A stretch of DNA of 64,000 bases, taken from NCBI GenBank assembly GCA_004323695.1, contig SCRU01000045.1, forward strand, positions 1 through 64,000. The letters are read 5' to 3'. Below are positions 1-64,000 of the stretch, piece by piece. The stretch is from Burkholderiaceae bacterium (lineage in GTDB: Bacteria > Pseudomonadota > Gammaproteobacteria > Burkholderiales > Burkholderiaceae_C). Within the stretch, counting starts at the first letter, position 1. Each line of letters starts with the position of its first letter. The notes under the pieces are model-generated. The model searched no databases. It was given only the letters and a program-made list of their open reading frames with translations, and was not told the origin of the DNA. The translations under genes were made by a program, and so were the position numbers.

Positions 1-64
1 CCCCTGCACCCCCCTCTAGACCATAAAGATTCAGAAAAACCACGGCCAACCAACAAAACATGAG

Positions 65-82
65 GTGAAATCGAGATTTCAC
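65..82. promoter_or_regulatory. Perfect 8-bp inverted repeat
   Basis: GTGAAATC and its exact complement GATTTCAC are separated by two bases. The repeat lies about 50 bases beyond the stop of the acyl-CoA ligase at 133-1848 and has no T-run, so it looks more like an operator for a gene off the left edge than a terminator. No role can be assigned from sequence alone. Confidence 0.3.
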
Positions 83-132
83 GGCCTGTATCAACAAAAT
101 TTTGTCTGCATAACCGTTCTGATTCCCGGCCA

Positions 133-1848
133 TCAGCCGGCCCGCTTGCGCGCCTCGTCGTCGGCCAGATCCTTCTTGGACAGCTTGCCCACTGCGGTCT
201 TGGGCAATTCCGCGCGGATTTCCAGCGCCCCGATCATCTCGTGCTTGCCGAGACGGCTTTTCAGGAACGTCTTGAGCTCGTCGAGCGTGGGCGCCAGTGC
301 CCCCGGCTTGAGCGTGATGAACGCCTTGGGTGACTGGCCGCGGTAGTCGTCGGGAATGCCGATCACGCAGACCTCGGCCACGCCCGGGTGCTCGTAGATG
401 GCTTCCTCGATCACGCGGGGGTAGACGTTGTAGCCGCTGCACAAGAGCATGTCCTTGGTGCGGTCGACGATGTAGAAGAAGCCGTCCGCGTCCATTTTGG
501 CGACATCGCCGCTGCGAAAGTAGCCGTCGGGCGTCATCGAATCCGCAGTGGCCGTGGGGTTGTTCCAGTAACCCTTCATCACGTTGGGGCCCTTGATGCA
601 CAGCTCACCCGGTTCGCCCACGGCCACTTCCCGCGCGGGATCCTCCACGCTGACGAGCTTGATGCGCACCTGCGGCAACGGCATGCCGCACGAGCCTGCC
701 TTGCGAACCCCCTGCGCCGGGGTGAAGGTGCCCACCGGCGAGGTCTCGGTCATGCCCCAGCCCTCGTTCAGGTGGCAACCGGTGAGCTTGAAGAAGCGCT
801 GCTCGATCTCGACCGGCAGCGATGCGCCGCCCGAGCCGCAGAACTTGAGCGCGCGCAGGTCCATCGAGGCCGCCTGGGGGTGCATCAAAAGCCCGGCAAA
901 CATGGTGGGCACGCCGGGGAACACGGTGATTTTGCTGGCCGTCAGTTCCTTCATCACGGCATCGACATCGAACCTGGTGTGCAGCACCAGCGCCGCGCCC
1001 AGCCGCACGCCGAGCAGCAGGCCGACACTCAGCGCGTAGATGTGAAACAGCGGCAGCACGACCAGAACCCGCTCCACGCCTTCCTGCAGGATCTTCGGTT
1101 CGCCCTGCGTCGACTCCCAATACTGCCCGTTCGCCGCCGTCAGGTTCGCATGCGTGATCATGGCGCCCTTGGGCAGCCCGGTGGTTCCGCCGGTGTATTG
1201 CAGCACCGCAATGGCCTCGGTCAGGTCGCCCAGCGGGTAGGTCTGGTAATGGCCATCGTTTTCCAGCAACCCGGAAAATGGCACATGGTGCGCATCGACC
1301 GGCACTGGCGCGATCTGGCCGGCGCCCTGCAGGTGCGCGCGCACCTGTTCGCGCGCCGCGCCGAAATCGCTCACGCTGCCCACCACCAGCTTTTTCAGCC
1401 GTGAAGCACCGAGCTGGCGCCCCAGTTGGGGGTACAGGCTGACCAGGTCGAGCGTGACGAGCACATCGGTCTGGCTGTCCTCGATCTTGTGCGCCAGCAC
1501 GCGCTCGGCATCGAGCGGCGAATAGTTGACGACCGTGCCGCCGGCCTTGAGCACGGCGAAGAACGCGATCGGGTAGTGCGGTGTGTTGGGCAGATACAGC
1601 CCGACGTGCACGCCCGGCTTCACGCCCAGTGCCTGCAGGCCCCTGGCAGCCCGATCGACCAGGGCGCCCAGTTCGCGGTAGCTGATGACTTCGCCCATGA
1701 ACTCGATGGCGGACCGCTCGGGCCAGCGTGCTACGGCGTCGTCGAGCAACTGCTGCACCGGCAGGATCGGCAGCTCGGCGTCCCAGCGCATGCCGGCGGG
1801 ATACGACTTGGTCCAGGGGGTGGCGGCGGATGCGGAAGCGGGGGTCAT
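133..1848 (-). CDS. Long-chain acyl-CoA ligase (FadD-like, AMP-forming)
   Basis: An ANL-superfamily enzyme of 571 residues that would activate a fatty or other carboxylic acid to its acyl-CoA through an acyl-adenylate. The adenylate P-loop (YTGGTTGLPKG) lies near residue 218, followed by a GWGMTETSP motif, an SGDVAKMD hinge motif and a C-terminal catalytic lysine in VGKLSKKDL. The ATG at 1848 was chosen because a GGAG site stands 8-10 bases upstream and homologous sequence starts here; the open frame upstream does not resemble protein of the family. A second, distinct ligase of the same family is at 8231-9904. Substrate cannot be read from sequence. Confidence 0.88.
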   Translation of the reverse strand: MTPASASAATPWTKSYPAGMRWDAELPILPVQQLLDDAVARWPERSAIEFMGEVISYRELGALVDRAARGLQALGVKPGVHVGLYLPNTPHYPIAFFAVLKAGGTVVNYSPLDAERVLAHKIEDSQTDVLVTLDLVSLYPQLGRQLGASRLKKLVVGSVSDFGAAREQVRAHLQGAGQIAPVPVDAHHVPFSGLLENDGHYQTYPLGDLTEAIAVLQYTGGTTGLPKGAMITHANLTAANGQYWESTQGEPKILQEGVERVLVVLPLFHIYALSVGLLLGVRLGAALVLHTRFDVDAVMKELTASKITVFPGVPTMFAGLLMHPQAASMDLRALKFCGSGGASLPVEIEQRFFKLTGCHLNEGWGMTETSPVGTFTPAQGVRKAGSCGMPLPQVRIKLVSVEDPAREVAVGEPGELCIKGPNVMKGYWNNPTATADSMTPDGYFRSGDVAKMDADGFFYIVDRTKDMLLCSGYNVYPRVIEEAIYEHPGVAEVCVIGIPDDYRGQSPKAFITLKPGALAPTLDELKTFLKSRLGKHEMIGALEIRAELPKTAVGKLSKKDLADDEARKRAG

Positions 1849-2031
1849 GCGGGTCTCCAAGCGAGGGGGGATTGCAATACGTGAGCCCTGGCGCGCGGGC
1901 GCACGGGATCGGTAGCGACCATTGTTGAAGTTTTTGGCGTGTTGCGAAAGCCAAAACCCCTGCGGTGAGCGCCGCGCGAGCCTCCGGCTGTCCGCTGCGG
2001 GACACGGCATCAATCGCCCGGCGATACCATC

Positions 2032-2090
2032 AATATCAAATTGATAGCGCTCTGCAAAGACCTCATAAGGGCTAAACGCATGTATCGTGA
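2032..2090 (+). repeat. AT-rich dispersed element, copy 1
   Basis: ATAGC at 2044-2048, an 18-base spacer, then AAGGGCT at 2067-2073. It abuts the 3' end of mnmA, whose stop codon on the other strand is at 2091-2093. It is intergenic, between the ligase start at 1848 and mnmA. Confidence 0.75.
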
Positions 2091-3272
2091 TTAAACGCTG
2101 GCCCCGGCGATCACGCCTCCGCCCAGGCACACGTCGCCGTCGTACAGCACGGCCGACTGGCCCGGCGTCACGGCCCATTGCGGCGCGGAGAAGTCAAGGC
2201 CAAACGCATCGCCCCCGTCGGGTGTCGCTCCTGCGCCCGCACCGGCTGCGACGATCCCCTCTGCGCCACGCCAGCGACACTGGGCATCGGCTTGGCGATA
2301 GCGTGTCTTGGCCGCCAGTCGCAGCGCGGCATTGTCGCTGGCGGGTGCCGTGCCGGACACCCAGCTCGCATCGCCTGCCACCAGCGACGACGACAGCAGC
2401 CACGGATGGTCGTGCCCCTGCACCACCCACAGCGTGTTGGTCGCCATGTCCTTGCGCGCCACGAACCAGGGGGCATGATCGCCACCGCCGCGTTGGGTGC
2501 CGCGCTCCTTCACGCCGCCGATGCCCAGGCCCTGGCGCTGGCCCAGGGTATAGAAACTCAAGCCCTGATGCTGGCCCAGCACCCGGCCCCGGTCGCTTTT
2601 GATCGGGCCGGGCTCCTTCGCGATGTAGCGGTTCAGGAACTCACGGAACGGCCGCTCGCCGATGAAGCAGATGCCGGTGGAGTCCTTCTTTTTCGCGTTC
2701 GGCAGGCCGATCTCGGCCGCGATGCGGCGCACCTCGGTCTTGCGCAATTCACCCAACGGGAACAGCGTGCGCGCGAGCTGATCCTGGTTCAGCCGGTGCA
2801 GGAAGTAACTCTGGTCTTTTGCCGGGTCGAGTCCTTTGAGCAACTCGCAGAGGCCCGTGGCCGGGTGCCGGCGCACGCGCGCATAGTGCCCCGTGGCGAT
2901 CAGGTCGGCGCCGAGCCGCAGCGCATGGTCCAGGAACGATTTGAACTTGATTTCGGCGTTGCACAGCACGTCGGGATTGGGTGTGCGCCCGGCCTGGTAT
3001 TCACGCAGGAATTCGGCAAACACCCGGTCCTTGTACTCGGCCGCGAAGTTGACGTGCTCGAGTTCGATGCCCAGCACGTCGGCCACGGCGGCCGCGTCCA
3101 CGAAGTCAATGTTGGAGGAACAGTATTCGTCATCGTCGTCCTGCTCCCAATTCTTCATGAAGATGCCGACCACTTCGTAGCCCTGCATTTTGAGCAGATG
3201 CGCGCTGACCGCGGAGTCCACGCCGCCGCTCAAACCGACCACCACCCGTTGCCCTTTTTTGCGTGTGTCCAT
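2091..3272 (-). CDS. mnmA: tRNA-specific 2-thiouridylase MnmA
   Basis: Cytoplasmic enzyme that puts sulfur on U34 of Lys, Glu and Gln tRNAs, using ATP and persulfide sulfur. The PP-loop GLSGGVDS lies at residues 13-20. The catalytic cysteine pair is visible as C104 ([10 protein letters not shown]) and C202 (TGICFIGER). At 393 residues it has usual family length. The ATG at 3272 starts MDTRKKGQ just before the first strand; twelve upstream residues in frame look non-coding. In enterobacteria mnmA neighbours nudJ. Here a DUF3443 gene stands between the two on the same strand, and a dispersed AT-rich element touches the stop codon. Confidence 0.96.
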
Positions 3273-3324
3273 ATAGCGGGGATTATCCCAGCGCGCTACG
3301 CCTGGCATCGGCCGTCGGCCACGG

Positions 3325-4638
3325 TCAGGGCGTGTAGCCGAGCGCCGGACCTTCGAGGGGGAAGCCGGGCGCCGACTGGTTTTCGATCAGCGTGGCCACG
3401 GTGCGCCCGAAGAAAAAACTCGCCCCCAGGTCCAGCGATTGGCCGATCGCGCCGTTTTCGGCCGCGAGTCCGGGAATCACGTAGTCGCCGGGATTGCCCG
3501 CGACAGCGCCGTTGGCGTTCACGATCAATACGTTGGCCGTGGCGGCGGTGGCGGCACTCCCGCGGTTGCCGGAAACCAGGGTCAGGGTGCTGGCGGGGCA
3601 CAGGTAGCCGGTGCCGGCCAGCGCCCCCGAGGAGCAAGGCGGCAGGGCGACCGTGCCCGTGGTCGGCATGAAATTGGCCGAGGAGCCGCTGTCGATGAAG
3701 CTGCGCGGCAGCGTGTTGCCATTGAAGTTCGCCGTGAAATAGCCGCTGGCGTTGGTGCCGAGGATCGCGCTGGATGCCGGCAGTGCGTTGTTGAGCCGCG
3801 TGCCGATGCCCAGCACCAACAGGCCGCTGGCTTGCGGCGCCGCGCCGGCGGGCAGGCTGATCAGGCTGCCGTTGTTGTCGGCCGTCGTCGCCGCGACCGG
3901 ATTCGGAATTTGCCGGGCCACGGGCATGGCCACGGCGTTGCAGGCCCCGGGGCCGGCGCACTGAAAGTAGATGGGAGCGGCGTTCTGCGCGCAGTAGCTG
4001 CCGCAGTCCTGCGCGAACAGGCCGATCCCGACGATGCCGTTGCCGCCCAGCGCCGCGGCGGTTTGCAGCAGCGTGCCTTGATGGGTGCAGCTGGAGGGCG
4101 GCGCGGCGACGCGCGCGCCGGTGTCGCCAATGACCTGCAGGGGGATGCTCGGGGCCAGCTCGCCGCTGTAGTTCGACCCACCCCAGTGCAGGTCGGCCGA
4201 GCGGACGCCGCCCCAGGTGACGCCGGAGACGAAGGGCAGGCATTCGCCGACGACGGAACCCGCGGTGCCCGCCGCCTGGGGCAGGGCGCCGGGCAGCGTG
4301 GCGTTCGCGGCGCGGATGGCCGACGCCAGCAGCCGCAGGCCCACCGATCCGGTGTCCACCAGCACGTGCGGGATCACGGCGCAGTTGCTGCTGCCCGGCG
4401 CGCAGATTTCGATACTGGTGTAGATCGCGTTCGGGAGGGCGCGGGCCGGGGCCGAAATGCCGCCGTCCACATAGATCGGCACCGCGTTCGCGTCTCCCGC
4501 CGTGGCGAACAGCGGCGGCGCGCTGCTGACCGTGGCCGGCGTGCCGGTGGTCGAGGTTCCGGCGCCGTCTCCGCAGGCGGCCAGTGAACACAGCAGCAGC
4601 AAGGCCAGGAATCGGGGTGAGGGCCGGCGCACGCTCAT
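3325..4638 (-). CDS. DUF3443 lipoprotein, aspartic-protease-like motifs
   Basis: A 437-residue protein with a signal peptide and lipobox ending LAAC (C22), so probably a lipoprotein. It matches the DUF3443 family known from Burkholderiales, whose function I do not know. Two spaced motifs stand out: LVDTGSVG around D95 and FIDSGSSA around D316, with GNGIVGIG near residue 199 and FFFGRT near 408. This order (DTGS, GxxGIG, DSGS, FGR) recalls bilobal pepsin-like aspartic proteases, which is inference from motifs only. It contains about nine cysteines, in keeping with an exported, disulfide-bonded protein. Family members are often next to a DUF2844 gene; none is visible here. Confidence 0.8.
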
Positions 4639-4662
4639 TTCAGGAACTCCCGCACCGCCGCC

Positions 4663-5151
4663 TCACCGTGCCACGCTGGGGTCGCAGTACACGAGGTCCA
4701 GCGGATGGCGATGACCCGCGAGGTAATCCTCCATGCAACGCAGCAACAGCGGGCTGCGGTGCCGGGCTGTGCTGGCGCGCACTTCATCGGGGGTCAGCCA
4801 CAGCGTCCGCACGATGCCGTGGTCGAGCGCACGGTGCGCGCTGGCCGGCCCCAGTTCGCCGCAAAAGGCGAAGCGCAGGTAGCTGACGTCTTCGTCGGGC
4901 TGGCCGTTCTGGCCCGCCCGCTGAAAGCGCGACAGATACACGCCGACCAGCGCCGTGGGTTCGAACGCATGGGTGGTCTCTTCGAGGGTCTCGCGCGCGC
5001 AGGCCTGCACGAGCGATTCACCGCGCTCGAGGTGGCCGGCCGGATTGTTCAGGCGCAGGCCCTCGGGCGTGTGTTCCTCGACCAGCAGGAATTTGCCGTC
5101 CTTTTGAATGACCGCGGCGACCGTGACGCTGGGCTTCCATCGTGTATTCAT
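4663..5151 (-). CDS. nudJ: Nudix hydrolase, NudJ-like
   Basis: A 162-residue Nudix pyrophosphohydrolase. The Nudix box is readable: GHLERGE, seven residues, then RETLEET, although the usual glycine after EE is a threonine. NudJ of E. coli hydrolyses nucleoside and thiamine pyrophosphates and lies beside mnmA, and the same neighbourhood here (mnmA 25 bases beyond a single intervening gene, same strand) supports the assignment. The start at 5151 gives MNTRWKPSVTVAAVI, the normal first strand of the fold. Exact substrate is not determinable. Confidence 0.85.
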   Translation of the reverse strand: MNTRWKPSVTVAAVIQKDGKFLLVEEHTPEGLRLNNPAGHLERGESLVQACARETLEETTHAFEPTALVGVYLSRFQRAGQNGQPDEDVSYLRFAFCGELGPASAHRALDHGIVRTLWLTPDEVRASTARHRSPLLLRCMEDYLAGHRHPLDLVYCDPSVAR

Positions 5152-5267
5152 GGGTCATTATGGTTAGACAAACGCTATCAGGGCACCGGCCCCGCGCGCG
5201 TCGAGGATAGCGCGAAGTAATGTAAGCTTGCGGGCAATCCAGGTGCAACCACAAGAGGAGACGCTCC

Positions 5268-6395
5268 ATGCAGATTGGCGTACCCGCCGAAACCACGGCG
5301 GGGGAGACCCGCGTTGCCGTCACCCCCGAGACGGCCAAGAAAATCATCGCGCAGGGGCACACGCTGCGCCTGCAGTCGGGCGCCGGCGTGGCCGCCAGCG
5401 CCCCTGACGACGCCTACGCCGCGATCGGTGTCCAGATCACCGATGCGCCGGGCGCGTTTGGCTGCGAGCTGGTGCTCAAGGTGCGCAGCCCGCTCGGCAA
5501 CGAACTCGCGCTGATGAAACCCGGCACGGCGGTGGTCGGCATGCTGAACCCGTTCGATGCCGCGGGCCTGCAGTCCCTGGCGGCGGCGCAGCTCACCGCA
5601 TTCGCGCTCGAGGCGGCACCGCGCACCACGCGCGCGCAGAGCATGGACGTGCTCTCCAGCCAGGCGAATATCGCGGGCTACAAGGCGGTGATCATGGCGG
5701 CCGACGGCTATCAGCGCTTTTTCCCCATGCTGATGACCGCGGCCGGCACCGTGAAGGCGGCCCGCGTCGTGATCCTCGGCGTCGGCGTGGCCGGGCTGCA
5801 GGCGATTGCCACGGCCAAGCGCCTGGGGGCCGTGATCGAAGCCTCGGACGTGCGTCCCAGCGTGAAGGAGCAGATCGAATCGCTTGGCGGCAAATTCATT
5901 GAAGTGTCATACGACACGGCCGAGGAGAAAGAGGCTGCGCAGGGCGTGGGCGGCTACGCGAAACCGATGCCGGCGAGCTGGCTGGCGCGCCAGCAGGTTG
6001 AGGTGGCCAAGCGTGTCGCGCTGGCCGATATCGTGATCAGCACCGCGCTGATCCCCGGCCGGCCGGCCCCGGTGCTGATCACCGAGGAGATGGTCAAGTC
6101 CATGAAGCCGGGCTCGGTGATCGTGGACCTGGCGGCCGGCAAGGGCCCGGGCGGCGGCGGCAATTGCCCGTTGACCGAGGCCGATCGCACCGTCGTGAAG
6201 CATGGCGTGACGCTGGTCGGCGAGACCAACCTGCCCGCCCTCGTGGCGGCCGACGCGTCGGCGCTGTATGCCCGCAACGTGCTCGACTTCCTCAAACTGA
6301 TCCTGCCCAAGGACGGCACGCTCAAGATCGATCTCGAAGACGACATCGTGGCGGCCTGCCTCGTGACCCAGGGCGGCGAAGTCCGCCGCAAATAA
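5268..6395 (+). CDS. pntAA: NAD(P) transhydrogenase subunit alpha, part 1
   Basis: The soluble NAD(H)-binding domain of proton-translocating transhydrogenase, 375 residues. The Rossmann motif GVGVAGLQAIATAKRLGA is in the middle, and the AlaDH/PNT N-terminal part begins QIGVPAETTAGETRVA. A strong AGAGGAG ribosome site lies 8 bases before the ATG. As in Rhodospirillum, the alpha chain is split: this soluble part is followed by separate membrane subunits. First gene of a three-gene operon (pntAA-pntAB-pntB) that would make NADPH from NADH at the expense of the proton gradient. Confidence 0.97.
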   Translation: MQIGVPAETTAGETRVAVTPETAKKIIAQGHTLRLQSGAGVAASAPDDAYAAIGVQITDAPGAFGCELVLKVRSPLGNELALMKPGTAVVGMLNPFDAAGLQSLAAAQLTAFALEAAPRTTRAQSMDVLSSQANIAGYKAVIMAADGYQRFFPMLMTAAGTVKAARVVILGVGVAGLQAIATAKRLGAVIEASDVRPSVKEQIESLGGKFIEVSYDTAEEKEAAQGVGGYAKPMPASWLARQQVEVAKRVALADIVISTALIPGRPAPVLITEEMVKSMKPGSVIVDLAAGKGPGGGGNCPLTEADRTVVKHGVTLVGETNLPALVAADASALYARNVLDFLKLILPKDGTLKIDLEDDIVAACLVTQGGEVRRK

Positions 6396-6418
6396 AAGAT
6401 TCAACAAGGAACGACATC

Positions 6419-6766
6419 ATGGACGCCGTCTCACCCGCGATCGTGAATCTGATCATCTTCGTGCTGGCCGTATATGTCGGCTACCACGTGGTCTGGACCG
6501 TCACGCCGGCCCTGCACACGCCGCTGATGGCCGTGACGAATGCGATCTCGGCGATCGTCATCGTTGGCGCGATGCTGGCTGCGGTGCTGACCGACACGGT
6601 GCTGGGCAAGACGATGGGCGTGCTGGCCGTGGCGCTGGCCTCGGTGAACATCTTCGGCGGCTTTCTGGTGACGCGCCGGATGCTGGAGATGTTCAAGAAG
6701 AAGGAGAAGAAGGCCGCGCCCGCGGCCGACAAGGCGGACAAGGCGGACAAAGGGGCGGCCAAATGA
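6419..6766 (+). CDS. pntAB: NAD(P) transhydrogenase subunit alpha, part 2
   Basis: Small inner-membrane subunit, 115 residues, with about three hydrophobic segments (roughly residues 6-26, 38-58, 62-82) followed by a lysine/alanine-rich tail carrying a short ADKADKADK repeat. Together with PntB it forms the proton channel. The ATG at 6419 follows AAGGA. The stop overlaps the PntB start in an ATGA tetranucleotide, so the two are translationally coupled. The frame remains open upstream, inside pntAA, but that is a shadow. Confidence 0.95.
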   Translation: MDAVSPAIVNLIIFVLAVYVGYHVVWTVTPALHTPLMAVTNAISAIVIVGAMLAAVLTDTVLGKTMGVLAVALASVNIFGGFLVTRRMLEMFKKKEKKAAPAADKADKADKGAAK

Positions 6767-8187
6767 GCATGAACGTCGTCACACTGCTGTACCTGTTTGC
6801 CTCGGTGTGCTTCATCCAGGCCCTCAAGGGCCTGTCGCATCCGACCACCTCGATTCGGGGCAACTTCTTCGGCATGCTGGGCATGACGGTGGCCGTGCTG
6901 ACCACGGCCGCGCTGATCGTCGAGCACACCGGCCAGCTGCTGGGCCTGGGCTGGGTGCTGCTCGGCGCGGTCGTTGGTGGCGGCTACGGAGCGTATCGCG
7001 CGAAGACGGTCGAAATGACGCAGATGCCCGAACTGGTGGCGTTCTTTCACAGCATGATCGGCCTGGCCGCGGTGTTCATTGCCGTGGCGGCCGTGGCCGA
7101 ACCCTCGGCGCTGCTGGAGGGGCTCGCGAGGGGCGCGGCCATTCCCACCGGCAACCGGCTGGAACTGTTTCTGGGCGCGGCGATCGGCGCGATCACGTTC
7201 AGCGGATCGGTAATTGCCTTCGGCAAGCTCAGCGGCAAGTACAAGTTTCGCCTGTTCCAGGGCGCACCGGTGCAGTTCGCCGGCCAGCATCTGCTGAATC
7301 TGGTGCTGGGCCTGCTGACCATCGCGCTGGGCATCACGTTCATGTCGACCGAGAGCTGGGCCGCGTTTTTCCCGATGCTCCTGCTGGCCTTCGTGCTGGG
7401 CGTGCTGATCATCATCCCGATCGGCGGCGCCGACATGCCGGTGGTGGTGTCCATGCTCAACAGCTACTCGGGCTGGGCGGCGGCGGGCATCGGATTTTCG
7501 CTGAACAACTCGATGCTGATCATCGCCGGAAGCCTCGTCGGCTCATCGGGCGCGATCCTCTCCTACATCATGTGCAAGGCGATGAACCGCTCGTTCTTCA
7601 ACGTGATCCTGGGCGGGTTCGGCGGCGAGCCGGCCGCCGGTGCCGGCGCCGCCAGGGAGCAGCGCCCGGTCAAGAGCGGCAGCGCCGACGATGCCGCCTT
7701 CGTGCTGGGCAATGCCGAGACCGTGGTGATCGTGCCGGGCTATGGCCTGGCTGTGGCGCGGGCCCAGCACGCGGTCAAGGAGCTGGCCGAGAAGCTCACC
7801 GACAAGGGCATCACCGTGAAGTACGCGATCCACCCGGTGGCCGGGCGCATGCCGGGCCACATGAACGTGCTGCTGGCCGAGGCCGAAGTGCCCTACGACC
7901 AGGTGTTCGAGATGGAGGAGATCAACGGCGAATTCGGCCAGGCCGATGTGGCCATCATCCTGGGCGCCAACGACGTGGTGAATCCGGCCGCGCTCACCAA
8001 GGGCAGCCCCATCTATGGCATGCCGATCCTGGAAGCCTACAAGGCCAAGACCGTGATTGTGAACAAGCGCTCGATGGCGGCCGGCTATGCGGGGCTGGAC
8101 AATGAGCTGTTCTACATGGACAAGACCATGATGGTGTTTGGCGACGCGAAGAAGATCGTCGAGGAGATGGCCAAGGCCATCGAGTAG
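6763..8187 (+). CDS. pntB: NAD(P) transhydrogenase subunit beta
   Basis: A 474-residue subunit with multiple membrane helices over residues 1-290 and a C-terminal NADP(H)-binding domain. The latter shows GYGLAVARAQHAVKEL near residue 325 and the segment HPVAGRMPGHMNVLLAEA, typical of PntB. It starts in the ATGA overlap with pntAB. It completes the transhydrogenase operon; an acyl-CoA ligase follows 43 bases later and may be co-transcribed. Confidence 0.97.
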   Translation: MSMNVVTLLYLFASVCFIQALKGLSHPTTSIRGNFFGMLGMTVAVLTTAALIVEHTGQLLGLGWVLLGAVVGGGYGAYRAKTVEMTQMPELVAFFHSMIGLAAVFIAVAAVAEPSALLEGLARGAAIPTGNRLELFLGAAIGAITFSGSVIAFGKLSGKYKFRLFQGAPVQFAGQHLLNLVLGLLTIALGITFMSTESWAAFFPMLLLAFVLGVLIIIPIGGADMPVVVSMLNSYSGWAAAGIGFSLNNSMLIIAGSLVGSSGAILSYIMCKAMNRSFFNVILGGFGGEPAAGAGAAREQRPVKSGSADDAAFVLGNAETVVIVPGYGLAVARAQHAVKELAEKLTDKGITVKYAIHPVAGRMPGHMNVLLAEAEVPYDQVFEMEEINGEFGQADVAIILGANDVVNPAALTKGSPIYGMPILEAYKAKTVIVNKRSMAAGYAGLDNELFYMDKTMMVFGDAKKIVEEMAKAIE

Positions 8188-8230
8188 CCGGCGCACCGCG
8201 CACGACTTTTGACGGTGGGAGGACCCCGAC

Positions 8231-9904
8231 ATGACGGATCGCATCTGGCTGACGAGTTATCCACCCGGCGTGCCCGCGGACATCGATGCCACCCGGTACC
8301 CTTCGCTGGTGGCGCTGATGGAAGAAAGCTTCCAGCAGTACGCGGACCGTGTGGCCTACTGCTTCATGGGGCGCGACATCACCTATGCCCAGACCGACCA
8401 CCTGAGCCGGTCCCTGGCCGCCTACCTGCAGGGCCTGGGCCTGGCGCAGGGGGACCGGGTCGCCATCATGATGCCCAATGTGCCGCAGTACCCGGTGGCG
8501 GTGGCCGCCATCCTGCGCGCGGGCTTCGTGGTGGTGAACGTGAATCCGCTGTACACCCCGCGCGAACTGGAGCATCAGCTCAAGGACGCTGGCGCGAAGG
8601 CCATCGTCATCATCGAAAACTTCGCGAAGACGCTGGAGCAGTGCATTGCCGCTACGCCAGTTGAGCATGTGGTGCTGTGCGCCATGGGCGACCAGTTGGG
8701 CCTGCTCAAGGGCGCGCTGGTCAACTACGTGGTGCGCAGCGTCAAGAAAATGGTGCCGGCGTACAGCCTGCCCGGCGCGGTGCGCTTCAACGAGGCGCTG
8801 GCCCGGGGCGCGCGCGGAGCCTTCAAGAAGCCGGACATCCAGCCGGACGACGTGGCCGTGCTGCAGTACACCGGCGGCACCACGGGCGTCGCCAAGGGCG
8901 CCATGCTGCTGCACCGCAACGTGATTGCCAACGTGCTGCAGTCGGACGTGTGGAACCAGCCCGTGATGGCCAGGATCCCGGCCGGCGAGCAGCCGACCGG
9001 CGTGTGCGCGCTGCCGCTGTATCACATCTTTGCTTTCACTGTCGGCATGATGCTGTCCCTGCGCGGCGGCGGCAAGCTGATACTGATCCCCAATCCACGC
9101 GACCTCGCGGCGGTGCTCAAGGAGCTCAGCAGACACACCATCCACAGTTTCCCGGCGGTCAACACGCTGTTCAATGGCCTGGCGAACCACCCCGATTTCA
9201 AGACGGTGGACTGGAGCCATCTGAAGGTGTCGGTCGGCGGCGGCACGGCGGTGCAGGGCGCGGTCGCCAAGCTGTGGCTGGAGAAAACCGGCTGCCCGAT
9301 CTGCGAAGGCTACGGCCTGTCCGAGACCAGCCCGTCCGCGAGTTGCAACCCCACCACCAGCACCGAATACACCGGCACCATCGGCGTACCGCTGCCCGGC
9401 ACCTGGTTCAAGCTGCTGGACGACGACGGCAACGAAGTGGCGCCGGGCCAGCCCGGCGAGATCGCGATCAAGGGGCCGCAGGTCATGGCCGGCTACTGGC
9501 AGCGGCCCGACGAGACGGCCAAGGTCATGACGTCCGACGGCTACTTCAAGTCCGGCGACATCGGCACGATGGACGAGCGCGGCTTCTTCAAGATCGTGGA
9601 TCGCAAGAAGGACATGATTCTGGTCAGCGGCTTCAATGTCTATCCGAACGAGATCGAAGACGTGGTGGCCGGCCTGGAGGGCGTGCTGGAGTGCGCCTGC
9701 GTGGGCGTCCCGGATGAAAAATCGGGCGAAGTCGTCAAGCTGTTCATCGTGAAGAAGGATCCCGCCCTGACCGAGGCCCAGGTGCGCGCCTTCTGCAAGG
9801 CCAATCTGACGGGCTACAAGCAGCCCAGGCTGATCGAGTTCCGCGCCGATCTGCCCAAGACCCCGGTGGGAAAGATCCTGCGCCGCGAATTGCGCGGCCA
9901 ATAA
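8231..9904 (+). CDS. Long-chain fatty-acid--CoA ligase (FadD-like)
   Basis: ANL-superfamily ligase of 557 residues. Readable motifs are YTGGTTGVAKGAM (P-loop, near residue 216), YGLSETSP, KSGDIGTMDERGFF, DRKKDMILVSGFNVYPNEIE and the C-terminal lysine in TPVGKILRRELR. The very canonical VYPNEIE segment and overall length fit E. coli FadD well. A GGGAGG site precedes the ATG. It lies directly after pntB on the same strand. Coupling fatty-acid activation with NADPH supply is plausible but only suggested by position. Confidence 0.9.
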   Translation: MTDRIWLTSYPPGVPADIDATRYPSLVALMEESFQQYADRVAYCFMGRDITYAQTDHLSRSLAAYLQGLGLAQGDRVAIMMPNVPQYPVAVAAILRAGFVVVNVNPLYTPRELEHQLKDAGAKAIVIIENFAKTLEQCIAATPVEHVVLCAMGDQLGLLKGALVNYVVRSVKKMVPAYSLPGAVRFNEALARGARGAFKKPDIQPDDVAVLQYTGGTTGVAKGAMLLHRNVIANVLQSDVWNQPVMARIPAGEQPTGVCALPLYHIFAFTVGMMLSLRGGGKLILIPNPRDLAAVLKELSRHTIHSFPAVNTLFNGLANHPDFKTVDWSHLKVSVGGGTAVQGAVAKLWLEKTGCPICEGYGLSETSPSASCNPTTSTEYTGTIGVPLPGTWFKLLDDDGNEVAPGQPGEIAIKGPQVMAGYWQRPDETAKVMTSDGYFKSGDIGTMDERGFFKIVDRKKDMILVSGFNVYPNEIEDVVAGLEGVLECACVGVPDEKSGEVVKLFIVKKDPALTEAQVRAFCKANLTGYKQPRLIEFRADLPKTPVGKILRRELRGQ

Positions 9905-9961
9905 CAACCAAGGGCAACCACGGCGCGGTGAGCGGCCGCCGTATCGTTTCGTCATCGTTTC

Positions 9962-10708
9962 ATGTCACGCATCGCCATCCTCAGCGCGCTGGCGCAGGAG
10001 CAGCACGGTCTGCTCGCGCTGCTCCTGCAGCCGCAAAAAGTCCAGCGCGCCGGGCGCGACTTCTGGCTGGGACATCTGCATGGCCACAGCGTGGTGCTGG
10101 CGCTGTCGCGCATCGGCAAGGTGGCGGCCGCGACCACGGCGACGGCGCTGATCGAACACCTGGCCGTGACGCGCATCCTGTTCACCGGCGTGGCAGGTGG
10201 ACTCGCGCCGGACGTGCAGGTGGGCGACGTGGTGGTGGCGAGCAGCTTCGTGCAGCACGACCTGGATGCTTCGCCGATTTTCCCGCGCTTCGAGCTGCCG
10301 CTATATGGGCGCGCGGTGCTGGCCTGTGACGAAATTTTGTCCGCGCTGCTTTTTCAGGCGGCCCGGGATCATCTGGCCGAGGCCAGCGCCGCGGCGCCGG
10401 CACGGCACCGCGTGCACCGGGGACTGATCGCCAGCGGCGACCGGTTTGTGTCCGCGCAGGCACAGTCCGTGACGCTGCGCCGCGCGTTGCAGCGCGCCGG
10501 CCACAAGGCGCTGGCGGTCGAGATGGAAGGTGCGGCGGTGGCCCAGGTCTGCCTGGACTATGGCGTGCCGTTTGCCGCGGTGCGTACCATTTCCGATCGT
10601 GCGGACGACCAGGCGCATCTGGACTTCGCAACATTCGTGCGCGAGGTGGCCAGCCAGTATGCCTGCGCCATTATCGGACGGGCACTTCGGTCGCTATCAA
10701 ACAAATAG
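9962..10708 (+). CDS. mtnN: 5'-methylthioadenosine/SAH nucleosidase
   Basis: A 248-residue nucleoside-phosphorylase-fold hydrolase that cleaves adenine from methylthioadenosine and S-adenosylhomocysteine. The family signature VEMEGAAVAQV and the purine-binding aspartate in RTISDRADD are present near the C-terminus. The last residues (SLSNK) and the TAG stop are encoded by a dispersed AT-rich element whose left arm starts at 10693, so the natural C-terminus seems to have been replaced. It converges with the patatin gene. Confidence 0.9.
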   Translation: MSRIAILSALAQEQHGLLALLLQPQKVQRAGRDFWLGHLHGHSVVLALSRIGKVAAATTATALIEHLAVTRILFTGVAGGLAPDVQVGDVVVASSFVQHDLDASPIFPRFELPLYGRAVLACDEILSALLFQAARDHLAEASAAAPARHRVHRGLIASGDRFVSAQAQSVTLRRALQRAGHKALAVEMEGAAVAQVCLDYGVPFAAVRTISDRADDQAHLDFATFVREVASQYACAIIGRALRSLSNK

Positions 10709-10751
10709 CTGACATGTCACGTCTAATAACGGCAAAATACACTTTTCCTTC
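10693..10751 (+). repeat. AT-rich dispersed element, copy 2
   Basis: GCTAT, 7 bases, ATAGC (10705-10709), 18 bases, then AACGGCA (10728-10734). The TAG inside ATAGC is the mtnN stop codon. It fills most of the space between convergent mtnN and the patatin gene. Confidence 0.75.
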
Positions 10752-10755
10752 AAAA

Positions 10756-11982
10756 TCACACGCGTCCGAAGCCCGCGAAGAACGTCAGCAGTTCGCCCTT
10801 GCGGGCATAGGCGTCCTGCTCGCCCAGCGCCATCAGGGCCTGCACAAAGCCGGGCTCGAACAGCAGGTAGCTGGCCAGTGCGGCGCCGCCGCCGTGGGTG
10901 GCGCCCAGGCCGCCCAGTGCGCGCCGCGCTGCGGCGGGCAGTTCCCGCACGTGGGCGTGCGCCAGCGCGTCCAGCGACTGGCTGGGCTGGATCGCCAACA
11001 CCTCGACGCTGCGGTACGACAGTCCGGCCGCGACCTCGCGCGGCAGCTGGCGCATCGTCCTGGTGACGCGCTGGGCCTGCTCCACGTCCGCCTGCAGCGT
11101 GTCGTGGAATACGCTGGCCATCGCATGCCCGGCGATGCTGCCCAGGGTCGGACCATGCGGCCCCTCGTGCGCCGAGGCGCCGCCCAGGCTCGAGCGCTGC
11201 GGCTGCCCGACCCCGACCACCAGCACTTTTTGCGCGCCCAGGTGCATCGCGGGCGACAGCGGCGAGATCTGGCGCATCGAGCCGTCGCCGAAAAATTCGC
11301 GGTGGTCGTCCACCCACAGTGGCGTGGCCGGAAACAGGAAGGGAATCGCGCTCGAGGCCATCAGGTGCTCGATCGTGATGGGCTGGAACTCGGCGCGCCG
11401 GCCCGGCCGGATCCAGCCTTTCGCGGCCACATCGTGCGCCGTGTGGCAAAACGTCCAGTGCACGCCGCTGGTGTAGCTCGATGCGGTGACGGCCAGGGCC
11501 TCGATGGTGCGAAGGCGCAGCGCATCTTCGATGGCGGGCAACGAGATCGCGTGGTGCAGGGTGTCCACCAGCGGCATGTTGTCCAGCACCGCGCCCTGGG
11601 CCAGCGCCCGGCGCGACAGGCTCAGGGCCGCCAGCAGCCGGCCGGCCTGGCCGGACCACGGCAGCCACGAGGCGACCTCGAGTGCGTACACATCGCGCGA
11701 ACGCAGCCGTTCCCAGAATTGCGCCAGCTGATCGAACGCCGCCAGCCCCGCGGTGGCGCAGGCCGCGAGAAACGTCGTGTTCATTGCGCCGGCGGAGGTC
11801 CCCACCAGAATCTGGAACGGGAAGGCCCGCGCTGGCGCGGGCTGCAGCCGCAGCATCTCGGACAGCGCGTGCAGCACCCCGACCTGATAGGCGGTGCGGG
11901 CGCCGCCGCCCATCAGCACCAGGGCGCTGCTGGGACGGGATGCGGGTGTGAGCCCAGCCTGGATCACGGTATCGAGACTCAT
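10756..11982 (-). CDS. Patatin-like phospholipase
   Basis: A 408-residue serine lipase of the patatin/RssA type. The oxyanion-hole glycine run LMGGGARTAYQ is at the N-terminus. The nucleophile elbow GTSAG (VGTSAGAMN) follows at about residue 62, and the catalytic aspartate appears as GDGSMRQ. There is no obvious signal peptide, so it is probably cytoplasmic or membrane-peripheral, acting on acyl-lipid esters. The start at 11982 was chosen for its position just before the first core strand. It is transcribed towards mtnN and away from hpf. Confidence 0.87.
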   Translation of the reverse strand: MSLDTVIQAGLTPASRPSSALVLMGGGARTAYQVGVLHALSEMLRLQPAPARAFPFQILVGTSAGAMNTTFLAACATAGLAAFDQLAQFWERLRSRDVYALEVASWLPWSGQAGRLLAALSLSRRALAQGAVLDNMPLVDTLHHAISLPAIEDALRLRTIEALAVTASSYTSGVHWTFCHTAHDVAAKGWIRPGRRAEFQPITIEHLMASSAIPFLFPATPLWVDDHREFFGDGSMRQISPLSPAMHLGAQKVLVVGVGQPQRSSLGGASAHEGPHGPTLGSIAGHAMASVFHDTLQADVEQAQRVTRTMRQLPREVAAGLSYRSVEVLAIQPSQSLDALAHAHVRELPAAARRALGGLGATHGGGAALASYLLFEPGFVQALMALGEQDAYARKGELLTFFAGFGRV

Positions 11983-12235
11983 GCGGTTGCTGCCCCGGCC
12001 GCGGAGGCGGCAAAAGTGGAAAGCCCCTGCTTCATAAGGGGGATGGCGACGGCTGTCAATACAGGGGCGGGCCAGATCTTGCCCCGGCCCGGCGCTTTAC
12101 CTTGGCCGGCGCGTGCCAGGGTTGCTTTTGCCGGGTAACCGGGGCATAGTGAAACCGACTTCAGACATTCACGGTTCGCCGGCCGCATGTCGCTTGGTGT
12201 GCGGCTATTTCAACCCGGAGCCCAGGAGGTTATTT

Positions 12236-12571
12236 ATGAATCTGACGATCAGCGGTCATCATCTCGAGGTCACGCCCGCCCTGCGCACTTACGTGACGAG
12301 CAAGCTGGATCGAATCAGCCGCCATTTCGACCAGGTGGTCGACGTCAAGGTATTGCTCACCGTTGAGAAACAGAAGGAGAAGGAAGGACGGCAGCGCGCC
12401 GAATGCAATATCCATGTCAAGGGCAACGACATGTTCGCCGAAAGTTCGCACGAGGATCTGTACGCCGCCGTGGATGAACTGGTCGACAAGCTCGATCGCC
12501 AGGTGGTGCGCCACAAGGACCGTGTACAGCAGCACGGGCATGCGGGCTCCAAACGCGCGCCGGTGATGTGA
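12236..12571 (+). CDS. hpf: Ribosome hibernation promoting factor (short form)
   Basis: A 111-residue HPF/YfiA protein ([19 protein letters not shown] start) that binds the 30S subunit and promotes 100S dimers in stationary phase. It lacks the long-form C-terminal dimerisation domain. A perfect AGGAGG site (12224-12229) fixes the ATG. It heads the hpf-ptsN-hprK group, but here the sigma-54 gene rpoN, normally just upstream, lies about 51 kb away at the right edge. A strong hairpin terminator follows. Confidence 0.95.
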
Positions 12572-12592
12572 CGGCGTTCTCTCTCTCACGAC

Positions 12593-12624
12593 AGGCCGCC
12601 CGGGATCGCCGAGCGGCCTTTTTT
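12593..12624 (+). terminator. Rho-independent terminator after hpf
   Basis: AGGCCGC pairs with GCGGCCT across a 13-base loop and is followed by six T residues. It lies 22 bases after the hpf stop, so ptsN probably has its own promoter or depends on readthrough. Confidence 0.85.
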
Positions 12625-12734
12625 GCGCGCCGTCCGTGAGGAATTGCACAAATCTGGGTTGGTGGTGGTGCTGTTGCGCCACACCGGCATGGCGCGTGGG
12701 CGACGCAGGTGCATAATCCTATTTGATTATTGTT

Positions 12735-13202
12735 ATGAACCGTCTCGCGTCCATCCTGCCTGCCGCCCAAGTCCTCGTGGGCGTCGATGCCACCAGCAAG
12801 AAGCGCGCTTTCGAAGAAGCCGGCCTGCTGTTCGAAAACCTCCACGCCCTGCCGCGCGCGCTCATCACCGAGAGTCTGTTTGCGCGTGAGCGGCTGGGCT
12901 CGACCGGGCTCGGCCATGGTGTGGCCATTCCGCACGGGCGCATCAAGGGACTGAAGGCGCCCATGGCTGCGGTGTTCCAGCTGGCGCGGCCCATCGGCTT
13001 CGATGCGCCCGACGAGCAGCCCGTGGGTCTGCTGATTTTCCTGCTGGTGCCGGAAGCCGCCACCCAGAAGCATCTGGAAATTCTCTCGGAAATCGCCGAA
13101 TTGCTGAGCGACGCCGTGCTGCGGGAAAAAATCAAGGGCAGTACGGATGCGGCGCTTTTGCATGCCCTGATCGCGACCTGGCAGTCGGCCCAGCTGGCCT
13201 GA
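12735..13202 (+). CDS. ptsN: Nitrogen PTS EIIA component PtsN
   Basis: A 155-residue EIIA-Ntr protein. The phosphorylatable histidine is H67 in [11 protein letters not shown]. It receives phosphate from NPr in the regulatory nitrogen PTS and controls potassium, nitrogen and carbon functions rather than sugar uptake. The ATG at 12735 is preferred over a TTG four codons earlier. It is followed closely by hprK, matching the usual betaproteobacterial order. Confidence 0.95.
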
Positions 13203-13287
13203 GCGGTATGGCTGGCGTGTGTCCCGCGCTCCCACGCGTTCCGGGGCCGGTTGGCGCTCCGGCATCGCTCGAGTGTTGCGTCCTGAG

Positions 13288-14238
13288 ATGAAGCCCACCG
13301 TCGTCAGTGCCGACGTCCTGTTCGATGTATTCCGCAGCGCGCTCAAATGGGAGTGGGTGGCGGGCCTGGGGGCGTCCGAGCGCCGTTTCGCCGATGTCGC
13401 GATTGCGGCCGCGCGTTCGGGCGCCGACCTGGTGGGCTATCTCAATTACATTCACCCCTACCGCCTGCAACTGCTGGGGCAGCGCGAGGTGGCCTATCTG
13501 CTCAAAGGCACGCCCGAAGACTGCGCACGCCGCATCGCGCGCATCGTGACGCTGGAGCCTCCGGTGCTGGTGCTGGCCGACGGCCAGACGGCGCCGGATG
13601 CCCTGCTGTCGATGTGCGAGCGGGCCCAGATCCCGATGTTCGCCACGCCCGAGCCGTCGGCTTTCGTGATCGACGTGCTGCGCGCCTACCTGTCGCGGCA
13701 CTTCGCGGACCGCACCTCGATGCATGGCGTGTTCATGGACATCCTGGGCCTGGGCGTGTTGATCACCGGCGAATCGGGCCTGGGCAAGAGCGAGCTGGGC
13801 CTGGAGTTGATCTCGCGCGGCAATGGCCTGGTGGCGGACGATGCGGTCGAGCTCGACCGCATCAACCAGACCACGATCGAAGGACGCTGCCCGGAATTGC
13901 TGCAAAACCTGCTCGAGGTGCGCGGCATCGGCCTGCTCGACATTCGCGCCATCTTTGGCGAGACCGCCGTGCGGCGCAAGATGCGGCTCAAGCTGATCGT
14001 GCACCTGGTGCGCAGCGAAACCCTGGAGCGCGACTACGAGCGCATGCCGTACGAGCCGCTCACGCAGGACGTGCTCGGCGTGCCGGTGCGCAAGGTGGTG
14101 ATCCAGGTGGTGGCGGGGCGCAACATCGCCGTGCTGGTCGAGGCCGCGGTGCGCAACACCATCCTGCAATTGCGCGGCATCGACACTTATCAGGAATTCG
14201 TGGTGCGGCACCGCCGCGCGATGGACCGCAAAAGCTGA
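13288..14238 (+). CDS. hprK: HPr kinase/phosphorylase
   Basis: A 316-residue bifunctional enzyme that phosphorylates and dephosphorylates HPr/NPr on serine. Walker A is GESGLGKSE near residue 158, and the family signature [11 protein letters not shown] follows near residue 211. The ATG at 13288 ([13 protein letters not shown]) is the usual N-terminus; the open frame before it is not conserved-looking. It ends 80 bases before the convergent fur stop, with a GC-rich repeat between. Confidence 0.96.
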
Positions 14239-14240
14239 CG

Positions 14241-14312
14241 CAGCGACGGGCCGCCCCGAGCAAGTCTGGCCCCTTGGGGGGCAGCGCAGTACGCGCAGCG
14301 ACAAGCGTGGGG
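14241..14312. repeat. GC-rich intergenic repeat, copy 1
   Basis: It begins ACGCAGCGACGGGCCGCCCC and contains a GCCCC-TT-GGGGGGC hairpin, ending AGCGTGGGGG. It separates convergent hprK and fur, where the hairpin could act in termination. A close copy at 23573-23641 is translated as the tail of the aminotransferase-hydrolase fusion. Confidence 0.7.
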
Positions 14313-14318
14313 GGCCAG

Positions 14319-14759
14319 CTAGCCGCGGTGCGGCGCCGGCCGGTTCGGGCACTTTTCCTTGGTGCAGTTGGCGTACAGGCTCAGCGCGTGGTCGGCAATG
14401 GCGAATCCCTTGGCCTTGGCCACGGCCTGCTGGCGCTTCTCGATTTCGGGGTCGTAGAACTCTTCGACCCGGCCGCAGTCCAGGCACAGCAGATGGTCGT
14501 GGTGCTGCCCCTCATTGATCTCGTACACCGATTTGCCGCTTTCGAAATGGCTGCGGCTCAGGATGCCGGCCTGCTCGAACTGGGTCAGCACCCGGTACAC
14601 GGTCGCCAGGCCGATGTCGGAGCGCTCTTCCAGCAGCACGCGAAACACGTCTTCCGCCGTCATGTGGCGCTGCGTGCCTTTCTGGAAGATTTCCAGGATT
14701 TTCAGGCGCGGCAAGGTCGCTTTCAACCCGGTGCTCTTGAGTTCGTCGATGTTGGCCAT
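14319..14759 (-). CDS. fur: Ferric uptake regulator Fur
   Basis: A 146-residue iron-responsive repressor. The winged-helix part covers about residues 1-85 ([31 protein letters not shown]). The metal site shows [14 protein letters not shown], with a further CTKEKCP pair near the end. The ATG at 14759 gives [15 protein letters not shown], the usual start. It diverges from bamE across 84 bases, a common arrangement in betaproteobacteria. Confidence 0.97.
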
Positions 14760-14786
14760 GTGCGTCTTTCGGTGCAACCGGGCGGG

Positions 14787-14814
14787 CTGCCACGACAGAC
14801 CCAACCGCTACAAT
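14787..14814 (+). promoter_or_regulatory. Candidate sigma-70 promoter for bamE
   Basis: CTGCCA (14787-14792) and TACAAT (14809-14814) are spaced 16 bases apart, about 30 bases before the bamE ATG, in the fur-bamE divergent region. Read by eye only. Confidence 0.4.
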
Positions 14815-14843
14815 GGCCTCATCATATCGCCACGCGTTTGCCC

Positions 14844-15392
14844 ATGTCTTCCTTAATTCTTCGAGGCACCCGACTGGGCCTGTGCCTGATTGCAGGCGCG
14901 GGCCTGGTGGCCTGCAGCGCGTTCAACAGCGCCAGCCACAGCGTGGCCGACATCATCACGCCGTACAAAATCAGTGTGCAACAGGGCAACTTCGTCTCGA
15001 AGGAGCAGGTCGAGGCGCTGCGCCCCGGCATGAGCCGCGAGCAGGTCAGCGCGATCCTGGGGACGCCGCTCCTGACCGACATGTTCCATGCAGATCGCTG
15101 GGACTATGTGTTCACCCTGAACCGCCCGGGCGTGCCGCCGCAGGAGCGCAGGCTCACGGTGTTCTTCAAGAATGGCGTGCTGGAGAGCTTCAAGGGCGAC
15201 GAGATGCCCACCGAGGCCGAATTTGTCGCCTCGCTGTCATCCGGGCGCAAGCCGGGCAAGGCGCCGCCGCTGCAGGCATCTCCCGAAAGCCTGAAAAAAT
15301 ACCCGCCCCCGCCGCCGCCCGACGATTCGCTGGCGCAATACAGCACGCCGTTGCCCACCAGTTACCCGCCCCTCGATGCGCCCGCGCGCTGA
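14844..15392 (+). CDS. bamE: Outer-membrane assembly lipoprotein BamE
   Basis: A 182-residue lipoprotein of the BAM complex that inserts beta-barrel proteins into the outer membrane. The lipobox ends LVAC (C24), and the SmpA/OmlA core shows RPGMSREQVSAILGTPLL and WDYVFTLNRPG. The C-terminus is extended beyond the E. coli protein (113 residues) by a proline-rich tail with a run of six prolines, seen in other betaproteobacteria. It diverges from fur and is followed by dapB. Confidence 0.95.
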   Translation: MSSLILRGTRLGLCLIAGAGLVACSAFNSASHSVADIITPYKISVQQGNFVSKEQVEALRPGMSREQVSAILGTPLLTDMFHADRWDYVFTLNRPGVPPQERRLTVFFKNGVLESFKGDEMPTEAEFVASLSSGRKPGKAPPLQASPESLKKYPPPPPPDDSLAQYSTPLPTSYPPLDAPAR

Positions 15393-15413
15393 GCCTCGCG
15401 GACCCCGGATGCC

Positions 15414-16247
15414 ATGACTACCACTTCATCTTCAGCCCTGCCGCACCGGATCGCCGTGGCCGGTGCCAGCGGCCGCATGGGCCACATGCTGATCGAGGCG
15501 ATTCGGGCGACGGACGACTGCCGGCTGACCGGTGCGCTGGACATCGCCCAGAGCCCGGCGATCGGCCTGGATGCGGCGGCCTTCCTGGGGCATGCCAGCG
15601 GCGTACCCATTAACTGTGATGTGCGCGCCGGCCTGCAGAACGCGCAGGTGCTGATCGATTTCACGCGGCCCGAGGGCACGCTGGCGCATCTGAAGGTGTG
15701 CCGCGAGCTGGGCGTGAGCGCCGTGATCGGCACCACCGGCTTCAGCGACGCGCAAAAGCAGGAGATCGCCGCGGCCGCGAAAGACATCGCCATCGTGATG
15801 GCGCCGAACATGAGCGTTGGGGTCAACGTCACGCTCAAGCTGCTGGAGATGGCGGCCAGAGCCTTGTCCAGCGGCTACGACATCGAGATCATCGAGGCGC
15901 ACCACCGGCACAAGGTGGATGCGCCGTCGGGCACCGCGCTGAAGATGGGCGAGGTGATCGCCGGCGCGCTGGGCCGCGACCTCAAGGGCAGCGCCGTGTT
16001 CGAGCGGCACGGCATCACCGGCGAACGCGATCCGTCCGCCATCGGCTTTTCGAGCATTCGCGGCGGCGACATCGTGGGCGACCATACCGTGCTGTTCGCC
16101 GGCATCGGCGAGCGCATCGAAATCACGCACAAATCCTCCAGCCGCGCCACCTACGCGCAGGGCAGCCTGCGTGCGGTGCGCTACCTCGCGGGGCGGCGCG
16201 CCGGGCTGTACGACATGTTCGATGTGCTGGGCCTGACCTCTGCATGA
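15414..16247 (+). CDS. dapB: 4-hydroxy-tetrahydrodipicolinate reductase
   Basis: A 277-residue enzyme of the lysine/diaminopimelate pathway. The nucleotide-binding GASGRMG is at residues 19-25, and the catalytic loop [15 protein letters not shown] follows near residue 163. Length and motifs are standard. Its stop overlaps the start of the ExbB-like gene (ATGA), so the three genes 15414-17356 probably form one transcript. Confidence 0.97.
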
Positions 16248-16906
16248 GCGTGCTGGCGCTGTTCACCCGGGGTGATCTGATCACCAGGCTGGTGACGGCG
16301 CTGCTGCTGGCCATGTCGATCGCCAGCTGGGTCGTGATTTTGTGGAAGACCTGGCTGCTGCGCCGTGCCAGCGGGGACGTGGCGCGCAGCACGGCGGCGT
16401 TCTGGCAGTCGGCGACGGTCGGGGAAGCGCGCCAGCGTGTCGCGGCAATTGACCGGGAAACCCTTGTCCTGCCTTTGATTGAAGCTATCAAAACAGAATC
16501 GATCGATACGCTGGCCGGTGCCGGCGACCGGTCCCAGCAGTTGACCCGGCTGCTGCGCGGCGCGCTGCACCGTGTGTTGCGCAAGCTGCAGTTCGGCCAG
16601 GTGTTGCTGGCCACGGTGGGTTCCACGGCGCCCTTCGTCGGCCTGCTCGGCACGGTCTGGGGCATCTACCATGCGCTGGTCGATATCTCCGGGGCCGGCC
16701 AGATCACCATTGACAAGGTTGCCGGCCCGGTGGGCGAGGCGCTGGTCATGACCGCGGCGGGCCTGGTGGTCGCCATACCGGCGGTGCTGGCCTACAACGT
16801 GCTGGGGCGTTCCGTCGGCGCCATCGAGGCCGATCTCGAGGGGTTCGCGCGCGATATCCGCGAATTGATGGCCGGCCCGGCGGGCGGACGGCCGTCGCTT
16901 TCCTGA
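16244..16906 (+). CDS. ExbB/TolQ-type proton channel subunit
   Basis: A 220-residue inner-membrane protein with helices near residues 14-34, 125-147 and 165-187 and the conserved [16 protein letters not shown] block. With the ExbD/TolR partner downstream it would energise a TonB or Tol system. Which of the two cannot be settled; no tonB, tolA or tolB lies nearby. A dispersed AT-rich element (16442-16500) lies inside the gene and is read as [13 protein letters not shown] in the cytoplasmic loop. Confidence 0.9.
16442..16500 (-). repeat. AT-rich dispersed element, copy 3 (in exbB-like gene)
   Basis: On the minus strand: ATAGC, 18 bases, AAGGGTT (plus-strand positions 16484-16488 and 16459-16465). 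Antisense to its host gene and in frame, read as L-x6-A-I. Confidence 0.7.
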
Positions 16907-16927
16907 CGCCAGGCCAGAGGCGGCAGC

Positions 16928-17356
16928 ATGGGATTTGGCCGGCTGGAACACACCGAACGCCCGGCGCCGATGAGCGACATCAACATGACGCCGCTGGTCG
17001 ACGTCATGATGGTGCTGGTGGTCATTTTTATTCTCACCGCGCCGCTGCTGGCCAGCTCGATCCGGCTGGATCTGCCCCGAACCGGGGCCGCGAGCCCCAG
17101 CGATGCGCCCAGCTTCGTGACCCTGGTGGTGGACAGAACGGGCCAGGCGTTCCTGAACGACAAGCCGGTGACCCCGGCCGAGCTGGCGGCCAGCCTGCGC
17201 CAGAGCGCCGCGCGCAATCCCGACACCGAGGTGCGGCTGCGTGCCGACGCGGCGGTGCCGTACGGCTGCATCGTGCAGGTCATGGGCGCGGCCCAGCAGG
17301 CGGGCCTGAACCGGATTGCCTTTGTCGTCCAGCCACCCGGGCCGGACGCCCGTTAG
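16928..17356 (+). CDS. ExbD/TolR-type biopolymer transport protein
   Basis: A 142-residue protein with one N-terminal membrane helix and a periplasmic domain. The conserved block DINMTPLVDVMMVLVVIF carries the proton-relay aspartate, near residue 25. It follows its ExbB-like partner by 21 bases. TolR and ExbD are not separable from this sequence; the isolated pair next to dapB and leuS gives no hint of substrate. Confidence 0.92.
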   Translation: MGFGRLEHTERPAPMSDINMTPLVDVMMVLVVIFILTAPLLASSIRLDLPRTGAASPSDAPSFVTLVVDRTGQAFLNDKPVTPAELAASLRQSAARNPDTEVRLRADAAVPYGCIVQVMGAAQQAGLNRIAFVVQPPGPDAR

Positions 17357-17385
17357 GCGCGCCCCCCGCGCGCCGCCGCAGCGCC

Positions 17386-17391
17386 TAAAAT
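17386..17391 (+). promoter_or_regulatory. Candidate -10 box before leuS
   Basis: TAAAAT 61 bases before the chosen leuS ATG, in a GC-rich setting. No convincing -35 was found, so confidence is low. Confidence 0.3.
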
Positions 17392-17451
17392 CCAGCTTTC
17401 GCGCAGGGCATGCCGCCTGCAACCCCATCGCTGCGAGCGTTTTCCCTTTCC

Positions 17452-20121
17452 ATGCAAGAAAAATACAACCATATCGACGTAGAGCGTTCGGCACAGGCCG
17501 ACTGGACGGCAGCCGATGCGTACCGCGTGAGCGAGCACGCGCGCGACGCGCGCGGCCAGTCCCGGCCCAAGTTCTACGCCTGCTCCATGTTGCCCTACCC
17601 CAGCGGCAAGCTGCACATGGGCCATGTGCGCAACTACACGATCAACGACATGCTCACGCGCTACCTGCGCATGAAGGGCTACAACGTGCTCATGCCGATG
17701 GGCTGGGATGCGTTCGGCCTGCCAGCCGAGAACGCCGCCATGAAGAACGGCGTGCCGCCCGCGAAATGGACCTACGACAACATCGCGTACATGAAGCGCC
17801 AGATGCAGGCGATGGGCCTGGCGATCGACTGGAGCCGCGAAGTCGCCACCTGCGATCCCGATTACTACAAATGGAACCAGTGGCTGTTCCTGAAGATGCT
17901 GGAAAAGGGCATTGCCTACCGCAAGACCCAGCTCGTGAACTGGGACCCGGTGGATCAGACCGTGCTGGCGAACGAGCAGGTGATCGACGGCCGTGGCTGG
18001 CGCACCGGCGCGCTGGTCGAAAAGCGCGAGATCCCGGGCTACTACCTGAAGATCACCGACTACGCCGAGGAACTGCTCGACAGCGTGAGCCACAAGTTGC
18101 CGGGCTGGCCCGAGCGCGTCCGGCTGATGCAGGAAAACTGGATCGGCAGGAGCGAGGGCGTACGCTTCGCCTTCACGCACGACATCCGCGGCGAGGACGG
18201 CGCGCTGATCCAGGACGGGCGCCTTCATGTGTTTACCACCCGCGCCGACACCATCATGGGCGTGACCTTCTGCGCGGTGGCGCCCGAGCACCCGCTGGCC
18301 ACGCACGCCGCGCGATCGAACCCCAAGCTCGCGTCCTTCATCGAAGCCTGCAAGAAGGGCGGCACAACCGAGGCGGAACTGGCGGCGCGCGAGAAAGAAG
18401 GCATGTTCACGGGCCTGTATGTGAGGCACCCGCTGGAAGGCGACCCGATTGCACTGTGGGTCGGCAATTACGTGTTGATGAGCTACGGAGACGGCGCCGT
18501 GATGGGCGTGCCCGCGCACGATGAGCGCGACTTTGCCTTCGCGCTCAAGTATGGCCTGGCGATCAGGCAGGTGGTGCTGGTGGACGGTGAAACCTTCAAC
18601 TACCACCGCTGGCAGGACTGGTACGCCGACAAGCAGCGCGGCGTGACCATCAACTCCGACAGCTTCAGCGGCCTGCCCTGCAACGAGGCGGTGCAGGCCG
18701 TGGCCCATGCGCTGCAGGTGCGGGGACTGGGCGAGAAAAAGACCACCTGGCGGCTGCGCGACTGGGGCGTGAGCCGCCAGCGCTACTGGGGCACGCCGAT
18801 TCCCATCATCCACTGCCCCGCGCACGGTGCCGTGCCGGTGCCGGAAAAGGATCTGCCCGTGCTGCTGCCGCAAGACTGCGTGCCGGACGGCTCGGGCAAT
18901 CCGCTGCTCAAGCACGAAGGGTTCCATGCGGGCGTGACCTGCCCGATCTGCGGTGCGGCGGCGCGGCGCGAGACTGACACGATGGACACCTTCGTGGATT
19001 CGTCGTGGTATTTCATGCGCTATTGCGACCCGCACAGCGCGGACAAAATGGTGGCCCAGGGCGCCGATTACTGGATGCCGATGGATCAGTACATCGGCGG
19101 CATCGAGCACGCCATCCTGCATCTGCTGTATGCGCGGTTCTGGACCCGGGTCATGCGCGACTTGGGGCTCGTGAAGATTGACGAGCCCTTTACCCGGCTG
19201 CTGACCCAGGGCATGGTGCTGAACCACATCTACTCGCGCCGCGGCGACGCGGGGGGCAAGGATTATTTCTGGCCGCAGGACGTGCAGCCCGTGATCGATC
19301 CGGATGGCAAGCAGGTGGGCGCCCGGCTCAAGAATGCCGTGGGCGACCTAGCTGCCGGCACGCTGATCGACTACGAGGGCGTGGGCACCATGTCCAAGTC
19401 CCGCAACAACGGCGTCGACCCGCAGGACCTGATCGAGAAGTACGGCGCCGATACCGCGCGCCTGTACACCATGTTCACCGCGCCGCCCGAGGCCACGCTG
19501 GAGTGGAACGATCTGGCGGTGGAAGGCTCGTACCGGTTTCTCAAGCGGGTCTGGGGTTTTGCTTTTAAAAACGTAGCAATCTATCAAGATTCAGTAACGG
19601 CTCAGGCCGAATTTGACTCGCAATCCAGGGGGCTGCGGCTGGAAATCCACGGCCTGCTGCGGCAGGTGGACTACGACTACCAGCGCATGCAATACAACAC
19701 CGTGGTCTCGGGCGCGATGAAGATGCTCAACGCCCTGGAGAGCTTCAAGAACGACGGCTCGGCGGGCCGCCAGGCCGCGCTGGCCGAGGCCTTAAGCATC
19801 CTGCTGCGCTGCCTGTACCCGGTCGCGCCGCACGTCACCCATGCGCTGTGGCGCCAGCTCGGTCTCGCGGCGCGCCACGGCGAGTTGCTCGATGCGCCCT
19901 GGCCCGAGGTCGATCCCCGCGCGCTCGAGCAGGACGAGATCGAACTGGTGCTGCAGGTCAATGGCAAGCTGCGCGGCGCCGTGCGGGTGCCCGCCAACGC
20001 CAGCCGTGAAGCCATCGAGCGCATCGCGGTGCATAGCGAGGCGTTTCTCAAGGTGGCCGAAGGCGCGAAACCGAAGAAGGTGGTGGTGGTGCCGGGGCGC
20101 CTCGTGAACGTGGTGATCTGA
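17452..20121 (+). CDS. leuS: Leucyl-tRNA synthetase
   Basis: An 889-residue class I synthetase. The HIGH-type motif is [13 protein letters not shown], the KMSKS-type motif is [10 protein letters not shown], and an editing (CP1) domain lies between. The start at 17452 ([11 protein letters not shown]) matches the family; a possible ATG at 17410 would add 14 residues. A dispersed AT-rich element (19561-19619) is translated in frame as part of the stretch [17 protein letters not shown], at the junction between the catalytic and anticodon-binding regions. The stop overlaps the lptE start (TGATG). Confidence 0.97.
19561..19619 (+). repeat. AT-rich dispersed element, copy 4 (in leuS)
   Basis: GTAGC (19573-19577), 18 bases, AACGGCT (19596-19602), followed by CAGGCCGAATTTGAC. 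Sense orientation, read as V-A-x6-T-A-Q-A-E. Confidence 0.75.
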
Positions 20122-20636
20122 TGGGGCGGGCCCCGATTCTTGCCCCGACCCGTCGTCTGCTGCTGGCCGGCGTGCTCGCCGGTGCCCTGGCGGGCTGCGG
20201 CTTCAAGCTGCGCCAGGCGCCCAACTTCGCGTTCACCTCGCTGTACTGCGCGGATGCGACGCCGCTGGGCGTCGAGCTGCGGCGCGAACTGCAGGCCAGC
20301 GACAAGCTCAAGGTCCTCTCCGATCCGGCACAGCTCGCCAGCGCCCAGGTGATCCTGGAGATTCTGGGCGACCAGCGCGAGCGCGCCGTGACGGCGCTGA
20401 ACTCGGCCGGCCAGGTGCGCGAGCTGGAGCTGCGCCTGCGCGTGCAGTTCCGTCTGCGCGGCAAGAATGGCAAGCAGCTGATTCCCGAGACCGAGCTGCT
20501 GCAGCGGCGCAACGTGAGCTACAACTCCTCCGTGCTGCTGGCCAAGGAGTCCGAGGAAGAGCTGCTGTACCGCGACATGCAGAACGACATCGTGCAGCAG
20601 ATCATGAGCCGCCTCGCGGCGGTGAAGGGTTTATGA
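20121..20636 (+). CDS. lptE: LPS-assembly lipoprotein LptE
   Basis: A 171-residue outer-membrane lipoprotein that plugs the LptD barrel during LPS export. The lipobox ends LAGC in GALAGCGFKLR, which is characteristic of LptE (C-G-F-x-L-R). It is coupled to leuS by a one-base overlap. In most proteobacteria holA follows immediately; here 3 kb carrying an Lrp-type regulator and an arginine-catabolic fusion gene intervene. Confidence 0.95.
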   Translation: MGRAPILAPTRRLLLAGVLAGALAGCGFKLRQAPNFAFTSLYCADATPLGVELRRELQASDKLKVLSDPAQLASAQVILEILGDQRERAVTALNSAGQVRELELRLRVQFRLRGKNGKQLIPETELLQRRNVSYNSSVLLAKESEEELLYRDMQNDIVQQIMSRLAAVKGL

Positions 20637-20644
20637 GGCTTTGC

Positions 20645-20738
20645 GGGACAGACCGCAGCGCCGAAGGCGCGGAGCTCTGTCCCCAACTGACTAGAAGCGG
20701 GACAGGCCGCAGCGCCAACGGCGCGCAGCGCTATCCCG
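20645..20738. repeat. Tandem pair of hairpin-forming repeats
   Basis: Two related units, 20645-20683 and 20699-20738. Each starts GGGACAG-CCGCAGCGCC and folds back on itself through complementary ends and an inner GCGCC/GGCGC stem. There is no T-run. They lie between lptE and the Lrp-type regulator, at the left junction of the inserted gene group. Confidence 0.7.
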
Positions 20739-20747
20739 CCTGACCCG

Positions 20748-21212
20748 ATGGCGCTCGACTCCACCGATCGAAAATTGCTGGCCGCGCTGCAGCGCGACGG
20801 CCGCGCCAGCATGCAGGCGCTGTCGCAACTGGTGAACCTGTCGGCCCGCGCCACCCTGAACCGCGTGCGCAGGCTGGAAGCCGACGGCCATATCGAAGGC
20901 TATCGCGCGGTGCTGGCGCGCGCCAGCGTGGGCGAGCAGATCGGCGTGTTCGCGGAAATCGCGCTGAAGGACCAGCGCCGGGCCATCGTGACCTGCTTCG
21001 AGCAGCGCATGAGGGCCACGCCCGAGGTGCTGGCCTGCTACGTGATCAGCGGGCGCTACGACTACCTGGTGCGTATCGCGTGCCGCGACCTGGCGCAGTA
21101 CCACGCGCTGATCAACGGCTGGTTCGACGACGTGACGCTGGGCATCGAGAAGATCGTCACCAACACCGAGCTGCAGACCATCAAGGAATTCACCGGTTTC
21201 CCGCTGCGTTAG
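20748..21212 (+). CDS. Lrp/AsnC-family transcriptional regulator
   Basis: A 154-residue feast/famine regulator. The N-terminal helix-turn-helix (LDSTDRKLLAALQRDGRAS, then LSARATLNRVRRLEADG) is followed by an amino-acid-sensing RAM domain with CYVISGRYDYLVRIAC. Placed directly before the arginine/ornithine fusion gene on the same strand, it is likely the local regulator of that gene, with arginine or ornithine as effector. This is inference from context. Confidence 0.93.
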   Translation: MALDSTDRKLLAALQRDGRASMQALSQLVNLSARATLNRVRRLEADGHIEGYRAVLARASVGEQIGVFAEIALKDQRRAIVTCFEQRMRATPEVLACYVISGRYDYLVRIACRDLAQYHALINGWFDDVTLGIEKIVTNTELQTIKEFTGFPLR

Positions 21213-21313
21213 CGGGCTTACGCCGGTCGTCGCAGCGGCCTCACCATCTATTCCGGATCGGAAGTTTCAGCGCCGATGGGCGACAGCCATGGCGTTGTCA
21301 GTGCCTGAAGTTC

Positions 21314-21328
21314 ACCACTGCCGAAGTG
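21314..21328. promoter_or_regulatory. Inverted repeat upstream of the aminotransferase-hydrolase gene
   Basis: CCACT-GCCGA-AGTGG stands just before a TACACT -10-like hexamer (21339-21344). It is a plausible site for the adjacent Lrp-type regulator; this is read by eye only. Confidence 0.3.
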
Positions 21329-21366
21329 GCAGGCGGCCTACACTGATCTTCATCAAGGAGATCATC

Positions 21367-23679
21367 ATGGCTATCGAAAAAAGAGCAAATTCGCAAGACT
21401 TCATGGTGGCGGAGGCGCTGGTTTGTGCCAACACCTACCATCCGGTGCCGGTCGTGGTGGCGCGCGCGCGCGATTGCCTGATATGGGACGTGGAGGGCCG
21501 CGAATACCTCGACATGATGAGCGCGTATTCCGCCGTCAGCCACGGCCATCTGCATCCACGGCTGGTTGCCGCGGCGGCGCGCCAGCTCACGCAGGTGGCC
21601 GTCACCTCGCGGGCCTTCTATGGCAACGTGCTGGGGCCGTTCCTGGAAAAGCTGTGCACGGTGGCCGGCTTCGAGCAGGCCCTGCCGATGAATTCCGGGG
21701 CGGAGGCGGTGGAGACCGCGATCAAGGCGGCACGCCGCTGGGGCCATCGTGTCAAGGGGATAGCCGATGGCAGGGCCGAAATCCTGGTCGCGCGCAACAA
21801 CTTCCACGGCCGCACCACGACCGTGATCAGTGCGTCCAGCGAGCCGGATTACAAGGCAGGCTTCGGGCCGCTCACGCCCGGCTTCAAATTCTTCGATTTC
21901 GGCGACATGGCCAGCGTGCGCGCGGCGGCATCGAAGCACACCTGCGCCGTGCTGGTCGAGCCGATCCAGGGCGAGGCCGGCATCGTGCTGCCGCCGCCCG
22001 GTTTCTTCAGAGCGCTGCGCGACTGGTGCACCGAGCGGAACATCCTGCTCGTGCTCGACGAGGTGCAGTCGGGCCTGGGGCGCACCGGGCGCTGGTTTGC
22101 GTTTGAGCACGAGGGCATCCGTCCCGACGCGCTGATCCTGGGCAAGGCGCTGGGGGGCGGTCTGCTGCCGGTCAGCGCCGTGCTGGCCGACCACACGGTG
22201 ATGGATGTCTTCACGCCCGGCAGCCACGGCTCCACCTTCGGCGGCAACGCATTGGCCGCCGCGGTGGGACTCGAGGCCCTGCAGGTCATCGAGGACGAGA
22301 ACCTGGTCGCGCGCAGCGCGGCGCTGGGGCGGCATTTGCTCGAGCGGCTGCGCGCGGTGCAGGCTGCTGCCGGGCCGATGATTGCGCAAGTGCGCGGCCG
22401 CGGCTTGTGGGTCGGGGTCGAGATGAACCCGGCGCTGGCCAGCGCGCGCGAAGTGGTCGAGCGCATGGCGGCGCGCGGCGTGCTGTCCAAGGAGACGCAC
22501 GAAACGGTGATCCGCTTCGCCCCACCGCTCACCATCACGCGCGCGCAGATCGACGGGGCCGTCGATGTGTTCGCGCAGATTGTCCTTGAAATGCGCCAAA
22601 AGCTCGCTATACATGCGGTAGCCAATGCGCCATCGCCACGTCCCCTGCAGGAGGCCAACGCCATGACCGATTTGCCGCCCGTGTTCGCACCTGAACCCGC
22701 CGCGGCGCCGGCGCCGCATTTGCTGATGAGCCCGCCCGACTTCTTCGAGGTGAGCTACGCGATCAATCCCTGGATGGATCCCGGCCGCTGGTCGCTTGAT
22801 GCGCAGCGGCTGTCGCATGACGCGCACACCGGTTGGGTCGCGCTGAAAAGCCGCTACGAGGCGCTGGGCGCCAAGGTGGTGGTCAAGCCGGCCGCGCAGG
22901 GGCTGCCGGATCTGGTGTTCACGGCGAACTGTGCCGTGGTGCTGGACGGCAAGGTGGTGCTGGCGCGCTATCTCAACGACGAGCGCCGCGGCGAAGAGGC
23001 GCACGGCCTGCGCCTGTTCGAGCAGTTGCTCGCGCGCGGCGAGGTCGATTCGCTGCACCGCACGCCCGAAGGCGTCTTTTTCGAGGGCGCGGGCGACGCC
23101 ATCTTCGACGCCGGTCGCGGCGTCATGTGGATGGGCCACGGCCAACGCTCCAGCGTGCAGGCGCGCCACACCATCGAGCAGGTGTTCGGCATTCCGGCGC
23201 TGGCGCTGGAGCTGGTGGACCCGCGCTTTTACCACCTCGACACCTGTTTTTGCCTGCTCTCGGGCGGCGAGGTGCTGTACTTCCCCGAAGCCTTCAGCGC
23301 GGCCGGGCGCGACCAGATCCGGGCCGTCGCGGGCGACCAACTGATCGAGGCCGGCGCCGACGATGCGCTGCACCTGGGTGTGAATTCGGTCTGCATCGGC
23401 CGCGATGTAGTGATGTGCCATTGCAGCGCGTCGTTGCGCGAACTGCTCGTGGCGCGCGGCTACCGCGTCCATGTGATCCCGCTGGGTTCGTTCAACCGCT
23501 CGGGCGGGGCGGCCTATTGCCTGACCTTGAAGCTCAACAATCTGTACCAAGGGCGCAGCGCGCAACGCAGCGACGGGCCGCCCCGAGCAAGTTCGGCCCC
23601 CTCGGGGGGCAGCAAAGGACGCGAAGCGGCCAGCGTGGGGGCGAACGAGCTGCTGCAGCGCTGGCCCAAGGCCGCGTAA
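21367..23679 (+). CDS. rocD: Ornithine aminotransferase fused to arginine-dihydrolase-like domain
   Basis: A single 770-residue ORF. Residues 1-412 are a class III PLP aminotransferase of ornithine-aminotransferase type: PLP-contacting D231 (LDEVQSG), PLP lysine K260 (LILGKALGGG). Residues 451-727 match the DDAH/arginine-dihydrolase fold: N467 (INPWM), N521 (FTANCA), FEGAGDA at 572, H623 (FYHLDTC) and catalytic cysteine C718 (GGAAYCLTL). This set resembles the N-terminal half of cyanobacterial ArgZ/AgrE, which turns arginine into ornithine, CO2 and ammonia. The product would feed the aminotransferase to give glutamate semialdehyde. AAGGAG precedes the ATG. An internal AGGAGG before ATG 22663 could also make the hydrolase alone. 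A repeat lies at the junction and another forms the last 40 residues. CtlX-type citrulline hydrolase is the main alternative. Confidence 0.85.
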   Translation: MAIEKRANSQDFMVAEALVCANTYHPVPVVVARARDCLIWDVEGREYLDMMSAYSAVSHGHLHPRLVAAAARQLTQVAVTSRAFYGNVLGPFLEKLCTVAGFEQALPMNSGAEAVETAIKAARRWGHRVKGIADGRAEILVARNNFHGRTTTVISASSEPDYKAGFGPLTPGFKFFDFGDMASVRAAASKHTCAVLVEPIQGEAGIVLPPPGFFRALRDWCTERNILLVLDEVQSGLGRTGRWFAFEHEGIRPDALILGKALGGGLLPVSAVLADHTVMDVFTPGSHGSTFGGNALAAAVGLEALQVIEDENLVARSAALGRHLLERLRAVQAAAGPMIAQVRGRGLWVGVEMNPALASAREVVERMAARGVLSKETHETVIRFAPPLTITRAQIDGAVDVFAQIVLEMRQKLAIHAVANAPSPRPLQEANAMTDLPPVFAPEPAAAPAPHLLMSPPDFFEVSYAINPWMDPGRWSLDAQRLSHDAHTGWVALKSRYEALGAKVVVKPAAQGLPDLVFTANCAVVLDGKVVLARYLNDERRGEEAHGLRLFEQLLARGEVDSLHRTPEGVFFEGAGDAIFDAGRGVMWMGHGQRSSVQARHTIEQVFGIPALALELVDPRFYHLDTCFCLLSGGEVLYFPEAFSAAGRDQIRAVAGDQLIEAGADDALHLGVNSVCIGRDVVMCHCSASLRELLVARGYRVHVIPLGSFNRSGGAAYCLTLKLNNLYQGRSAQRSDGPPRASSAPSGGSKGREAASVGANELLQRWPKAA
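22564..22622 (-). repeat. AT-rich dispersed element, copy 5 (at fusion junction)
   Basis: Minus strand: ATAGC, 18 bases, AAGGACA (plus-strand 22606-22610 and 22581-22587), with a GTAGC outer arm. It encodes the end of the aminotransferase domain and the start of the linker, read as L-x6-A-I like other antisense copies. Confidence 0.6.
23573..23641. repeat. GC-rich repeat, copy 2 (translated tail of fusion)
   Basis: It shares the GACGGGCCGCCCCGAGCAAGT core, the GCCCCC/GGGGGGC hairpin and the AGCGTGGGGG end with 14241-14312. Here it is in frame and encodes residues of roughly 735-758 of the fusion protein. Confidence 0.7.
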
Positions 23680-23690
23680 ACTCCGGGTTC

Positions 23691-24788
23691 ATGCAGCTTG
23701 CCCCGGCCCAACTGTCGCAACACCTGCAGCGTGGCCTCAAACCCCTGTACACGCTGCACGGCGACGAGCCGCTGCTGATCCAGGAGGCGGGCGACACGAT
23801 CCGCGCCGCCGCGCGGGCACAGGGCTATACCGAGCGCACGGTGCACACGGTGGCCGGCGCCAATTTCGACTGGAGCGAGGTACTGGCCGCGGGCGGCTCG
23901 CTCAGTCTGTTCGCGGATCGGCAGATCGTCGAAGTTCGCATCCCTTCGGGCAAGCCAGGCAAGGAGGGCAGTGCGGCGCTGCAGCAACTCGCCAGCCACG
24001 CGCAAGGCGCCGAATCTGTCCTCACGCTGGTGCTGCTGCCCCGTCTCGACAAGGCGACCCGCTCCGGCGCCTGGTTCGCGGCGCTGGAGAGCTTTGGCGT
24101 CACGCTGCAGGTGGATGCGGTGGAGCGCGCTGCGCTGCCGGCCTGGATCGCGCAGCGCCTGCAGGCCCAGGGCCAGCGCGTGGCGACGGGCGAGGCTGGC
24201 CAGCGCGCGCTGCAGTTCTTTGCGGATCGGGTCGAGGGCAATCTGCTGGCCGCGCACCAGGAAATCCAGAAACTGGCGCTGCTGTACCCGCAGGGCGAGC
24301 TGACGTTCGAGCAGATCGAGCGCGCCGTGCTGAATGTCGCACGTTACGACGTGTTCAAGCTGTCCGAGGCGGTGCTCGGCGGCCAGACCGGGCGCGTGCT
24401 GCGCATGCTGGACGGCCTCCAGGCCGAGGGCGAGGCCGAGGTGCTGGTGCACTACACGCTGGCCGAGGACATTCGCGCGCTGTGCCGGGTGAAAGACGCG
24501 CTGCAGGCCGGCCGGCCCTTGCCCATGGCGCTGCGCGAGCAGCGCATCTGGGGCCTGCGCGAGCGCTTGTTCGAGCGCGCGCTGCCGCGCCTGCCCGGCA
24601 CAACGCTATCCAACCTGCTGTACGCGGCGCACCAGGTCGACGGCATCGTCAAGGGGCTGAAGCTCCCCGACTGGCCGCTTGATAACTGGCAGGCGCTGCA
24701 GCGGCTGGCGCTGGCCCTGTGCAGTGCATGCGCCGCGGTGCCCGCGAAAACGCCGGGCGCGCCGGCGCGTGCCAGAATGTTGGCATGA
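23691..24788 (+). CDS. holA: DNA polymerase III subunit delta
   Basis: A 365-residue clamp-loader subunit that opens the beta clamp. The start [13 protein letters not shown], followed by [15 protein letters not shown], is typical of HolA, as is the C-terminal part ending in the [11 protein letters not shown] region. It begins 11 bases after the fusion gene, so it may now depend on readthrough from that transcript. Its stop overlaps the proA start (ATGA). Confidence 0.93.
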
Positions 24789-26182
24789 ACCTGCCGAGCG
24801 AACTCTCCACGCGCGCCGTAACCCCCCGGAAAGAGCTCCCGTCCGCGGCGCTGGCGCAGCGCCCCGCCCGGAACATCGCCGACGACGCGCAAACCCTGGG
24901 TACTCAGGCAAAAGCCGCCTCAATCCTGATGGCGCGCGCAGATTCCGCTATTAAAAATGCTGCATTGCGCGGGCTGGCCGGCCTGTTGCGCGAGAACGCG
25001 GCGGCGCTGCAGCAGGAGAACGCGAAAGACATCGCGCGCGCCGTGGCGGCTGGCTTGGCCGCGCCGCTGGTGGACCGGCTCCAGCTGGGGTCCAAGGTGA
25101 TCGAGACCTGCGCGCTGGGCTGCGAGCAGCTGGCCGCGATGCCCGACATCATCGGCGAGGTCACCGCGCTGCGACAGCAACCCAGCGGCATCCGGGTCGG
25201 CCAGATGCGGGTGCCGATCGGCGTGTTCGGCATGATCTACGAGAGCCGCCCCAACGTGACGATCGAGGCGGCGAGCCTGTCCATCAAGAGCGGCAATGCC
25301 TGCATCCTGCGCGGCGGCTCCGAGGCGATCGGATCGAACCGCGCGCTCGCCGCGCTGGTGCGCCAGGCGCTGGAGGCGGCGGGATTGCCGCCGGGCGCGG
25401 TGCAGCTGGTGCAGACCACGGATCGCGAGATGGTGGGCCAGCTCATCACGATGCCGCAGTATGTGGACCTCATCATCCCGCGCGGCGGCAAGGGCCTGAT
25501 CGAGCGCATCAGCCGCGAGGCCAGGGTGCCGGTGATCAAGCACCTGGACGGCAACTGCCACGTGTATGTGGACGACCCCTGCGACCTCGCGATGGCGGTG
25601 ACGATCGCCGACAACGCCAAGACGCAGAAGTACAGCCCCTGCAACGCGGCCGAGGGGCTGCTGGTAGCCCGCGGCGTCGCGCACGAATTCCTGCCGCGCA
25701 TCGCCGCGATCTTCGCGGCCAAGGGGGTGGAGATGCGCTGCGACCCGGTGGCTGCGCAAATTCTGAGGTCAAATCCGGCTGCAGCCCTTACCTCATCAGA
25801 ACAAGGTGCTATTAAATCAGGATTTTCGGTGGTCGATGCGGTGGAATCCGACTGGTCCGAGGAATACCTCGCGGCCGTCATCAGCATCAAGGTGGTGGCG
25901 GGCCTCGACGAGGCGATCGCGCACATCAACCACTATTCGAGCCACCACACCGATGCGATCGTCACGCGCGATCACGTGCACGCGCAGCGCTTCCTGCGCG
26001 AAGTCGATTCGGCCAGCGTGATGGTGAATGCCAGCACGCGCTTTGCCGACGGCTTCGAGTTCGGCCTGGGGGCGGAGATCGGCATCAGCACCGACAAGTT
26101 CCACGCGCGCGGACCGGTCGGGATCGAGGGGCTGACCTCGCTGAAATACATCGTGCTGGGCCAGGGTGAGGTGCGCACCTGA
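24785..26182 (+). CDS. proA: Gamma-glutamyl phosphate reductase
   Basis: A 465-residue enzyme of proline synthesis making glutamate-5-semialdehyde, the same compound the neighbouring ornithine aminotransferase would produce. Catalytic cysteine is C286 in [25 protein letters not shown] and the C-terminal [12 protein letters not shown] are standard. It is longer than usual (about 420) through an N-terminal extension of about 35 residues and two in-frame AT-rich elements, one near residues 41-60 and one near 328-347 ([17 protein letters not shown]). Coupled to holA by ATGA. Confidence 0.95.
24905..24963 (-). repeat. AT-rich dispersed element, copy 6 (in proA)
   Basis: Minus strand: ATAGC, 18 bases, CAGGATT (plus-strand 24947-24951 and 24922-24928), then GAGGCGGCTTTTGCC. 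In frame, read as L-x6-A-I-K. It is the more decayed of the two copies in proA. Confidence 0.55.
25766..25824 (-). repeat. AT-rich dispersed element, copy 7 (in proA)
   Basis: Minus strand: ATAGC, 18 bases, AAGGGCT (plus-strand 25808-25812 and 25783-25789), then GCAGCCGGATTTGAC. In frame, read as L-x6-A-I-K. Confidence 0.8.
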
Positions 26183-26262
26183 CGCTTGCGGGACCCGGGT
26201 GCGCGCATCCGCGCGCCGGCTGCTCTCATGGTGCAAATCGTCAAATCTCCACAGGAGACACC

Positions 26263-26352
26263 ATGAGCACTGCCACGACCATGATCGCCGCCGCCGTGCT
26301 CTCGACGATTCCGCTGTTGTGGCTCAAGGAGACGGCTGGCCGACCGATCTGA
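26263..26352 (+). CDS. Possible 29-residue membrane peptide
   Basis: ATG with an AGGAG site seven bases upstream opens a frame of 29 codons ending TGA: a hydrophobic stretch (MIAAAVLSTIPLLWL) with a short charged tail KETAGRP. It is the only plausible gene in the 293-base gap between proA and gshA. No family is recognised. It could be a small membrane protein, a leader, or the remnant of a longer gene. Confidence 0.35.
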   Translation: MSTATTMIAAAVLSTIPLLWLKETAGRPI

Positions 26353-26429
26353 GCGCGGCGACAGGGCAGCGGGAAGGACATGCCTGCCCGCTTTTCCCTC
26401 TTGCATCCTGCCGCGGCGCCCTCAGGTTC

Positions 26430-26435
26430 TAAAAT
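26430..26435 (+). promoter_or_regulatory. Candidate -10 box before gshA
   Basis: TAAAAT 41 bases before the gshA ATG, in an otherwise GC-rich gap. No clear -35 hexamer at normal spacing. Confidence 0.3.
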
Positions 26436-26475
26436 TCGGTGCGGCATTTTCCGGACCGTTACCACAAAGGGCCAC

Positions 26476-27771
26476 ATGGTTCCCCACCTTATCACGGCGC
26501 TCACGGGTCCCATCAACGAACTCGAGCAGCGCGTTCTCGACTCCATGCCGGCGATCGAGCGCTGGTTCCGCCTGGAGTGGATGGAGCACACGCCGCCGTT
26601 CTACAGCGCGGTCGATATCCGCAACGCCGGCTTCAAGCTGGCGCCGGTGGACACCAACCTTTATCCTGGCGGCTGGAACAACCTGACGCCCGAGATGCTG
26701 CCGCTGGCGGTGCAGGCGGCGCAGGCGGCGATCGAAAAGATCTGCCCCGAGGCCAGGAACCTGCTGGTGATCCCGGAAAACCACACCCGCAACACGTTCT
26801 ACCTGAGCAGCGTGGCACAGCTGGCGCGCATTTTCCACATGGCGGGGCTGAATGTGCGCGTCGGCTCGATCGACCCGGCCATCAAGAAAGTGACCCGGGT
26901 CGAGCTGCCGCATGGCGAGCATGTGACGCTGGAGCCGGTGATCCGCAGCCGGCGCCGCCTCGGCCTGAAGGATTTCGACCCCTGCACCATCCTGCTCAAC
27001 AACGACCTGATTGCCGGCATCCCCGGCATTCTGGAAGACATTCACGAGCAGTACCTGCTGCCCCCGCTGCAGGCGGGCTGGTCGGTGCGGCGCAAGAGCA
27101 CGCATTTCCACAGCTACGAGGAGGTCGCGAAGCGCTTCGGCAAGCTGCTCGGCATCGATCCCTGGCTGATCAACCCGATGTTCGGCAAATGCGGCGAGGT
27201 CGACTTTTCGCAGGCCGTCGGGATGGACTGCCTGCGCAGCAATGTCGATGCGCTGCTGACCAAGGTGCGGCGCAAATACAAGGAATACGGCATCAACGAA
27301 AAGCCGTTCGTCGTGGTCAAGGCGGACAACGGCACCTCCGGCATGGGCATCATGACCGTGCGCGACGTCAAGGATATCGAGGCCTTCGACCGCAAAGGCA
27401 AGAAAAAGGCGGGCCCGACGCTGGAGGGCCCGGTCGCGTGCGACGTGATCATCCAGGAAGGCGTGCTGACGAACGAGCGCATGAACGACGCGGTCGCCGA
27501 GCCGGTGGTCTACATGATGGACCGCTACGTGGTGGGCGGCTTTTACCGCGTGCATGCAGAGCGCGGCACGGACGAAAATCTGAATGCGCCCGGCTCCCGG
27601 TTCGTGCCGTTGGCTTTTGCCGAGAGTGCGCGCTTACCTCAGCCAGGGATGAAGCCGGGCGCGAGCGCGCCCAATCGTTTCTACATGTATGGCGTGATCG
27701 GGCGGCTGGCGATGCTGGCCGCCAGCTATGAGCTCGAGGCCACCGATCCGGACGCGGAAATCTACGATTGA
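26476..27771 (+). CDS. gshA: Glutamate--cysteine ligase
   Basis: A 431-residue enzyme for the first step of glutathione synthesis, of the type first described from Acidithiobacillus and common in betaproteobacteria rather than the E. coli type. Readable blocks include LYPGGWNNLTPEMLP, KSTHFHSYEEVAKRFGK, and VVVKADNGTSGMGIMTV, the last resembling an ATP-grasp nucleotide loop. The ATG at 26476 gives MVPHLITALTGPINELEQ. Its partner gshB lies 3.3 kb downstream behind two transporter genes. Confidence 0.93.
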   Translation: MVPHLITALTGPINELEQRVLDSMPAIERWFRLEWMEHTPPFYSAVDIRNAGFKLAPVDTNLYPGGWNNLTPEMLPLAVQAAQAAIEKICPEARNLLVIPENHTRNTFYLSSVAQLARIFHMAGLNVRVGSIDPAIKKVTRVELPHGEHVTLEPVIRSRRRLGLKDFDPCTILLNNDLIAGIPGILEDIHEQYLLPPLQAGWSVRRKSTHFHSYEEVAKRFGKLLGIDPWLINPMFGKCGEVDFSQAVGMDCLRSNVDALLTKVRRKYKEYGINEKPFVVVKADNGTSGMGIMTVRDVKDIEAFDRKGKKKAGPTLEGPVACDVIIQEGVLTNERMNDAVAEPVVYMMDRYVVGGFYRVHAERGTDENLNAPGSRFVPLAFAESARLPQPGMKPGASAPNRFYMYGVIGRLAMLAASYELEATDPDAEIYD

Positions 27772-27797
27772 GGGATGCCGGGGGCGACCTGCATCAG

Positions 27798-27814
27798 TTG
27801 TTGCACTGCAACAA
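27798..27814. promoter_or_regulatory. Perfect palindrome upstream of kup
   Basis: TTGTTGCA-C-TGCAACAA, two perfect 8-base arms around one base, about 115 bases before the kup start. The shape fits a dimeric repressor site; the TGCA core recalls operators of the PhaR polyhydroxyalkanoate regulator in betaproteobacteria, but that is only a resemblance. Confidence 0.45.
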
Positions 27815-27930
27815 TCGACTGATTTGAGCCCTCAGGGCGTATTTACCGAGAGGGTTTGGCGGCCCCGGAGTGCAAAATAGCGCCCTTCGAGGCAACGGAA
27901 TCCGGTCGGGCACCCTGACCGGGCGCATTT

Positions 27931-29799
27931 GTGGCGGTATCCAGATCATCCTTTGCGGCGCTCACGCTGGGCGCCATTGGTGTCGTCTACGGCGATATCG
28001 GCACCAGCGTCCTGTATGCGTTCCAGCAGGTCTTCACGACGGGCCACGTGGCCGTCACGCACGACAACATCTACGGCATCCTGTCGATGTTCTTCTGGAC
28101 ATTGACGGTCATCGTGTCGATCAAGTACGTGGCCCTCGTGCTGCGCGCCGACAATAACGGCGAAGGCGGCACGGCGGCGCTGCTGGCGCTGGCGGTGCAC
28201 GCGGTGCGGGACCGGCCCGTGCTGCGCCGGCGCCTGCTCGTGATCGGCATGTTCGGCGCGGCGCTGTTCTACGGCGATGGCGTCATCACCCCCGCGATCT
28301 CGGTGCTGTCGGCGGTCGAGGGCCTGGAGGTCGTGTCGCCGGGCTTCAAGGAATACGTGGTGCCGCTCACGCTGGTCATCCTGTTCGTGCTGTTCGTCGT
28401 GCAAAAGCGCGGCACGGCGGACATTGGCAAATTCTTCGGGCCGGTCATGATCGTCTGGATGCTGGCGATCGGCGTGCTCGGCGTGGTGCAGATCGCCGGC
28501 CATCCGGCCGTGCTCAAGGGCTTGAGTCCGTATTACGCGGTGCGCTTCATGATCGCCGATCCCGGAGTGACTTTCATCATCCTGGGCGCCATCATCCTGT
28601 GCGTCACCGGGGCCGAGGCCCTGTACGCGGACATGGGCCATTTCGGCAAGAAGCCGATACGCGTGGCCTGGTTTTCCATCGTCATGCCCGCGCTGGTGCT
28701 GAACTACTTTGGCCAGGGGGCGCTGGTGCTGCAGAATACCGCGGCCCTGAAGAACCCGTTTTACCTGATGGCGCCTGGCTGGGCCCTGCTGCCGATGGTG
28801 GTGCTCGCCACCCTGGCGACCGTGATCGCGTCGCAGGCCCTGATCTCCGGCGCTTTCAGCGCCACCAAGCAGATCATTCAGCTCGGCTACCTGCCGCGCA
28901 TGCGGATCCTGCACACCAGTGTCAAGGAAACCGGCCAGATCTACCTGCCGTTTGTGAACTGGGCGCTGTTCGTGGCGATCGTGCTCGCGGTGGTGCTGTT
29001 CAAGTCGTCCGATGCGCTGGGCGCCGCTTACGGCATCGCGGTCTGCGGCACCATGCTGATCACCACCTTGCTGACCTTCTACGTGGTGCGCTACGAATGG
29101 CGCTTTCCGCTCGCGCTGTGCATTGCCGCGACCGGCACCTTCTTCGTGGTGGATGTGGCGTTTCTGTCCTCGAACCTGCTCAAGATCATGGAGGGCGGCT
29201 GGTTTCCGATCCTGATCGCGGGCGGGATCTTCACCCTGATGGTGAGCTGGAAGCAGGGCCGCGCCCTGCTCCAGACCAAGATGAGCGCCGACGCCATCGA
29301 CCTGCCCAGCTTTCTCGAGGCCGTGTTCGTGAACCCGCCGGCGCGCGTCGCCGGCACCGCCGTGTTCCTGACCGCCGGCACCGGCATGGTGCCGAACGCG
29401 CTGCTGCACAACCTCAAGCACAACAAGGTGCTGCACGAGCAAAACCTGTTTGTGACCGTGCGCAGCCACGAAATTCCGTGGATCGGCATGGACAAGCGGC
29501 TCGAGATCGAGGCGCTGGGGCACAACTGCTGGCAGGCTGTCATCCATTACGGCTTCAAGAACGACCCCGACCTGCCGAGCGCGCTGCAGCAGACCCGCGG
29601 CCGCGGCTGTGATGTCGATCCCATGACGACCAGCTACTTCCTCTCGCGCGATATCGTGATTCCCACCGTCGGCAGCGGCATGGCGCCCTGGCGCGAAAAG
29701 CTGTTCGCGCAAATGCACCGCGCCTCCAGCGGCGCCGCGGATTTCCTCAACCTGCCAAACAACGCGGTGGTGGAACTGGGCTCGAAAATCGAACTCTGA
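27931..29799 (+). CDS. kup: Low-affinity K+ uptake protein Kup
   Basis: A 622-residue inner-membrane potassium/proton symporter of the KUP/HAK family. The N-terminal hallmark [19 protein letters not shown] is followed by about twelve membrane helices up to residue 440 and a soluble C-terminal domain. Translation appears to begin at GTG 27931, with only a weak ribosome site (CGGG). It stands between gshA and gshB on the same strand. Confidence 0.95.
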
Positions 29800-29869
29800 G
29801 CCCACGCCGCCTGCGGCCGGTTGGCGCCATGGCCGCAGCCGCCGCCGGTGACCCCGCGGATCTGTCCCG

Positions 29870-31057
29870 ATGCGTTTCTTCAAAGACCTTTCCCTCAGCG
29901 CCTTCAGCGCCGGATTCGTGGCGGTGCTGGTCGGTTTCACCAGCTCGGTGGCCATCGTGTTTCAGGCGGCGCAGGCCTTTCATGCGACGCCCGCGCAAAT
30001 CTCGTCGTGGATGTGGGCGCTGGGCCTGGGCATGGGCCTTTGCTCGCTGGTGCCCTCGCTGGTATTGCGCATGCCGGTGATGGTGGCGTGGAGCACGCCC
30101 GGTGCCGCCGTGCTGGCGACCGCGGGCCTGACGGGGGGCTTTTCGATGGCCGAAGCCGTGGGCGCGTTCATGGTGTGTGCCGCCCTCATCACCGTGTGCG
30201 GGGTCACCGGCTGGTTTGAAAAAATCATGAATCGCATCCCGGTGGCGCTGGCCTCGGCGCTGCTGGCCGGCGTGCTGGCCCAATTCGGCCTGGACGCCTT
30301 CGCCGCGGCGCACACGGCGCTGCCGTTGGTGCTGCTGATGCTGGGCGCCTACCTGCTCGGCAAACGCTGGCTGCCGCGCTATGCGGTGGTCCTCACCTTC
30401 GCGGTGGCCATCGTGTTCGTCGCGAGCCGTGGCGAGATGGCGGTGGCCGGCGTCGGCTTCGACCTGGCGCGGCCGGTCTTCACGGCGCCGCGTTTCAGCT
30501 GGAGCGCCATCATCAGTCTGGCGGTGCCGTTGTTCGTCGTGACCATGGCCTCGCAAAATTTGCCGGGCGTGGCGGTCATCCAGGCCACCGGGTATGGCGG
30601 CGCCGGCGGTATTCCGGTCTCAAAGATCATCACACTCACGGGCCTGGCCACGCTGGTGCTGGCGCCCTTTGGCGCCTATGCGCTGAACCTTGCGGCCATC
30701 ACGGCGGCCATCTGCATGGGGCGGGAAGCCCACGTGGATTCTGCCAGGCGCTACACGGCGGCGGTCGCGTGCGGCGCGCTGTACATCGTGATCGGCATCT
30801 TCGGCGCCGCCGTCACGGGCGTGCTCACGGCGTTCCCGAAGGAGCTGGTGGCGGCGATCGCGGGGCTGGCCCTGCTCGGCACGATCGGCGGCGGCATGGC
30901 GGCTGCGATCCGGGAAGAATCGCACCGCGAGGCCGCGATCATCACCTTTCTCGTGACGCTCAGCGGCGTCGTCATCGCGGGCGTGGGGTCGGCCTTCTGG
31001 GGCGTGGCGGCCGGCGCGATCGCGCTGTTTGTGCAACAGTACGGGCGCGCCGCCTGA
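29870..31057 (+). CDS. BenE-family permease (benzoate/H+ symporter type)
   Basis: A 395-residue protein with about eleven to twelve hydrophobic helices. The N-terminal half (LSLSAFSAGFVAVLVGFTSS) and central FVVTMASQNLPGVAVIQATGY are characteristic of BenE. The family imports benzoate, but no benzoate-degrading genes are nearby, so the substrate is open. It follows kup by 70 bases and precedes gshB by 29, all on one strand. Confidence 0.9.
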   Translation: MRFFKDLSLSAFSAGFVAVLVGFTSSVAIVFQAAQAFHATPAQISSWMWALGLGMGLCSLVPSLVLRMPVMVAWSTPGAAVLATAGLTGGFSMAEAVGAFMVCAALITVCGVTGWFEKIMNRIPVALASALLAGVLAQFGLDAFAAAHTALPLVLLMLGAYLLGKRWLPRYAVVLTFAVAIVFVASRGEMAVAGVGFDLARPVFTAPRFSWSAIISLAVPLFVVTMASQNLPGVAVIQATGYGGAGGIPVSKIITLTGLATLVLAPFGAYALNLAAITAAICMGREAHVDSARRYTAAVACGALYIVIGIFGAAVTGVLTAFPKELVAAIAGLALLGTIGGGMAAAIREESHREAAIITFLVTLSGVVIAGVGSAFWGVAAGAIALFVQQYGRAA

Positions 31058-31086
31058 TTATCCGAAGCTCCTCATCGTCTCATGCC

Positions 31087-32043
31087 ATGAACATCCTCTT
31101 TGTTGCCGATCCGCTGGATCATTTCAAGATCTACAAGGACACCACCTTCGCGATGATGCGCGAGCTGCAGCGCCGCGGGCACCGCATCGCCGCCTGCGAG
31201 CCGCAGCAGCTGTCCTGGATGCAGGGCGGACGCGTCGAGGCCGACGTGCGCGCCATCACGCTCACGGGTGACGCCACACATTGGTTTAAAATTGATAGCG
31301 AACAACGCACACCCCTCAAGGACTTTGGCGCTGTTTTGATGCGAAAAGACCCGCCGTTCGATGCCGAATACATCTACGCCACGCATCTGTTGCAGCAGGC
31401 CGAACGCGAAGGCGCGCGCGTCTTCAACCAGCCCGCGGCGCTGCGTGACCACCCCGAAAAACTCGCGATCATGGAGTTCACGCAGTTCATCGGCCCGACG
31501 CTGGTCACGCGCAGCGCGGACGATATCCGGCGCTTTCACGCCGAGCATCGGGACATCATCCTCAAGCCGCTCGACGGCATGGGCGGCATGGGGATTTTCC
31601 GCGTGCGTGCGGATGGCCTGAACCTGGGCAGCATCATCGAGACGCTGAACAGGGGCGGGGCCGAGTCGGTGATGGTGCAGAAATTCCTGCCCGAGATCGC
31701 GCAGGGCGACAAGCGCGTGCTGGTGATCGGCGGCCAGCCGGTGCCGTTCAGCCTGGCGCGTATCCCGCAGGGCAGCGAGGTGCGCGGCAACCTGGCGGCC
31801 GGTGGCAAGGGCGTGGCGCAACCGTTGTCCGCGCGGGATCGCGAGATTGCCGAGGCGATCGGGCCGGTACTGGCGGCGCGCGGCCTGTTGCTCGCGGGGA
31901 TCGACGTGATCGGCGACTGCGTGACTGAAATCAATGTCACCAGTCCGACCTGCTTTCAGGAGATATTCCAGCAGACCGGTTGTGACGTGGCGGCCATGTT
32001 CGCCGATGCGCTGGAGGCGGCGCTGGCCGCGCCGGCGGTTTGA
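31087..32043 (+). CDS. gshB: Glutathione synthetase
   Basis: A 318-residue ATP-grasp enzyme joining gamma-glutamylcysteine and glycine. Readable are VLMRKDPPFDAEYIYATHLL, the nucleotide loop ILKPLDGMGGMGIF, and the C-terminal EINVTSPTCFQEI. A dispersed AT-rich element (31283-31341) lies in the gene, in frame, upstream of and running into the conserved LKDFGAVLMR segment. Together with gshA at 26476 it completes glutathione synthesis in the window. Confidence 0.96.
   Translation: MNILFVADPLDHFKIYKDTTFAMMRELQRRGHRIAACEPQQLSWMQGGRVEADVRAITLTGDATHWFKIDSEQRTPLKDFGAVLMRKDPPFDAEYIYATHLLQQAEREGARVFNQPAALRDHPEKLAIMEFTQFIGPTLVTRSADDIRRFHAEHRDIILKPLDGMGGMGIFRVRADGLNLGSIIETLNRGGAESVMVQKFLPEIAQGDKRVLVIGGQPVPFSLARIPQGSEVRGNLAAGGKGVAQPLSARDREIAEAIGPVLAARGLLLAGIDVIGDCVTEINVTSPTCFQEIFQQTGCDVAAMFADALEAALAAPAV
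31283..31341 (+). repeat. AT-rich dispersed element, copy 8 (in gshB)
   Basis: ATAGC (31295-31299), 18 bases, AAGGACT (31318-31324), then TTGGCGCTGTTTTGATG. Sense orientation, but read in a different frame (KIDSEQRTPLKDFGA) from the other sense copies. Confidence 0.65.
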
Positions 32044-32046
32044 GCC

Positions 32047-32811
32047 TCAGCCCAGTGGCGCGCCGTCCACGAACACCTTGAGCTCGTTGGGCGCAAACGC
32101 GGTCCAGGTTTCGTTCTTGGTCAGCGGCGTGGTCACCACGACCGCCGCGCGGTCTTCCGGCGAATTGATATCGGCAAAATTCACCGACAGGTCCTGGTCG
32201 GACAGCGTGGCGTGCGCAAACGGGTACTGGCGCACCAGGTAGAACAGACTGGTGGAGGCGTGCGCCCACAGCGCCTCGCCGTTCGAGAGCAGGAAGTTGA
32301 AGGCGCCATGGCGCCGGATTTGCGGCACCAGCTCGTGCAGCGTGAGCGTCAGCTCGGCCACGCTGGGCAGGCCCGCGTGCGACTTGGCCAGCTCCTGCAT
32401 CAGCCAGCAAAAGGCGCGCTCGCTGTCGGTCGTGCCGACCGGGTGGAAGCTGCCGTGCAGGCGCGGGTGGTAGTCCTTGAGGTCGCCGTTGTGAGCAAAC
32501 ACCCAGTAGCGCCCCCACAGCTCGCGCACGAAGGGGTGGGCATTCTGCAGCGACACATCGCCCTGCGTGGCCTTGCGCACATGCGCCACGATATTGCGGC
32601 TCTTGATCGGATAGCGGCGGATCAGCTCGGCCACGGGGGACTCGACCGCGCTCTGGTGGTCGACGAAATGGCGCAGCCCGCGACCCTCAAAAAACGCGAT
32701 GCCCCATCCGTCGGCGTGGTGATCGGTCAGCCCCCCGCGCTGGCAAAACCCGGTGAAGCTGAAGGTCGCGTCCGTGGGCGTCTTGCAGTTGAGTCCGAGC
32801 AGCTGGCACAT
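32047..32811 (-). CDS. Class II glutamine amidotransferase (YafJ-like)
   Basis: A 254-residue Ntn-hydrolase protein. C2 would become the N-terminal nucleophile after Met removal (MCQLLGLN). Conserved blocks are HHADGWGIAFF, NIVAHVRKATQG and FAHNGDLKDY. This stand-alone glutaminase-type family (E. coli YafJ) has no firmly known acceptor. It converges with gshB, only three bases apart. Confidence 0.9.
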   Translation of the reverse strand: MCQLLGLNCKTPTDATFSFTGFCQRGGLTDHHADGWGIAFFEGRGLRHFVDHQSAVESPVAELIRRYPIKSRNIVAHVRKATQGDVSLQNAHPFVRELWGRYWVFAHNGDLKDYHPRLHGSFHPVGTTDSERAFCWLMQELAKSHAGLPSVAELTLTLHELVPQIRRHGAFNFLLSNGEALWAHASTSLFYLVRQYPFAHATLSDQDLSVNFADINSPEDRAAVVVTTPLTKNETWTAFAPNELKVFVDGAPLG

Positions 32812-32903
32812 GGAGCGGGCGAGGTGTGGAAGTCAAAAGGAGGGCCGCCGGCGCGGCGACGTCTTCAATTGTGTCATTCCGGCCCCTCTTTTGCCGTCGA
32901 TTT

Positions 32904-33158
32904 CTACAGAGACGGCAAGATATTCGTTACATCTGTTGCTCCGGTGCTCGCGCAGGCCCGGCAGATGCAGGCCCGGCCCAGCGCCGGCGGCGCCACGCGG
33001 GCCAGCAACGACGGCGGGAACGGCACCCGGGTGCACCAGCACGGCGGCTGTTCCACGCCGGTGGTGCGCTGAATTTCCAGGGCACATTGATTGGGCGTGC
33101 CGCACAACGGGCAGCGACCGGGGTCGATCGAGGTTTCGGGCGCTGACAGGGCGGGCAT
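32904..33158 (-). CDS. Cysteine-rich CWC family protein
   Basis: An 84-residue protein with three cysteine clusters: CPLCGTPNQC, CWC and CICRAC. This layout is that of the small Cys-rich CWC family, likely a zinc-binding protein of unknown role. The ATG at 33158 was chosen over a TTG three codons upstream. It diverges from the polyene-like cluster, with 170 bases between the two starts. Confidence 0.8.
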   Translation of the reverse strand: MPALSAPETSIDPGRCPLCGTPNQCALEIQRTTGVEQPPCWCTRVPFPPSLLARVAPPALGRACICRACASTGATDVTNILPSL

Positions 33159-33328
33159 TTGTATCAAAGGATGACGGTGTTGCAGGATGCGTCCGGCACT
33201 TGGGAATCGGCTGGCTCCAACCCGGCACGGCGCGCGATCACCCCGGTAAAATGAAGCGCCAACGGCGAGTCCATGAGCACATGGTAGTTATATTCGGCCT
33301 GAACCGGTCCCTCGATCCCCTATTCACC

Positions 33329-33646
33329 ATGTCTGCAGCGAACCCCACCACTTTGTCCGCCACCACCGCATTGCCCTTGGGCAAGGCCGACGCCGCGCTG
33401 CTGCGCGAGGTGGCGGAACTGCTGGTGGCCACCCTCAACCTGGAAACGCCGGCGGCCGACATCGTGCCGGACGAGCCGCTGTATGGCGAGGGCCTGGGGC
33501 TGGATTCGATTGACATTCTGGAGGTCGCGCTGGTGATCTCGCGTCAATATGGTCTGGAATTGCGCGCGGACCACGAAGACAACGGCCAGATCTTCGGTTC
33601 GCTGCGGTCCCTCTGCGAGCACATTGCGGCGCAGAGAACCAAGTGA
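33329..33646 (+). CDS. Acyl carrier protein of aryl-polyene-like cluster
   Basis: A 105-residue ACP. The phosphopantetheine serine is S60 in GLGLDSIDILEVAL. It has about 18 extra residues before the first helix. It is the only ACP visible in the cluster, whereas described aryl-polyene clusters usually have two. Its stop overlaps the next gene (GTGA). The cluster runs 33329-44223 on the plus strand with almost continuous overlaps, so it should be one operon. Confidence 0.9.
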   Translation: MSAANPTTLSATTALPLGKADAALLREVAELLVATLNLETPAADIVPDEPLYGEGLGLDSIDILEVALVISRQYGLELRADHEDNGQIFGSLRSLCEHIAAQRTK

Positions 33647-34311
33647 GTCGCGAAGCGCCGCGCTGGACGCAGGTTGGCAAGGGCGCCCTCGCGCTGGCCC
33701 TGTGCGCCGGTTACGCGGTGCTGGCCCATCTGGCCGCCTCGGCTCCGGCGCCCGCGTTGTTCAACGCCGGGGTGGCGCTGGCGCCGGGCGCGATCCTGGC
33801 GCTGCTGTTCGCGTGGCGCTCGCCAGCGCGCCGGCTGCTGTTGCCGCTCTGGCTGGCGGGTTGCGCCGCGCTGTATGCGGGCAGCGGCTGGCTCGTGCGG
33901 CATGACCACTGGATATTCCTGTTGCAGGACCTGGGTTTGCAGCTGCTGCTGGGGCTGGCGTTCGGGCGCAGCCTGCGGCCGGGGCGCACGCCGCTGGTGA
34001 CGCGGTTCGCCGCGCTCCTGCACGGCCCGCTGTCGCCCGCCGTGCTGCGCTACACGCGGCGCGCCACCTGGGCCTGGACGCTGTTCTTTGCGGCCATGGC
34101 CATCGCGTCGCTGTTGCTGTTTGCACTGGCGCCCATCGCGGATTGGTCGGTGTTTGCCAACTTGCTGGGGCTGCCGCTGGTGGGCCTGATGTTTGGCGCC
34201 GAGTACGCGGTGCGCTGTTATGTGCTGCCGCGGGCCGAGCGGGGCGGCCTGTGGGAGTCAGTCGTGGCTTACCGCCGCTCCTCGTCCGGCGCCGCGGCGC
34301 GCGCGCACTGA
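33643..34311 (+). CDS. Polytopic membrane protein of the polyene-like cluster
   Basis: A 222-residue protein with about five to six hydrophobic helices and a GTG start coupled to the ACP gene. It resembles the COG4648-type membrane proteins that recur in aryl-polyene clusters (ApeG-like). Its biochemical role is unknown; membrane anchoring of the assembly line is a possibility. Confidence 0.75.
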   Translation: MSREAPRWTQVGKGALALALCAGYAVLAHLAASAPAPALFNAGVALAPGAILALLFAWRSPARRLLLPLWLAGCAALYAGSGWLVRHDHWIFLLQDLGLQLLLGLAFGRSLRPGRTPLVTRFAALLHGPLSPAVLRYTRRATWAWTLFFAAMAIASLLLFALAPIADWSVFANLLGLPLVGLMFGAEYAVRCYVLPRAERGGLWESVVAYRRSSSGAAARAH

Positions 34312-34343
34312 CGCAACGTGTTGGCCGGTTTGCCGCAGCTCCC

Positions 34344-35711
34344 ATGAATTCGCTGGCGCTTGTTACGCACACTGGCATCGCGGATGTGTTTGCGTACCGC
34401 CGCGGCGAGGCCATCACGGTGGGCCGGTTCCTGGCCGATGTGCAGCGGCTCGCCGCGCTCTTCCCGCGCGGGGCGCACGTGCTCAATGTCTGCGCGGACC
34501 GCTACCATTTCGCGGTGGGACTGGGCGCCGCGCTGGTGACGCGCAAGATCAGCCTGCTGCCGCCGAACCACACACCCGAGATGGTGCGGCAGTTGCAGTT
34601 GCTCGCGCCCGACGTTTTTTGTCTCTGCGACGCGGCGACGTCAGTGGCGCTGCCGCAACTGGCCTATCCAGGGCCGGAACCGCATACTCCAAACGCCCGG
34701 CCGGCGCCGGACGGTGTCCCGCGCATCGAGGCGGATCAGATTGCGGCCTGCGTCTTCACCTCCGGCTCGACCGGCTTGCCGGTGCCGCACCGCAAGACCT
34801 GGGGCGCGCTGGTGCGCAATGTGAGTACCGGGGCGGCACGGCTGGGATTGTCCGGGGGTGCACGGCACTGCATCATCGGCACCGTGCCGCCGCAGCACAT
34901 GTTCGGGTTTGAATCCACGGTGCTGCTCGCGCTGCAGGGGGGCGCCGCGCTGTGCGCCGAGCATCCCTTTTATCCCGCCGATATCTGCGCCGCCCTGACT
35001 GCAGTGCCGCGGCCGCGTCTGCTGGTGACGACGCCCGTGCACCTGCGCGCGTTGCTCTCGGCGGGCCTGCCCGTGCCGGCGCTCGATCTGGTGGTGTCCG
35101 CCACCGCCCCGATGCCAAGGGCGCTCGCGCAGGCCGCCGAGGCCGCGCTTGCGGCGCCATTGCTGGAAATTTATGGCTCCACCGAAACCGGGCAGATCGC
35201 CACGCGCCGCCCGGCGACGACCGAGCCGTGGACGCTGTTTCCGCAGGTGCGTCTTGTCCCGCAAGGCGCGCGGGTGTGGGTCTCGGGGGGCCATGTCGAG
35301 ACGCCGGTGGCTGTGGGCGATGTGCTGGAGTGCGTGGATGACCAGCATTTCCTGCTGCGGGGACGCAAGGCCGATTTGGTGAATATCGCTGGCAAGCGCA
35401 GCTCGCTCGCCTACCTAAACCACCAGTTGAATGCCATCGAGGGCGTGCAAGACGGCGTCTTTTTCATGCCCGATGAGGACGACGCGGCGCCGGGCGTGGC
35501 GCGCCTGCGCGCCTTTGTCGTGGCGCCCGGCTTGTCGATGGCGGCGCTGCGGGCCGCGCTGCGCGAGCGCATCGACCCTGCCTTCATGCCGCGGCCGCTG
35601 CTGTTCGTGGAGCGGTTGCCGCGCAACAGCACCGGCAAACTCCCGCGCGAGGCGCTGCAGGCGCTGGCCCGGACGCATGACCCGAAAGGACGCGGGCGGC
35701 ATGCCGATTGA
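34344..35711 (+). CDS. AMP-dependent acyl/aryl ligase of the polyene-like cluster
   Basis: A 455-residue ANL-family enzyme, shorter than FadD. P-loop FTSGSTGLPVPH lies near residue 142, followed by LEIYGSTETGQIA and GRKADLVNIAGKR. The C-terminal catalytic lysine is in NSTGKLPREAL. In aryl-polyene systems the counterpart (ApeH) loads the aromatic starter acid onto an ACP. The last 11 bases overlap the dehydratase gene. The ATG at 34344 lacks a strong ribosome site. Confidence 0.88.
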   Translation: MNSLALVTHTGIADVFAYRRGEAITVGRFLADVQRLAALFPRGAHVLNVCADRYHFAVGLGAALVTRKISLLPPNHTPEMVRQLQLLAPDVFCLCDAATSVALPQLAYPGPEPHTPNARPAPDGVPRIEADQIAACVFTSGSTGLPVPHRKTWGALVRNVSTGAARLGLSGGARHCIIGTVPPQHMFGFESTVLLALQGGAALCAEHPFYPADICAALTAVPRPRLLVTTPVHLRALLSAGLPVPALDLVVSATAPMPRALAQAAEAALAAPLLEIYGSTETGQIATRRPATTEPWTLFPQVRLVPQGARVWVSGGHVETPVAVGDVLECVDDQHFLLRGRKADLVNIAGKRSSLAYLNHQLNAIEGVQDGVFFMPDEDDAAPGVARLRAFVVAPGLSMAALRAALRERIDPAFMPRPLLFVERLPRNSTGKLPREALQALARTHDPKGRGRHAD

Positions 35712-36000
35712 ACCCATCGAGCGCGCGCTGGCCGTGCCGGCGGACCACCCCGCGTTGGCCGGTCATTTTCCCGGAACGCCGATCCTGCCGGGCGTGCTGT
35801 TGCTCGATGCCGTCGTGCGGCTGGCACCGAACGCGCGCGCCGGCGTATCCCAGATCACTGCGGCCAAGTTTTTCAGCCCGGCCCTGCCGGGTGAGCATCT
35901 GGTTGTCTCCTACGTCCGCACGGCCGATGCCGGCCTGCGCTGGGTCATTGCCTGCGGCGCGCGCCAGGTGGCCAGCGGAATGCTGGTGCTGGCGCCATGA
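35701..36000 (+). CDS. Small hotdog dehydratase (FabZ/ApeI-like)
   Basis: A 99-residue hotdog-fold protein. The active-site stretch HFPGTPILPGVLLLDAV has the catalytic histidine, with aspartate (as in FabA) where FabZ has glutamate. It probably dehydrates 3-hydroxyacyl-ACP during polyene elongation, acting with the second dehydratase at 42989-43495 as ApeI and ApeP do. It starts inside the end of the ligase gene and overlaps the acyltransferase gene (ATGA). Confidence 0.85.
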   Translation: MPIEPIERALAVPADHPALAGHFPGTPILPGVLLLDAVVRLAPNARAGVSQITAAKFFSPALPGEHLVVSYVRTADAGLRWVIACGARQVASGMLVLAP

Positions 36001-36983
36001 GCGAAGCGCTGCCGCAGCCGGACCGGGAGGATGCCCCCGCGCCCGATTGGAAGCGCAGCCCGGAGCGCAGCAACTTGTTCATGCTGCGCCTCATGTGCTG
36101 GATCTCGTTGCGGCTGGGGCGCCGGGCGGCGCGTGGCTTGCTGTACGGCGTGGCGGGCTATTTTCTGTTGTTCTCGCCGCGTGCCCGGCGGGCTTCGCGG
36201 GCCTACCTGCGCCGGGTCTTGCCAGTGCCTTCGGGCGCCCGCGTGGGCTGGGGCGGGCCGTTTCGCCATTTCATGAGCTTTGCATCGGTCGTGCATGACC
36301 GCATCTACCTGATCAACGGTCAGTTCGACCTGTTTGACATTGCGCCGCACCAGCAGCAGCTGATCATTGACGTGCTGGCCCGGGGTCGGGGCGCGTTCCT
36401 GCTGGGCGCCCACCTGGGCAGCTTCGAGGTCATGCGCGCGCTGGGGCGCCAGCAACCCGGCTTGCGCGTGGTGATGGTCATGTACGAGGAAAACGCCCGC
36501 AAGATCAACGCGCTGCTGGCCGCCGTCAATCCGGCGGCGCAGCGGGACATTGTGGCGCTGGGCCATGTCGATTCGATGATGGCCGTGCACGAACTGTGCG
36601 AGCAGGGCGCCGTGGTCGGCATTCTGGGCGACCGCTCGCTCGGGCATGACGCCATGGTGTCGCTGCCGTTTCTGGGGGCGCCCGCATCCCTGCCGGTCGG
36701 CCCGTTTCGAATGGCCGCGATTTTGCGGCGCCCGGTCCTGTTCATGGCGGGCCTGTACCGGGGCGGCAATCGCTACGATCTTCATTTTGAAACGGTGGCC
36801 GATTTCTCCACCGTGGCGGCGGGCGGACGGGACGCCGCCGTGCATGCGGCGATGACCCGTTATGGTCAGTTGCTGGAACAATATTGTCGTGCCGCGCCCT
36901 ATAACTGGTTCAATTTTTTTGACTTCTGGAAACCTGCGCCGGACCCGGCCGGCAGCGGGGCGTCCGCTCGCCAGCATGACTGA
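35997..36983 (+). CDS. LpxL/HtrB-type acyltransferase of the polyene-like cluster
   Basis: A 328-residue LPLAT-superfamily enzyme. The H-x4-E motif is in GAHLGSFEVMRA near residue 138, and GDRSLGHDAMVSLPFLG resembles the lipid A acyltransferase core. It is likely to transfer the finished acyl or polyene chain to a lipid anchor in the inner membrane. A second, smaller acyltransferase of the cluster is at 45014-45838. Confidence 0.85.
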   Translation: MSEALPQPDREDAPAPDWKRSPERSNLFMLRLMCWISLRLGRRAARGLLYGVAGYFLLFSPRARRASRAYLRRVLPVPSGARVGWGGPFRHFMSFASVVHDRIYLINGQFDLFDIAPHQQQLIIDVLARGRGAFLLGAHLGSFEVMRALGRQQPGLRVVMVMYEENARKINALLAAVNPAAQRDIVALGHVDSMMAVHELCEQGAVVGILGDRSLGHDAMVSLPFLGAPASLPVGPFRMAAILRRPVLFMAGLYRGGNRYDLHFETVADFSTVAAGGRDAAVHAAMTRYGQLLEQYCRAAPYNWFNFFDFWKPAPDPAGSGASARQHD

Positions 36984-37593
36984 CTTGTTTGCTCCCTTGA
37001 CGCGGCGCGCCGGGGCCCGTGCGCTGGCGGGCGTGCTGCTCGGGGGGATGCTCGCCGCCACTTGCACCGTCCGCGCGCAGCCTGCGTGGGGACTCGATCA
37101 ACTGATGCAGGCGCTGGCCCGCAACAAGTCGGGCCATGCCACCTTCGTGGAAAAAAAATACATAGGCATGCTGGACCGGCCGGTGGAATCCTCGGGTGAA
37201 CTGATCTACAGCGCCCCGGATCGGCTGGAGAAACGCACGCTCAAGCCCAAGCCCGAGTCCATGGTGCTGGTGGGAAATACGCTCACGCTGGAGCGCGGCC
37301 CGCGCCGGTACGTGCTGGCCTTGCAGGATTACCCCGAACTGGGGGCTTTTACCGAGAGCATTCGCGCCACCCTCGCGGGCGATGAAAAGGCGCTGGCACG
37401 CGTGTACGACATCGCGCTGAACGGCACCGAGCAGCGCTGGACCCTGACGCTGCGCCCGCTGCAGCCCAAGATGGCCGCCGCGGTGCAAAGCATCGTGCTG
37501 CAGGGCCGCGCAGCCGAGGTGCGCTCGATCGAGATCGAGCAGACGGACCATGACCGCTCCGTGATGACCATCACGCCGGTGTTCACCCCATGA
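36976..37593 (+). CDS. LolA-like outer-membrane carrier protein
   Basis: A 205-residue exported protein (signal peptide about residues 1-36, cleavage near VRAQP) with the LolA-type beta fold: FVEKKYIGMLDRPVESSGEL and RLEKRTLKPKPE. In aryl-polyene clusters a LolA-like protein is thought to carry the lipid across the periplasm. It overlaps both neighbours, including an ATGA with the MMPL exporter. Confidence 0.85.
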   Translation: MTDLFAPLTRRAGARALAGVLLGGMLAATCTVRAQPAWGLDQLMQALARNKSGHATFVEKKYIGMLDRPVESSGELIYSAPDRLEKRTLKPKPESMVLVGNTLTLERGPRRYVLALQDYPELGAFTESIRATLAGDEKALARVYDIALNGTEQRWTLTLRPLQPKMAAAVQSIVLQGRAAEVRSIEIEQTDHDRSVMTITPVFTP

Positions 37594-40070
37594 CGCGCTG
37601 GCGCGCGCGGGCCTGCGTGCCGGTCTGGATCTGGCTGGCCGCGCTGCTGCTGTGCGCCATGTTGATCGGCCGGGCCAGATTCACCGCCGACCTGTCGGCA
37701 TTTTTGCCCAGGGCGCCGACCGAGCAGCAAGCACTGCTGGTGGATCAGTTGCGCGATGGCGTGGCGTCGCGCCTGATTCTGGTGGGCATCCAGGGGGCCG
37801 ATGCATCGAGCCGCGCCGCGTTGTCGAAGGCGATGGTCACCCGGCTGCGCGGTGCTGGTTTGTTCTCCACCGTCAGCAACGGCGAGGCCATGACGCAGGA
37901 GCGTGACCGCGCATTCCTGTTCGACCATCGCTACCAGCTCAGCCCGGCCATGACGCCGGCGCATTTCAGCGTTGCCGGGCTGCGCGCCGCAATCGGCGAC
38001 ACGCTGGATCTGCTGGCGTCGCCGGCTGGTCTGCTGATCAAATCCATCGTGCCGCGTGACCCGACGGGTGAATTTTCCGGGCTGCTGGAGCAATTCGCCG
38101 GCCGCACGGGGGAGCGCGTCGAGCGCCCGCGCAAGGCGGATGGCGTCTGGGTCTCGCCCGACGGGCGGCGCGCGCTGCTGCTGCTGCAAACCCGGGCGGC
38201 GGGCTCGGACACGGACGGCCAGCAGCAGGCCATCGGCGCCGTGCGCGCGGCCTTCACCGCGGCGCAGCACGCTGCCGCGGTGCCGGCCCTGTCCGCGACC
38301 CTGCTGATGACGGGGCCCGGTGTGTTCGCGGTGCATGCCCGGGATCTCATCAAAGGGGAGGTCACGCGGCTCGCCGCCCTCAGCCTGATCCTGATCGTGA
38401 CCCTGCTGTTGATGGTGTACCGCTCCGTGCGCACGCTGGGGCTGGGCCTGCTCCCCGTGCTGTCGGGGGCGATGGCCGGCGTGGCGGCGGTCAGCCTCGG
38501 CTTCGGCACGGTGCACGGCATCACGCTGGGCTTTGGCACGACCCTGATTGGCGAGGCGGTGGACTATTCGATCTATCTGTTTGTGCAGTCCGAGCGCACC
38601 CAGGCGTGCAGCCGCGAGTGGCGGCGCGATTTCTGGCCCACCATCCGGCTCGGGGTGCTGACTTCGGTGTTCGGCTTCGCCTCGCTGCTGCTGTCGGGTT
38701 TCCCGGGGCTGGCGCAACTCGGCCTGTACTCGATCTCGGGTCTGCTGGCCGCCGCGCTCGTCACGCGCTTCGTGCTGCCGGTGCTGCTGCCTGCGGATTT
38801 TCGGGTCCGCGACCTCTCCGCGCTGGGCCGGCGCCTGGCGTGGCTGGCGCAGCGCGCCGGCGCCTGGCGCTGGAGCGTCGTCGCGCTCGTGCTGGCGGCC
38901 GCCGCAGTGCTGGCGCTGCACAGGCAGACCCTGTGGAGCCATCAGTTGTCGGCCCTGAGTCCGGTGCCGGCGGCGGATCAGGCGCTCGATGCATCGCTGC
39001 GGTCCGACCTGGGGGCGCCCGATGTGCGTTACCTGGTTGCCGTCACGGGGTCCAGCCAGGAACGCGTGCTCCGTGCCAGCGAGTCGGTCACAAGTGCGCT
39101 GCAGCCGCTGGTGCAGGCGAACGCGATCGCCGGGGTGGACAGCCCGACCACCTTCCTGCCCAGCGTGGCGACCCAGCAGGCGAGGGTGGCGAGCCTGCCG
39201 GCGCCGGCAGAATTGAAAGACCGCCTGCGCCAGGCCCTGGACACCCTGCCGATACGCCTGGATCGGCTCGCGCCTTTCCTGGCGGATGCACAGGCGGCGC
39301 GCCAAATGCCGCCGGTCACACGCGCGGATCTCGACGGCACCTCCTTTGCCGTGGCGGTGGACGGGATGCTGTTGCACCATGCAGCGGACCGAGGCGAACC
39401 CGAACGCTGGACCGCGTTTCTGCCCTTGCATGCGCCGGTGGCAAAGACGGGCTCCACTGCCATCGACCCGAGCGTCATCCGGCACGCGCTGGCGGGACTC
39501 GATGTGTCGAATGCGGGCGCCGAGATCCTGCTGGTGGATGTCAAGGGCGAAGCCGATCGACTGTACAGCGGCTACCTGCACCAGGCCCTCGTGCTCTCGC
39601 TGGCAGGCCTGGCGGCCATCGTCGCGCTGCTGGGGGTCGCGCTGCGCTCGCTCGAGTGCGTGCTGCGCGTGCTGGCGCCGCTGGTGGGGGCGGTGCTGAC
39701 GGTCGCCGCCGCGCTCGCGCTGGCCGGCCAGCAACTGACGATCCTGCACCTCGTGGGCCTGCTGCTGATTGTGGCCGTGGGTTCCAACTACGCGCTGTTT
39801 TTCAATCGCCGTTCGGGTCCGCCGGGCACGGATGGCGCAACGGCGGTGGATCCGGGCGTCCACGGCGGCATCACGCCGCGCACGCTCGCCTCGCTGTTGC
39901 TGGCCAACCTGACCACCGTGGCTGGCTTTGGCGTGCTGGCCTTTTCCAGCGTGCCGGTGCTGCACGCGATCGGCATCACGGTGGGGCCTGGTGCTATTCT
40001 GGCGCTGCTGTTTTCGGCCGTGTTTGCCAAGCGTCAGGCGCCGATTCCAGCCGCAGAGGCGACCGCTTGA
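37590..40070 (+). CDS. MMPL/RND-family lipid exporter
   Basis: An 826-residue inner-membrane protein. It has one N-terminal helix, a periplasmic loop, a helix bundle at about residues 245-400, a second periplasmic loop and a second bundle at about 670-815, that is, the two-fold RND layout. GEAVDYSIYLFVQ and AVGSNYALFFNRR are the paired helix-4-type motifs. It would export the polyene lipid, with the LolA-like protein upstream as its partner. It ends in TGATG overlap with the deacetylase. Confidence 0.9.
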   Translation: MTRWRARACVPVWIWLAALLLCAMLIGRARFTADLSAFLPRAPTEQQALLVDQLRDGVASRLILVGIQGADASSRAALSKAMVTRLRGAGLFSTVSNGEAMTQERDRAFLFDHRYQLSPAMTPAHFSVAGLRAAIGDTLDLLASPAGLLIKSIVPRDPTGEFSGLLEQFAGRTGERVERPRKADGVWVSPDGRRALLLLQTRAAGSDTDGQQQAIGAVRAAFTAAQHAAAVPALSATLLMTGPGVFAVHARDLIKGEVTRLAALSLILIVTLLLMVYRSVRTLGLGLLPVLSGAMAGVAAVSLGFGTVHGITLGFGTTLIGEAVDYSIYLFVQSERTQACSREWRRDFWPTIRLGVLTSVFGFASLLLSGFPGLAQLGLYSISGLLAAALVTRFVLPVLLPADFRVRDLSALGRRLAWLAQRAGAWRWSVVALVLAAAAVLALHRQTLWSHQLSALSPVPAADQALDASLRSDLGAPDVRYLVAVTGSSQERVLRASESVTSALQPLVQANAIAGVDSPTTFLPSVATQQARVASLPAPAELKDRLRQALDTLPIRLDRLAPFLADAQAARQMPPVTRADLDGTSFAVAVDGMLLHHAADRGEPERWTAFLPLHAPVAKTGSTAIDPSVIRHALAGLDVSNAGAEILLVDVKGEADRLYSGYLHQALVLSLAGLAAIVALLGVALRSLECVLRVLAPLVGAVLTVAAALALAGQQLTILHLVGLLLIVAVGSNYALFFNRRSGPPGTDGATAVDPGVHGGITPRTLASLLLANLTTVAGFGVLAFSSVPVLHAIGITVGPGAILALLFSAVFAKRQAPIPAAEATA

Positions 40071-40885
40071 TGGCTACTCCACCCCAAGCGCGGCGCTGGC
40101 GTCCGAGCTTCCTCGTGCGGGCTTCCGCGGGGCTGCACGCAGCGGCACTGGTCGCCATGCTGGTGCGGCCCGTGATCTGGCCCTGGGCCATCGCGGCGCT
40201 GATCGCCAACCACGCGGTGCTTGCGCTGGGCGGCCTGCTGCCGCGCTGCCGGTGGCTGGGCCCGAACTGGACGCGCCTGCCCGCCGCCGCCGCGGCCCGC
40301 GGCGAAGTCGCGCTGACGATCGATGATGGCCCGGACCCCGACGTCACGCCGGCCGTGCTCGATCTGCTGGAGCGCCATGGTGCCAGGGCCACTTTTTTTT
40401 GCGTTGGCGCGCAGGCCGAGCGGCACCCCGCGCTGTGCCGCGAGATCGTGCGCCGCGGGCACGCGATCGAAAACCACAGCCAGACGCACGGCCTGCCCTT
40501 TGCGTTGCTCGGGCCGCGCGGCTTCCTGCGCGAGCTGCAGGCGGCGCAGCGAACGCTCACGGCGATCACGGGCGAGAGGCCCGTTTTCTTCCGGGCGCCG
40601 GCCGGTCTGCGCAACCCGTTCCTGGATCCGGTGCTGCAGCGTCTGGGCCTGCAGCTCGCGAGCTGGAGCCGGCGCGCCTACGATACCCGTAACGGCGATG
40701 CGCAGGCCGTGCTGCGCCTCCTGACGCGCTCGCTGCGCGCCGGCGACATTCTGCTGCTGCACGACCGGCACAGTGCATCGACCGCGCAAGGCACCCCCGT
40801 CATTCTGGAGGTGCTGCCGCCGCTGCTCGCGGCCATCGCGCACGCGCGACTGCGCTGCGTCACCCTGCGCGCGGCGCGGGGGTGA
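40070..40885 (+). CDS. Polysaccharide deacetylase family protein in the cluster
   Basis: A 271-residue NodB-homology protein with one or two N-terminal hydrophobic helices (about residues 16-55). Metal and catalytic motifs are TIDDGPDPD, NHSQTHG and RAPAGLRNP. The family removes N-acetyl or O-acetyl groups from sugars. It is not part of the aryl-polyene gene set I know. Translational coupling to the exporter suggests it deacetylates a sugar on the exported lipid; this is inference. Confidence 0.87.
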   Translation: MATPPQARRWRPSFLVRASAGLHAAALVAMLVRPVIWPWAIAALIANHAVLALGGLLPRCRWLGPNWTRLPAAAAARGEVALTIDDGPDPDVTPAVLDLLERHGARATFFCVGAQAERHPALCREIVRRGHAIENHSQTHGLPFALLGPRGFLRELQAAQRTLTAITGERPVFFRAPAGLRNPFLDPVLQRLGLQLASWSRRAYDTRNGDAQAVLRLLTRSLRAGDILLLHDRHSASTAQGTPVILEVLPPLLAAIAHARLRCVTLRAARG

Positions 40886-40939
40886 CCGTTTTCGCCGCGC
40901 TGCTAAACTGATTTGACTGTTTCACTGCGGCCCGGCTAC

Positions 40940-42151
40940 GTGCAACCTCTCCTGTTATCGCATTTCACCGCGACGAGTTGCATCGGCCGCGGGCGGGCGC
41001 CGCTGCTTGCCGCGCTGCGCGGGCAACGCGGCGGACTGCGGCCCTGCGACTTCGATGGCGCCGACCTCTCGACCTGGACCGGATCGGTCGCGGGCGTGGA
41101 CGACGAGATGCTGCGCGCGGACCTGCGCGCCTACGATTGCCGCAACAACCGTCTCGCGCAACTCGGCCTGCGCCAGGATGGCTTCGGGCAGGCCGTGGCG
41201 CACGTCATGGCGCGTGTCGGGCGCCGGCGCATCGGCGTATTTCTGGGCACCAGCACCTCGGGCATTCTGCAGACCGAGCTGGCCTACCGGCGCCGCGACC
41301 CGGTCACGGGTGCGCTGCCGCCCGACTTTCATTACGCCAGCACCCACAACCCCTACTCGGTGTCCGATTTCGTGCGCCGCCATTTCGGACTGGAAGGGCC
41401 GGCGATGGCCGTCTCGTCGGCCTGCTCCTCCAGTGCCAAGGTGTTTGCCTCGGCACGGCGCATGATGCAGGCGGGGCTCATCGATGCGGCCATCGTCGGC
41501 GGCGTCGATTCGCTGTGTCTCACGACCCTGTGCGGCTTTCATTCGCTCGGCCTGCTGTCGGCGCATCCGTGCCGGCCGTTCGACGCGGCGCGCGACGGCA
41601 TCTCGATCGGCGAGGCCGCTGCCTTCATCCTGCTCGAGCGCGCGCCCGACAGTCTGGAGGCCGGCGCGGTACTGCTGCTCGGCGTTGGCGAGTCGAGCGA
41701 CGCCTATCACATGTCGTCGCCCCACCCGCAGGGTCTGGGCGCGCGGCTCGCGATGCAGCAGGCCCTGGACGGCGCGCACCTGCAGGCCGCGCAGATCGAC
41801 TACATCAACCTGCACGGCACGGCCACGCCCGGCAACGACGCGGCCGAGGGCATGGCCGTGGCGGCGCTGTTCGGCGACGGCGCGACGCCCTGCAGTTCGA
41901 CCAAGGGCGCGACCGGACATACGCTGGGCGCCGCGGGCGCGCTGGAGGCTGTGATCAGCGCGCTCGCATTGCAGCAGGGGTTGATGCCGGCGGGCGTGAA
42001 TACGGAGCATGTCGATCCAGCGCTGGGCGTGCACTACCTGCTGGAGAACCGGGAACAGCGGGTGAAAACCGTGCTCAGCAATTCGTTCGGCTTCGGCGGC
42101 ACCAATTGCAGCCTCGTGTTCGGCCGGGCTGACCAGGACCCGGCATCATGA
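40940..42151 (+). CDS. Beta-ketoacyl-ACP synthase (ApeO/FabF-like)
   Basis: A 403-residue ketosynthase with the full triad: C162 (SSACSSSAK), H292 (NLHGTATPGND) and H327 (GATGHTLGAAG). The GTG at 40940 (MQPLLLSHFTATSCIGRG) fits the fold better than a TTG nine codons upstream. It is coupled by ATGA to a cysteine-less partner, a pair typical of KS-CLF heterodimers in aryl-polyene and type II polyketide systems. Confidence 0.93.
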   Translation: MQPLLLSHFTATSCIGRGRAPLLAALRGQRGGLRPCDFDGADLSTWTGSVAGVDDEMLRADLRAYDCRNNRLAQLGLRQDGFGQAVAHVMARVGRRRIGVFLGTSTSGILQTELAYRRRDPVTGALPPDFHYASTHNPYSVSDFVRRHFGLEGPAMAVSSACSSSAKVFASARRMMQAGLIDAAIVGGVDSLCLTTLCGFHSLGLLSAHPCRPFDAARDGISIGEAAAFILLERAPDSLEAGAVLLLGVGESSDAYHMSSPHPQGLGARLAMQQALDGAHLQAAQIDYINLHGTATPGNDAAEGMAVAALFGDGATPCSSTKGATGHTLGAAGALEAVISALALQQGLMPAGVNTEHVDPALGVHYLLENREQRVKTVLSNSFGFGGTNCSLVFGRADQDPAS

Positions 42152-42984
42152 CCGTGTCGCCTGGTGTACTCCTCCCGCCACTGGTCGTGTTTCTCGACGG
42201 CGTGGGCCTGCTGGGTCCGGGCTTCGATGCCTGGGAAGAAGGGCGCCAGCAGCTTGCCGGCCTGGTACCCACTCGGGCGCAGAAAACCGTGCTTCCCGTG
42301 CCGGCGGCGTTGCCTGCGGCCGAGCGGCGCCGCGCCGGCGCCATCGTCAAGCTGACGCTCGCGGTCGGGCTGCAGGCAGTCCAGGCCGCCGGACTGGATC
42401 CGGCCCGGCTCCCCTCGGTCTTCGCCTCGTCGGGCGGCGATGGCCAGAACTGCCACGAGATGTGCACGGCGCTGGCGTCGCCGGAGAAGCCCATCTCGCC
42501 CACCCGTTTCCATAATTCCGTGCACAACGCGGCCTCGGGCTACTGGGGTATTGCGACCGGGTCGATGGCGGGCTCGTCGGTGCTGTGCGCCTTCGACGGC
42601 AGTTTTGCCGCGGGCCTGCTGGAAGCCATCACGCTCGCCGTGGCCGAGCAAACGCCGGTGTTGCTGCTGGTGTATGACACTGACTATCCCGAGCCGCTGC
42701 GCAGCGCACGACCGGTGCCGGACAGTTTCGGCGTCGCGCTGGTCCTGAGTCCCCATCGCACTGCCCGCAGCCTCGCCTGCATCCGGCTGCAGGGCGATGC
42801 CTGCCTCACGGGCGACCCGGCAGATCGACTGGCCGATCCCGTGCTGGAGTCGCTGCGCCGCGCCGTTCCGGCCGCGCGCGGCCTGCCGCTGCTGCGCGCG
42901 CTGGCGGTACGGTATTCCGGCCGCGTCGTGCTGGATTACCTGGACGGCTTGCAACTCGCGCTTGATTTGAGCCCCTGCGCCTGA
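42148..42984 (+). CDS. Ketosynthase-like chain-length factor (ApeC-like)
   Basis: A 278-residue truncated ketosynthase-fold protein of the Ketoacyl-synt_2 type. Where the active cysteine should be there is FHNSVHNAASGYW, so it is probably catalytically inactive. Coupled to the complete synthase before it, it probably forms the KS-CLF heterodimer that sets chain length. Confidence 0.85.
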   Translation: MTVSPGVLLPPLVVFLDGVGLLGPGFDAWEEGRQQLAGLVPTRAQKTVLPVPAALPAAERRRAGAIVKLTLAVGLQAVQAAGLDPARLPSVFASSGGDGQNCHEMCTALASPEKPISPTRFHNSVHNAASGYWGIATGSMAGSSVLCAFDGSFAAGLLEAITLAVAEQTPVLLLVYDTDYPEPLRSARPVPDSFGVALVLSPHRTARSLACIRLQGDACLTGDPADRLADPVLESLRRAVPAARGLPLLRALAVRYSGRVVLDYLDGLQLALDLSPCA

Positions 42985-42988
42985 CACG

Positions 42989-43495
42989 ATGCCGACGCCA
43001 CCGCCCCAACTGCAGCATGGCGACATCGCCCGGCGCATTCCGCATCAGGGGCTGATGTGCCTGCTCGACGCCGTGACGGCATGGGATGACACCTGCATCG
43101 TGTGCCGCACCGGCAGGCACCGCGCGAGCGACAATCCGCTGCGCGCCCAGGGCCGCTTGGGTGCCGCCTGCGGCGTTGAATTCGCCGCCCAGGCGATGGC
43201 GGTGCACGGCGCGCTGCTGGCGGAGCGTGCGCAGGGGGGCAGTGCGGTGCCGCGTGTCGGTTATCTGGCCAGCGTGCGCAAGGTGGACTTGCATGTGCAG
43301 CGGCTGGACACGATCGAGGGCGACCTGATCGTGACCGCCGAGCGTCTGCTGGGGGATGCGAACCATATCCTGTATCAGTTCCGGATCGAGGCCGGCCCGC
43401 AGTTGCTGCTGCAGGGCCGCGCGGCTGTCGTGCTGGACACGGCCGTGCTGCGCCCGGCCGCCGACCCCGTTCATGTCGCAGGAGAATCCGAATGA
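42989..43495 (+). CDS. Second hotdog dehydratase (ApeP-like)
   Basis: A 168-residue hotdog-fold protein with the active-site stretch RIPHQGLMCLLDAV, matching the ApeP/FabA-like dehydratases of aryl-polyene clusters. It is likely to pair with the small ApeI-like protein at 35701-36000. It overlaps the ketoreductase start (ATGA). Confidence 0.82.
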   Translation: MPTPPPQLQHGDIARRIPHQGLMCLLDAVTAWDDTCIVCRTGRHRASDNPLRAQGRLGAACGVEFAAQAMAVHGALLAERAQGGSAVPRVGYLASVRKVDLHVQRLDTIEGDLIVTAERLLGDANHILYQFRIEAGPQLLLQGRAAVVLDTAVLRPAADPVHVAGESE

Positions 43496-44223
43496 CTCTG
43501 CCACATAAGCGGGCACTCGTCACCGGCGGCAGCGGAGGCATCGGTGCCGCCATCTGCCGGCGCCTGGCTCAGGATGGCCTGCATGTCGTCGTGCACGCGA
43601 ACCGCGGACTCGCCGCAGCCCGGGCGCTGGCGGGCGCGATCGTGGCGGCCGGTGGCGCGGCCGAGGCCGTTGCCTTCGACGTCACCGACGCCGCCGCGAC
43701 CGCCACCGCGCTGCAGGCGCTGCTGCAGGACGGCGCCATCCAGGTTCTCGTGAACAACGCCGGCATTCACGACGACGCGGTGTTTCCGGGCATGCAACTG
43801 GCGCAGTGGCAGCGTGTGCTGGATGTCTCGCTGAACGGTTTTTTCCATGTGACCCAACCCCTGACGCTGCCGATGATCCGCACGCGCTGGGGCCGCATCA
43901 TCAACATCACCTCGGTCGCGGCCGTGGCGGGCAATCGCGGCCAGGTCAACTATTCGGCGGCCAAGGGCGCGCTGCACGCGGCCACCAAATCGCTCGCGCT
44001 GGAGGTGGCCAGCCGCGGCATCACGGTGAACGCCGTGGCGCCGGGCATCATCGCCACTGCCATGAGCGAGGCCAGCTTCGACGCCGACGCCATCGCGCGA
44101 CTGGTGCCCATGAAGCGCGCCGGTACGCCCGAGGAGGTGGCCGATCTGGTGGCTTTTCTGGCCAGCGATCGCGCCGCCTACGTCAGCGGCCAGGTGATCT
44201 CGATCAACGGCGGCATGATCTGA
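43492..44223 (+). CDS. 3-ketoacyl-ACP reductase (FabG/ApeQ-like)
   Basis: A 243-residue short-chain dehydrogenase. It has the cofactor loop TGGSGGIG at residues 11-18, NNAGIHDD, and catalytic Y and K in NYSAAKGAL near residue 154. It reduces the ketoacyl-ACP in each cycle and is the last gene of the plus-strand operon. The glycosyltransferase gene converges on it 20 bases downstream. Confidence 0.92.
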   Translation: MTLPHKRALVTGGSGGIGAAICRRLAQDGLHVVVHANRGLAAARALAGAIVAAGGAAEAVAFDVTDAAATATALQALLQDGAIQVLVNNAGIHDDAVFPGMQLAQWQRVLDVSLNGFFHVTQPLTLPMIRTRWGRIINITSVAAVAGNRGQVNYSAAKGALHAATKSLALEVASRGITVNAVAPGIIATAMSEASFDADAIARLVPMKRAGTPEEVADLVAFLASDRAAYVSGQVISINGGMI

Positions 44224-44243
44224 CGGGCTTGCCGGCCCGCTGT

Positions 44244-45017
44244 TCAACGCCCTTTCAGCCGGCGCAGCAGCAACCAGGGCAGGCGCAGCGCAAAGCCGGC
44301 CAGCAGGCGCGCGTGCATCCAGCTCAGCAGCGCGTTGTCGCGGCCATAGTGGAAGTGCGAAACCCCGCCTTCGTCCACGTTGAAATAGCGGACGCGCGCC
44401 GGCAGGTTCACCGGCGGCACGCCGCGCCAGCACAGGCGCACCACAACCTCGGGGTCGAAGTCGAAGCGCCGCATCCAGCGCTGCCCATGCATCACGCGGC
44501 GCAAGGGTTCAATGGGGTACACGCGAAAACCGAACAGCGAATCGCCGATGCCGGCCCACAGCGTTTCCAGGTTCGCCCAGCCGTTGGAGAGCTTGCGGCC
44601 CTGCACGCGCAGGCGCGGCGCGCTGGCGTCGAACACCGGCACGCCCAGCACCATGGCCTGCGGCTGCCCGGCGGAGGCGGCCATGAAATCGGGAATCAGC
44701 TCGGCCGGGTGCTGACCGTCGGCATCCATCGTGAGTACATGCGTGAAGCCCTGAGCGGCGGCCGCGTCGATGCCATGCAGCACGGCCGCGCCCTTGCCCG
44801 AGTTGCGCGGCAGCACCAGGACGCGCAGGCCGGCGTCCCGCGCCGCCATGTCCTGCAGGATGGCTGTGCTGCCGTCCGTGCTGCCGTCCACCACGACCCA
44901 GACCGGCGCCCAGTGCGCGCGCGCGGCGCGCACGGTGTCGTACACCCTGGGGCCGGGGTTGTAGCTGGGGATCAGGACCAGGTGCGTCGCTGCGGACGTG
45001 CCAGGCTCACCCCTCAT
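44244..45017 (-). CDS. Family 2 glycosyltransferase of the cluster
   Basis: A 257-residue GT-A fold enzyme. PSYNPGPRV and VDGSTDGSTAI form the nucleotide-sugar site, and TMDADGQHP carries the DxD-type metal motif. In several aryl-polyene clusters a GT2 and an acyltransferase are fused in one protein; here they are separate genes, overlapping by ATGA, and opposite to the main operon. It is likely to glycosylate the lipid product or its anchor. Confidence 0.87.
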   Translation of the reverse strand: MRGEPGTSAATHLVLIPSYNPGPRVYDTVRAARAHWAPVWVVVDGSTDGSTAILQDMAARDAGLRVLVLPRNSGKGAAVLHGIDAAAAQGFTHVLTMDADGQHPAELIPDFMAASAGQPQAMVLGVPVFDASAPRLRVQGRKLSNGWANLETLWAGIGDSLFGFRVYPIEPLRRVMHGQRWMRRFDFDPEVVVRLCWRGVPPVNLPARVRYFNVDEGGVSHFHYGRDNALLSWMHARLLAGFALRLPWLLLRRLKGR

Positions 45018-45838
45018 GGGCTTGCGCCATGCGACAGGTCGTGCGCGGGCCGCCCCTCCGGCACGCTGGCGCCGGCGGAGGGCCGGTCCGCAAGGGGTGC
45101 CGCGGCCAGTTCGGCCCTGAAATACTGTTCCAGCTCCTGCGCGAAAGCCGCCACGTTTTTCGGCGGATCAAAACGCCGGCCGAGCCGGATGCGGTAGCTC
45201 ACCGGCATGGGCGTGCGGCGAAACAGCGCGGACTGCTTGCCCAGGAAGGCCGCATCGGTGGTTTCGATGAATACCGTCTGCACCGGGACGCGCGCATATT
45301 TGGCAATCAGCCCGGCGGTGCCGTGCAATGCGTTGACGGGCGCGCGCGTGGTGCGCGTGCCCTCGGGGAACAGCAGCAGGGGGCTGCCGCCGCGTAGTTC
45401 CGTCACGGCCCGGCGCACCATGGCGTGCAGCGAGTCGTTGCGGATATAGCGCGCCAGCCGCGCCCCCGCGCCGAACAGGACGCTCTGCATGAGTTGGGCC
45501 TTCATGATGCAGGCGACATTCGGCACGCGCGAGATCACCATCACCGCGTCGAGCAGCGAAGGATGGTTCGGCGCGATGACGCAAGCCGGCTGATCCCGCA
45601 GCGCGTCGAGTGCGCGCAGATCGAACCGGCAGGCGCCGATCCAGGCCAGCAGTCGCAGGTACAGGCGAAAGGTGGCGCCGGCACCGTGCCGGCCCAGTTG
45701 CTCGCCCGCCATGCGCGGCAGCACGTAGCGCAGCGGCAGCGCCAGCAGCGACCAGGCCAGGCCCAGCAATGCCAGTAGACCCAGACCGGCGCGCAGCCGC
45801 ACGGCGTCGCGCAGGGCACGCCAGCGGGCCGGCGGCAT
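45014..45838 (-). CDS. 1-acylglycerol-3-phosphate-type acyltransferase
   Basis: A 274-residue PlsC-family enzyme: N-terminal membrane helix, NHPSLLD (H-x4-D) motif near residue 99, and FPEGTRT near residue 175. The ATG at 45838 was chosen because the upstream open frame has no family character. It is coupled to the glycosyltransferase after it. The pair is read towards the main polyene-like operon and is probably functionally part of it. Confidence 0.86.
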   Translation of the reverse strand: MPPARWRALRDAVRLRAGLGLLALLGLAWSLLALPLRYVLPRMAGEQLGRHGAGATFRLYLRLLAWIGACRFDLRALDALRDQPACVIAPNHPSLLDAVMVISRVPNVACIMKAQLMQSVLFGAGARLARYIRNDSLHAMVRRAVTELRGGSPLLLFPEGTRTTRAPVNALHGTAGLIAKYARVPVQTVFIETTDAAFLGKQSALFRRTPMPVSYRIRLGRRFDPPKNVAAFAQELEQYFRAELAAAPLADRPSAGASVPEGRPAHDLSHGASP

Positions 45839-46037
45839 CAGGGGCTCCCGCAGGTGGCCGCAGCGGGGTGCGATGGTGGGGCAGCCATGGGATGTTCTGA
45901 GGGGTGGGTGCGTGTGGATGTCCCGCGGGTCCACCGGCAGCACAGCCACGGCCCGGGCTGCGGGAGAGCGCGAATCGATCCAATTTTACTGTGGCGGCGT
46001 AACAAAACGGTAACCGGCGTGTCTTGCTCCAAATTGT

Positions 46038-46096
46038 GCATCAAATGAGTCGGCGGCCCTTTCCCATCAACCGCAAGCCGCTATTGATTCAGGAGT
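46038..46096 (-). repeat. AT-rich dispersed element, copy 9 (3' end of GNAT gene)
   Basis: Minus strand: ATAGC, 18 bases, AAGGGCC (plus-strand 46080-46084 and 46055-46061). The host gene reads into it as S-I-A-A-C-G and stops inside the 18-base spacer. Confidence 0.75.
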
Positions 46097-46648
46097 GACG
46101 GGGGTGGTCAGCAGCGATTGCACGCGCACCAGCGCGGCGTTGTCCGGATGCCGCTGCGCGCGAAAGCCGCTGGCCCTGGCCAGCGCCAGCATGGGCGCAT
46201 TGCCGCGCAGCACGTCGCCATACAGCTGCTTGACGCCTTGCGCGCGCGCGGCCGCGACCAGCGTGCGCAACAGCCGCCGGCCAATGCCCTGGCCGTGCCA
46301 GGCGTCGCCCACCGCGATGCCGAATTCGGCCACTTCGGGCGCACCGCCCACGCGCACGAAGCGCGCGTCGCCCACCTGCGTCTGCAAGCCGGCGCCGAAC
46401 GATTCGGCCACCAGCGCGAAGTGGTCGTGGTAGTCGACGTGCGTGAAGGCCTGCGTCAACGCCTCGGGCAATTCGCTCAGGCCCACCAGAAAGCGCAGGT
46501 AGCGCGACTGCGGCGTGAGGCCGTGCGCCACGAAGTCGCGCTCTTGGACATCATCCTGCGGCAGCACGGGGCGCAGCGTGATCCAGTCGCCGCGCGGGAG
46601 CTGAAACCGGTCGATCCATTCGACCGGGTAGCGGAACGCGGCATCCAT
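46067..46648 (-). CDS. GNAT-family N-acetyltransferase
   Basis: A 193-residue acetyltransferase. The acetyl-CoA loop is WHGQGIGRRLLRTLV and is preceded by AEFGIAVGDAW. The C-terminus (ESIAACG) and stop come from a dispersed AT-rich element. Its ATG overlaps the stop of the DUF2917 gene, so the two are one unit. The substrate is unknown. Confidence 0.87.
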   Translation of the reverse strand: MDAAFRYPVEWIDRFQLPRGDWITLRPVLPQDDVQERDFVAHGLTPQSRYLRFLVGLSELPEALTQAFTHVDYHDHFALVAESFGAGLQTQVGDARFVRVGGAPEVAEFGIAVGDAWHGQGIGRRLLRTLVAAARAQGVKQLYGDVLRGNAPMLALARASGFRAQRHPDNAALVRVQSLLTTPVTPESIAACG

Positions 46649-46953
46649 CACGCCAGCACCTGCTCGAACACCAGGCCGGGGTGTTGCCGGTTGCGCTCGT
46701 GCAGCGACCGGGCCGGCGTCGGCGTGGCGCATACGCTGAGGGACGAGGGCGCCATCGCCTGAATCACGGCGTGCCGATGTTCGGTTCCGGCAAAGCGGTC
46801 GCCGGCTTCGAGCACGAAGTCGCGCCGGTCGCCCTCGAGCGTGATCCACACGCTGCCGTCCTGGCACACGATATTGACGCCGGCCGCATCGGGCAGGCGC
46901 AGCATGGCGTCTTGCCGCAGGCTCAGGTCGAAACGATGGCTATCGGGTTTCAT
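46648..46953 (-). CDS. DUF2917 domain protein
   Basis: A 101-residue protein with the DUF2917 pattern: a hydrophobic stretch, VCQDGSVWITLEGD, then RDFVLEAGDRF, suggesting a small cupin-like beta fold. In Burkholderiales such genes commonly stand opposite a LysR regulator, as here (start 46953 against 47036). Function unknown. Confidence 0.82.
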   Translation of the reverse strand: MKPDSHRFDLSLRQDAMLRLPDAAGVNIVCQDGSVWITLEGDRRDFVLEAGDRFAGTEHRHAVIQAMAPSSLSVCATPTPARSLHERNRQHPGLVFEQVLA

Positions 46954-46968
46954 GGCAGATCCTTTCGC

Positions 46969-46987
46969 ATTCATGGTACGAATGAAT
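46969..46987. promoter_or_regulatory. Inverted repeat between LysR and DUF2917 genes
   Basis: ATTCAT, 7 bases, ATGAAT in the 82-base divergent region. The size and T-to-A spacing fit a LysR-type operator. Its position argues against translation starting at the ATG at 46982 within it. Confidence 0.45.
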
Positions 46988-47035
46988 ATACTGGGCGAAT
47001 TGGGCTTCATCAAACGGCAGATTGGAATCATTGAC

Positions 47036-48028
47036 ATGCGTACAGAGAATGCGAATCCATCGGCAAAGCCGCTTTTGGGCGGCATCCAGCGCTCCGAGTT
47101 GCCGCGGCTGGACCTGCTGCGCAGCTTCGAGGCCGCCGCGCGCACGCTGAGCTTTACGCTTGCCGCCAGGGAGCTGTTCCTCACGCAGTCGGCGGTGAGC
47201 CGGCAGATCCAGCAGGTCGAAGCGGGGCTGGGCGTGCCGCTGTTCGAGCGCCGGCACCGCGCGCTGGCGTTGACCGAGGCCGGCCAGGTACTGCAACGCG
47301 CCGTGGTCGACTGCCTGGAGCGCCTGCGCGATGCCACGGCGCGCGTGCGCGCCGACACCCGGTTGCGCCAGGTGGCGATCACCACCACGGCCGGATTTGC
47401 CTCGCTGTGGCTGATTCCGCGGCTGGACCGCTTCACCGCCGACCATCCGGGCGTGGATGTGCGGGTCTCGGCCACCAACGATCTGCTGGATCTCGCGCGC
47501 GCGCGCATCGACGTGGCCGTGCGCTTTGGCCGTGTCAGCGATGGCGTGGGCGAGCCGCTGTTCGAGGAGACGGTGTACCCGGTGTGCGCGCCGCAGTTGC
47601 TCGCCAACCCCGCCAGGCCCCTGCGGACACCGGCCGACCTGGTGCATCACACGCTGCTGGCCATTTTGCAGACGCCCCAGGAATCGGCGCTCAACGCCGA
47701 CTGGGCACCCTGGCTGAATATCATGGGCCTGCCCGAGCTGCGCACCAAGAACACCCTGCGGTTTACCCAGTACGGCGACGCCATTGCGGCGGCCATCGCT
47801 GGCCAGGGTGTGGCAATCGGCCGTCTGCCATTGGTCGCCGAGCTGCTGCGCGACGGGCGTCTCGTGGCACCGTTCGGCAACACCGCCGCCTCGCAGCGCG
47901 GCTACTTCGTGATCACGACGCCGCGCGCCGCCGGCAATCCCGACGCGCTGGATTTCGTGCGCTGGCTGCGGGAAGAGGCGGGGGCGCTCGGCGCGCTGCC
48001 TGATGTTGTTGATAAAAATGGCCAATAG
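47036..48028 (+). CDS. LysR-family regulator (GcvA-like)
   Basis: A 330-residue regulator. The helix-turn-helix spans about residues 20-80 (LPRLDLLRSFEAAARTLSF, LTQSAVSRQIQQVE), followed by a substrate-binding domain with TTTAGFASLWLIPRLDRF, of the GcvA/AmpR type. It probably controls the divergent DUF2917-GNAT pair. The final codons and TAG stop are encoded by a dispersed AT-rich element (48010-48068). Start chosen at 47036 just after an operator-like inverted repeat. Confidence 0.88.
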   Translation: MRTENANPSAKPLLGGIQRSELPRLDLLRSFEAAARTLSFTLAARELFLTQSAVSRQIQQVEAGLGVPLFERRHRALALTEAGQVLQRAVVDCLERLRDATARVRADTRLRQVAITTTAGFASLWLIPRLDRFTADHPGVDVRVSATNDLLDLARARIDVAVRFGRVSDGVGEPLFEETVYPVCAPQLLANPARPLRTPADLVHHTLLAILQTPQESALNADWAPWLNIMGLPELRTKNTLRFTQYGDAIAAAIAGQGVAIGRLPLVAELLRDGRLVAPFGNTAASQRGYFVITTPRAAGNPDALDFVRWLREEAGALGALPDVVDKNGQ

Positions 48029-48068
48029 CCCTTATGGGATATCGGTATTAAGCTATTTAAATTATAGC
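48010..48068 (-). repeat. AT-rich dispersed element, copy 10 (3' end of lysR)
   Basis: Minus strand: GCTAT, 7 bases, ATAGC, 18 bases, AAGGGCT, then ATTGGCCATTTTTATC (plus-strand 48068 back to 48010). One of the best-preserved copies. It supplies the lysR stop and fills the gap before the convergent pfp gene. Confidence 0.85.
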
Positions 48069-48088
48069 GATTCGATGCCAACCAGGCT

Positions 48089-49351
48089 TCACGCCAATTC
48101 GAACGACGGCAGCTTGCGCGCGACCAGCTGGTTGCGCAGCGTGGCGTACACCGGCAGGCCGCCCTGGTAGCCGGGGTAGTCCTCGCCCTCGATGAGTGGC
48201 AACAGATAGCGGCGGCAGGCGTCGGTGATGCCGAAGCCGTCCGCGTTGATGAACTCGCGCGGCATGGTTTTCTCGACGTTCGCGACCTGCTCCAGCGGCG
48301 CGCTGCCAATGCGCCAGCGATACGGCGCATCGCTGATGCGCTCGATGGTCGGCATCACGGCATTGCGGCCCTCCAGCGCGAGCTCGACCGCGCGCTGGCC
48401 CAGCGCGTACGCCTGCTGCACATCGGTGGCCGAGGCGATATGCCGCGCCGCGCGCTGCAGGTAATCGGCGACGGCCCAATGGAACTTGTGGCCCAGCGCA
48501 TCCTTTACCATCTGCGCCACGACCGGCGCCGCGCCGCCCAGCTGCGCGTGGCCGAAGGCGTCGCGCGTGCCCTGCTCGGCCAGGAAGCTGCCGTCCGGGT
48601 GGTGGCATCCCTCCGACACGACCACCGAGCAGTAGCCATGTTGCTTCACCAGCGCATCGACGCGCGCCAGAAACCTGTCCTTGTCAAATTCGATTTCCGG
48701 GAACAGCACCACGACCGGAATGCCCTGCGACTCGACCAGTCCACCGGCGGCGGCAATCCAGCCTGCATGCCGGCCCATCACTTCCAGGACGAAAACCCTG
48801 GTCGACGTGGCTGCCATGGAGCGCACGTCCAGCGAGGCCTCCAGGACGGACACCGCCACGTATTTGGCGACCGAGCCGAAACCGGGGCAGCAATCGGTCA
48901 GCGGCAGGTCGTTGTCGATCGTCTTGGGCACGTGGATCGCCTGCAGCGGGTAGCCCAGCGACTGCGACAACTGGCTGACCTTGAAGCAGGTATCGGCCGA
49001 ATCGCCGCCGCCGTTGTAGAAGAAGTAGCCGATGCCGTGCGCCTTGAAGACCTCGATCAGGCGCTCGTACTCGCGCCGGTTCTTCTCCAGCGACTTGAGC
49101 TTGTAGCGGCATGAGCCAAAGGCGCCGGCCGGCGTGCTGCGCAGCGCGGCAATGGTGTCGGCCGACTCTTCGCCGGTGTCGATCAGTTCCTCGGTCAGCG
49201 CGCCGATGATGCCGTTCTTGCCGGCATACACGGTGCCGATGCGGTCCGGGTGCCGGCGCGCGGTCTCGATCACGCCCGCGGCCGAGGCATTGATGACGGC
49301 GGTGACGCCGCCGGACTGGGCGTAGAACGCGTTGCTGCGGGCAGTGTTCAT
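48089..49351 (-). CDS. pfp: PPi-dependent 6-phosphofructokinase
   Basis: A 420-residue phosphofructokinase of the pyrophosphate-using group. Evidence is NGGGDSADT with an aspartate at the position that blocks ATP, PKTIDNDLP, and VMGRHAGW. The enzyme is reversible and takes part in glycolysis and gluconeogenesis with PPi. It lies immediately behind malate synthase G (stop of one touches start of the next), so both may be expressed together during growth on two-carbon compounds. Confidence 0.93.
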   Translation of the reverse strand: MNTARSNAFYAQSGGVTAVINASAAGVIETARRHPDRIGTVYAGKNGIIGALTEELIDTGEESADTIAALRSTPAGAFGSCRYKLKSLEKNRREYERLIEVFKAHGIGYFFYNGGGDSADTCFKVSQLSQSLGYPLQAIHVPKTIDNDLPLTDCCPGFGSVAKYVAVSVLEASLDVRSMAATSTRVFVLEVMGRHAGWIAAAGGLVESQGIPVVVLFPEIEFDKDRFLARVDALVKQHGYCSVVVSEGCHHPDGSFLAEQGTRDAFGHAQLGGAAPVVAQMVKDALGHKFHWAVADYLQRAARHIASATDVQQAYALGQRAVELALEGRNAVMPTIERISDAPYRWRIGSAPLEQVANVEKTMPREFINADGFGITDACRRYLLPLIEGEDYPGYQGGLPVYATLRNQLVARKLPSFELA

Positions 49352-51589
49352 TCAGGCCTCGCCTTTCACCTTGAGCCGCCAGCCATGCAGCAGCGGCTCG
49401 GTATAGCCGCTGGGCTGCACCAGGCCCTTGAACACCAGGTCGCACGCGGCCTGGTAGGCCATCGAGGTCTTGAAGTGGCCGGCCATCGGCTTGTACAGTG
49501 GGTCGCCCGCGTTCTGGCCGTCTACCACGGCGGCCATGCGTTGGAAGGTTTCTCGCACCTGGACCTCGGTGACGACCCCATGAAGCAACCAATTGGCGAT
49601 GTGCTGGCTTGAGATGCGCAAGGTGGCGCGGTCTTCCATGAGGGCCACGTTGTGGATGTCGGGTACCTTGGAGCAGCCCACGCCCTGGTCCACCCAGCGC
49701 ACCACGTAGCCCAGGATGCCCTGCGCGTTGTTGTCGAGCTCCTGCTGGCGCTCGGTGACCGTCCAGTTCGGCGCGGCAGTTACGGGGACCTGCAGCAGGC
49801 CGCCCAGCAGGGCGTCGTGCGCGGCGACCGGGTCGGTCTGCGCGGCGGCCTGTTCCATCTCCGCCTGCACTTGTGCCACGTTCACCTCGTGATAGTGCAG
49901 CGCGTGCAGCGTGGCGGCGGTGGGCGAGGGTACCCAGGCAGTATTCGCGCCGGCGCGCGGTTGCGCGATCTTTTGCTCCAGCATGGCGGCCATCAGGTCG
50001 GGCATGGCCCACATGCCCTTGCCGATCTGGGCGCGTCCGCGCAGGCCGCAGGCGAGGCCGACGGCGACGTTGTTCTTCTCGTAGGCGGCGATCCAGGCGC
50101 TGGCCTTCATGTCGCCCTTGCGGATCATCGGGCCGGCGCGCATCGCGCTGTGCATCTCGTCGCCGGTGCGGTCCAGGAAGCCGGTGTTGATGAAGGCCAC
50201 GCGGCTGGCCGCGGCGGCAATGCAGGCCTGCAGGTTCACGCTGGTGCGGCGCTCCTCGTCCATGATGCCGAGCTTGACGGTGTTCGCCGGCAGGCCCAGC
50301 AGCGCCTCGACCCGACCGAACAGCTCGCTGGCAAAGGCCACTTCCTTCGGGCCGTGCATCTTGGGCTTGACGATGTAGACGCTGCCCATGCGCGAGTTGC
50401 GCATCGCGTTCCAGTCGCCCTGGCGCTGCAGATCCACCATCGCGATCGCGGTGGTGATGACCGCGTCCATGATGCCTTCGGGAATCTCCTTGCCGCCGTC
50501 GTACAGGATGGCCGGGTTGGTCATCAGGTGCCCCACGTTGCGCAGGAACATCAGCGAGCGTCCGTGCCGGCGCACCGGCTGGCCCACCGCGTGACCGTGG
50601 CCGCCATCGGCACCGAAGCCGCCGATGTACTCGCGATCGGGGTTCAGGCCGCGCGTGAAGGTTTTGCCGCCCTTGCTCACCTGCTCGGTCAGCGTGCCTC
50701 GCAGGATGCCGAGCCAGTTGCTGTAGGCCAGCAGCTTGTCCTGTGCATCCACCGCGGCGATCGAATCTTCCAGATCGAGGATGGTCGAGAGCGCGGCCTC
50801 CAGCACCAAGTCGGAAATGCCGGCGGCGTCGGCACGGCCGATCTCGGTGCCGCGGTCGATGCGCACATCGATGTGCAGGCCGTTGTGCTTGAGCAGCACC
50901 GCCGAGGGCGCGGCGGCATCGCCCTGGTAGCCCACGAATTGCACCGGGTCGACCAGGCCCGTGCTCTTGCCGTCCGGCAGTGACACCACCAGCTTGCCGC
51001 CGGTCACGCTGTAGCCGGTGGCGTTGCCGTGCGAAGCGCCGGCCAGCGGCGCGGCCTGGTCCAGCACGCGTCGTGCGAATTCAATCACCCTGGCGCCGCG
51101 CACCGGGTTGTAAGCCCTGCCTTTTTCGGCGCCGCCGGTCTCGGCAATTGCATCGGTGCCGTACAGCGCGTCGTACAGCGAGCCCCAGCGCGCGTTGGCG
51201 GCGTTCAGCGCATAGCGCGCGTTCAGGATCGGTACCACCAGTTGCGGGCCGGCCTGGCTGGCCAGTTCGGCATCGACGTTCTCGGTGCTGACGCGCACGC
51301 CGGCGGGCGGCGGCACCAGGTAGCCGATGGTCTCCAGGAATTTGCGGTACGCCACCATGTCGCGGATCGGGCCGGGATTGGCGCCATGCCAGGTGTCGAG
51401 TTCGCGCTGCAGGCGCTCGCGTTCCGCCAGCAGCGCGAGGTTCTTCGGCGCCAGGTCGGCCACGATGGCGTCGAAGCCGCTCCAGAACGTGGCGCTGTCG
51501 ACGCCGGTGCCGGGCAGCACCTGCTCGTTCACGAACCGGTGCAGCCGGGCGTCCACCTGCAGGCGGTGGACCGAAATACGTGCGGTCAT
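49352..51589 (-). CDS. glcB: Malate synthase G
   Basis: A 745-residue enzyme condensing glyoxylate with acetyl-CoA to malate. Characteristic blocks are [36 protein letters not shown] and [22 protein letters not shown]. Length is that of the monomeric G isoform. The ATG at 51589 has a GGAG site; the upstream open frame overlaps the dehalogenase end. Its neighbour, a 2-haloacid dehalogenase, yields glycolate from haloacetate, one oxidation step from the glyoxylate used here. Confidence 0.96.
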
Positions 51590-51599
51590 GGAATCTCCA

Positions 51600-52334
51600 T
51601 CAAACTTCAAAAAACGAGAGGACGTCGCGCAGGCTGGTGCCGATGCGGGTCGGCTGGGTGCCGAGCTCTTCGAACGGCCGCTGGTAGCGGTTCACCCAAA
51701 GCGTCTGATAGCCGTGCCAGGTGGCGCCGAGCGCGTCCCAGCTGTTGCTGCTCACGAACAGTATTTTCGCAGCTTCCAGGCCCATCGCCTGCTCGCCCAG
51801 CTTATAGGCGGCAGGATGCGTCTTGTACTTGCGCACGGCGTCCACGCTGATCACGTGGTCCAGCAAGGCCTCGAAACCGGCGCTGCGCACCGCGCTGCCA
51901 AGCATCCCGGGGTCGCCGTTGGACAGGATCCCGGTCGCGATGCCCCGGGCCCGGAGGGCCTGCAGTACGGCCTGGTTCTCGGGGAAGGCGCGCAGGTTCC
52001 GGTATTCGTTCATGAGCCGGTCAATTTGAGCGCCAAAAGTGGCCTCAGCCCTTTCTGGTTCTTTGATGTTTGCTATTTGTTTAATAGCGTACACCAGGCC
52101 GGCGCGGGTCAGCTCCCAGAACGGCCGGTAGTGCGCGCCATCGCTGCTGGTGGTCACCAGCCGGCTGTATTCGATCTGCTTGTCGCGCCACAGCACGCTC
52201 AGGTCTTGGCCGCGGCCGGGGAACAGCTGCTCGGCCAGTTGGCCCACGCTGTACACATCGAACAGCGTGCCGTAGGCGTCGAACAAGACGGCCAGCGGGC
52301 TTTCGGCGCTCGGGGCGCGGGACGGATCCATCAT
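51600..52334 (-). CDS. (S)-2-haloacid dehalogenase, type II
   Basis: A 244-residue HAD-superfamily enzyme with the L-2-haloacid dehalogenase set: nucleophile D in FDAYGTLFD, Arg in [11 protein letters not shown], Ser in LSNGDP, Lys and Tyr in [11 protein letters not shown], and Ser/Asn/Asp in [10 protein letters not shown]. It hydrolyses short 2-haloacids. A dispersed AT-rich element (52030-52088) is translated in frame as [20 protein letters not shown], a surface-type helical segment. Same strand as glcB and pfp. Confidence 0.9.
52030..52088 (-). repeat. AT-rich dispersed element, copy 11 (in dehalogenase gene)
   Basis: Minus strand, sense to the gene: GCTAT, 7 bases, ATAGC, 18 bases, AAGGGCT, GAGGCCACTTTTGGC. 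The closest copy to the inferred consensus. Read as I-A-x6-R-A-E-A. Confidence 0.87.
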
Positions 52335-52439
52335 CCGTCCAATTTTAGGGGATGGCCGACATCGCCCCGGCCGGTTGCGGCGCTGCCGTGGCTCGCGCGC
52401 CGGATTGATTCATGACTTTTATACGCATAATCTGGTTTC

Positions 52440-53639
52440 ATGGACCAGCCTCAGCCCTCCGCAACCAGGCAGCCGCTGCCGTACACCGGCATCCGGGTGG
52501 TGGAATTCACCCACATGGTGATGGGCCCGACCTGCGGCATGGTGCTGGCGGATCTGGGCGCCGAAGTCATCAAGGTGGAGCCGCTCGCGGGCGACAGCAC
52601 GCGCCGCCTGATCGGCGCGGGGGCCGGATTTTTTCCACTCTTTAACCGCAACAAAAAAAGTCTGGCGCTGGATCTGGGCTCGCCGGGCGGCCAGGAGGCC
52701 GTGCTGCGCCTGATCGCCACGGCCGATATCGTGAGCGAGAACTTCAAGCCCGCGACGATGCAGAACCTGGGACTGGACTACGACAGCCTCAAGCAACTCA
52801 ACCCGCGCCTGATCTACGTCAGCCACAAGGGTTTCCTGCCCGGCCCGTACGAGCACCGGACCGCGCTCGACGAGGTGGTGCAGATGATGGGGGGGCTGGC
52901 CTACATGACGGGCCGCCCCGGCGATCCGCTGCGCGCCGGCAGCAGCGTGAACGACATCATGGGCGGGCTGTTCGGTGCCATCGGCGCGATGGCCGCTTTG
53001 GCGCAGCGCGAGAAGACCGGGCTCGGCCAGCAGGTGCAGAGCGCGCTGTTCGAGAACAACGTGTTCCTGGTGGCGCAGCACATGATGCAGTTTGCCGTGA
53101 CCGGCCAGCCGGCCGCGCCCATGCCGAGCCGGATCTCGCCGTGGGCCGTGTACGACGTCTTCACCGTGGGCGGCGGCGAGCAGATCTTTCTGGCGGTGGT
53201 GAGCGACACCCAGTGGGCGCTGTTCTGCGATGCCTTCGGTTTTGCCGACCTGAAGGCGGACGCGCGCCTGGCAAGCAACAACGACCGGGTGCGCGCGCGC
53301 GAGTGGATGATGCCGCTGCTGCGCGAGCGCCTGGGCGCGCGCGGCGCCGCGCAGATCCGGGCGATCTTCGAGCAGCACGGGCTGCCGTTCGCACCCATCA
53401 CGCGCCCCGAGGACCTGCTGCAGGACGCGCATCTGCTGGCCACCGGCGGGCTGGCACCGATCACCCTGCCGGACGGCCCGGGGGCGGGTCGCGAAACCAA
53501 AACGGTGCTGTTGCCGCTGATACTGGACGGTGAGCGCCCCGGGGTGCGCCGGTCGCCCCCGCGGCTGGGCGAGCACAGCGCCGAACTGCTGGCCGAGCTC
53601 GGCTACAGTGCTTCGGAAATAGAAGCGCTCTGCCAATGA
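52440..53639 (+). CDS. Class III CoA-transferase (CaiB/BaiF family)
   Basis: A 399-residue enzyme moving CoA between acids through a covalent aspartyl intermediate; the probable nucleophile is D144 in TALDEVVQMMGG. The N-terminus (RVVEFTHMVMGPTCGMVLADLGAEVIKVEP) and NRNKKSLALDL are standard for the family. Neither donor nor acceptor can be predicted. It diverges from the dehalogenase across 105 bases. Confidence 0.92.
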   Translation: MDQPQPSATRQPLPYTGIRVVEFTHMVMGPTCGMVLADLGAEVIKVEPLAGDSTRRLIGAGAGFFPLFNRNKKSLALDLGSPGGQEAVLRLIATADIVSENFKPATMQNLGLDYDSLKQLNPRLIYVSHKGFLPGPYEHRTALDEVVQMMGGLAYMTGRPGDPLRAGSSVNDIMGGLFGAIGAMAALAQREKTGLGQQVQSALFENNVFLVAQHMMQFAVTGQPAAPMPSRISPWAVYDVFTVGGGEQIFLAVVSDTQWALFCDAFGFADLKADARLASNNDRVRAREWMMPLLRERLGARGAAQIRAIFEQHGLPFAPITRPEDLLQDAHLLATGGLAPITLPDGPGAGRETKTVLLPLILDGERPGVRRSPPRLGEHSAELLAELGYSASEIEALCQ

Positions 53640-53743
53640 TGGGCAAGGACAAAACCCTTTCTTCGTTGCTCAATCCGGCCGTGGCGCGCGCCAACGCCGG
53701 ACGGCCCGGCCGTGGCCCGACCGGCCGCGCATGATCGGACGGC

Positions 53744-54766
53744 ATGGACAAGCTCAAGGCCATGGAATCCTTTGTTTCCGTGGCGACGCGCGGCAGCCTG
53801 ACCGCCGCAGCCCAGGCGGAGGGCGTGGCGCCGGCCATCATGGGGCGCCGGCTCGATGCGCTGGAGCAGCGCCTGGGCGTGCGGCTGCTGGTGCGCACCA
53901 CGCGGCGCATCACGCTCACGCCCGAGGGCGGCGCCTACCTGGATGACTGCCAGCGTCTGCTGATCGACTTGGCCAACGCCGAGGCCAGCGTGTCGGCGGG
54001 CGGCGTGAAGGCCGGTGGGCACCTGCGCATCACGGCGCCGGCCGGTTTCGGGCGCCGCCACGTGGCGCCGCTGATGCCGCGGTTTCTGGCGTTGCATGCC
54101 GATGTCTCGATGTCGCTGAACCTGAACGACCGCGTGATCGACCTCACGGCCGAGGGGCTGGACTGCGCGGTGCGCGTGGGTGACCTGCCGGATTCGTCGC
54201 TGGTCGGTGTGCGCCTGGCCGAGAACCAGCGCCGCTGCGTGGCCGCGCCCGGGTATCTGCAGCGGCATGGCACCCCCCGGCACCCGAACGAGCTGTCCCG
54301 TTTCGATTGCCTCGCGCTGTCCAGCGGCGCCGCGCAAAGCCGGGGCTGGGCGTTCCGCGTTCCGCGCAACGCCCCAGGGCGGCAACAGGAAGGCGACCCT
54401 ACGGGCGCCGGCGTTCCGCGCAACGCTCCACGGCGACAGCAAGAAGGCGTCCTGACGGACGCGGCGGCTGGCGGTGACGATGAGGTGATCCACCTCAAGC
54501 CGGGCGGCCCGCTGGACTGCACCGACGGCGAGGTGCTGCACGACTGGTGCCTCGCGGGCCACGGCATCGCGTGGCGCAGCAGCTGGGAAGTCGCGTCGGA
54601 CCTGGCCAGCGGCCGGCTGGTCGAGGTGCTGGCCGAATTTGCGGCGCCGCCCAATGGCATCTACGCCGTGTTTCCGCAGCGCCGGCATCTGCCGCTGCGC
54701 GTGCGCCTGTGGATCGATTTTCTCAAGCAAAGCTACGGTGAGTCGGGCTACTGGCAGGCCGCATGA
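53744..54766 (+). CDS. LysR-family regulator with tandem insert
   Basis: A 340-residue regulator of the CrgA-like type: helix-turn-helix LKAMESFVSVATRGSLTAAA with RRLDALEQRLGVRLLVRTTR, then an effector domain. Two 54-base tandem copies (54357-54464) insert about 36 residues, read VPRNAPGRQQEG and VPRNAPRRQQEG, between WAFR and the VIHLKPGGPL strand, where relatives have a short loop. It overlaps the deacetylase gene (ATGA), suggesting control of that operon. Confidence 0.88.
   Translation: MDKLKAMESFVSVATRGSLTAAAQAEGVAPAIMGRRLDALEQRLGVRLLVRTTRRITLTPEGGAYLDDCQRLLIDLANAEASVSAGGVKAGGHLRITAPAGFGRRHVAPLMPRFLALHADVSMSLNLNDRVIDLTAEGLDCAVRVGDLPDSSLVGVRLAENQRRCVAAPGYLQRHGTPRHPNELSRFDCLALSSGAAQSRGWAFRVPRNAPGRQQEGDPTGAGVPRNAPRRQQEGVLTDAAAGGDDEVIHLKPGGPLDCTDGEVLHDWCLAGHGIAWRSSWEVASDLASGRLVEVLAEFAAPPNGIYAVFPQRRHLPLRVRLWIDFLKQSYGESGYWQAA
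54357..54464 (+). repeat. 54-base tandem duplication inside lysR
   Basis: Two copies (54357-54410 and 54411-54464), both beginning GCGTTCCGCGCAACGC and differing at about a dozen bases. Being a multiple of three, the frame is kept. Confidence 0.8.
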
Positions 54767-55593
54767 AACCCTTGGTGCTGTGCGCGGACGACTTTGCGCT
54801 ACACGCGGGCGCCTCGCAGGGCATTGCGCAGCTCGCGCGTCAGGGGCGGCTTTCCGCCACCAGCGCCATGGTGCTGTCGCCGCGCTGGCCCCGCGATGTG
54901 GCGCTGCTGCGCGAGTTGCGTGGTCGCATCGATGTGGGGCTGCATCTGGACTGGACCAGCGAGTTCGCCATGCAGGCCGGCCATGGCCTGCCCCTGGGCG
55001 CGGCGATGCGCCGCGCGCTGCTTGGCGGCTTTGACCCGGTGGGGGCGCGGGCTGTGATCGAGCGTCAGCTCGATTTGTTCGAGGCCGAGTGGGGCGCGCC
55101 GCCGGACCATGTGGACGGGCACCAGCATGTCCAGCAGTTCGCGGGCATCCGCGAGCCGCTGGTAGCGGCGCTGGTGCGCCGCTACCCGGGCCGGCTGCCG
55201 TATCTTCGCGTGTCCCGGGTGCGCGCCGGCGCGGGCGAGCGCCTCGGCGTCAAGTCCCGGGTGATCTCCCTGCTGGGCGCAAACGCTATGAAACATATAG
55301 CTGATAGACGACATCTGCCAAGGGCTGAAGCCCTGTTGGGTGTCTATGATTTTGGCGGCGACACGGCCCGCTATGCCGCGTTGATGGACGGCTGGCTGGC
55401 GGGAGCACCGGCCGGTGGCCTGCTCATGTGCCACCCGGCTGATGCGGCAGCGCCCGGCGACGCGATCGGCGCCGCGCGGTTGCGCGAGCACGCCTACCTG
55501 GGCGGCACCGACTTTGCCGCGGCGCTGGCGCGCGCTGGCGTCACGCTGGTGCGCGGCCGCGCACCGTACACTCGCGGGCATGGTGCAACGTGA
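54763..55593 (+). CDS. ChbG/HpnK (NaxD-like) carbohydrate deacetylase
   Basis: A 276-residue YdjC-family deacetylase. Metal-binding motifs are ADD at residues 8-10, GLHLD near 59 and HVDGHQHVQ at 116. In Francisella (NaxD) and Bordetella (Lgm system) such enzymes deacetylate undecaprenyl-phosphate N-acetylhexosamine before transfer to lipid A. An ArnT-like transferase and a matching GT2/GtrA pair follow, supporting that role. A dispersed AT-rich element is translated as part of AMKHIADRRHLPRAEALL. Confidence 0.88.
   Translation: MKPLVLCADDFALHAGASQGIAQLARQGRLSATSAMVLSPRWPRDVALLRELRGRIDVGLHLDWTSEFAMQAGHGLPLGAAMRRALLGGFDPVGARAVIERQLDLFEAEWGAPPDHVDGHQHVQQFAGIREPLVAALVRRYPGRLPYLRVSRVRAGAGERLGVKSRVISLLGANAMKHIADRRHLPRAEALLGVYDFGGDTARYAALMDGWLAGAPAGGLLMCHPADAAAPGDAIGAARLREHAYLGGTDFAAALARAGVTLVRGRAPYTRGHGAT
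55285..55343 (+). repeat. AT-rich dispersed element, copy 12 (in deacetylase gene)
   Basis: GCTAT, 7 bases, ATAGC (55297-55301), 18 bases, AAGGGCT (55320-55326), then GAAGCC. Sense orientation, read as I-A-x6-R-A-E-A. Confidence 0.85.
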
Positions 55594-55642
55594 CGCTCGG
55601 CAACGACCCGATCCGGCCTTCGGGCCAAACCCCCATCCCTCC

Positions 55643-57238
55643 ATGACCGCGTCCGCATCGACCGCCGGGGAGCGCCGCATCTCCTGGCTCTGGCTGGCCG
55701 CCCTCTGGCTTTTTCTGCTGCTGCTCGCCACGCTGCGCCCGCTCGCGGTGCCGGACGAGGGGCGCTACGGCGAGCTGGGCCGCTGGATGCTGCAAAGCGG
55801 CGACTGGCTCACGCCGCGGCTGGATGGCATCCCGCTGTTTCACAAGCCGCCGCTGCTGTACTGGATGGAGGCGGTTTCGCTGGCGATTTTCGGCAACCAC
55901 GTGTGGGCGCTGCGGCTGGTGCCGGCCTTGCATGCCGGCGTCATGCTGGCAGGGCTTTACCTGGCCGCACGCGCGATCGCGGGCGAGCGGCTGGCGCGCC
56001 GCGCCGCCCTCATGCTGGGCACCAGCGTGGCGTTCCTGCTGGGTGGGCAGTACGTGAACCACGACATGATGGTGGCCACCTGGATCGGCGTGGCGATCTG
56101 GTGCTTCGCGTTTGCCTTCATGCGCGGCGAGCGCCCGCATGCGAACCTGGCGCGGCTCGGCTTTGTCGCGTGTGCGCTCGGGGTGATGAGCAAGGGGCTG
56201 ATCGGCATCGTGCTGCCCGGGCTGGTGCTGTTTTGCTGGCTGCTCTGGACGCGCCAGTTCCGCAAGGTGCTGGCCTTGCCCTGGGTCAGCGGCGTGCTGC
56301 TGTTCGCGCTCATCGCCGTGCCCTGGTTCGTGCTGGTCGCGCAAAAGTACCCCGGCGTGCTGGACTACCTGTTCGGCACCCAGCAGTTCACGCGCTATGT
56401 CGGCACCACGTTCAACAACATCCAGCCCTGGTGGTTCTATCTGGTCGGCCTGCTGCTGCTGCTGTTTCCGTGGGCCTTTTTCGCGCTCAAGCCCCTGTGG
56501 GACGCGGTGCGGCGCGGTGCTATCCCGACGCCGGAGGGCATCGCGCGCGAATGGCTCAGCCTGTGCTGGATCTGGCTCGCGGCCATCCTGCTGTTCTTCA
56601 CCATCCCCGATTCCAAGTTGATCGGCTACATCCTGCCGGTGATCCCGCCGCTGGCGCTGCTCGCGGCGCTGGGCTGGGAGCGCACGCTGGGGCGGCGCCG
56701 GTTCGCGGGCCGCTGGTTTGCCGCCCTCGCCGTGCTGGTCGCGGCCGCGGCGCTGGCCGTCAGTCTGCTCGTGACCCGCTTCACGCAGGACAAGCTGAGC
56801 TTCGATGTGGCGCACACGCTGAGGTGCGAGATGCAGCCCGGGGACACGGTCTATGTGGTCGGCAACTATCCCTATGACCTGCCGTTCTACGCGCAGATCC
56901 GCCAACCCCTGATCGTGGTCCAGGACTGGGCACAGCAGCGCGCCACGGCGGGCGACGTCTGGCAGCGTGAGCTGTTCGAGGGCGCCAACTTTGACGCGGC
57001 CGCGGCCCGCGTGCTGCAAACGCCCGCCGTGCTGCCGGCGGCCAGTCGCAGGGCGGGCGACTGGCTGCTGGCGCCGCGCAACGGGACCGAGCGCGAGTTC
57101 GGCCCTCCAGCCTGGTTGCCGGTTCAGACCGGCACCGGCTGGGTGCTGTTCAAGTCGGGCGCCAGCGGCGGGGCGGACTCAGCGCCGAAAGGCCCAGAAT
57201 CGGCTCAGCAAAAAGGTCTGCCCGGCTGCCACCAATAG
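55643..57238 (+). CDS. ArnT-like GT-C glycosyltransferase
   Basis: A 531-residue family 39/ArnT-type integral membrane transferase. VPDEGRYGELGRWM carries the catalytic acidic residue in the first periplasmic loop, followed by about eleven to twelve helices and a periplasmic C-terminal domain. It would transfer a sugar from undecaprenyl phosphate to lipid A or core. The ATG at 55643 was preferred over 55580. The last 60 bases run antisense into the gtrA-like gene, adding a tail (GASGGADSAPKG...) unlike the family. Confidence 0.88.
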   Translation: MTASASTAGERRISWLWLAALWLFLLLLATLRPLAVPDEGRYGELGRWMLQSGDWLTPRLDGIPLFHKPPLLYWMEAVSLAIFGNHVWALRLVPALHAGVMLAGLYLAARAIAGERLARRAALMLGTSVAFLLGGQYVNHDMMVATWIGVAIWCFAFAFMRGERPHANLARLGFVACALGVMSKGLIGIVLPGLVLFCWLLWTRQFRKVLALPWVSGVLLFALIAVPWFVLVAQKYPGVLDYLFGTQQFTRYVGTTFNNIQPWWFYLVGLLLLLFPWAFFALKPLWDAVRRGAIPTPEGIAREWLSLCWIWLAAILLFFTIPDSKLIGYILPVIPPLALLAALGWERTLGRRRFAGRWFAALAVLVAAAALAVSLLVTRFTQDKLSFDVAHTLRCEMQPGDTVYVVGNYPYDLPFYAQIRQPLIVVQDWAQQRATAGDVWQRELFEGANFDAAAARVLQTPAVLPAASRRAGDWLLAPRNGTEREFGPPAWLPVQTGTGWVLFKSGASGGADSAPKGPESAQQKGLPGCHQ

Positions 57239-57547
57239 CGCGGCCACCAGCGCCACGAACGACGGCCAGCCCAGCCCGCGCAGCAGCAGCACGAAGACGA
57301 TCTCGTTCGTGGCGAAGCCGCCCAGCGCAGTCGTGAAGAAACGGCCGAAGCTTTGCGCCACGCTGGTGCCGGCATCGCTGAAACTGAGCCAGCGGTGGCC
57401 GGAAAAGCTCACGAAGAACGCCACCATGAAGCCGAGCGCGTTCGCCACTTCGGGCCACACGTAGGCATGCGTCAGCGCGAAGACGGTCATGTGGGTCAGC
57501 GCGGCCGCGCAGCCCACGGCAATGAACCAGAAGCCGGACTTGCCCAT
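57179..57547 (-). CDS. GtrA-like membrane protein
   Basis: A 122-residue protein with four membrane helices and the GtrA pattern NALGFMVAFFVSFSGHRWLSF. GtrA proteins are believed to flip undecaprenyl-phosphate sugars across the inner membrane. It is encoded right after the GT2 gene (two bases apart) and overlaps the ArnT-like gene 3' to 3'. Confidence 0.88.
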   Translation of the reverse strand: MGKSGFWFIAVGCAAALTHMTVFALTHAYVWPEVANALGFMVAFFVSFSGHRWLSFSDAGTSVAQSFGRFFTTALGGFATNEIVFVLLLRGLGWPSFVALVAALLVAAGQTFLLSRFWAFRR

Positions 57548-57549
57548 GC

Positions 57550-58557
57550 TCAGAGCAGCGAGTCACCCGGTTCCGCTGCGGATTGCGGGCCGGCGCCGGC
57601 CGCGGTCAGCCCGTCACCGGTGCGCCGGCGGATCAGATAGGCGGGGCGCTGCTTGACCTCCTCGTAGATGCGCCCCACGTATTCGGCCAGGATGCCCATC
57701 CCGAGCAACTGGATGCCGCTGAAGAACATCAGGCCGACCACGATGGTGGCGTAGCCCGGCACTTCGACGCCGGTGAGAAAAAAGTCGATGATGACCCAGC
57801 TGCCGTACCCGAGCGCGCCAATGGAAAGCAGCAGCCCGAGTGCCGTGAGCAGGCGCAGCGGCGCCGTGGAGAAAGCGACCATGCCGGTGAGCGCGAGACG
57901 GAACGAACCGCCCAGGCCGAAATTCGTCTGGCCATCGGCGCGCGGCAACGGTTCGTAATCGATGGCCGTGCTGTTGAAGCCGACCCAGGCGTACAACCCC
58001 TTCATGAAGCGGTTGCGCTCGGGCAGCGACTTGAGCGCCTGCACCACGCTGCGGTCCATCAGCCGGAAGTCTCCGGCGTGGGCCGGAATCTCGATGTGGC
58101 TGCCCCAGTTCACGAGTTTGTAAAACAGGCCGGTGAGTCCTGCCTGCAGGCGCGACTGGTCTGCGCGGGTCTTGCGCACGGCATACACCACATCCGCGCC
58201 CTGCCTCCATTTCTGGAGCATCTTGCCAAGCAGGGATGAGGGGTGTTGGCCATCCGCATCCATCAAGGCGACGACATCGCCGCGTGCCGCGTCAATGCCA
58301 GCCGTGAGCGCCGCCTCCTTGCCAAAGTTGCGCGACAGTTGCAGCAGCACCAACTGCGGATGCGTCGCGCACAGACGCCGGGCAACCTGGACGGTCTCGT
58401 CGCGGCTGCCGTCATCCACCACGATCAATTCCACATCGGGCGAGAGCCTGCGCAGGGCGGCCAGCACCTGGGGCACCACCAGGTCCAGATTGCCGGCCTC
58501 GTTGAAGGCGGGCATGACGCAGGAAATGGACGGGGTCCGGTCAGCGCGATGAGTCAT
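57550..58557 (-). CDS. Undecaprenyl-phosphate glycosyltransferase (GtrB/ArnC-like)
   Basis: A 335-residue family 2 transferase: VMPAFNEAGNL, VVDDGSRDET, LMDADGQHP, and two C-terminal membrane helices (about residues 235-295). It would load a hexosamine onto undecaprenyl phosphate for the ChbG-like deacetylase, GtrA flippase and ArnT-like transferase encoded here. The ATG at 58557 is required, since the frame further upstream runs into the psiF terminator. Confidence 0.9.
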   Translation of the reverse strand: MTHRADRTPSISCVMPAFNEAGNLDLVVPQVLAALRRLSPDVELIVVDDGSRDETVQVARRLCATHPQLVLLQLSRNFGKEAALTAGIDAARGDVVALMDADGQHPSSLLGKMLQKWRQGADVVYAVRKTRADQSRLQAGLTGLFYKLVNWGSHIEIPAHAGDFRLMDRSVVQALKSLPERNRFMKGLYAWVGFNSTAIDYEPLPRADGQTNFGLGGSFRLALTGMVAFSTAPLRLLTALGLLLSIGALGYGSWVIIDFFLTGVEVPGYATIVVGLMFFSGIQLLGMGILAEYVGRIYEEVKQRPAYLIRRRTGDGLTAAGAGPQSAAEPGDSLL

Positions 58558-58571
58558 GCGCGCATCATGCC

Positions 58572-58610
58572 AAAAGAAAACCCCGTCCAGCACGGCCGAC
58601 GGGGTTTTTT
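58572..58610 (-). terminator. Rho-independent terminator after psiF-like gene
   Basis: CCCCGTC pairs with GACGGGG around a 10-base loop; on the minus strand the hairpin is followed by TTTTCTTTT. On the plus strand it also ends in six T, so it may act both ways. Confidence 0.85.
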
Positions 58611-58629
58611 GTGAGCTTCGGCCTGGGGC

Positions 58630-58938
58630 TTATTTTTTCAGGCAGGTGCTCATGAAGGCCTTGCGCTCGTCGCCCTTCTTGCCGGCGGCTTCGGTGTTGC
58701 AGGATTTCATTTTCTCCTGCTGGGTCATTTTGGCGGGTGCGGCGGCCATCGGTTTCGCGCTCAGGCAGTTTTTCATGAAGGCCTTGCGCTCATCGCCCTT
58801 CTTGCCAGCCGCTTCCTTGTTGCAGGTCCCCATTTTGGATTGCTGCGCCGTCATGGCACTGTCGGCGGCGTAAGCCGCGCCCGTGCCCAGCGACAAAGCC
58901 AGGCCCATCGCGGCGATCAGGGGAAGAAGTTGTTTCAT
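58630..58938 (-). CDS. PsiF-like repeat protein
   Basis: A 102-residue exported protein: signal peptide to about residue 24 (AAYAADSA), then two PsiF repeats, each with C-N-x-E-A then KGDERKAFM and a second cysteine. E. coli PsiF is induced by phosphate starvation; its function is unknown. An AAGGAG site precedes the ATG, and a strong terminator isolates it from the GT2 gene. Confidence 0.9.
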   Translation of the reverse strand: MKQLLPLIAAMGLALSLGTGAAYAADSAMTAQQSKMGTCNKEAAGKKGDERKAFMKNCLSAKPMAAAPAKMTQQEKMKSCNTEAAGKKGDERKAFMSTCLKK

Positions 58939-59076
58939 GAAATCTCCTTGGAAGGAACGTGTTGAAGGGAAGAACATCCGGCCGGGCAAGAAAAGTTCCG
59001 TCCGGATTGCAACATACAACGCGCAAGCCGGCAAGCCGGATGACCTGCCGGCGGCCACACCCCACGCGGTGCCCCG

Positions 59077-59082
59077 TAAAAT
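59077..59082 (+). promoter_or_regulatory. -10-like box placed almost on the argS start codon
   Basis: TAAAAT ends six bases before the argS ATG and no ribosome site is present, which would fit a leaderless mRNA. The -35 is not clear. Confidence 0.35.
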
Positions 59083-59088
59083 CGGGCG

Positions 59089-60774
59089 ATGCTCTTTGTC
59101 AAACAGGAATTGCTCGCAACGCTGGCGGCCGAACTGGAACGGCTGTCGCCCGGCGCGGGGGCGAAGGCGGCCTTTGAGTCGCCCAAGGTCGCCGCGCATG
59201 GTGATCTGGCCTCGACGGCAGCGATGCAACTGGCCAAGCCGCTTGGGGAAAACCCGCGTCAGCTGGCCGGGCGTTTGCGCGAGGCGCTGCAGAAGTCGGA
59301 ATCGTTCCGGCAATGGACCTGTGCAATCGAAATTGCCGGACCGGGCTTCCTCAACATCCGGCTCACGCCCGAGGCCAAGCAGCAGACCGTGCGCGAGGTG
59401 CTGTCCCAGGGCGAGCGCTTTGGCAGGCAGACGGCGAACGGGCAGCGTGTCCTGGTGGAATTCGTCTCGGCAAACCCGACCGGACCGCTGCATGTGGGCC
59501 ATGGCCGCCAGGCGGCGCTGGGAGACGCCATCTGCAACCTGCTCGAGACCCAAGGCTGGGACGTGACCCGCGAGTTCTATTACAACGATGCCGGCGTGCA
59601 GATCCAGACGCTGGCCCACAGCGTCCAGCTGCGTGCCCGCGGCGTCAAACCGGGCGATGCCGGCTGGCCGAGCGGCGACAACGCGGCGGCCTACAACGGC
59701 GACTACATCCAGGACATCGCTGACGACTTCCTCGCAAGCAAGACGGTGCGGGCCGACGACCGCGAAACCATCGCGTCCGGGGATATTGAAGACCTCGATG
59801 GCATCCGTGCGTTCGCGGTGGCTTATCTGCGCCGCGAGCAGGACCGGGACCTGCAGGCGTTCGCGGTCCGTTTCGACAATTACTATCTGGAGTCGAGCCT
59901 GTACAGCAGCGGCAAGGTGCAGGCCACGGTGAACCGGCTGGTGGCCGCCGGCAAGACCTACGAACAGGACGGCGCGCTGTGGCTCAAGTCCACCGACTAT
60001 GGCGACGACAAGGACCGCGTCATGCGCAAGGGCGACGGCAGCTACACCTACTTCGTGCCCGACGTGGCCTACCACATCACCAAGTGGGAGCGCGGTTTCC
60101 ACAAGGTCGTGAACATCCAGGGCACGGACCACCACGGCACCATCGCGCGGGTCCGCGCCGGGCTGCAGGCGGTGGGCATGGGCATCGCGCCGGGCTATCC
60201 CGACTACGTGCTGCACACCATGGTGCGCGTGATGCGCGGCGGCCAGGAGGTCAAGATCTCCAAGCGCGCCGGCAGCTACGTGACGCTGCGCGACCTGATC
60301 GAATGGACCAGCAAGGACGCGGTGCGCTTTTTCCTGCTGAGCCGCAAGCCGGACACCGAGTACATGTTCGATGTGGATCTGGCCGTTACCCAAAACAACG
60401 ACAACCCGGTGTACTACGTGCAGTATGCGCATGCGCGCATCTGCTCGGTGTTGGCCGGCTGGGGCGGCGATGTCGCGCGGCTCGCGGGCGCGGATCTGGC
60501 CGCGCTGCAAAGCGCGCCCGCGCTGGCGCTGGCGCTGCAGCTCGCCAAATACCCCGAGATGCTGAGCGCGGCGGCGCAGGATTTCGCGCCCCATGACGTG
60601 ACGTTTTATCTGCGCGACCTGGCCGCCTGCTATCACAGCTACTATGATGCCGAGCGCATTCTCGTGGATGACGAGCCGGTCAAGCTGGCGCGGCTGGCGC
60701 TGGTGGCTGCGACGGCGCAGGTATTGCACAATGGGCTGGCGATTCTGGGTGTGTCGGCGCCCGTCAAAATGTGA
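59089..60774 (+). CDS. argS: Arginyl-tRNA synthetase
   Basis: A 561-residue class I synthetase. N-terminal Add1 domain is followed by the HIGH-type motif [14 protein letters not shown] near residue 131, [14 protein letters not shown], and [10 protein letters not shown] in the KMSKS position. The C-terminal DALR domain includes [14 protein letters not shown]. It diverges from psiF and overlaps the SPOR gene (GTGA). Confidence 0.97.
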
Positions 60775-61424
60775 GCAAGCAAATGAAACAGCAATTCGGC
60801 GGCACCTTCGTCGGCTTCGTCGTCGGTGTGGTGGTGGGCCTGGGCGCGGCGCTGGCCGTGGCGGTGTATGTCACCAAGGTGCCGATTCCGTTCATCAACA
60901 AGGACGTGAGCCGCGCGCCTGGCCAGGACGCGGCGGAGGCGGCGCGGAACAAGGACTGGGATCCAAACGCGCCGCTGTATGGCAAGAATCCGGTACGCCC
61001 GGCCTCGGCCGCGGCCGGTGGCGCGGTCGATACCACGGGGGCTGCCACCGGGGTGGCTACGTCGCCACTGCCGCCGGCGGTCCTGGGGGGCCAGCCGGCC
61101 GGCATCCATGCGCCGGTTCCGCCGGCCGTGTCCGGGGATCCGCTGGGCGATCTGGCCAAGGCCCGGGCGGCCGCCAGCGGGACGGACCCATTCACCTACT
61201 TCGTGCAGGTCGGCGCCTTCCGCACGGAGGCCGATGCGCAGGCGCAGCGCGCCAAGCTGTCGCTGATGGGGGTTGAATCCAGGGTCTCGCAGCGCGAACA
61301 GGCCGGGCGCACGGTCTGGCGCGTGCGCGTCGGGCCCTTCGAGAAAAAGGGCGACGCCGACAAGGCCAAGGGGCAGCTCGATGGCAGCGGCATGGAGACG
61401 GCGCTGGTGCGCGTGCAGCGTTGA
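60771..61424 (+). CDS. SPOR-domain membrane protein (FtsN-like)
   Basis: A 217-residue protein with one N-terminal helix (about residues 10-34), an alanine/proline-rich linker and a C-terminal SPOR domain (about residues 140-217, starting [17 protein letters not shown]). SPOR domains bind denuded peptidoglycan at the division site. It starts at GTG 60771 overlapping argS, or at ATG 60783. The argS-SPOR-dsbA order is common in Burkholderiales. Confidence 0.9.
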
Positions 61425-61512
61425 GGCGCCGGGCACCTTGTTTGGGAACTTCCGGCCGGGTCGGCCCTCTGATTCGGACCTTTGATTCCGATATTGACAG
61501 GAGCGTAAATCA

Positions 61513-62163
61513 ATGAAGCGTCGTGAGTTCTCGTTGGCCGGCGCCTGCGCGCTGGCCGCATCCACCCTGGTCATGCCGGCTGCGCGCGCGCAGGGGCAAA
61601 AATTCGTCGCGGGCACCGACTACCTGGTGCTGGACCAACGTGCCATCGTCGAGGCCCCGCCCGGAAAGGTCGAGGTGATCGAATTCTTCTGGTACAGCTG
61701 CCCGCACTGCAATGCATTCGAGCCCGCGCTGGACCAGTGGGTCGCGAAGCTGCCGAAGGACGTGTTCATGCGGCGGGTGCCGGTGGCCTTCAATCCCAGC
61801 TTCGTGCCCGAGCAGCGCCTGTACTACACGCTCAAGGCCATGGGCAAGATCGACGAGCTGCATGTCAAGGTGTTTCACGCCATCCATGTCGAGCGCCTGC
61901 CGATGGACCGCGAAGCCGGCATCATGGCCTGGGTGCAGAAACAGGGCCTGGACACGGCCCAGTTCACGCAGCTGTACAACTCGTTCTCCGTCGCCACCAA
62001 GGTGCGCGAGGCCACCCAGCTGATGAATGCCTACAAGGTCTCGGGCGTTCCCGCGCTCGGCGTTGCGGGGCGCTACTACACCGATGGTGAACTCGCGCAC
62101 AGCATGGAGCGCGCGCTGCAGATTGTCGATTACCTGATCGGCATATCGCGCAAGAGCGCCTGA
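61513..62163 (+). CDS. dsbA: Thiol:disulfide interchange protein DsbA
   Basis: A 216-residue periplasmic oxidase that introduces disulfides. The active site is C63-P-H-C66 in WYSCPHCNAFE; the cis-proline loop is in VSGVPALGV. The signal peptide begins MKRREFSLAG, a twin-arginine-like pattern, so export by Tat is possible although Sec cannot be excluded. GGAG precedes the ATG. A clear terminator follows. Confidence 0.95.
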   Translation: MKRREFSLAGACALAASTLVMPAARAQGQKFVAGTDYLVLDQRAIVEAPPGKVEVIEFFWYSCPHCNAFEPALDQWVAKLPKDVFMRRVPVAFNPSFVPEQRLYYTLKAMGKIDELHVKVFHAIHVERLPMDREAGIMAWVQKQGLDTAQFTQLYNSFSVATKVREATQLMNAYKVSGVPALGVAGRYYTDGELAHSMERALQIVDYLIGISRKSA

Positions 62164-62190
62164 GGCGAACCTCCTTCGGGAGCGCCAGAC

Positions 62191-62217
62191 AAAGCCCGCT
62201 CCGGCGGGTTTTTGTTT
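62191..62217 (+). terminator. Rho-independent terminator after dsbA
   Basis: CCCGC pairs with GCGGG over a four-base loop and is followed by TTTTTGTTT, 28 bases beyond the dsbA stop. It separates dsbA from lptA. Confidence 0.88.
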
Positions 62218-62275
62218 GGCATGGCGCAAGCCATTGCCGGTGCCGCCCTTACAATGCCAGCAAGATTCGTGCCTT

Positions 62276-62905
62276 ATGAAATACCCGTTTGCCTCGCTGT
62301 TGCTGTTCGCCGCGTGCGCGCTCCTGTCGGTCGGTGCCCACGCGGAAAAGGCCGACACCAGCAAGCCGATGAATATCGAGGCGGACGCCCTGCGCTACGA
62401 CGACCTGCACCAGACCAGCGTGTTCACCGGCAACGTAGTGATCACCAAGGGCACCATCATCATTCGCGGCGCCCGGGTCGATGTGCGCCAGGACCCGGAA
62501 GGCTACCAATATGCCACCGTCACGGCTGCGCCCGGCAAGCTCGCGTTCTACCGGCAGAAACGGGAAGGTCTGAACGAATACATCGAGGGCGAGTCGCAGA
62601 CCATCGAATACGACGGCAAGGCGGATACGGTCAAGTTCATCGGCCGGGCCGTGCTGCGCCGCTACACCGGCGCCACGCTGAGCGACGAGACCACCGGCGC
62701 GCTGATCACCTACAACAACGCCACCGATGTGTTCACGGTGGACGGCCGGATCGCACAGCCGGGAGGCGATGAGGGGGCGCCGGGCACGCGCGTGCGCGCC
62801 ATGCTGATTCCCCAGGCGGCCGCATCGGCGTCCGCAGGGACGCCGCCGGCCGCCGCGCCCGCGGCGCTGCAACCCAGTAGCCGCCTGGGCGGGACTGCAA
62901 AGTGA
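62276..62905 (+). CDS. lptA: LPS transport periplasmic protein LptA
   Basis: A 209-residue exported protein (signal peptide ending AHA-EKA near residue 23) with the OstA/LptA beta-jellyroll: [49 protein letters not shown]. It bridges the periplasm in LPS export. No lptC or kdsC lies upstream; dsbA and a terminator are there instead. It overlaps lptB by GTGA. Confidence 0.95.
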
Positions 62906-63693
62906 CGGGCGAGGCGCAAGCCGGTGGCGCCGGCGATCGGCCCAGCAGGCTGGAAGCGCGGCATCTGCGCAAGTCCTACGGCAGTCGCATGGTCGTGAAG
63001 GACGTGTCGCTGTCCGTGCAGGAAGGCGAGGTGGTCGGCCTGCTGGGCCCGAATGGCGCGGGCAAGACCACTTCGTTCTACATGATCGTGGGCCTGGTGC
63101 GGGCCGATGCCGGCGAGATCACGATCGACGGCGCGCCGGTCGAGCACATGCCGATCCACCACCGCTCCCGGCTCGGCCTGAGCTACCTGCCACAGGAGGC
63201 GTCCATCTTCCGCAAGCTGACGGTGCAGGAAAACGTACGCGCGGTGCTGGAGTTGCAGCGCCACGGCAGCGGGGCTGAAGCCGGGCGGCCGCTGTCCTCC
63301 CGCGAGATCGAGGAACGCCTGACCGCGCTGCTGCAGGAGCTGCGGGTCGAGCATCTGCGCGATTCCTCGGCACTGTCGCTGTCCGGCGGCGAGCGCCGGC
63401 GCGTCGAGATTGCGCGCGCGCTGGCCACGCAGCCGCGCTTCATTTTGCTCGACGAGCCATTCGCCGGCATCGACCCGATCGCGGTGATCGAGATCCAGCG
63501 CATCATCGTCTTCCTGAAGACCCGGGGCATCGGCGTTCTCATCACCGACCACAACGTGCGCGAAACCCTGGGCATCTGCGACCACGCCTTCATCATCAAT
63601 GACGGCCATGTGCTGGCCCAGGGCACGCCCGCGCAGATCGTCGACAACGCCGAGGTGCGCCGCGTCTACCTGGGCGAGCATTTCCGCATGTAA
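62902..63693 (+). CDS. lptB: LPS export ABC transporter ATPase LptB
   Basis: A 263-residue ATPase. Walker A is [14 protein letters not shown], signature motif [17 protein letters not shown], Walker [15 protein letters not shown], and switch histidine in [10 protein letters not shown]. It powers LPS extraction through LptFG. GTG start inside the lptA stop. rpoN follows eight bases later, the usual order. Confidence 0.97.
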
Positions 63694-63701
63694 GGCCCGG
63701 C

Positions 63702-64000
63702 ATGAAGCAGGGCCTGTCGCTTCGCGTCTCGCAGCATCTGGCGCTGACGCCGCAACTGCAGCAGTCGATCCGGCTGCTGCAGCTCTCGACACTGGAGCTG
63801 AGCCAGGAAGTCGAGCAGATGCTGGACGAGAACCCGTTTCTGGAAGTCCCCGAAGACGATGCGCCACGCGAAGAGTTCGGCCCGGCGCAGGCCGACACGC
63901 CAAACGGCGACGACGATCGTGATATCGATTTTGCTCCAAATTCAGTAGCAAACAGTCACGATGGGGTAAGGGCTGAGGATCAAAATGAGGCAGAAACCGC
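63702..64000 (+). CDS. rpoN: RNA polymerase sigma-54 factor RpoN (5' part)
   Basis: The first 99 codons of rpoN, cut by the window edge. The glutamine/leucine-rich activator-interacting region ([28 protein letters not shown]) is followed by the acidic region II. A dispersed AT-rich element (63933-63991) is translated there in frame ([15 protein letters not shown]), a tolerant spot because region II is variable. hpf, usually next, is instead at 12236. Confidence 0.95.
63933..63991 (+). repeat. AT-rich dispersed element, copy 13 (in rpoN)
   Basis: GCTCC, 7 bases, GTAGC (63945-63949), 18 bases, AAGGGCT (63968-63974), then GAGGATCAAAATGAGGC. Sense orientation, read as V-A-x6-R-A-E. Confidence 0.8.

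Follow-up and report, generated by a model that had tools for sequence, protein, structure and literature searches.

Fusion of an ornithine aminotransferase to an arginine-dihydrolase-like domain in a single Burkholderiaceae reading frame

Two domains in one open frame

The window, by which we mean the whole 64,000-nucleotide stretch of DNA analysed, contains a gene on the forward strand (21367..23679) that joins an ornithine aminotransferase (OAT) to an arginine-dihydrolase-like domain (HYD). An earlier note on this DNA had placed both domains in one ORF, and we confirmed this: the frame comprises 770 codons plus a stop, encodes 770 aa and has no in-frame stop. By sequence, a Shine-Dalgarno motif, AAGGAG, lies on the same strand (21355..21360), six bases 5' of the start, and a promoter scan of 21200-23720 returned zero sigma-70-like sites. 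The upstream partner of the fusion gene, also on the forward strand, encodes an Lrp/AsnC-family regulator (20748..21212; PF13404, PF13412 and PF01037).

The OAT half spans residues 1-409 (21367..22593, + strand) and was delimited by TIGR01885, alignment to human OAT and fold. Residues 21-406 match PF00202 with 410.5 bits, and residues 10-406 match TIGR01885 (Orn_aminotrans) with 475.1 bits, above the curated cut-off of 378.4; NF003145, another OAT model, scores 500.9 bits and stays under its cut-off of 656. Alignment to human OAT puts Y24, Y54, R149, E203, D231, Q234, K260 and R383 at PLP/ornithine-site positions, which in the human enzyme we take to be Y55, Y85, R180, E235, D263, Q266, K292 and R413. 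The PLP lysine K260 (22144-22146) is present at the number given in the earlier note. OAT structures are also the best fold matches of this half in the full-length structure model (Z 47-48). Model score, site residues and fold thus support the N-terminal half as a predicted ornithine aminotransferase (EC 2.6.1.13).

Profiles, alignment and fold place HYD at about residues 449-728 (22711..23550, + strand), with N467, N521, E573, R594, H623, D625 and C718 as its key residues. HYD scores 214.7 bits against NF052232 (arginine dihydrolase; curated cut-off 450) and 204.1 bits against NF045659 (dimethylargininase, Mtb type; cut-off 300). Because both scores fall below their cut-offs, we call the domain arginine-dihydrolase-like and assign no family name by rule. 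A second dimethylargininase model, NF045660, gives 38.2 bits (cut-off 340), and the AgrE-type bifunctional model NF052231 gives 216.4 of 1025; the window protein carries OAT at its N-terminus and no cyclodeaminase. The match to Pfam DDAH_eukar (PF19420) reaches 45.9, above the gathering score of 23, for a broad model that covers this superfamily branch. The arginine deiminase (ADI) model TIGR01078 scores 18.4 bits against a cut-off of 489.1.

By sequence, the nearest PDB structures are Sll1336/ArgZ and Alr4995/AgrE. N521 and C718 align with the positions altered in the deposited ArgZ mutants 6juz (N71S), in complex with a reaction intermediate, and 6jv1 (C264S); N71 and C264 are catalytic residues of ArgZ. 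All four residues that the earlier note had listed as of ArgZ/AgrE type (N467, N521, H623 and C718) were found at their given numbers. We aligned 106 distinct HYD rows, chosen by a score of >100 bits and by length. In this alignment N521, E573, R594, H623 and D625 are invariant (106/106), while N467 is kept in 105/106 and C718 in 104/106 rows, the rest being gaps. The HYD domain model (mean pLDDT 86.3) matches ArgZ/AgrE with Z 40.5-41.4 and an rmsd of 1.2-1.6 Å over 267-273 residues, compared to Z 29.4 for P. aeruginosa DDAH, 28.3 for AstB and 26.2 for ADI. The hydrolase half of the full-length model likewise reaches Z 42.6 to 6jv1. These comparisons suggest that HYD is an ArgZ/AgrE-like hydrolase that keeps the catalytic residues, with a predicted fold nearest to ArgZ/AgrE.

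The hydrolase could instead stop at citrulline, like an ADI, or act on methylated arginines, like a DDAH, in which case the fusion would serve another purpose. These enzymes belong to the same superfamily, the NF045659 score is nearly equal to that of NF052232, and DDAH_eukar is above its cut-off. However, NF045659 stays under its own cut-off, the TIGR01078 score is a small part of what that model asks, the fold distances clearly favour ArgZ/AgrE, and N521 matches ArgZ N71. A citrulline-forming HYD would also give OAT no substrate, yet HYD and OAT are paired repeatedly and arginase takes the place of HYD elsewhere (see below). We therefore consider activity at the citrulline level or on methylarginines improbable, and an ArgZ/AgrE-like reaction the better reading of HYD.

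The full-length model shows two confident domains with a pTM of 0.56, a value at which their mutual placement is not given by the model, and no domain interface is predicted in it. Sequence comparison and the structure model delimit the linker to residues 410-448 (22594..22710, + strand), of which 425-443 are predicted to be disordered. Since the linker is predicted disordered and the pTM is 0.56, no channel between the active sites is indicated, and the idea in the earlier note that the fusion avoids free ornithine gains no support from the model. From about residue 733 the C-terminal tail lies inside a dispersed DNA repeat, a copy of which (23565..23642, + strand) is read as protein; further copies are found at 14238-14313 of the window and in loci L006 and L008. 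Residues 730-770 are predicted to be disordered in the full-length model.

Distribution of the fusion and evolution of its linker

We searched other genomes for the same domain pair, as the earlier note had proposed, and found 16 distinct fused loci. A hydrolase match of any kind occurs in 24 of 399 genomes of the window's family, and 13 of these, from 6 genera, carry the single-frame fusion. The other 11 comprise one genome with two contig-cut pieces (G138), one with a hydrolase but no OAT within 1.5 kb (G160) and nine with weak matches (E 2.7e-8 or worse). Within the window's genus, two contig ends of G006 carry the beginning of OAT and the end of the hydrolase, respectively, and G004 gave no hydrolase match. 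Three named genomes add further fusions: the isolate Parvibium lacunae, a Burkholderiaceae MAG and an Azospirillaceae MAG (L042). The 16 distinct fusions are the 13 from the family plus these three; a Ramlibacter MAG locus (L038) has the same sequence as G077. In a sample of the phylum, 2 of 398 genomes carry the fusion, both from the window's own genus. The fusion is conserved, yet rare and patchy.

A sequencing or assembly error that removed the stop between two ordinary genes would produce the same frame. We found no point in support of this, and the same join in 16 loci from different assemblies, among them the Parvibium lacunae isolate genome and the single-contig genomes G001 and G005, rules it out for practical purposes. 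The 16 linkers have 12 different lengths (22-49 residues) and contain 0 stops in the fused frame; the two alternative forward frames contain 17 and 5. Because 16 distinct loci have linkers of 22-49 aa without an in-frame stop, the fusion is no accident of frame. Comparison of the window gene with six other fusions gave a dN/dS of about 0.12-0.28 in both domains. At the protein level, the linker changes several times faster than the domains in the more distant pairs. We also observed that the linkers of Comamonadaceae-type genes share a DNA pattern, CTTG...GCTAT...AGC, possibly left over from an intergenic region.

The window's linker contains an internal AGGAGG (22649-22654) followed after 8 nt by an ATG (22663-22665, M433), a possible start for a free hydrolase (22649..22665, + strand, from sequence). 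Two products might then matter in the window's species, either the full-length fusion together with a free hydrolase from M433, or for the most part two polypeptides made separately. A Shine-Dalgarno match of >=5 bases precedes an internal start in 5 of the 16 linkers: this one (L001) and those of L009, L010, L038 and L040, the last with a GTG start. The remaining 11 lack such a start yet are in frame and free of stops, so the fusion is independent of it. Moreover, since no stop separates the halves, translation has to yield the fusion as long as the chain is not cleaved, and a free hydrolase would come in addition. We regard the importance of two products as possible but doubtful; free hydrolase may be an additional product in the window's species, judging from the internal motif.

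Phylogeny and alternative partners

In the HYD tree, the 16 fused rows and the contig-cut L041 form one clade (100/96). This clade adjoins alphaproteobacterial hydrolases, each of which has an OAT gene downstream, and the hydrolases of Oxalobacteraceae (with a separate OAT gene upstream) and Methylosinus are placed elsewhere. Cyanobacterial and verrucomicrobial hydrolases are fused to cyclodeaminase. A branch that is weak (68/88), like the deep branches in general, divides the tree between the window HYD and these ornithine cyclodeaminase (OCD) fusions. The pairing of HYD with OAT, as neighbours or as a fusion, thus recurs in several separate regions of the HYD tree.

The OAT tree differs for the Azospirillaceae row L042, which groups with L081 (98/85), but one clade for all fusions is not rejected (p-AU 0.252). 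A single origin of all fusions is favoured by the HYD tree, with the OAT tree differing for L042. Descent by stop loss from an OAT-then-HYD pair of the Oxalobacteraceae kind was considered and is not supported, as their HYD sits in another part of the tree. In L047 (Acidobacteria), a candidate for another N-terminal fusion, the first 438 residues gave no OAT, arginase or cyclodeaminase match, and the frame runs off the contig.

Next to the hydrolase, OAT has a second type of partner. With E <=1e-100 as the threshold for a strong OAT, 20 of 349 genomes of the order have one. Nine of these OATs share a single frame with an N-terminal arginase and two, from the window's own genus, with the hydrolase; two more lie beside an arginase gene, one beside a hydrolase gene, and six have neither within 1.5 kb, although four of these six genomes have a hydrolase elsewhere. 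Pfam matches to Arginase and Aminotran_3 were obtained for both arginase-OAT loci tested (L015 and L016). In the OAT tree, the arginase-OAT rows are placed apart from the OAT-HYD fusions, and a single clade of the nine gave a p-AU of 0.073. The arginase-OAT fusion seems to be a convergent answer, in which case joining both steps was favoured more than once. Since a non-homologous, ornithine-forming arginase stands in the place of HYD, these fusions are the best indirect evidence that HYD makes ornithine.

Genomic neighbourhood and proposed role in arginine catabolism

In each of the 14 other fused loci that we examined, namely 11 fetched regions as well as L039, L040 and L042, lrp lies upstream of the fusion on the same strand. 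The order leuS-lptE-lrp-fusion is found in 11/11 fetched family regions and is followed by holA and proA in 10/11, holA being located elsewhere in G018; in L039, L040 and L042, lrp accompanies the fusion, and leuS and holA are missing there. The stretch from lrp to the fusion contains a palindromic element (21249..21265, no strand assigned) with the core TTCCGNNTCGGAA at 21251-21263, and in most family loci the palindrome reads ACTTCCGNNTCGGAAGT. Of the 14 fused loci in the window's family, 13 have the exact core and G018 has a variant; the core is absent from L039, L040 and L042. One further core match (L225) came from a one-strand scan of the fetched loci, which total 1.8 Mb and are in many cases redundant; the window itself was scanned on both strands. 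The palindrome is a candidate operator for the Lrp protein.

The earlier note had also pointed to proA, two genes downstream of the fusion in the window, as functional context. This was not borne out, as leuS-lptE-holA-proA is the ordinary order in relatives without the fusion. Across 23 fusion-free holA loci (L201, L203, L204 and L206-L225), lptE adjoins holA in 21 and was not detected beside it in L210 and L223; proA follows holA at a distance of at most 1.5 kb in 16, of which two were scored from marginal partial matches. The position of lrp and the fusion between lptE and holA therefore indicates a two-gene cassette inserted in a housekeeping cluster, with proA as a bystander.

Searches of the window genome (97.9% complete) for arginase (PF00491), ADI (TIGR01078) and AstB (PF04996) gave no match. 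The genome encodes a trifunctional PutA (NF008772, 2338 bits; cut-off 1750), and proline dehydrogenase is present in 12 of 12 fusion genomes. Without a match to these three enzymes and with a full PutA, the route from arginine to glutamate would be complete. AstB gave no match in the 12 fusion genomes, nor did ADI apart from one weak match to the fusion itself. An arginase-family match occurs in 5 of the 12 (four strong, one partial), so some genomes have a second candidate besides the fusion.

We think it quite probable that the fusion encodes a bifunctional arginine-catabolic enzyme, which would convert arginine to ornithine and ornithine to glutamate semialdehyde, a substrate and reaction that we infer. 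Arginine would be hydrolysed in HYD by the cysteine nucleophile C718, and N521, at the place of ArgZ N71, would let the reaction continue beyond the citrulline level, yielding ornithine, CO2 and two ammonia. In the OAT half, K260 would then serve the transfer of ornithine's delta-amino group to 2-oxoglutarate; of the two products, glutamate semialdehyde and glutamate, the former would be oxidised to glutamate by PutA. The adjacent Lrp/AsnC protein probably controls the fusion gene, perhaps via the conserved palindrome, and the fusion might provide equal dosage or local ornithine. The proposal of the earlier note that the two halves catalyse these consecutive steps is supported, by inference, by the key residues, the OAT-HYD pairing and the arginase-OAT fusions. 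It gains further strength from the 16 fused loci, the Lrp neighbour, PutA and the lack of arginase, ADI or AstB matches.

OAT catalyses a reversible reaction, and the protein might run in reverse or balance proline and glutamate: OAT would make ornithine from the semialdehyde supplied by ProA, and HYD would turn over arginine in a step that is futile or sets nitrogen free. Reversibility and the nearby proA speak for this. However, relatives that lack the fusion have proA too, genes of the ArgD type for making ornithine lie elsewhere in the window genome (L002), and the Lrp neighbour and the arginase-OAT analogue point to catabolism. We judge the reverse direction very unlikely, and return to the catabolic role.

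Bacillus RocF and RocD also take arginine through ornithine to the semialdehyde, the same conversion as proposed for the window fusion, but with separate arginase and OAT genes and urea as a by-product. The arginase-OAT fusions (L015, L016) are expected to perform this two-step conversion in a single chain with an OAT of the same subfamily as in the window; their PF00491 arginase is N-terminal, releases urea and is non-homologous to HYD. Separate, neighbouring frames encode the same two enzymes as in the window in Oxalobacteraceae, where OAT precedes a HYD that belongs to a different branch of the HYD tree, and in Alphaproteobacteria, where HYD comes first; most of these pairs have a divergent lrp gene. 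In mycobacteria, the parts of PMC4569260 that concern Rv2323c, annotated as DDAH, place it beside rocD and a regulator gene and describe the cluster as arginine-induced and Rv2323c as required for growth on arginine. These parts give no enzyme activity for Rv2323c, and rocD of M. tuberculosis is broken. By this description the pair resembles the window fusion in its DDAH/ArgZ-kind hydrolase, but consists of two genes rather than one.

AgrE/ArgZ (Alr4995 of Anabaena, Sll1336 of Synechocystis) have a hydrolase homologous to HYD that shares its catalytic residues and fold, and AgrE, like the window fusion, joins it to an ornithine-consuming enzyme. According to PMC8262935, AgrE combines this kind of hydrolase with ornithine cyclodeaminase and makes proline from arginine. 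The contrast drawn in the earlier note holds: in AgrE the hydrolase is N-terminal and the cyclodeaminase C-terminal, whereas in the window OAT comes first, is the second enzyme of the route and has glutamate semialdehyde as its expected product. PMC11659421 groups bifunctional cyclodeaminase enzymes of the GME superfamily with a larger set of uncharacterised proteins. Our searches of the open-licence literature listed no paper on an OAT-dihydrolase or an arginase-OAT fusion. We regard the architecture as new, built from known enzymes.

If the proposed activity is correct, the fusion would be the third known single-polypeptide coupling of ornithine formation to its next use, beside AgrE and arginase-OAT. 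It would also provide a urea-free arginine route for genomes without an arginase, ADI or AstB match. Two non-homologous hydrolases at opposite ends of the same OAT subfamily amount to a natural experiment on joining steps, for which equal dosage, less free ornithine or control are candidate reasons; free ornithine also feeds polyamine and arginine synthesis. More tentatively, the Lrp protein, a palindromic operator and the single-chain enzyme might form a transferable module in which ornithine is handed to OAT before leaving, and the order might have built the conversion twice, a scenario that we hold to be less probable than its opposite. Were it true, the benefit of tying ornithine formation to transamination would be directly testable. 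What makes the system interesting is its self-contained cassette with lrp, together with the convergent fusion of arginase to OAT. The gene also poses an annotation hazard: the 770 aa protein passes an OAT model, and its second half scores below every NCBIfam curated cut-off of its own.

Arginase-aminotransferase fusions in the order

Among the 20 strong ornithine aminotransferases (OATs; E at most 1e-100) in our sample of 349 genomes of the order, nine are fused in a single frame to an arginase, which forms the N-terminal part and is followed by the OAT. These frames span 710-763 codons and are found at loci L015 (1501-3702, minus strand), L016 (1450-3591, minus strand), L168, L171, L174, L176, L178, L179 and L182; L169 and L175 simply repeat the L015 and L016 genes. 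We found no description of an arginase-OAT fusion in the literature searched.

Hydrolases outside the fusion

Four genomes of family f23 (G057, G548, G643 and G728) carry both OAT and hydrolase, with the genes unlinked. At locus L047, the hydrolase is the C-terminal part of a 719-codon frame (2-2158, plus strand) that is open at the contig end. Its first 438 residues contain no recognised partner domain, and this is possibly a mere open frame.

DNA elements around and within the fusion gene

The interval separating the fusion from the Lrp gene holds a conserved palindrome (21249-21265), a candidate operator whose core is exact in 13 of 14 loci of the window's family. Several related fusions share the linker DNA pattern CTTG..GCTAT..AGC (22585-22622 in the window), whose codons are unusual for a G+C-rich gene and which may perhaps be leftover intergenic sequence. 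Further GCTAT..ATAGC palindromes occur in the window at 10693, 48052, 52072 and 55285.

The C-terminal tail of the fusion is the translation of a dispersed repeat of ~78 bp (23565-23642), with a second window copy at 14238-14313 and others at loci L006 and L008. Matches of G002 and G001 to the fusion stop near residue 735, and the G005 fusion gene has a tail about as long as that in the window.
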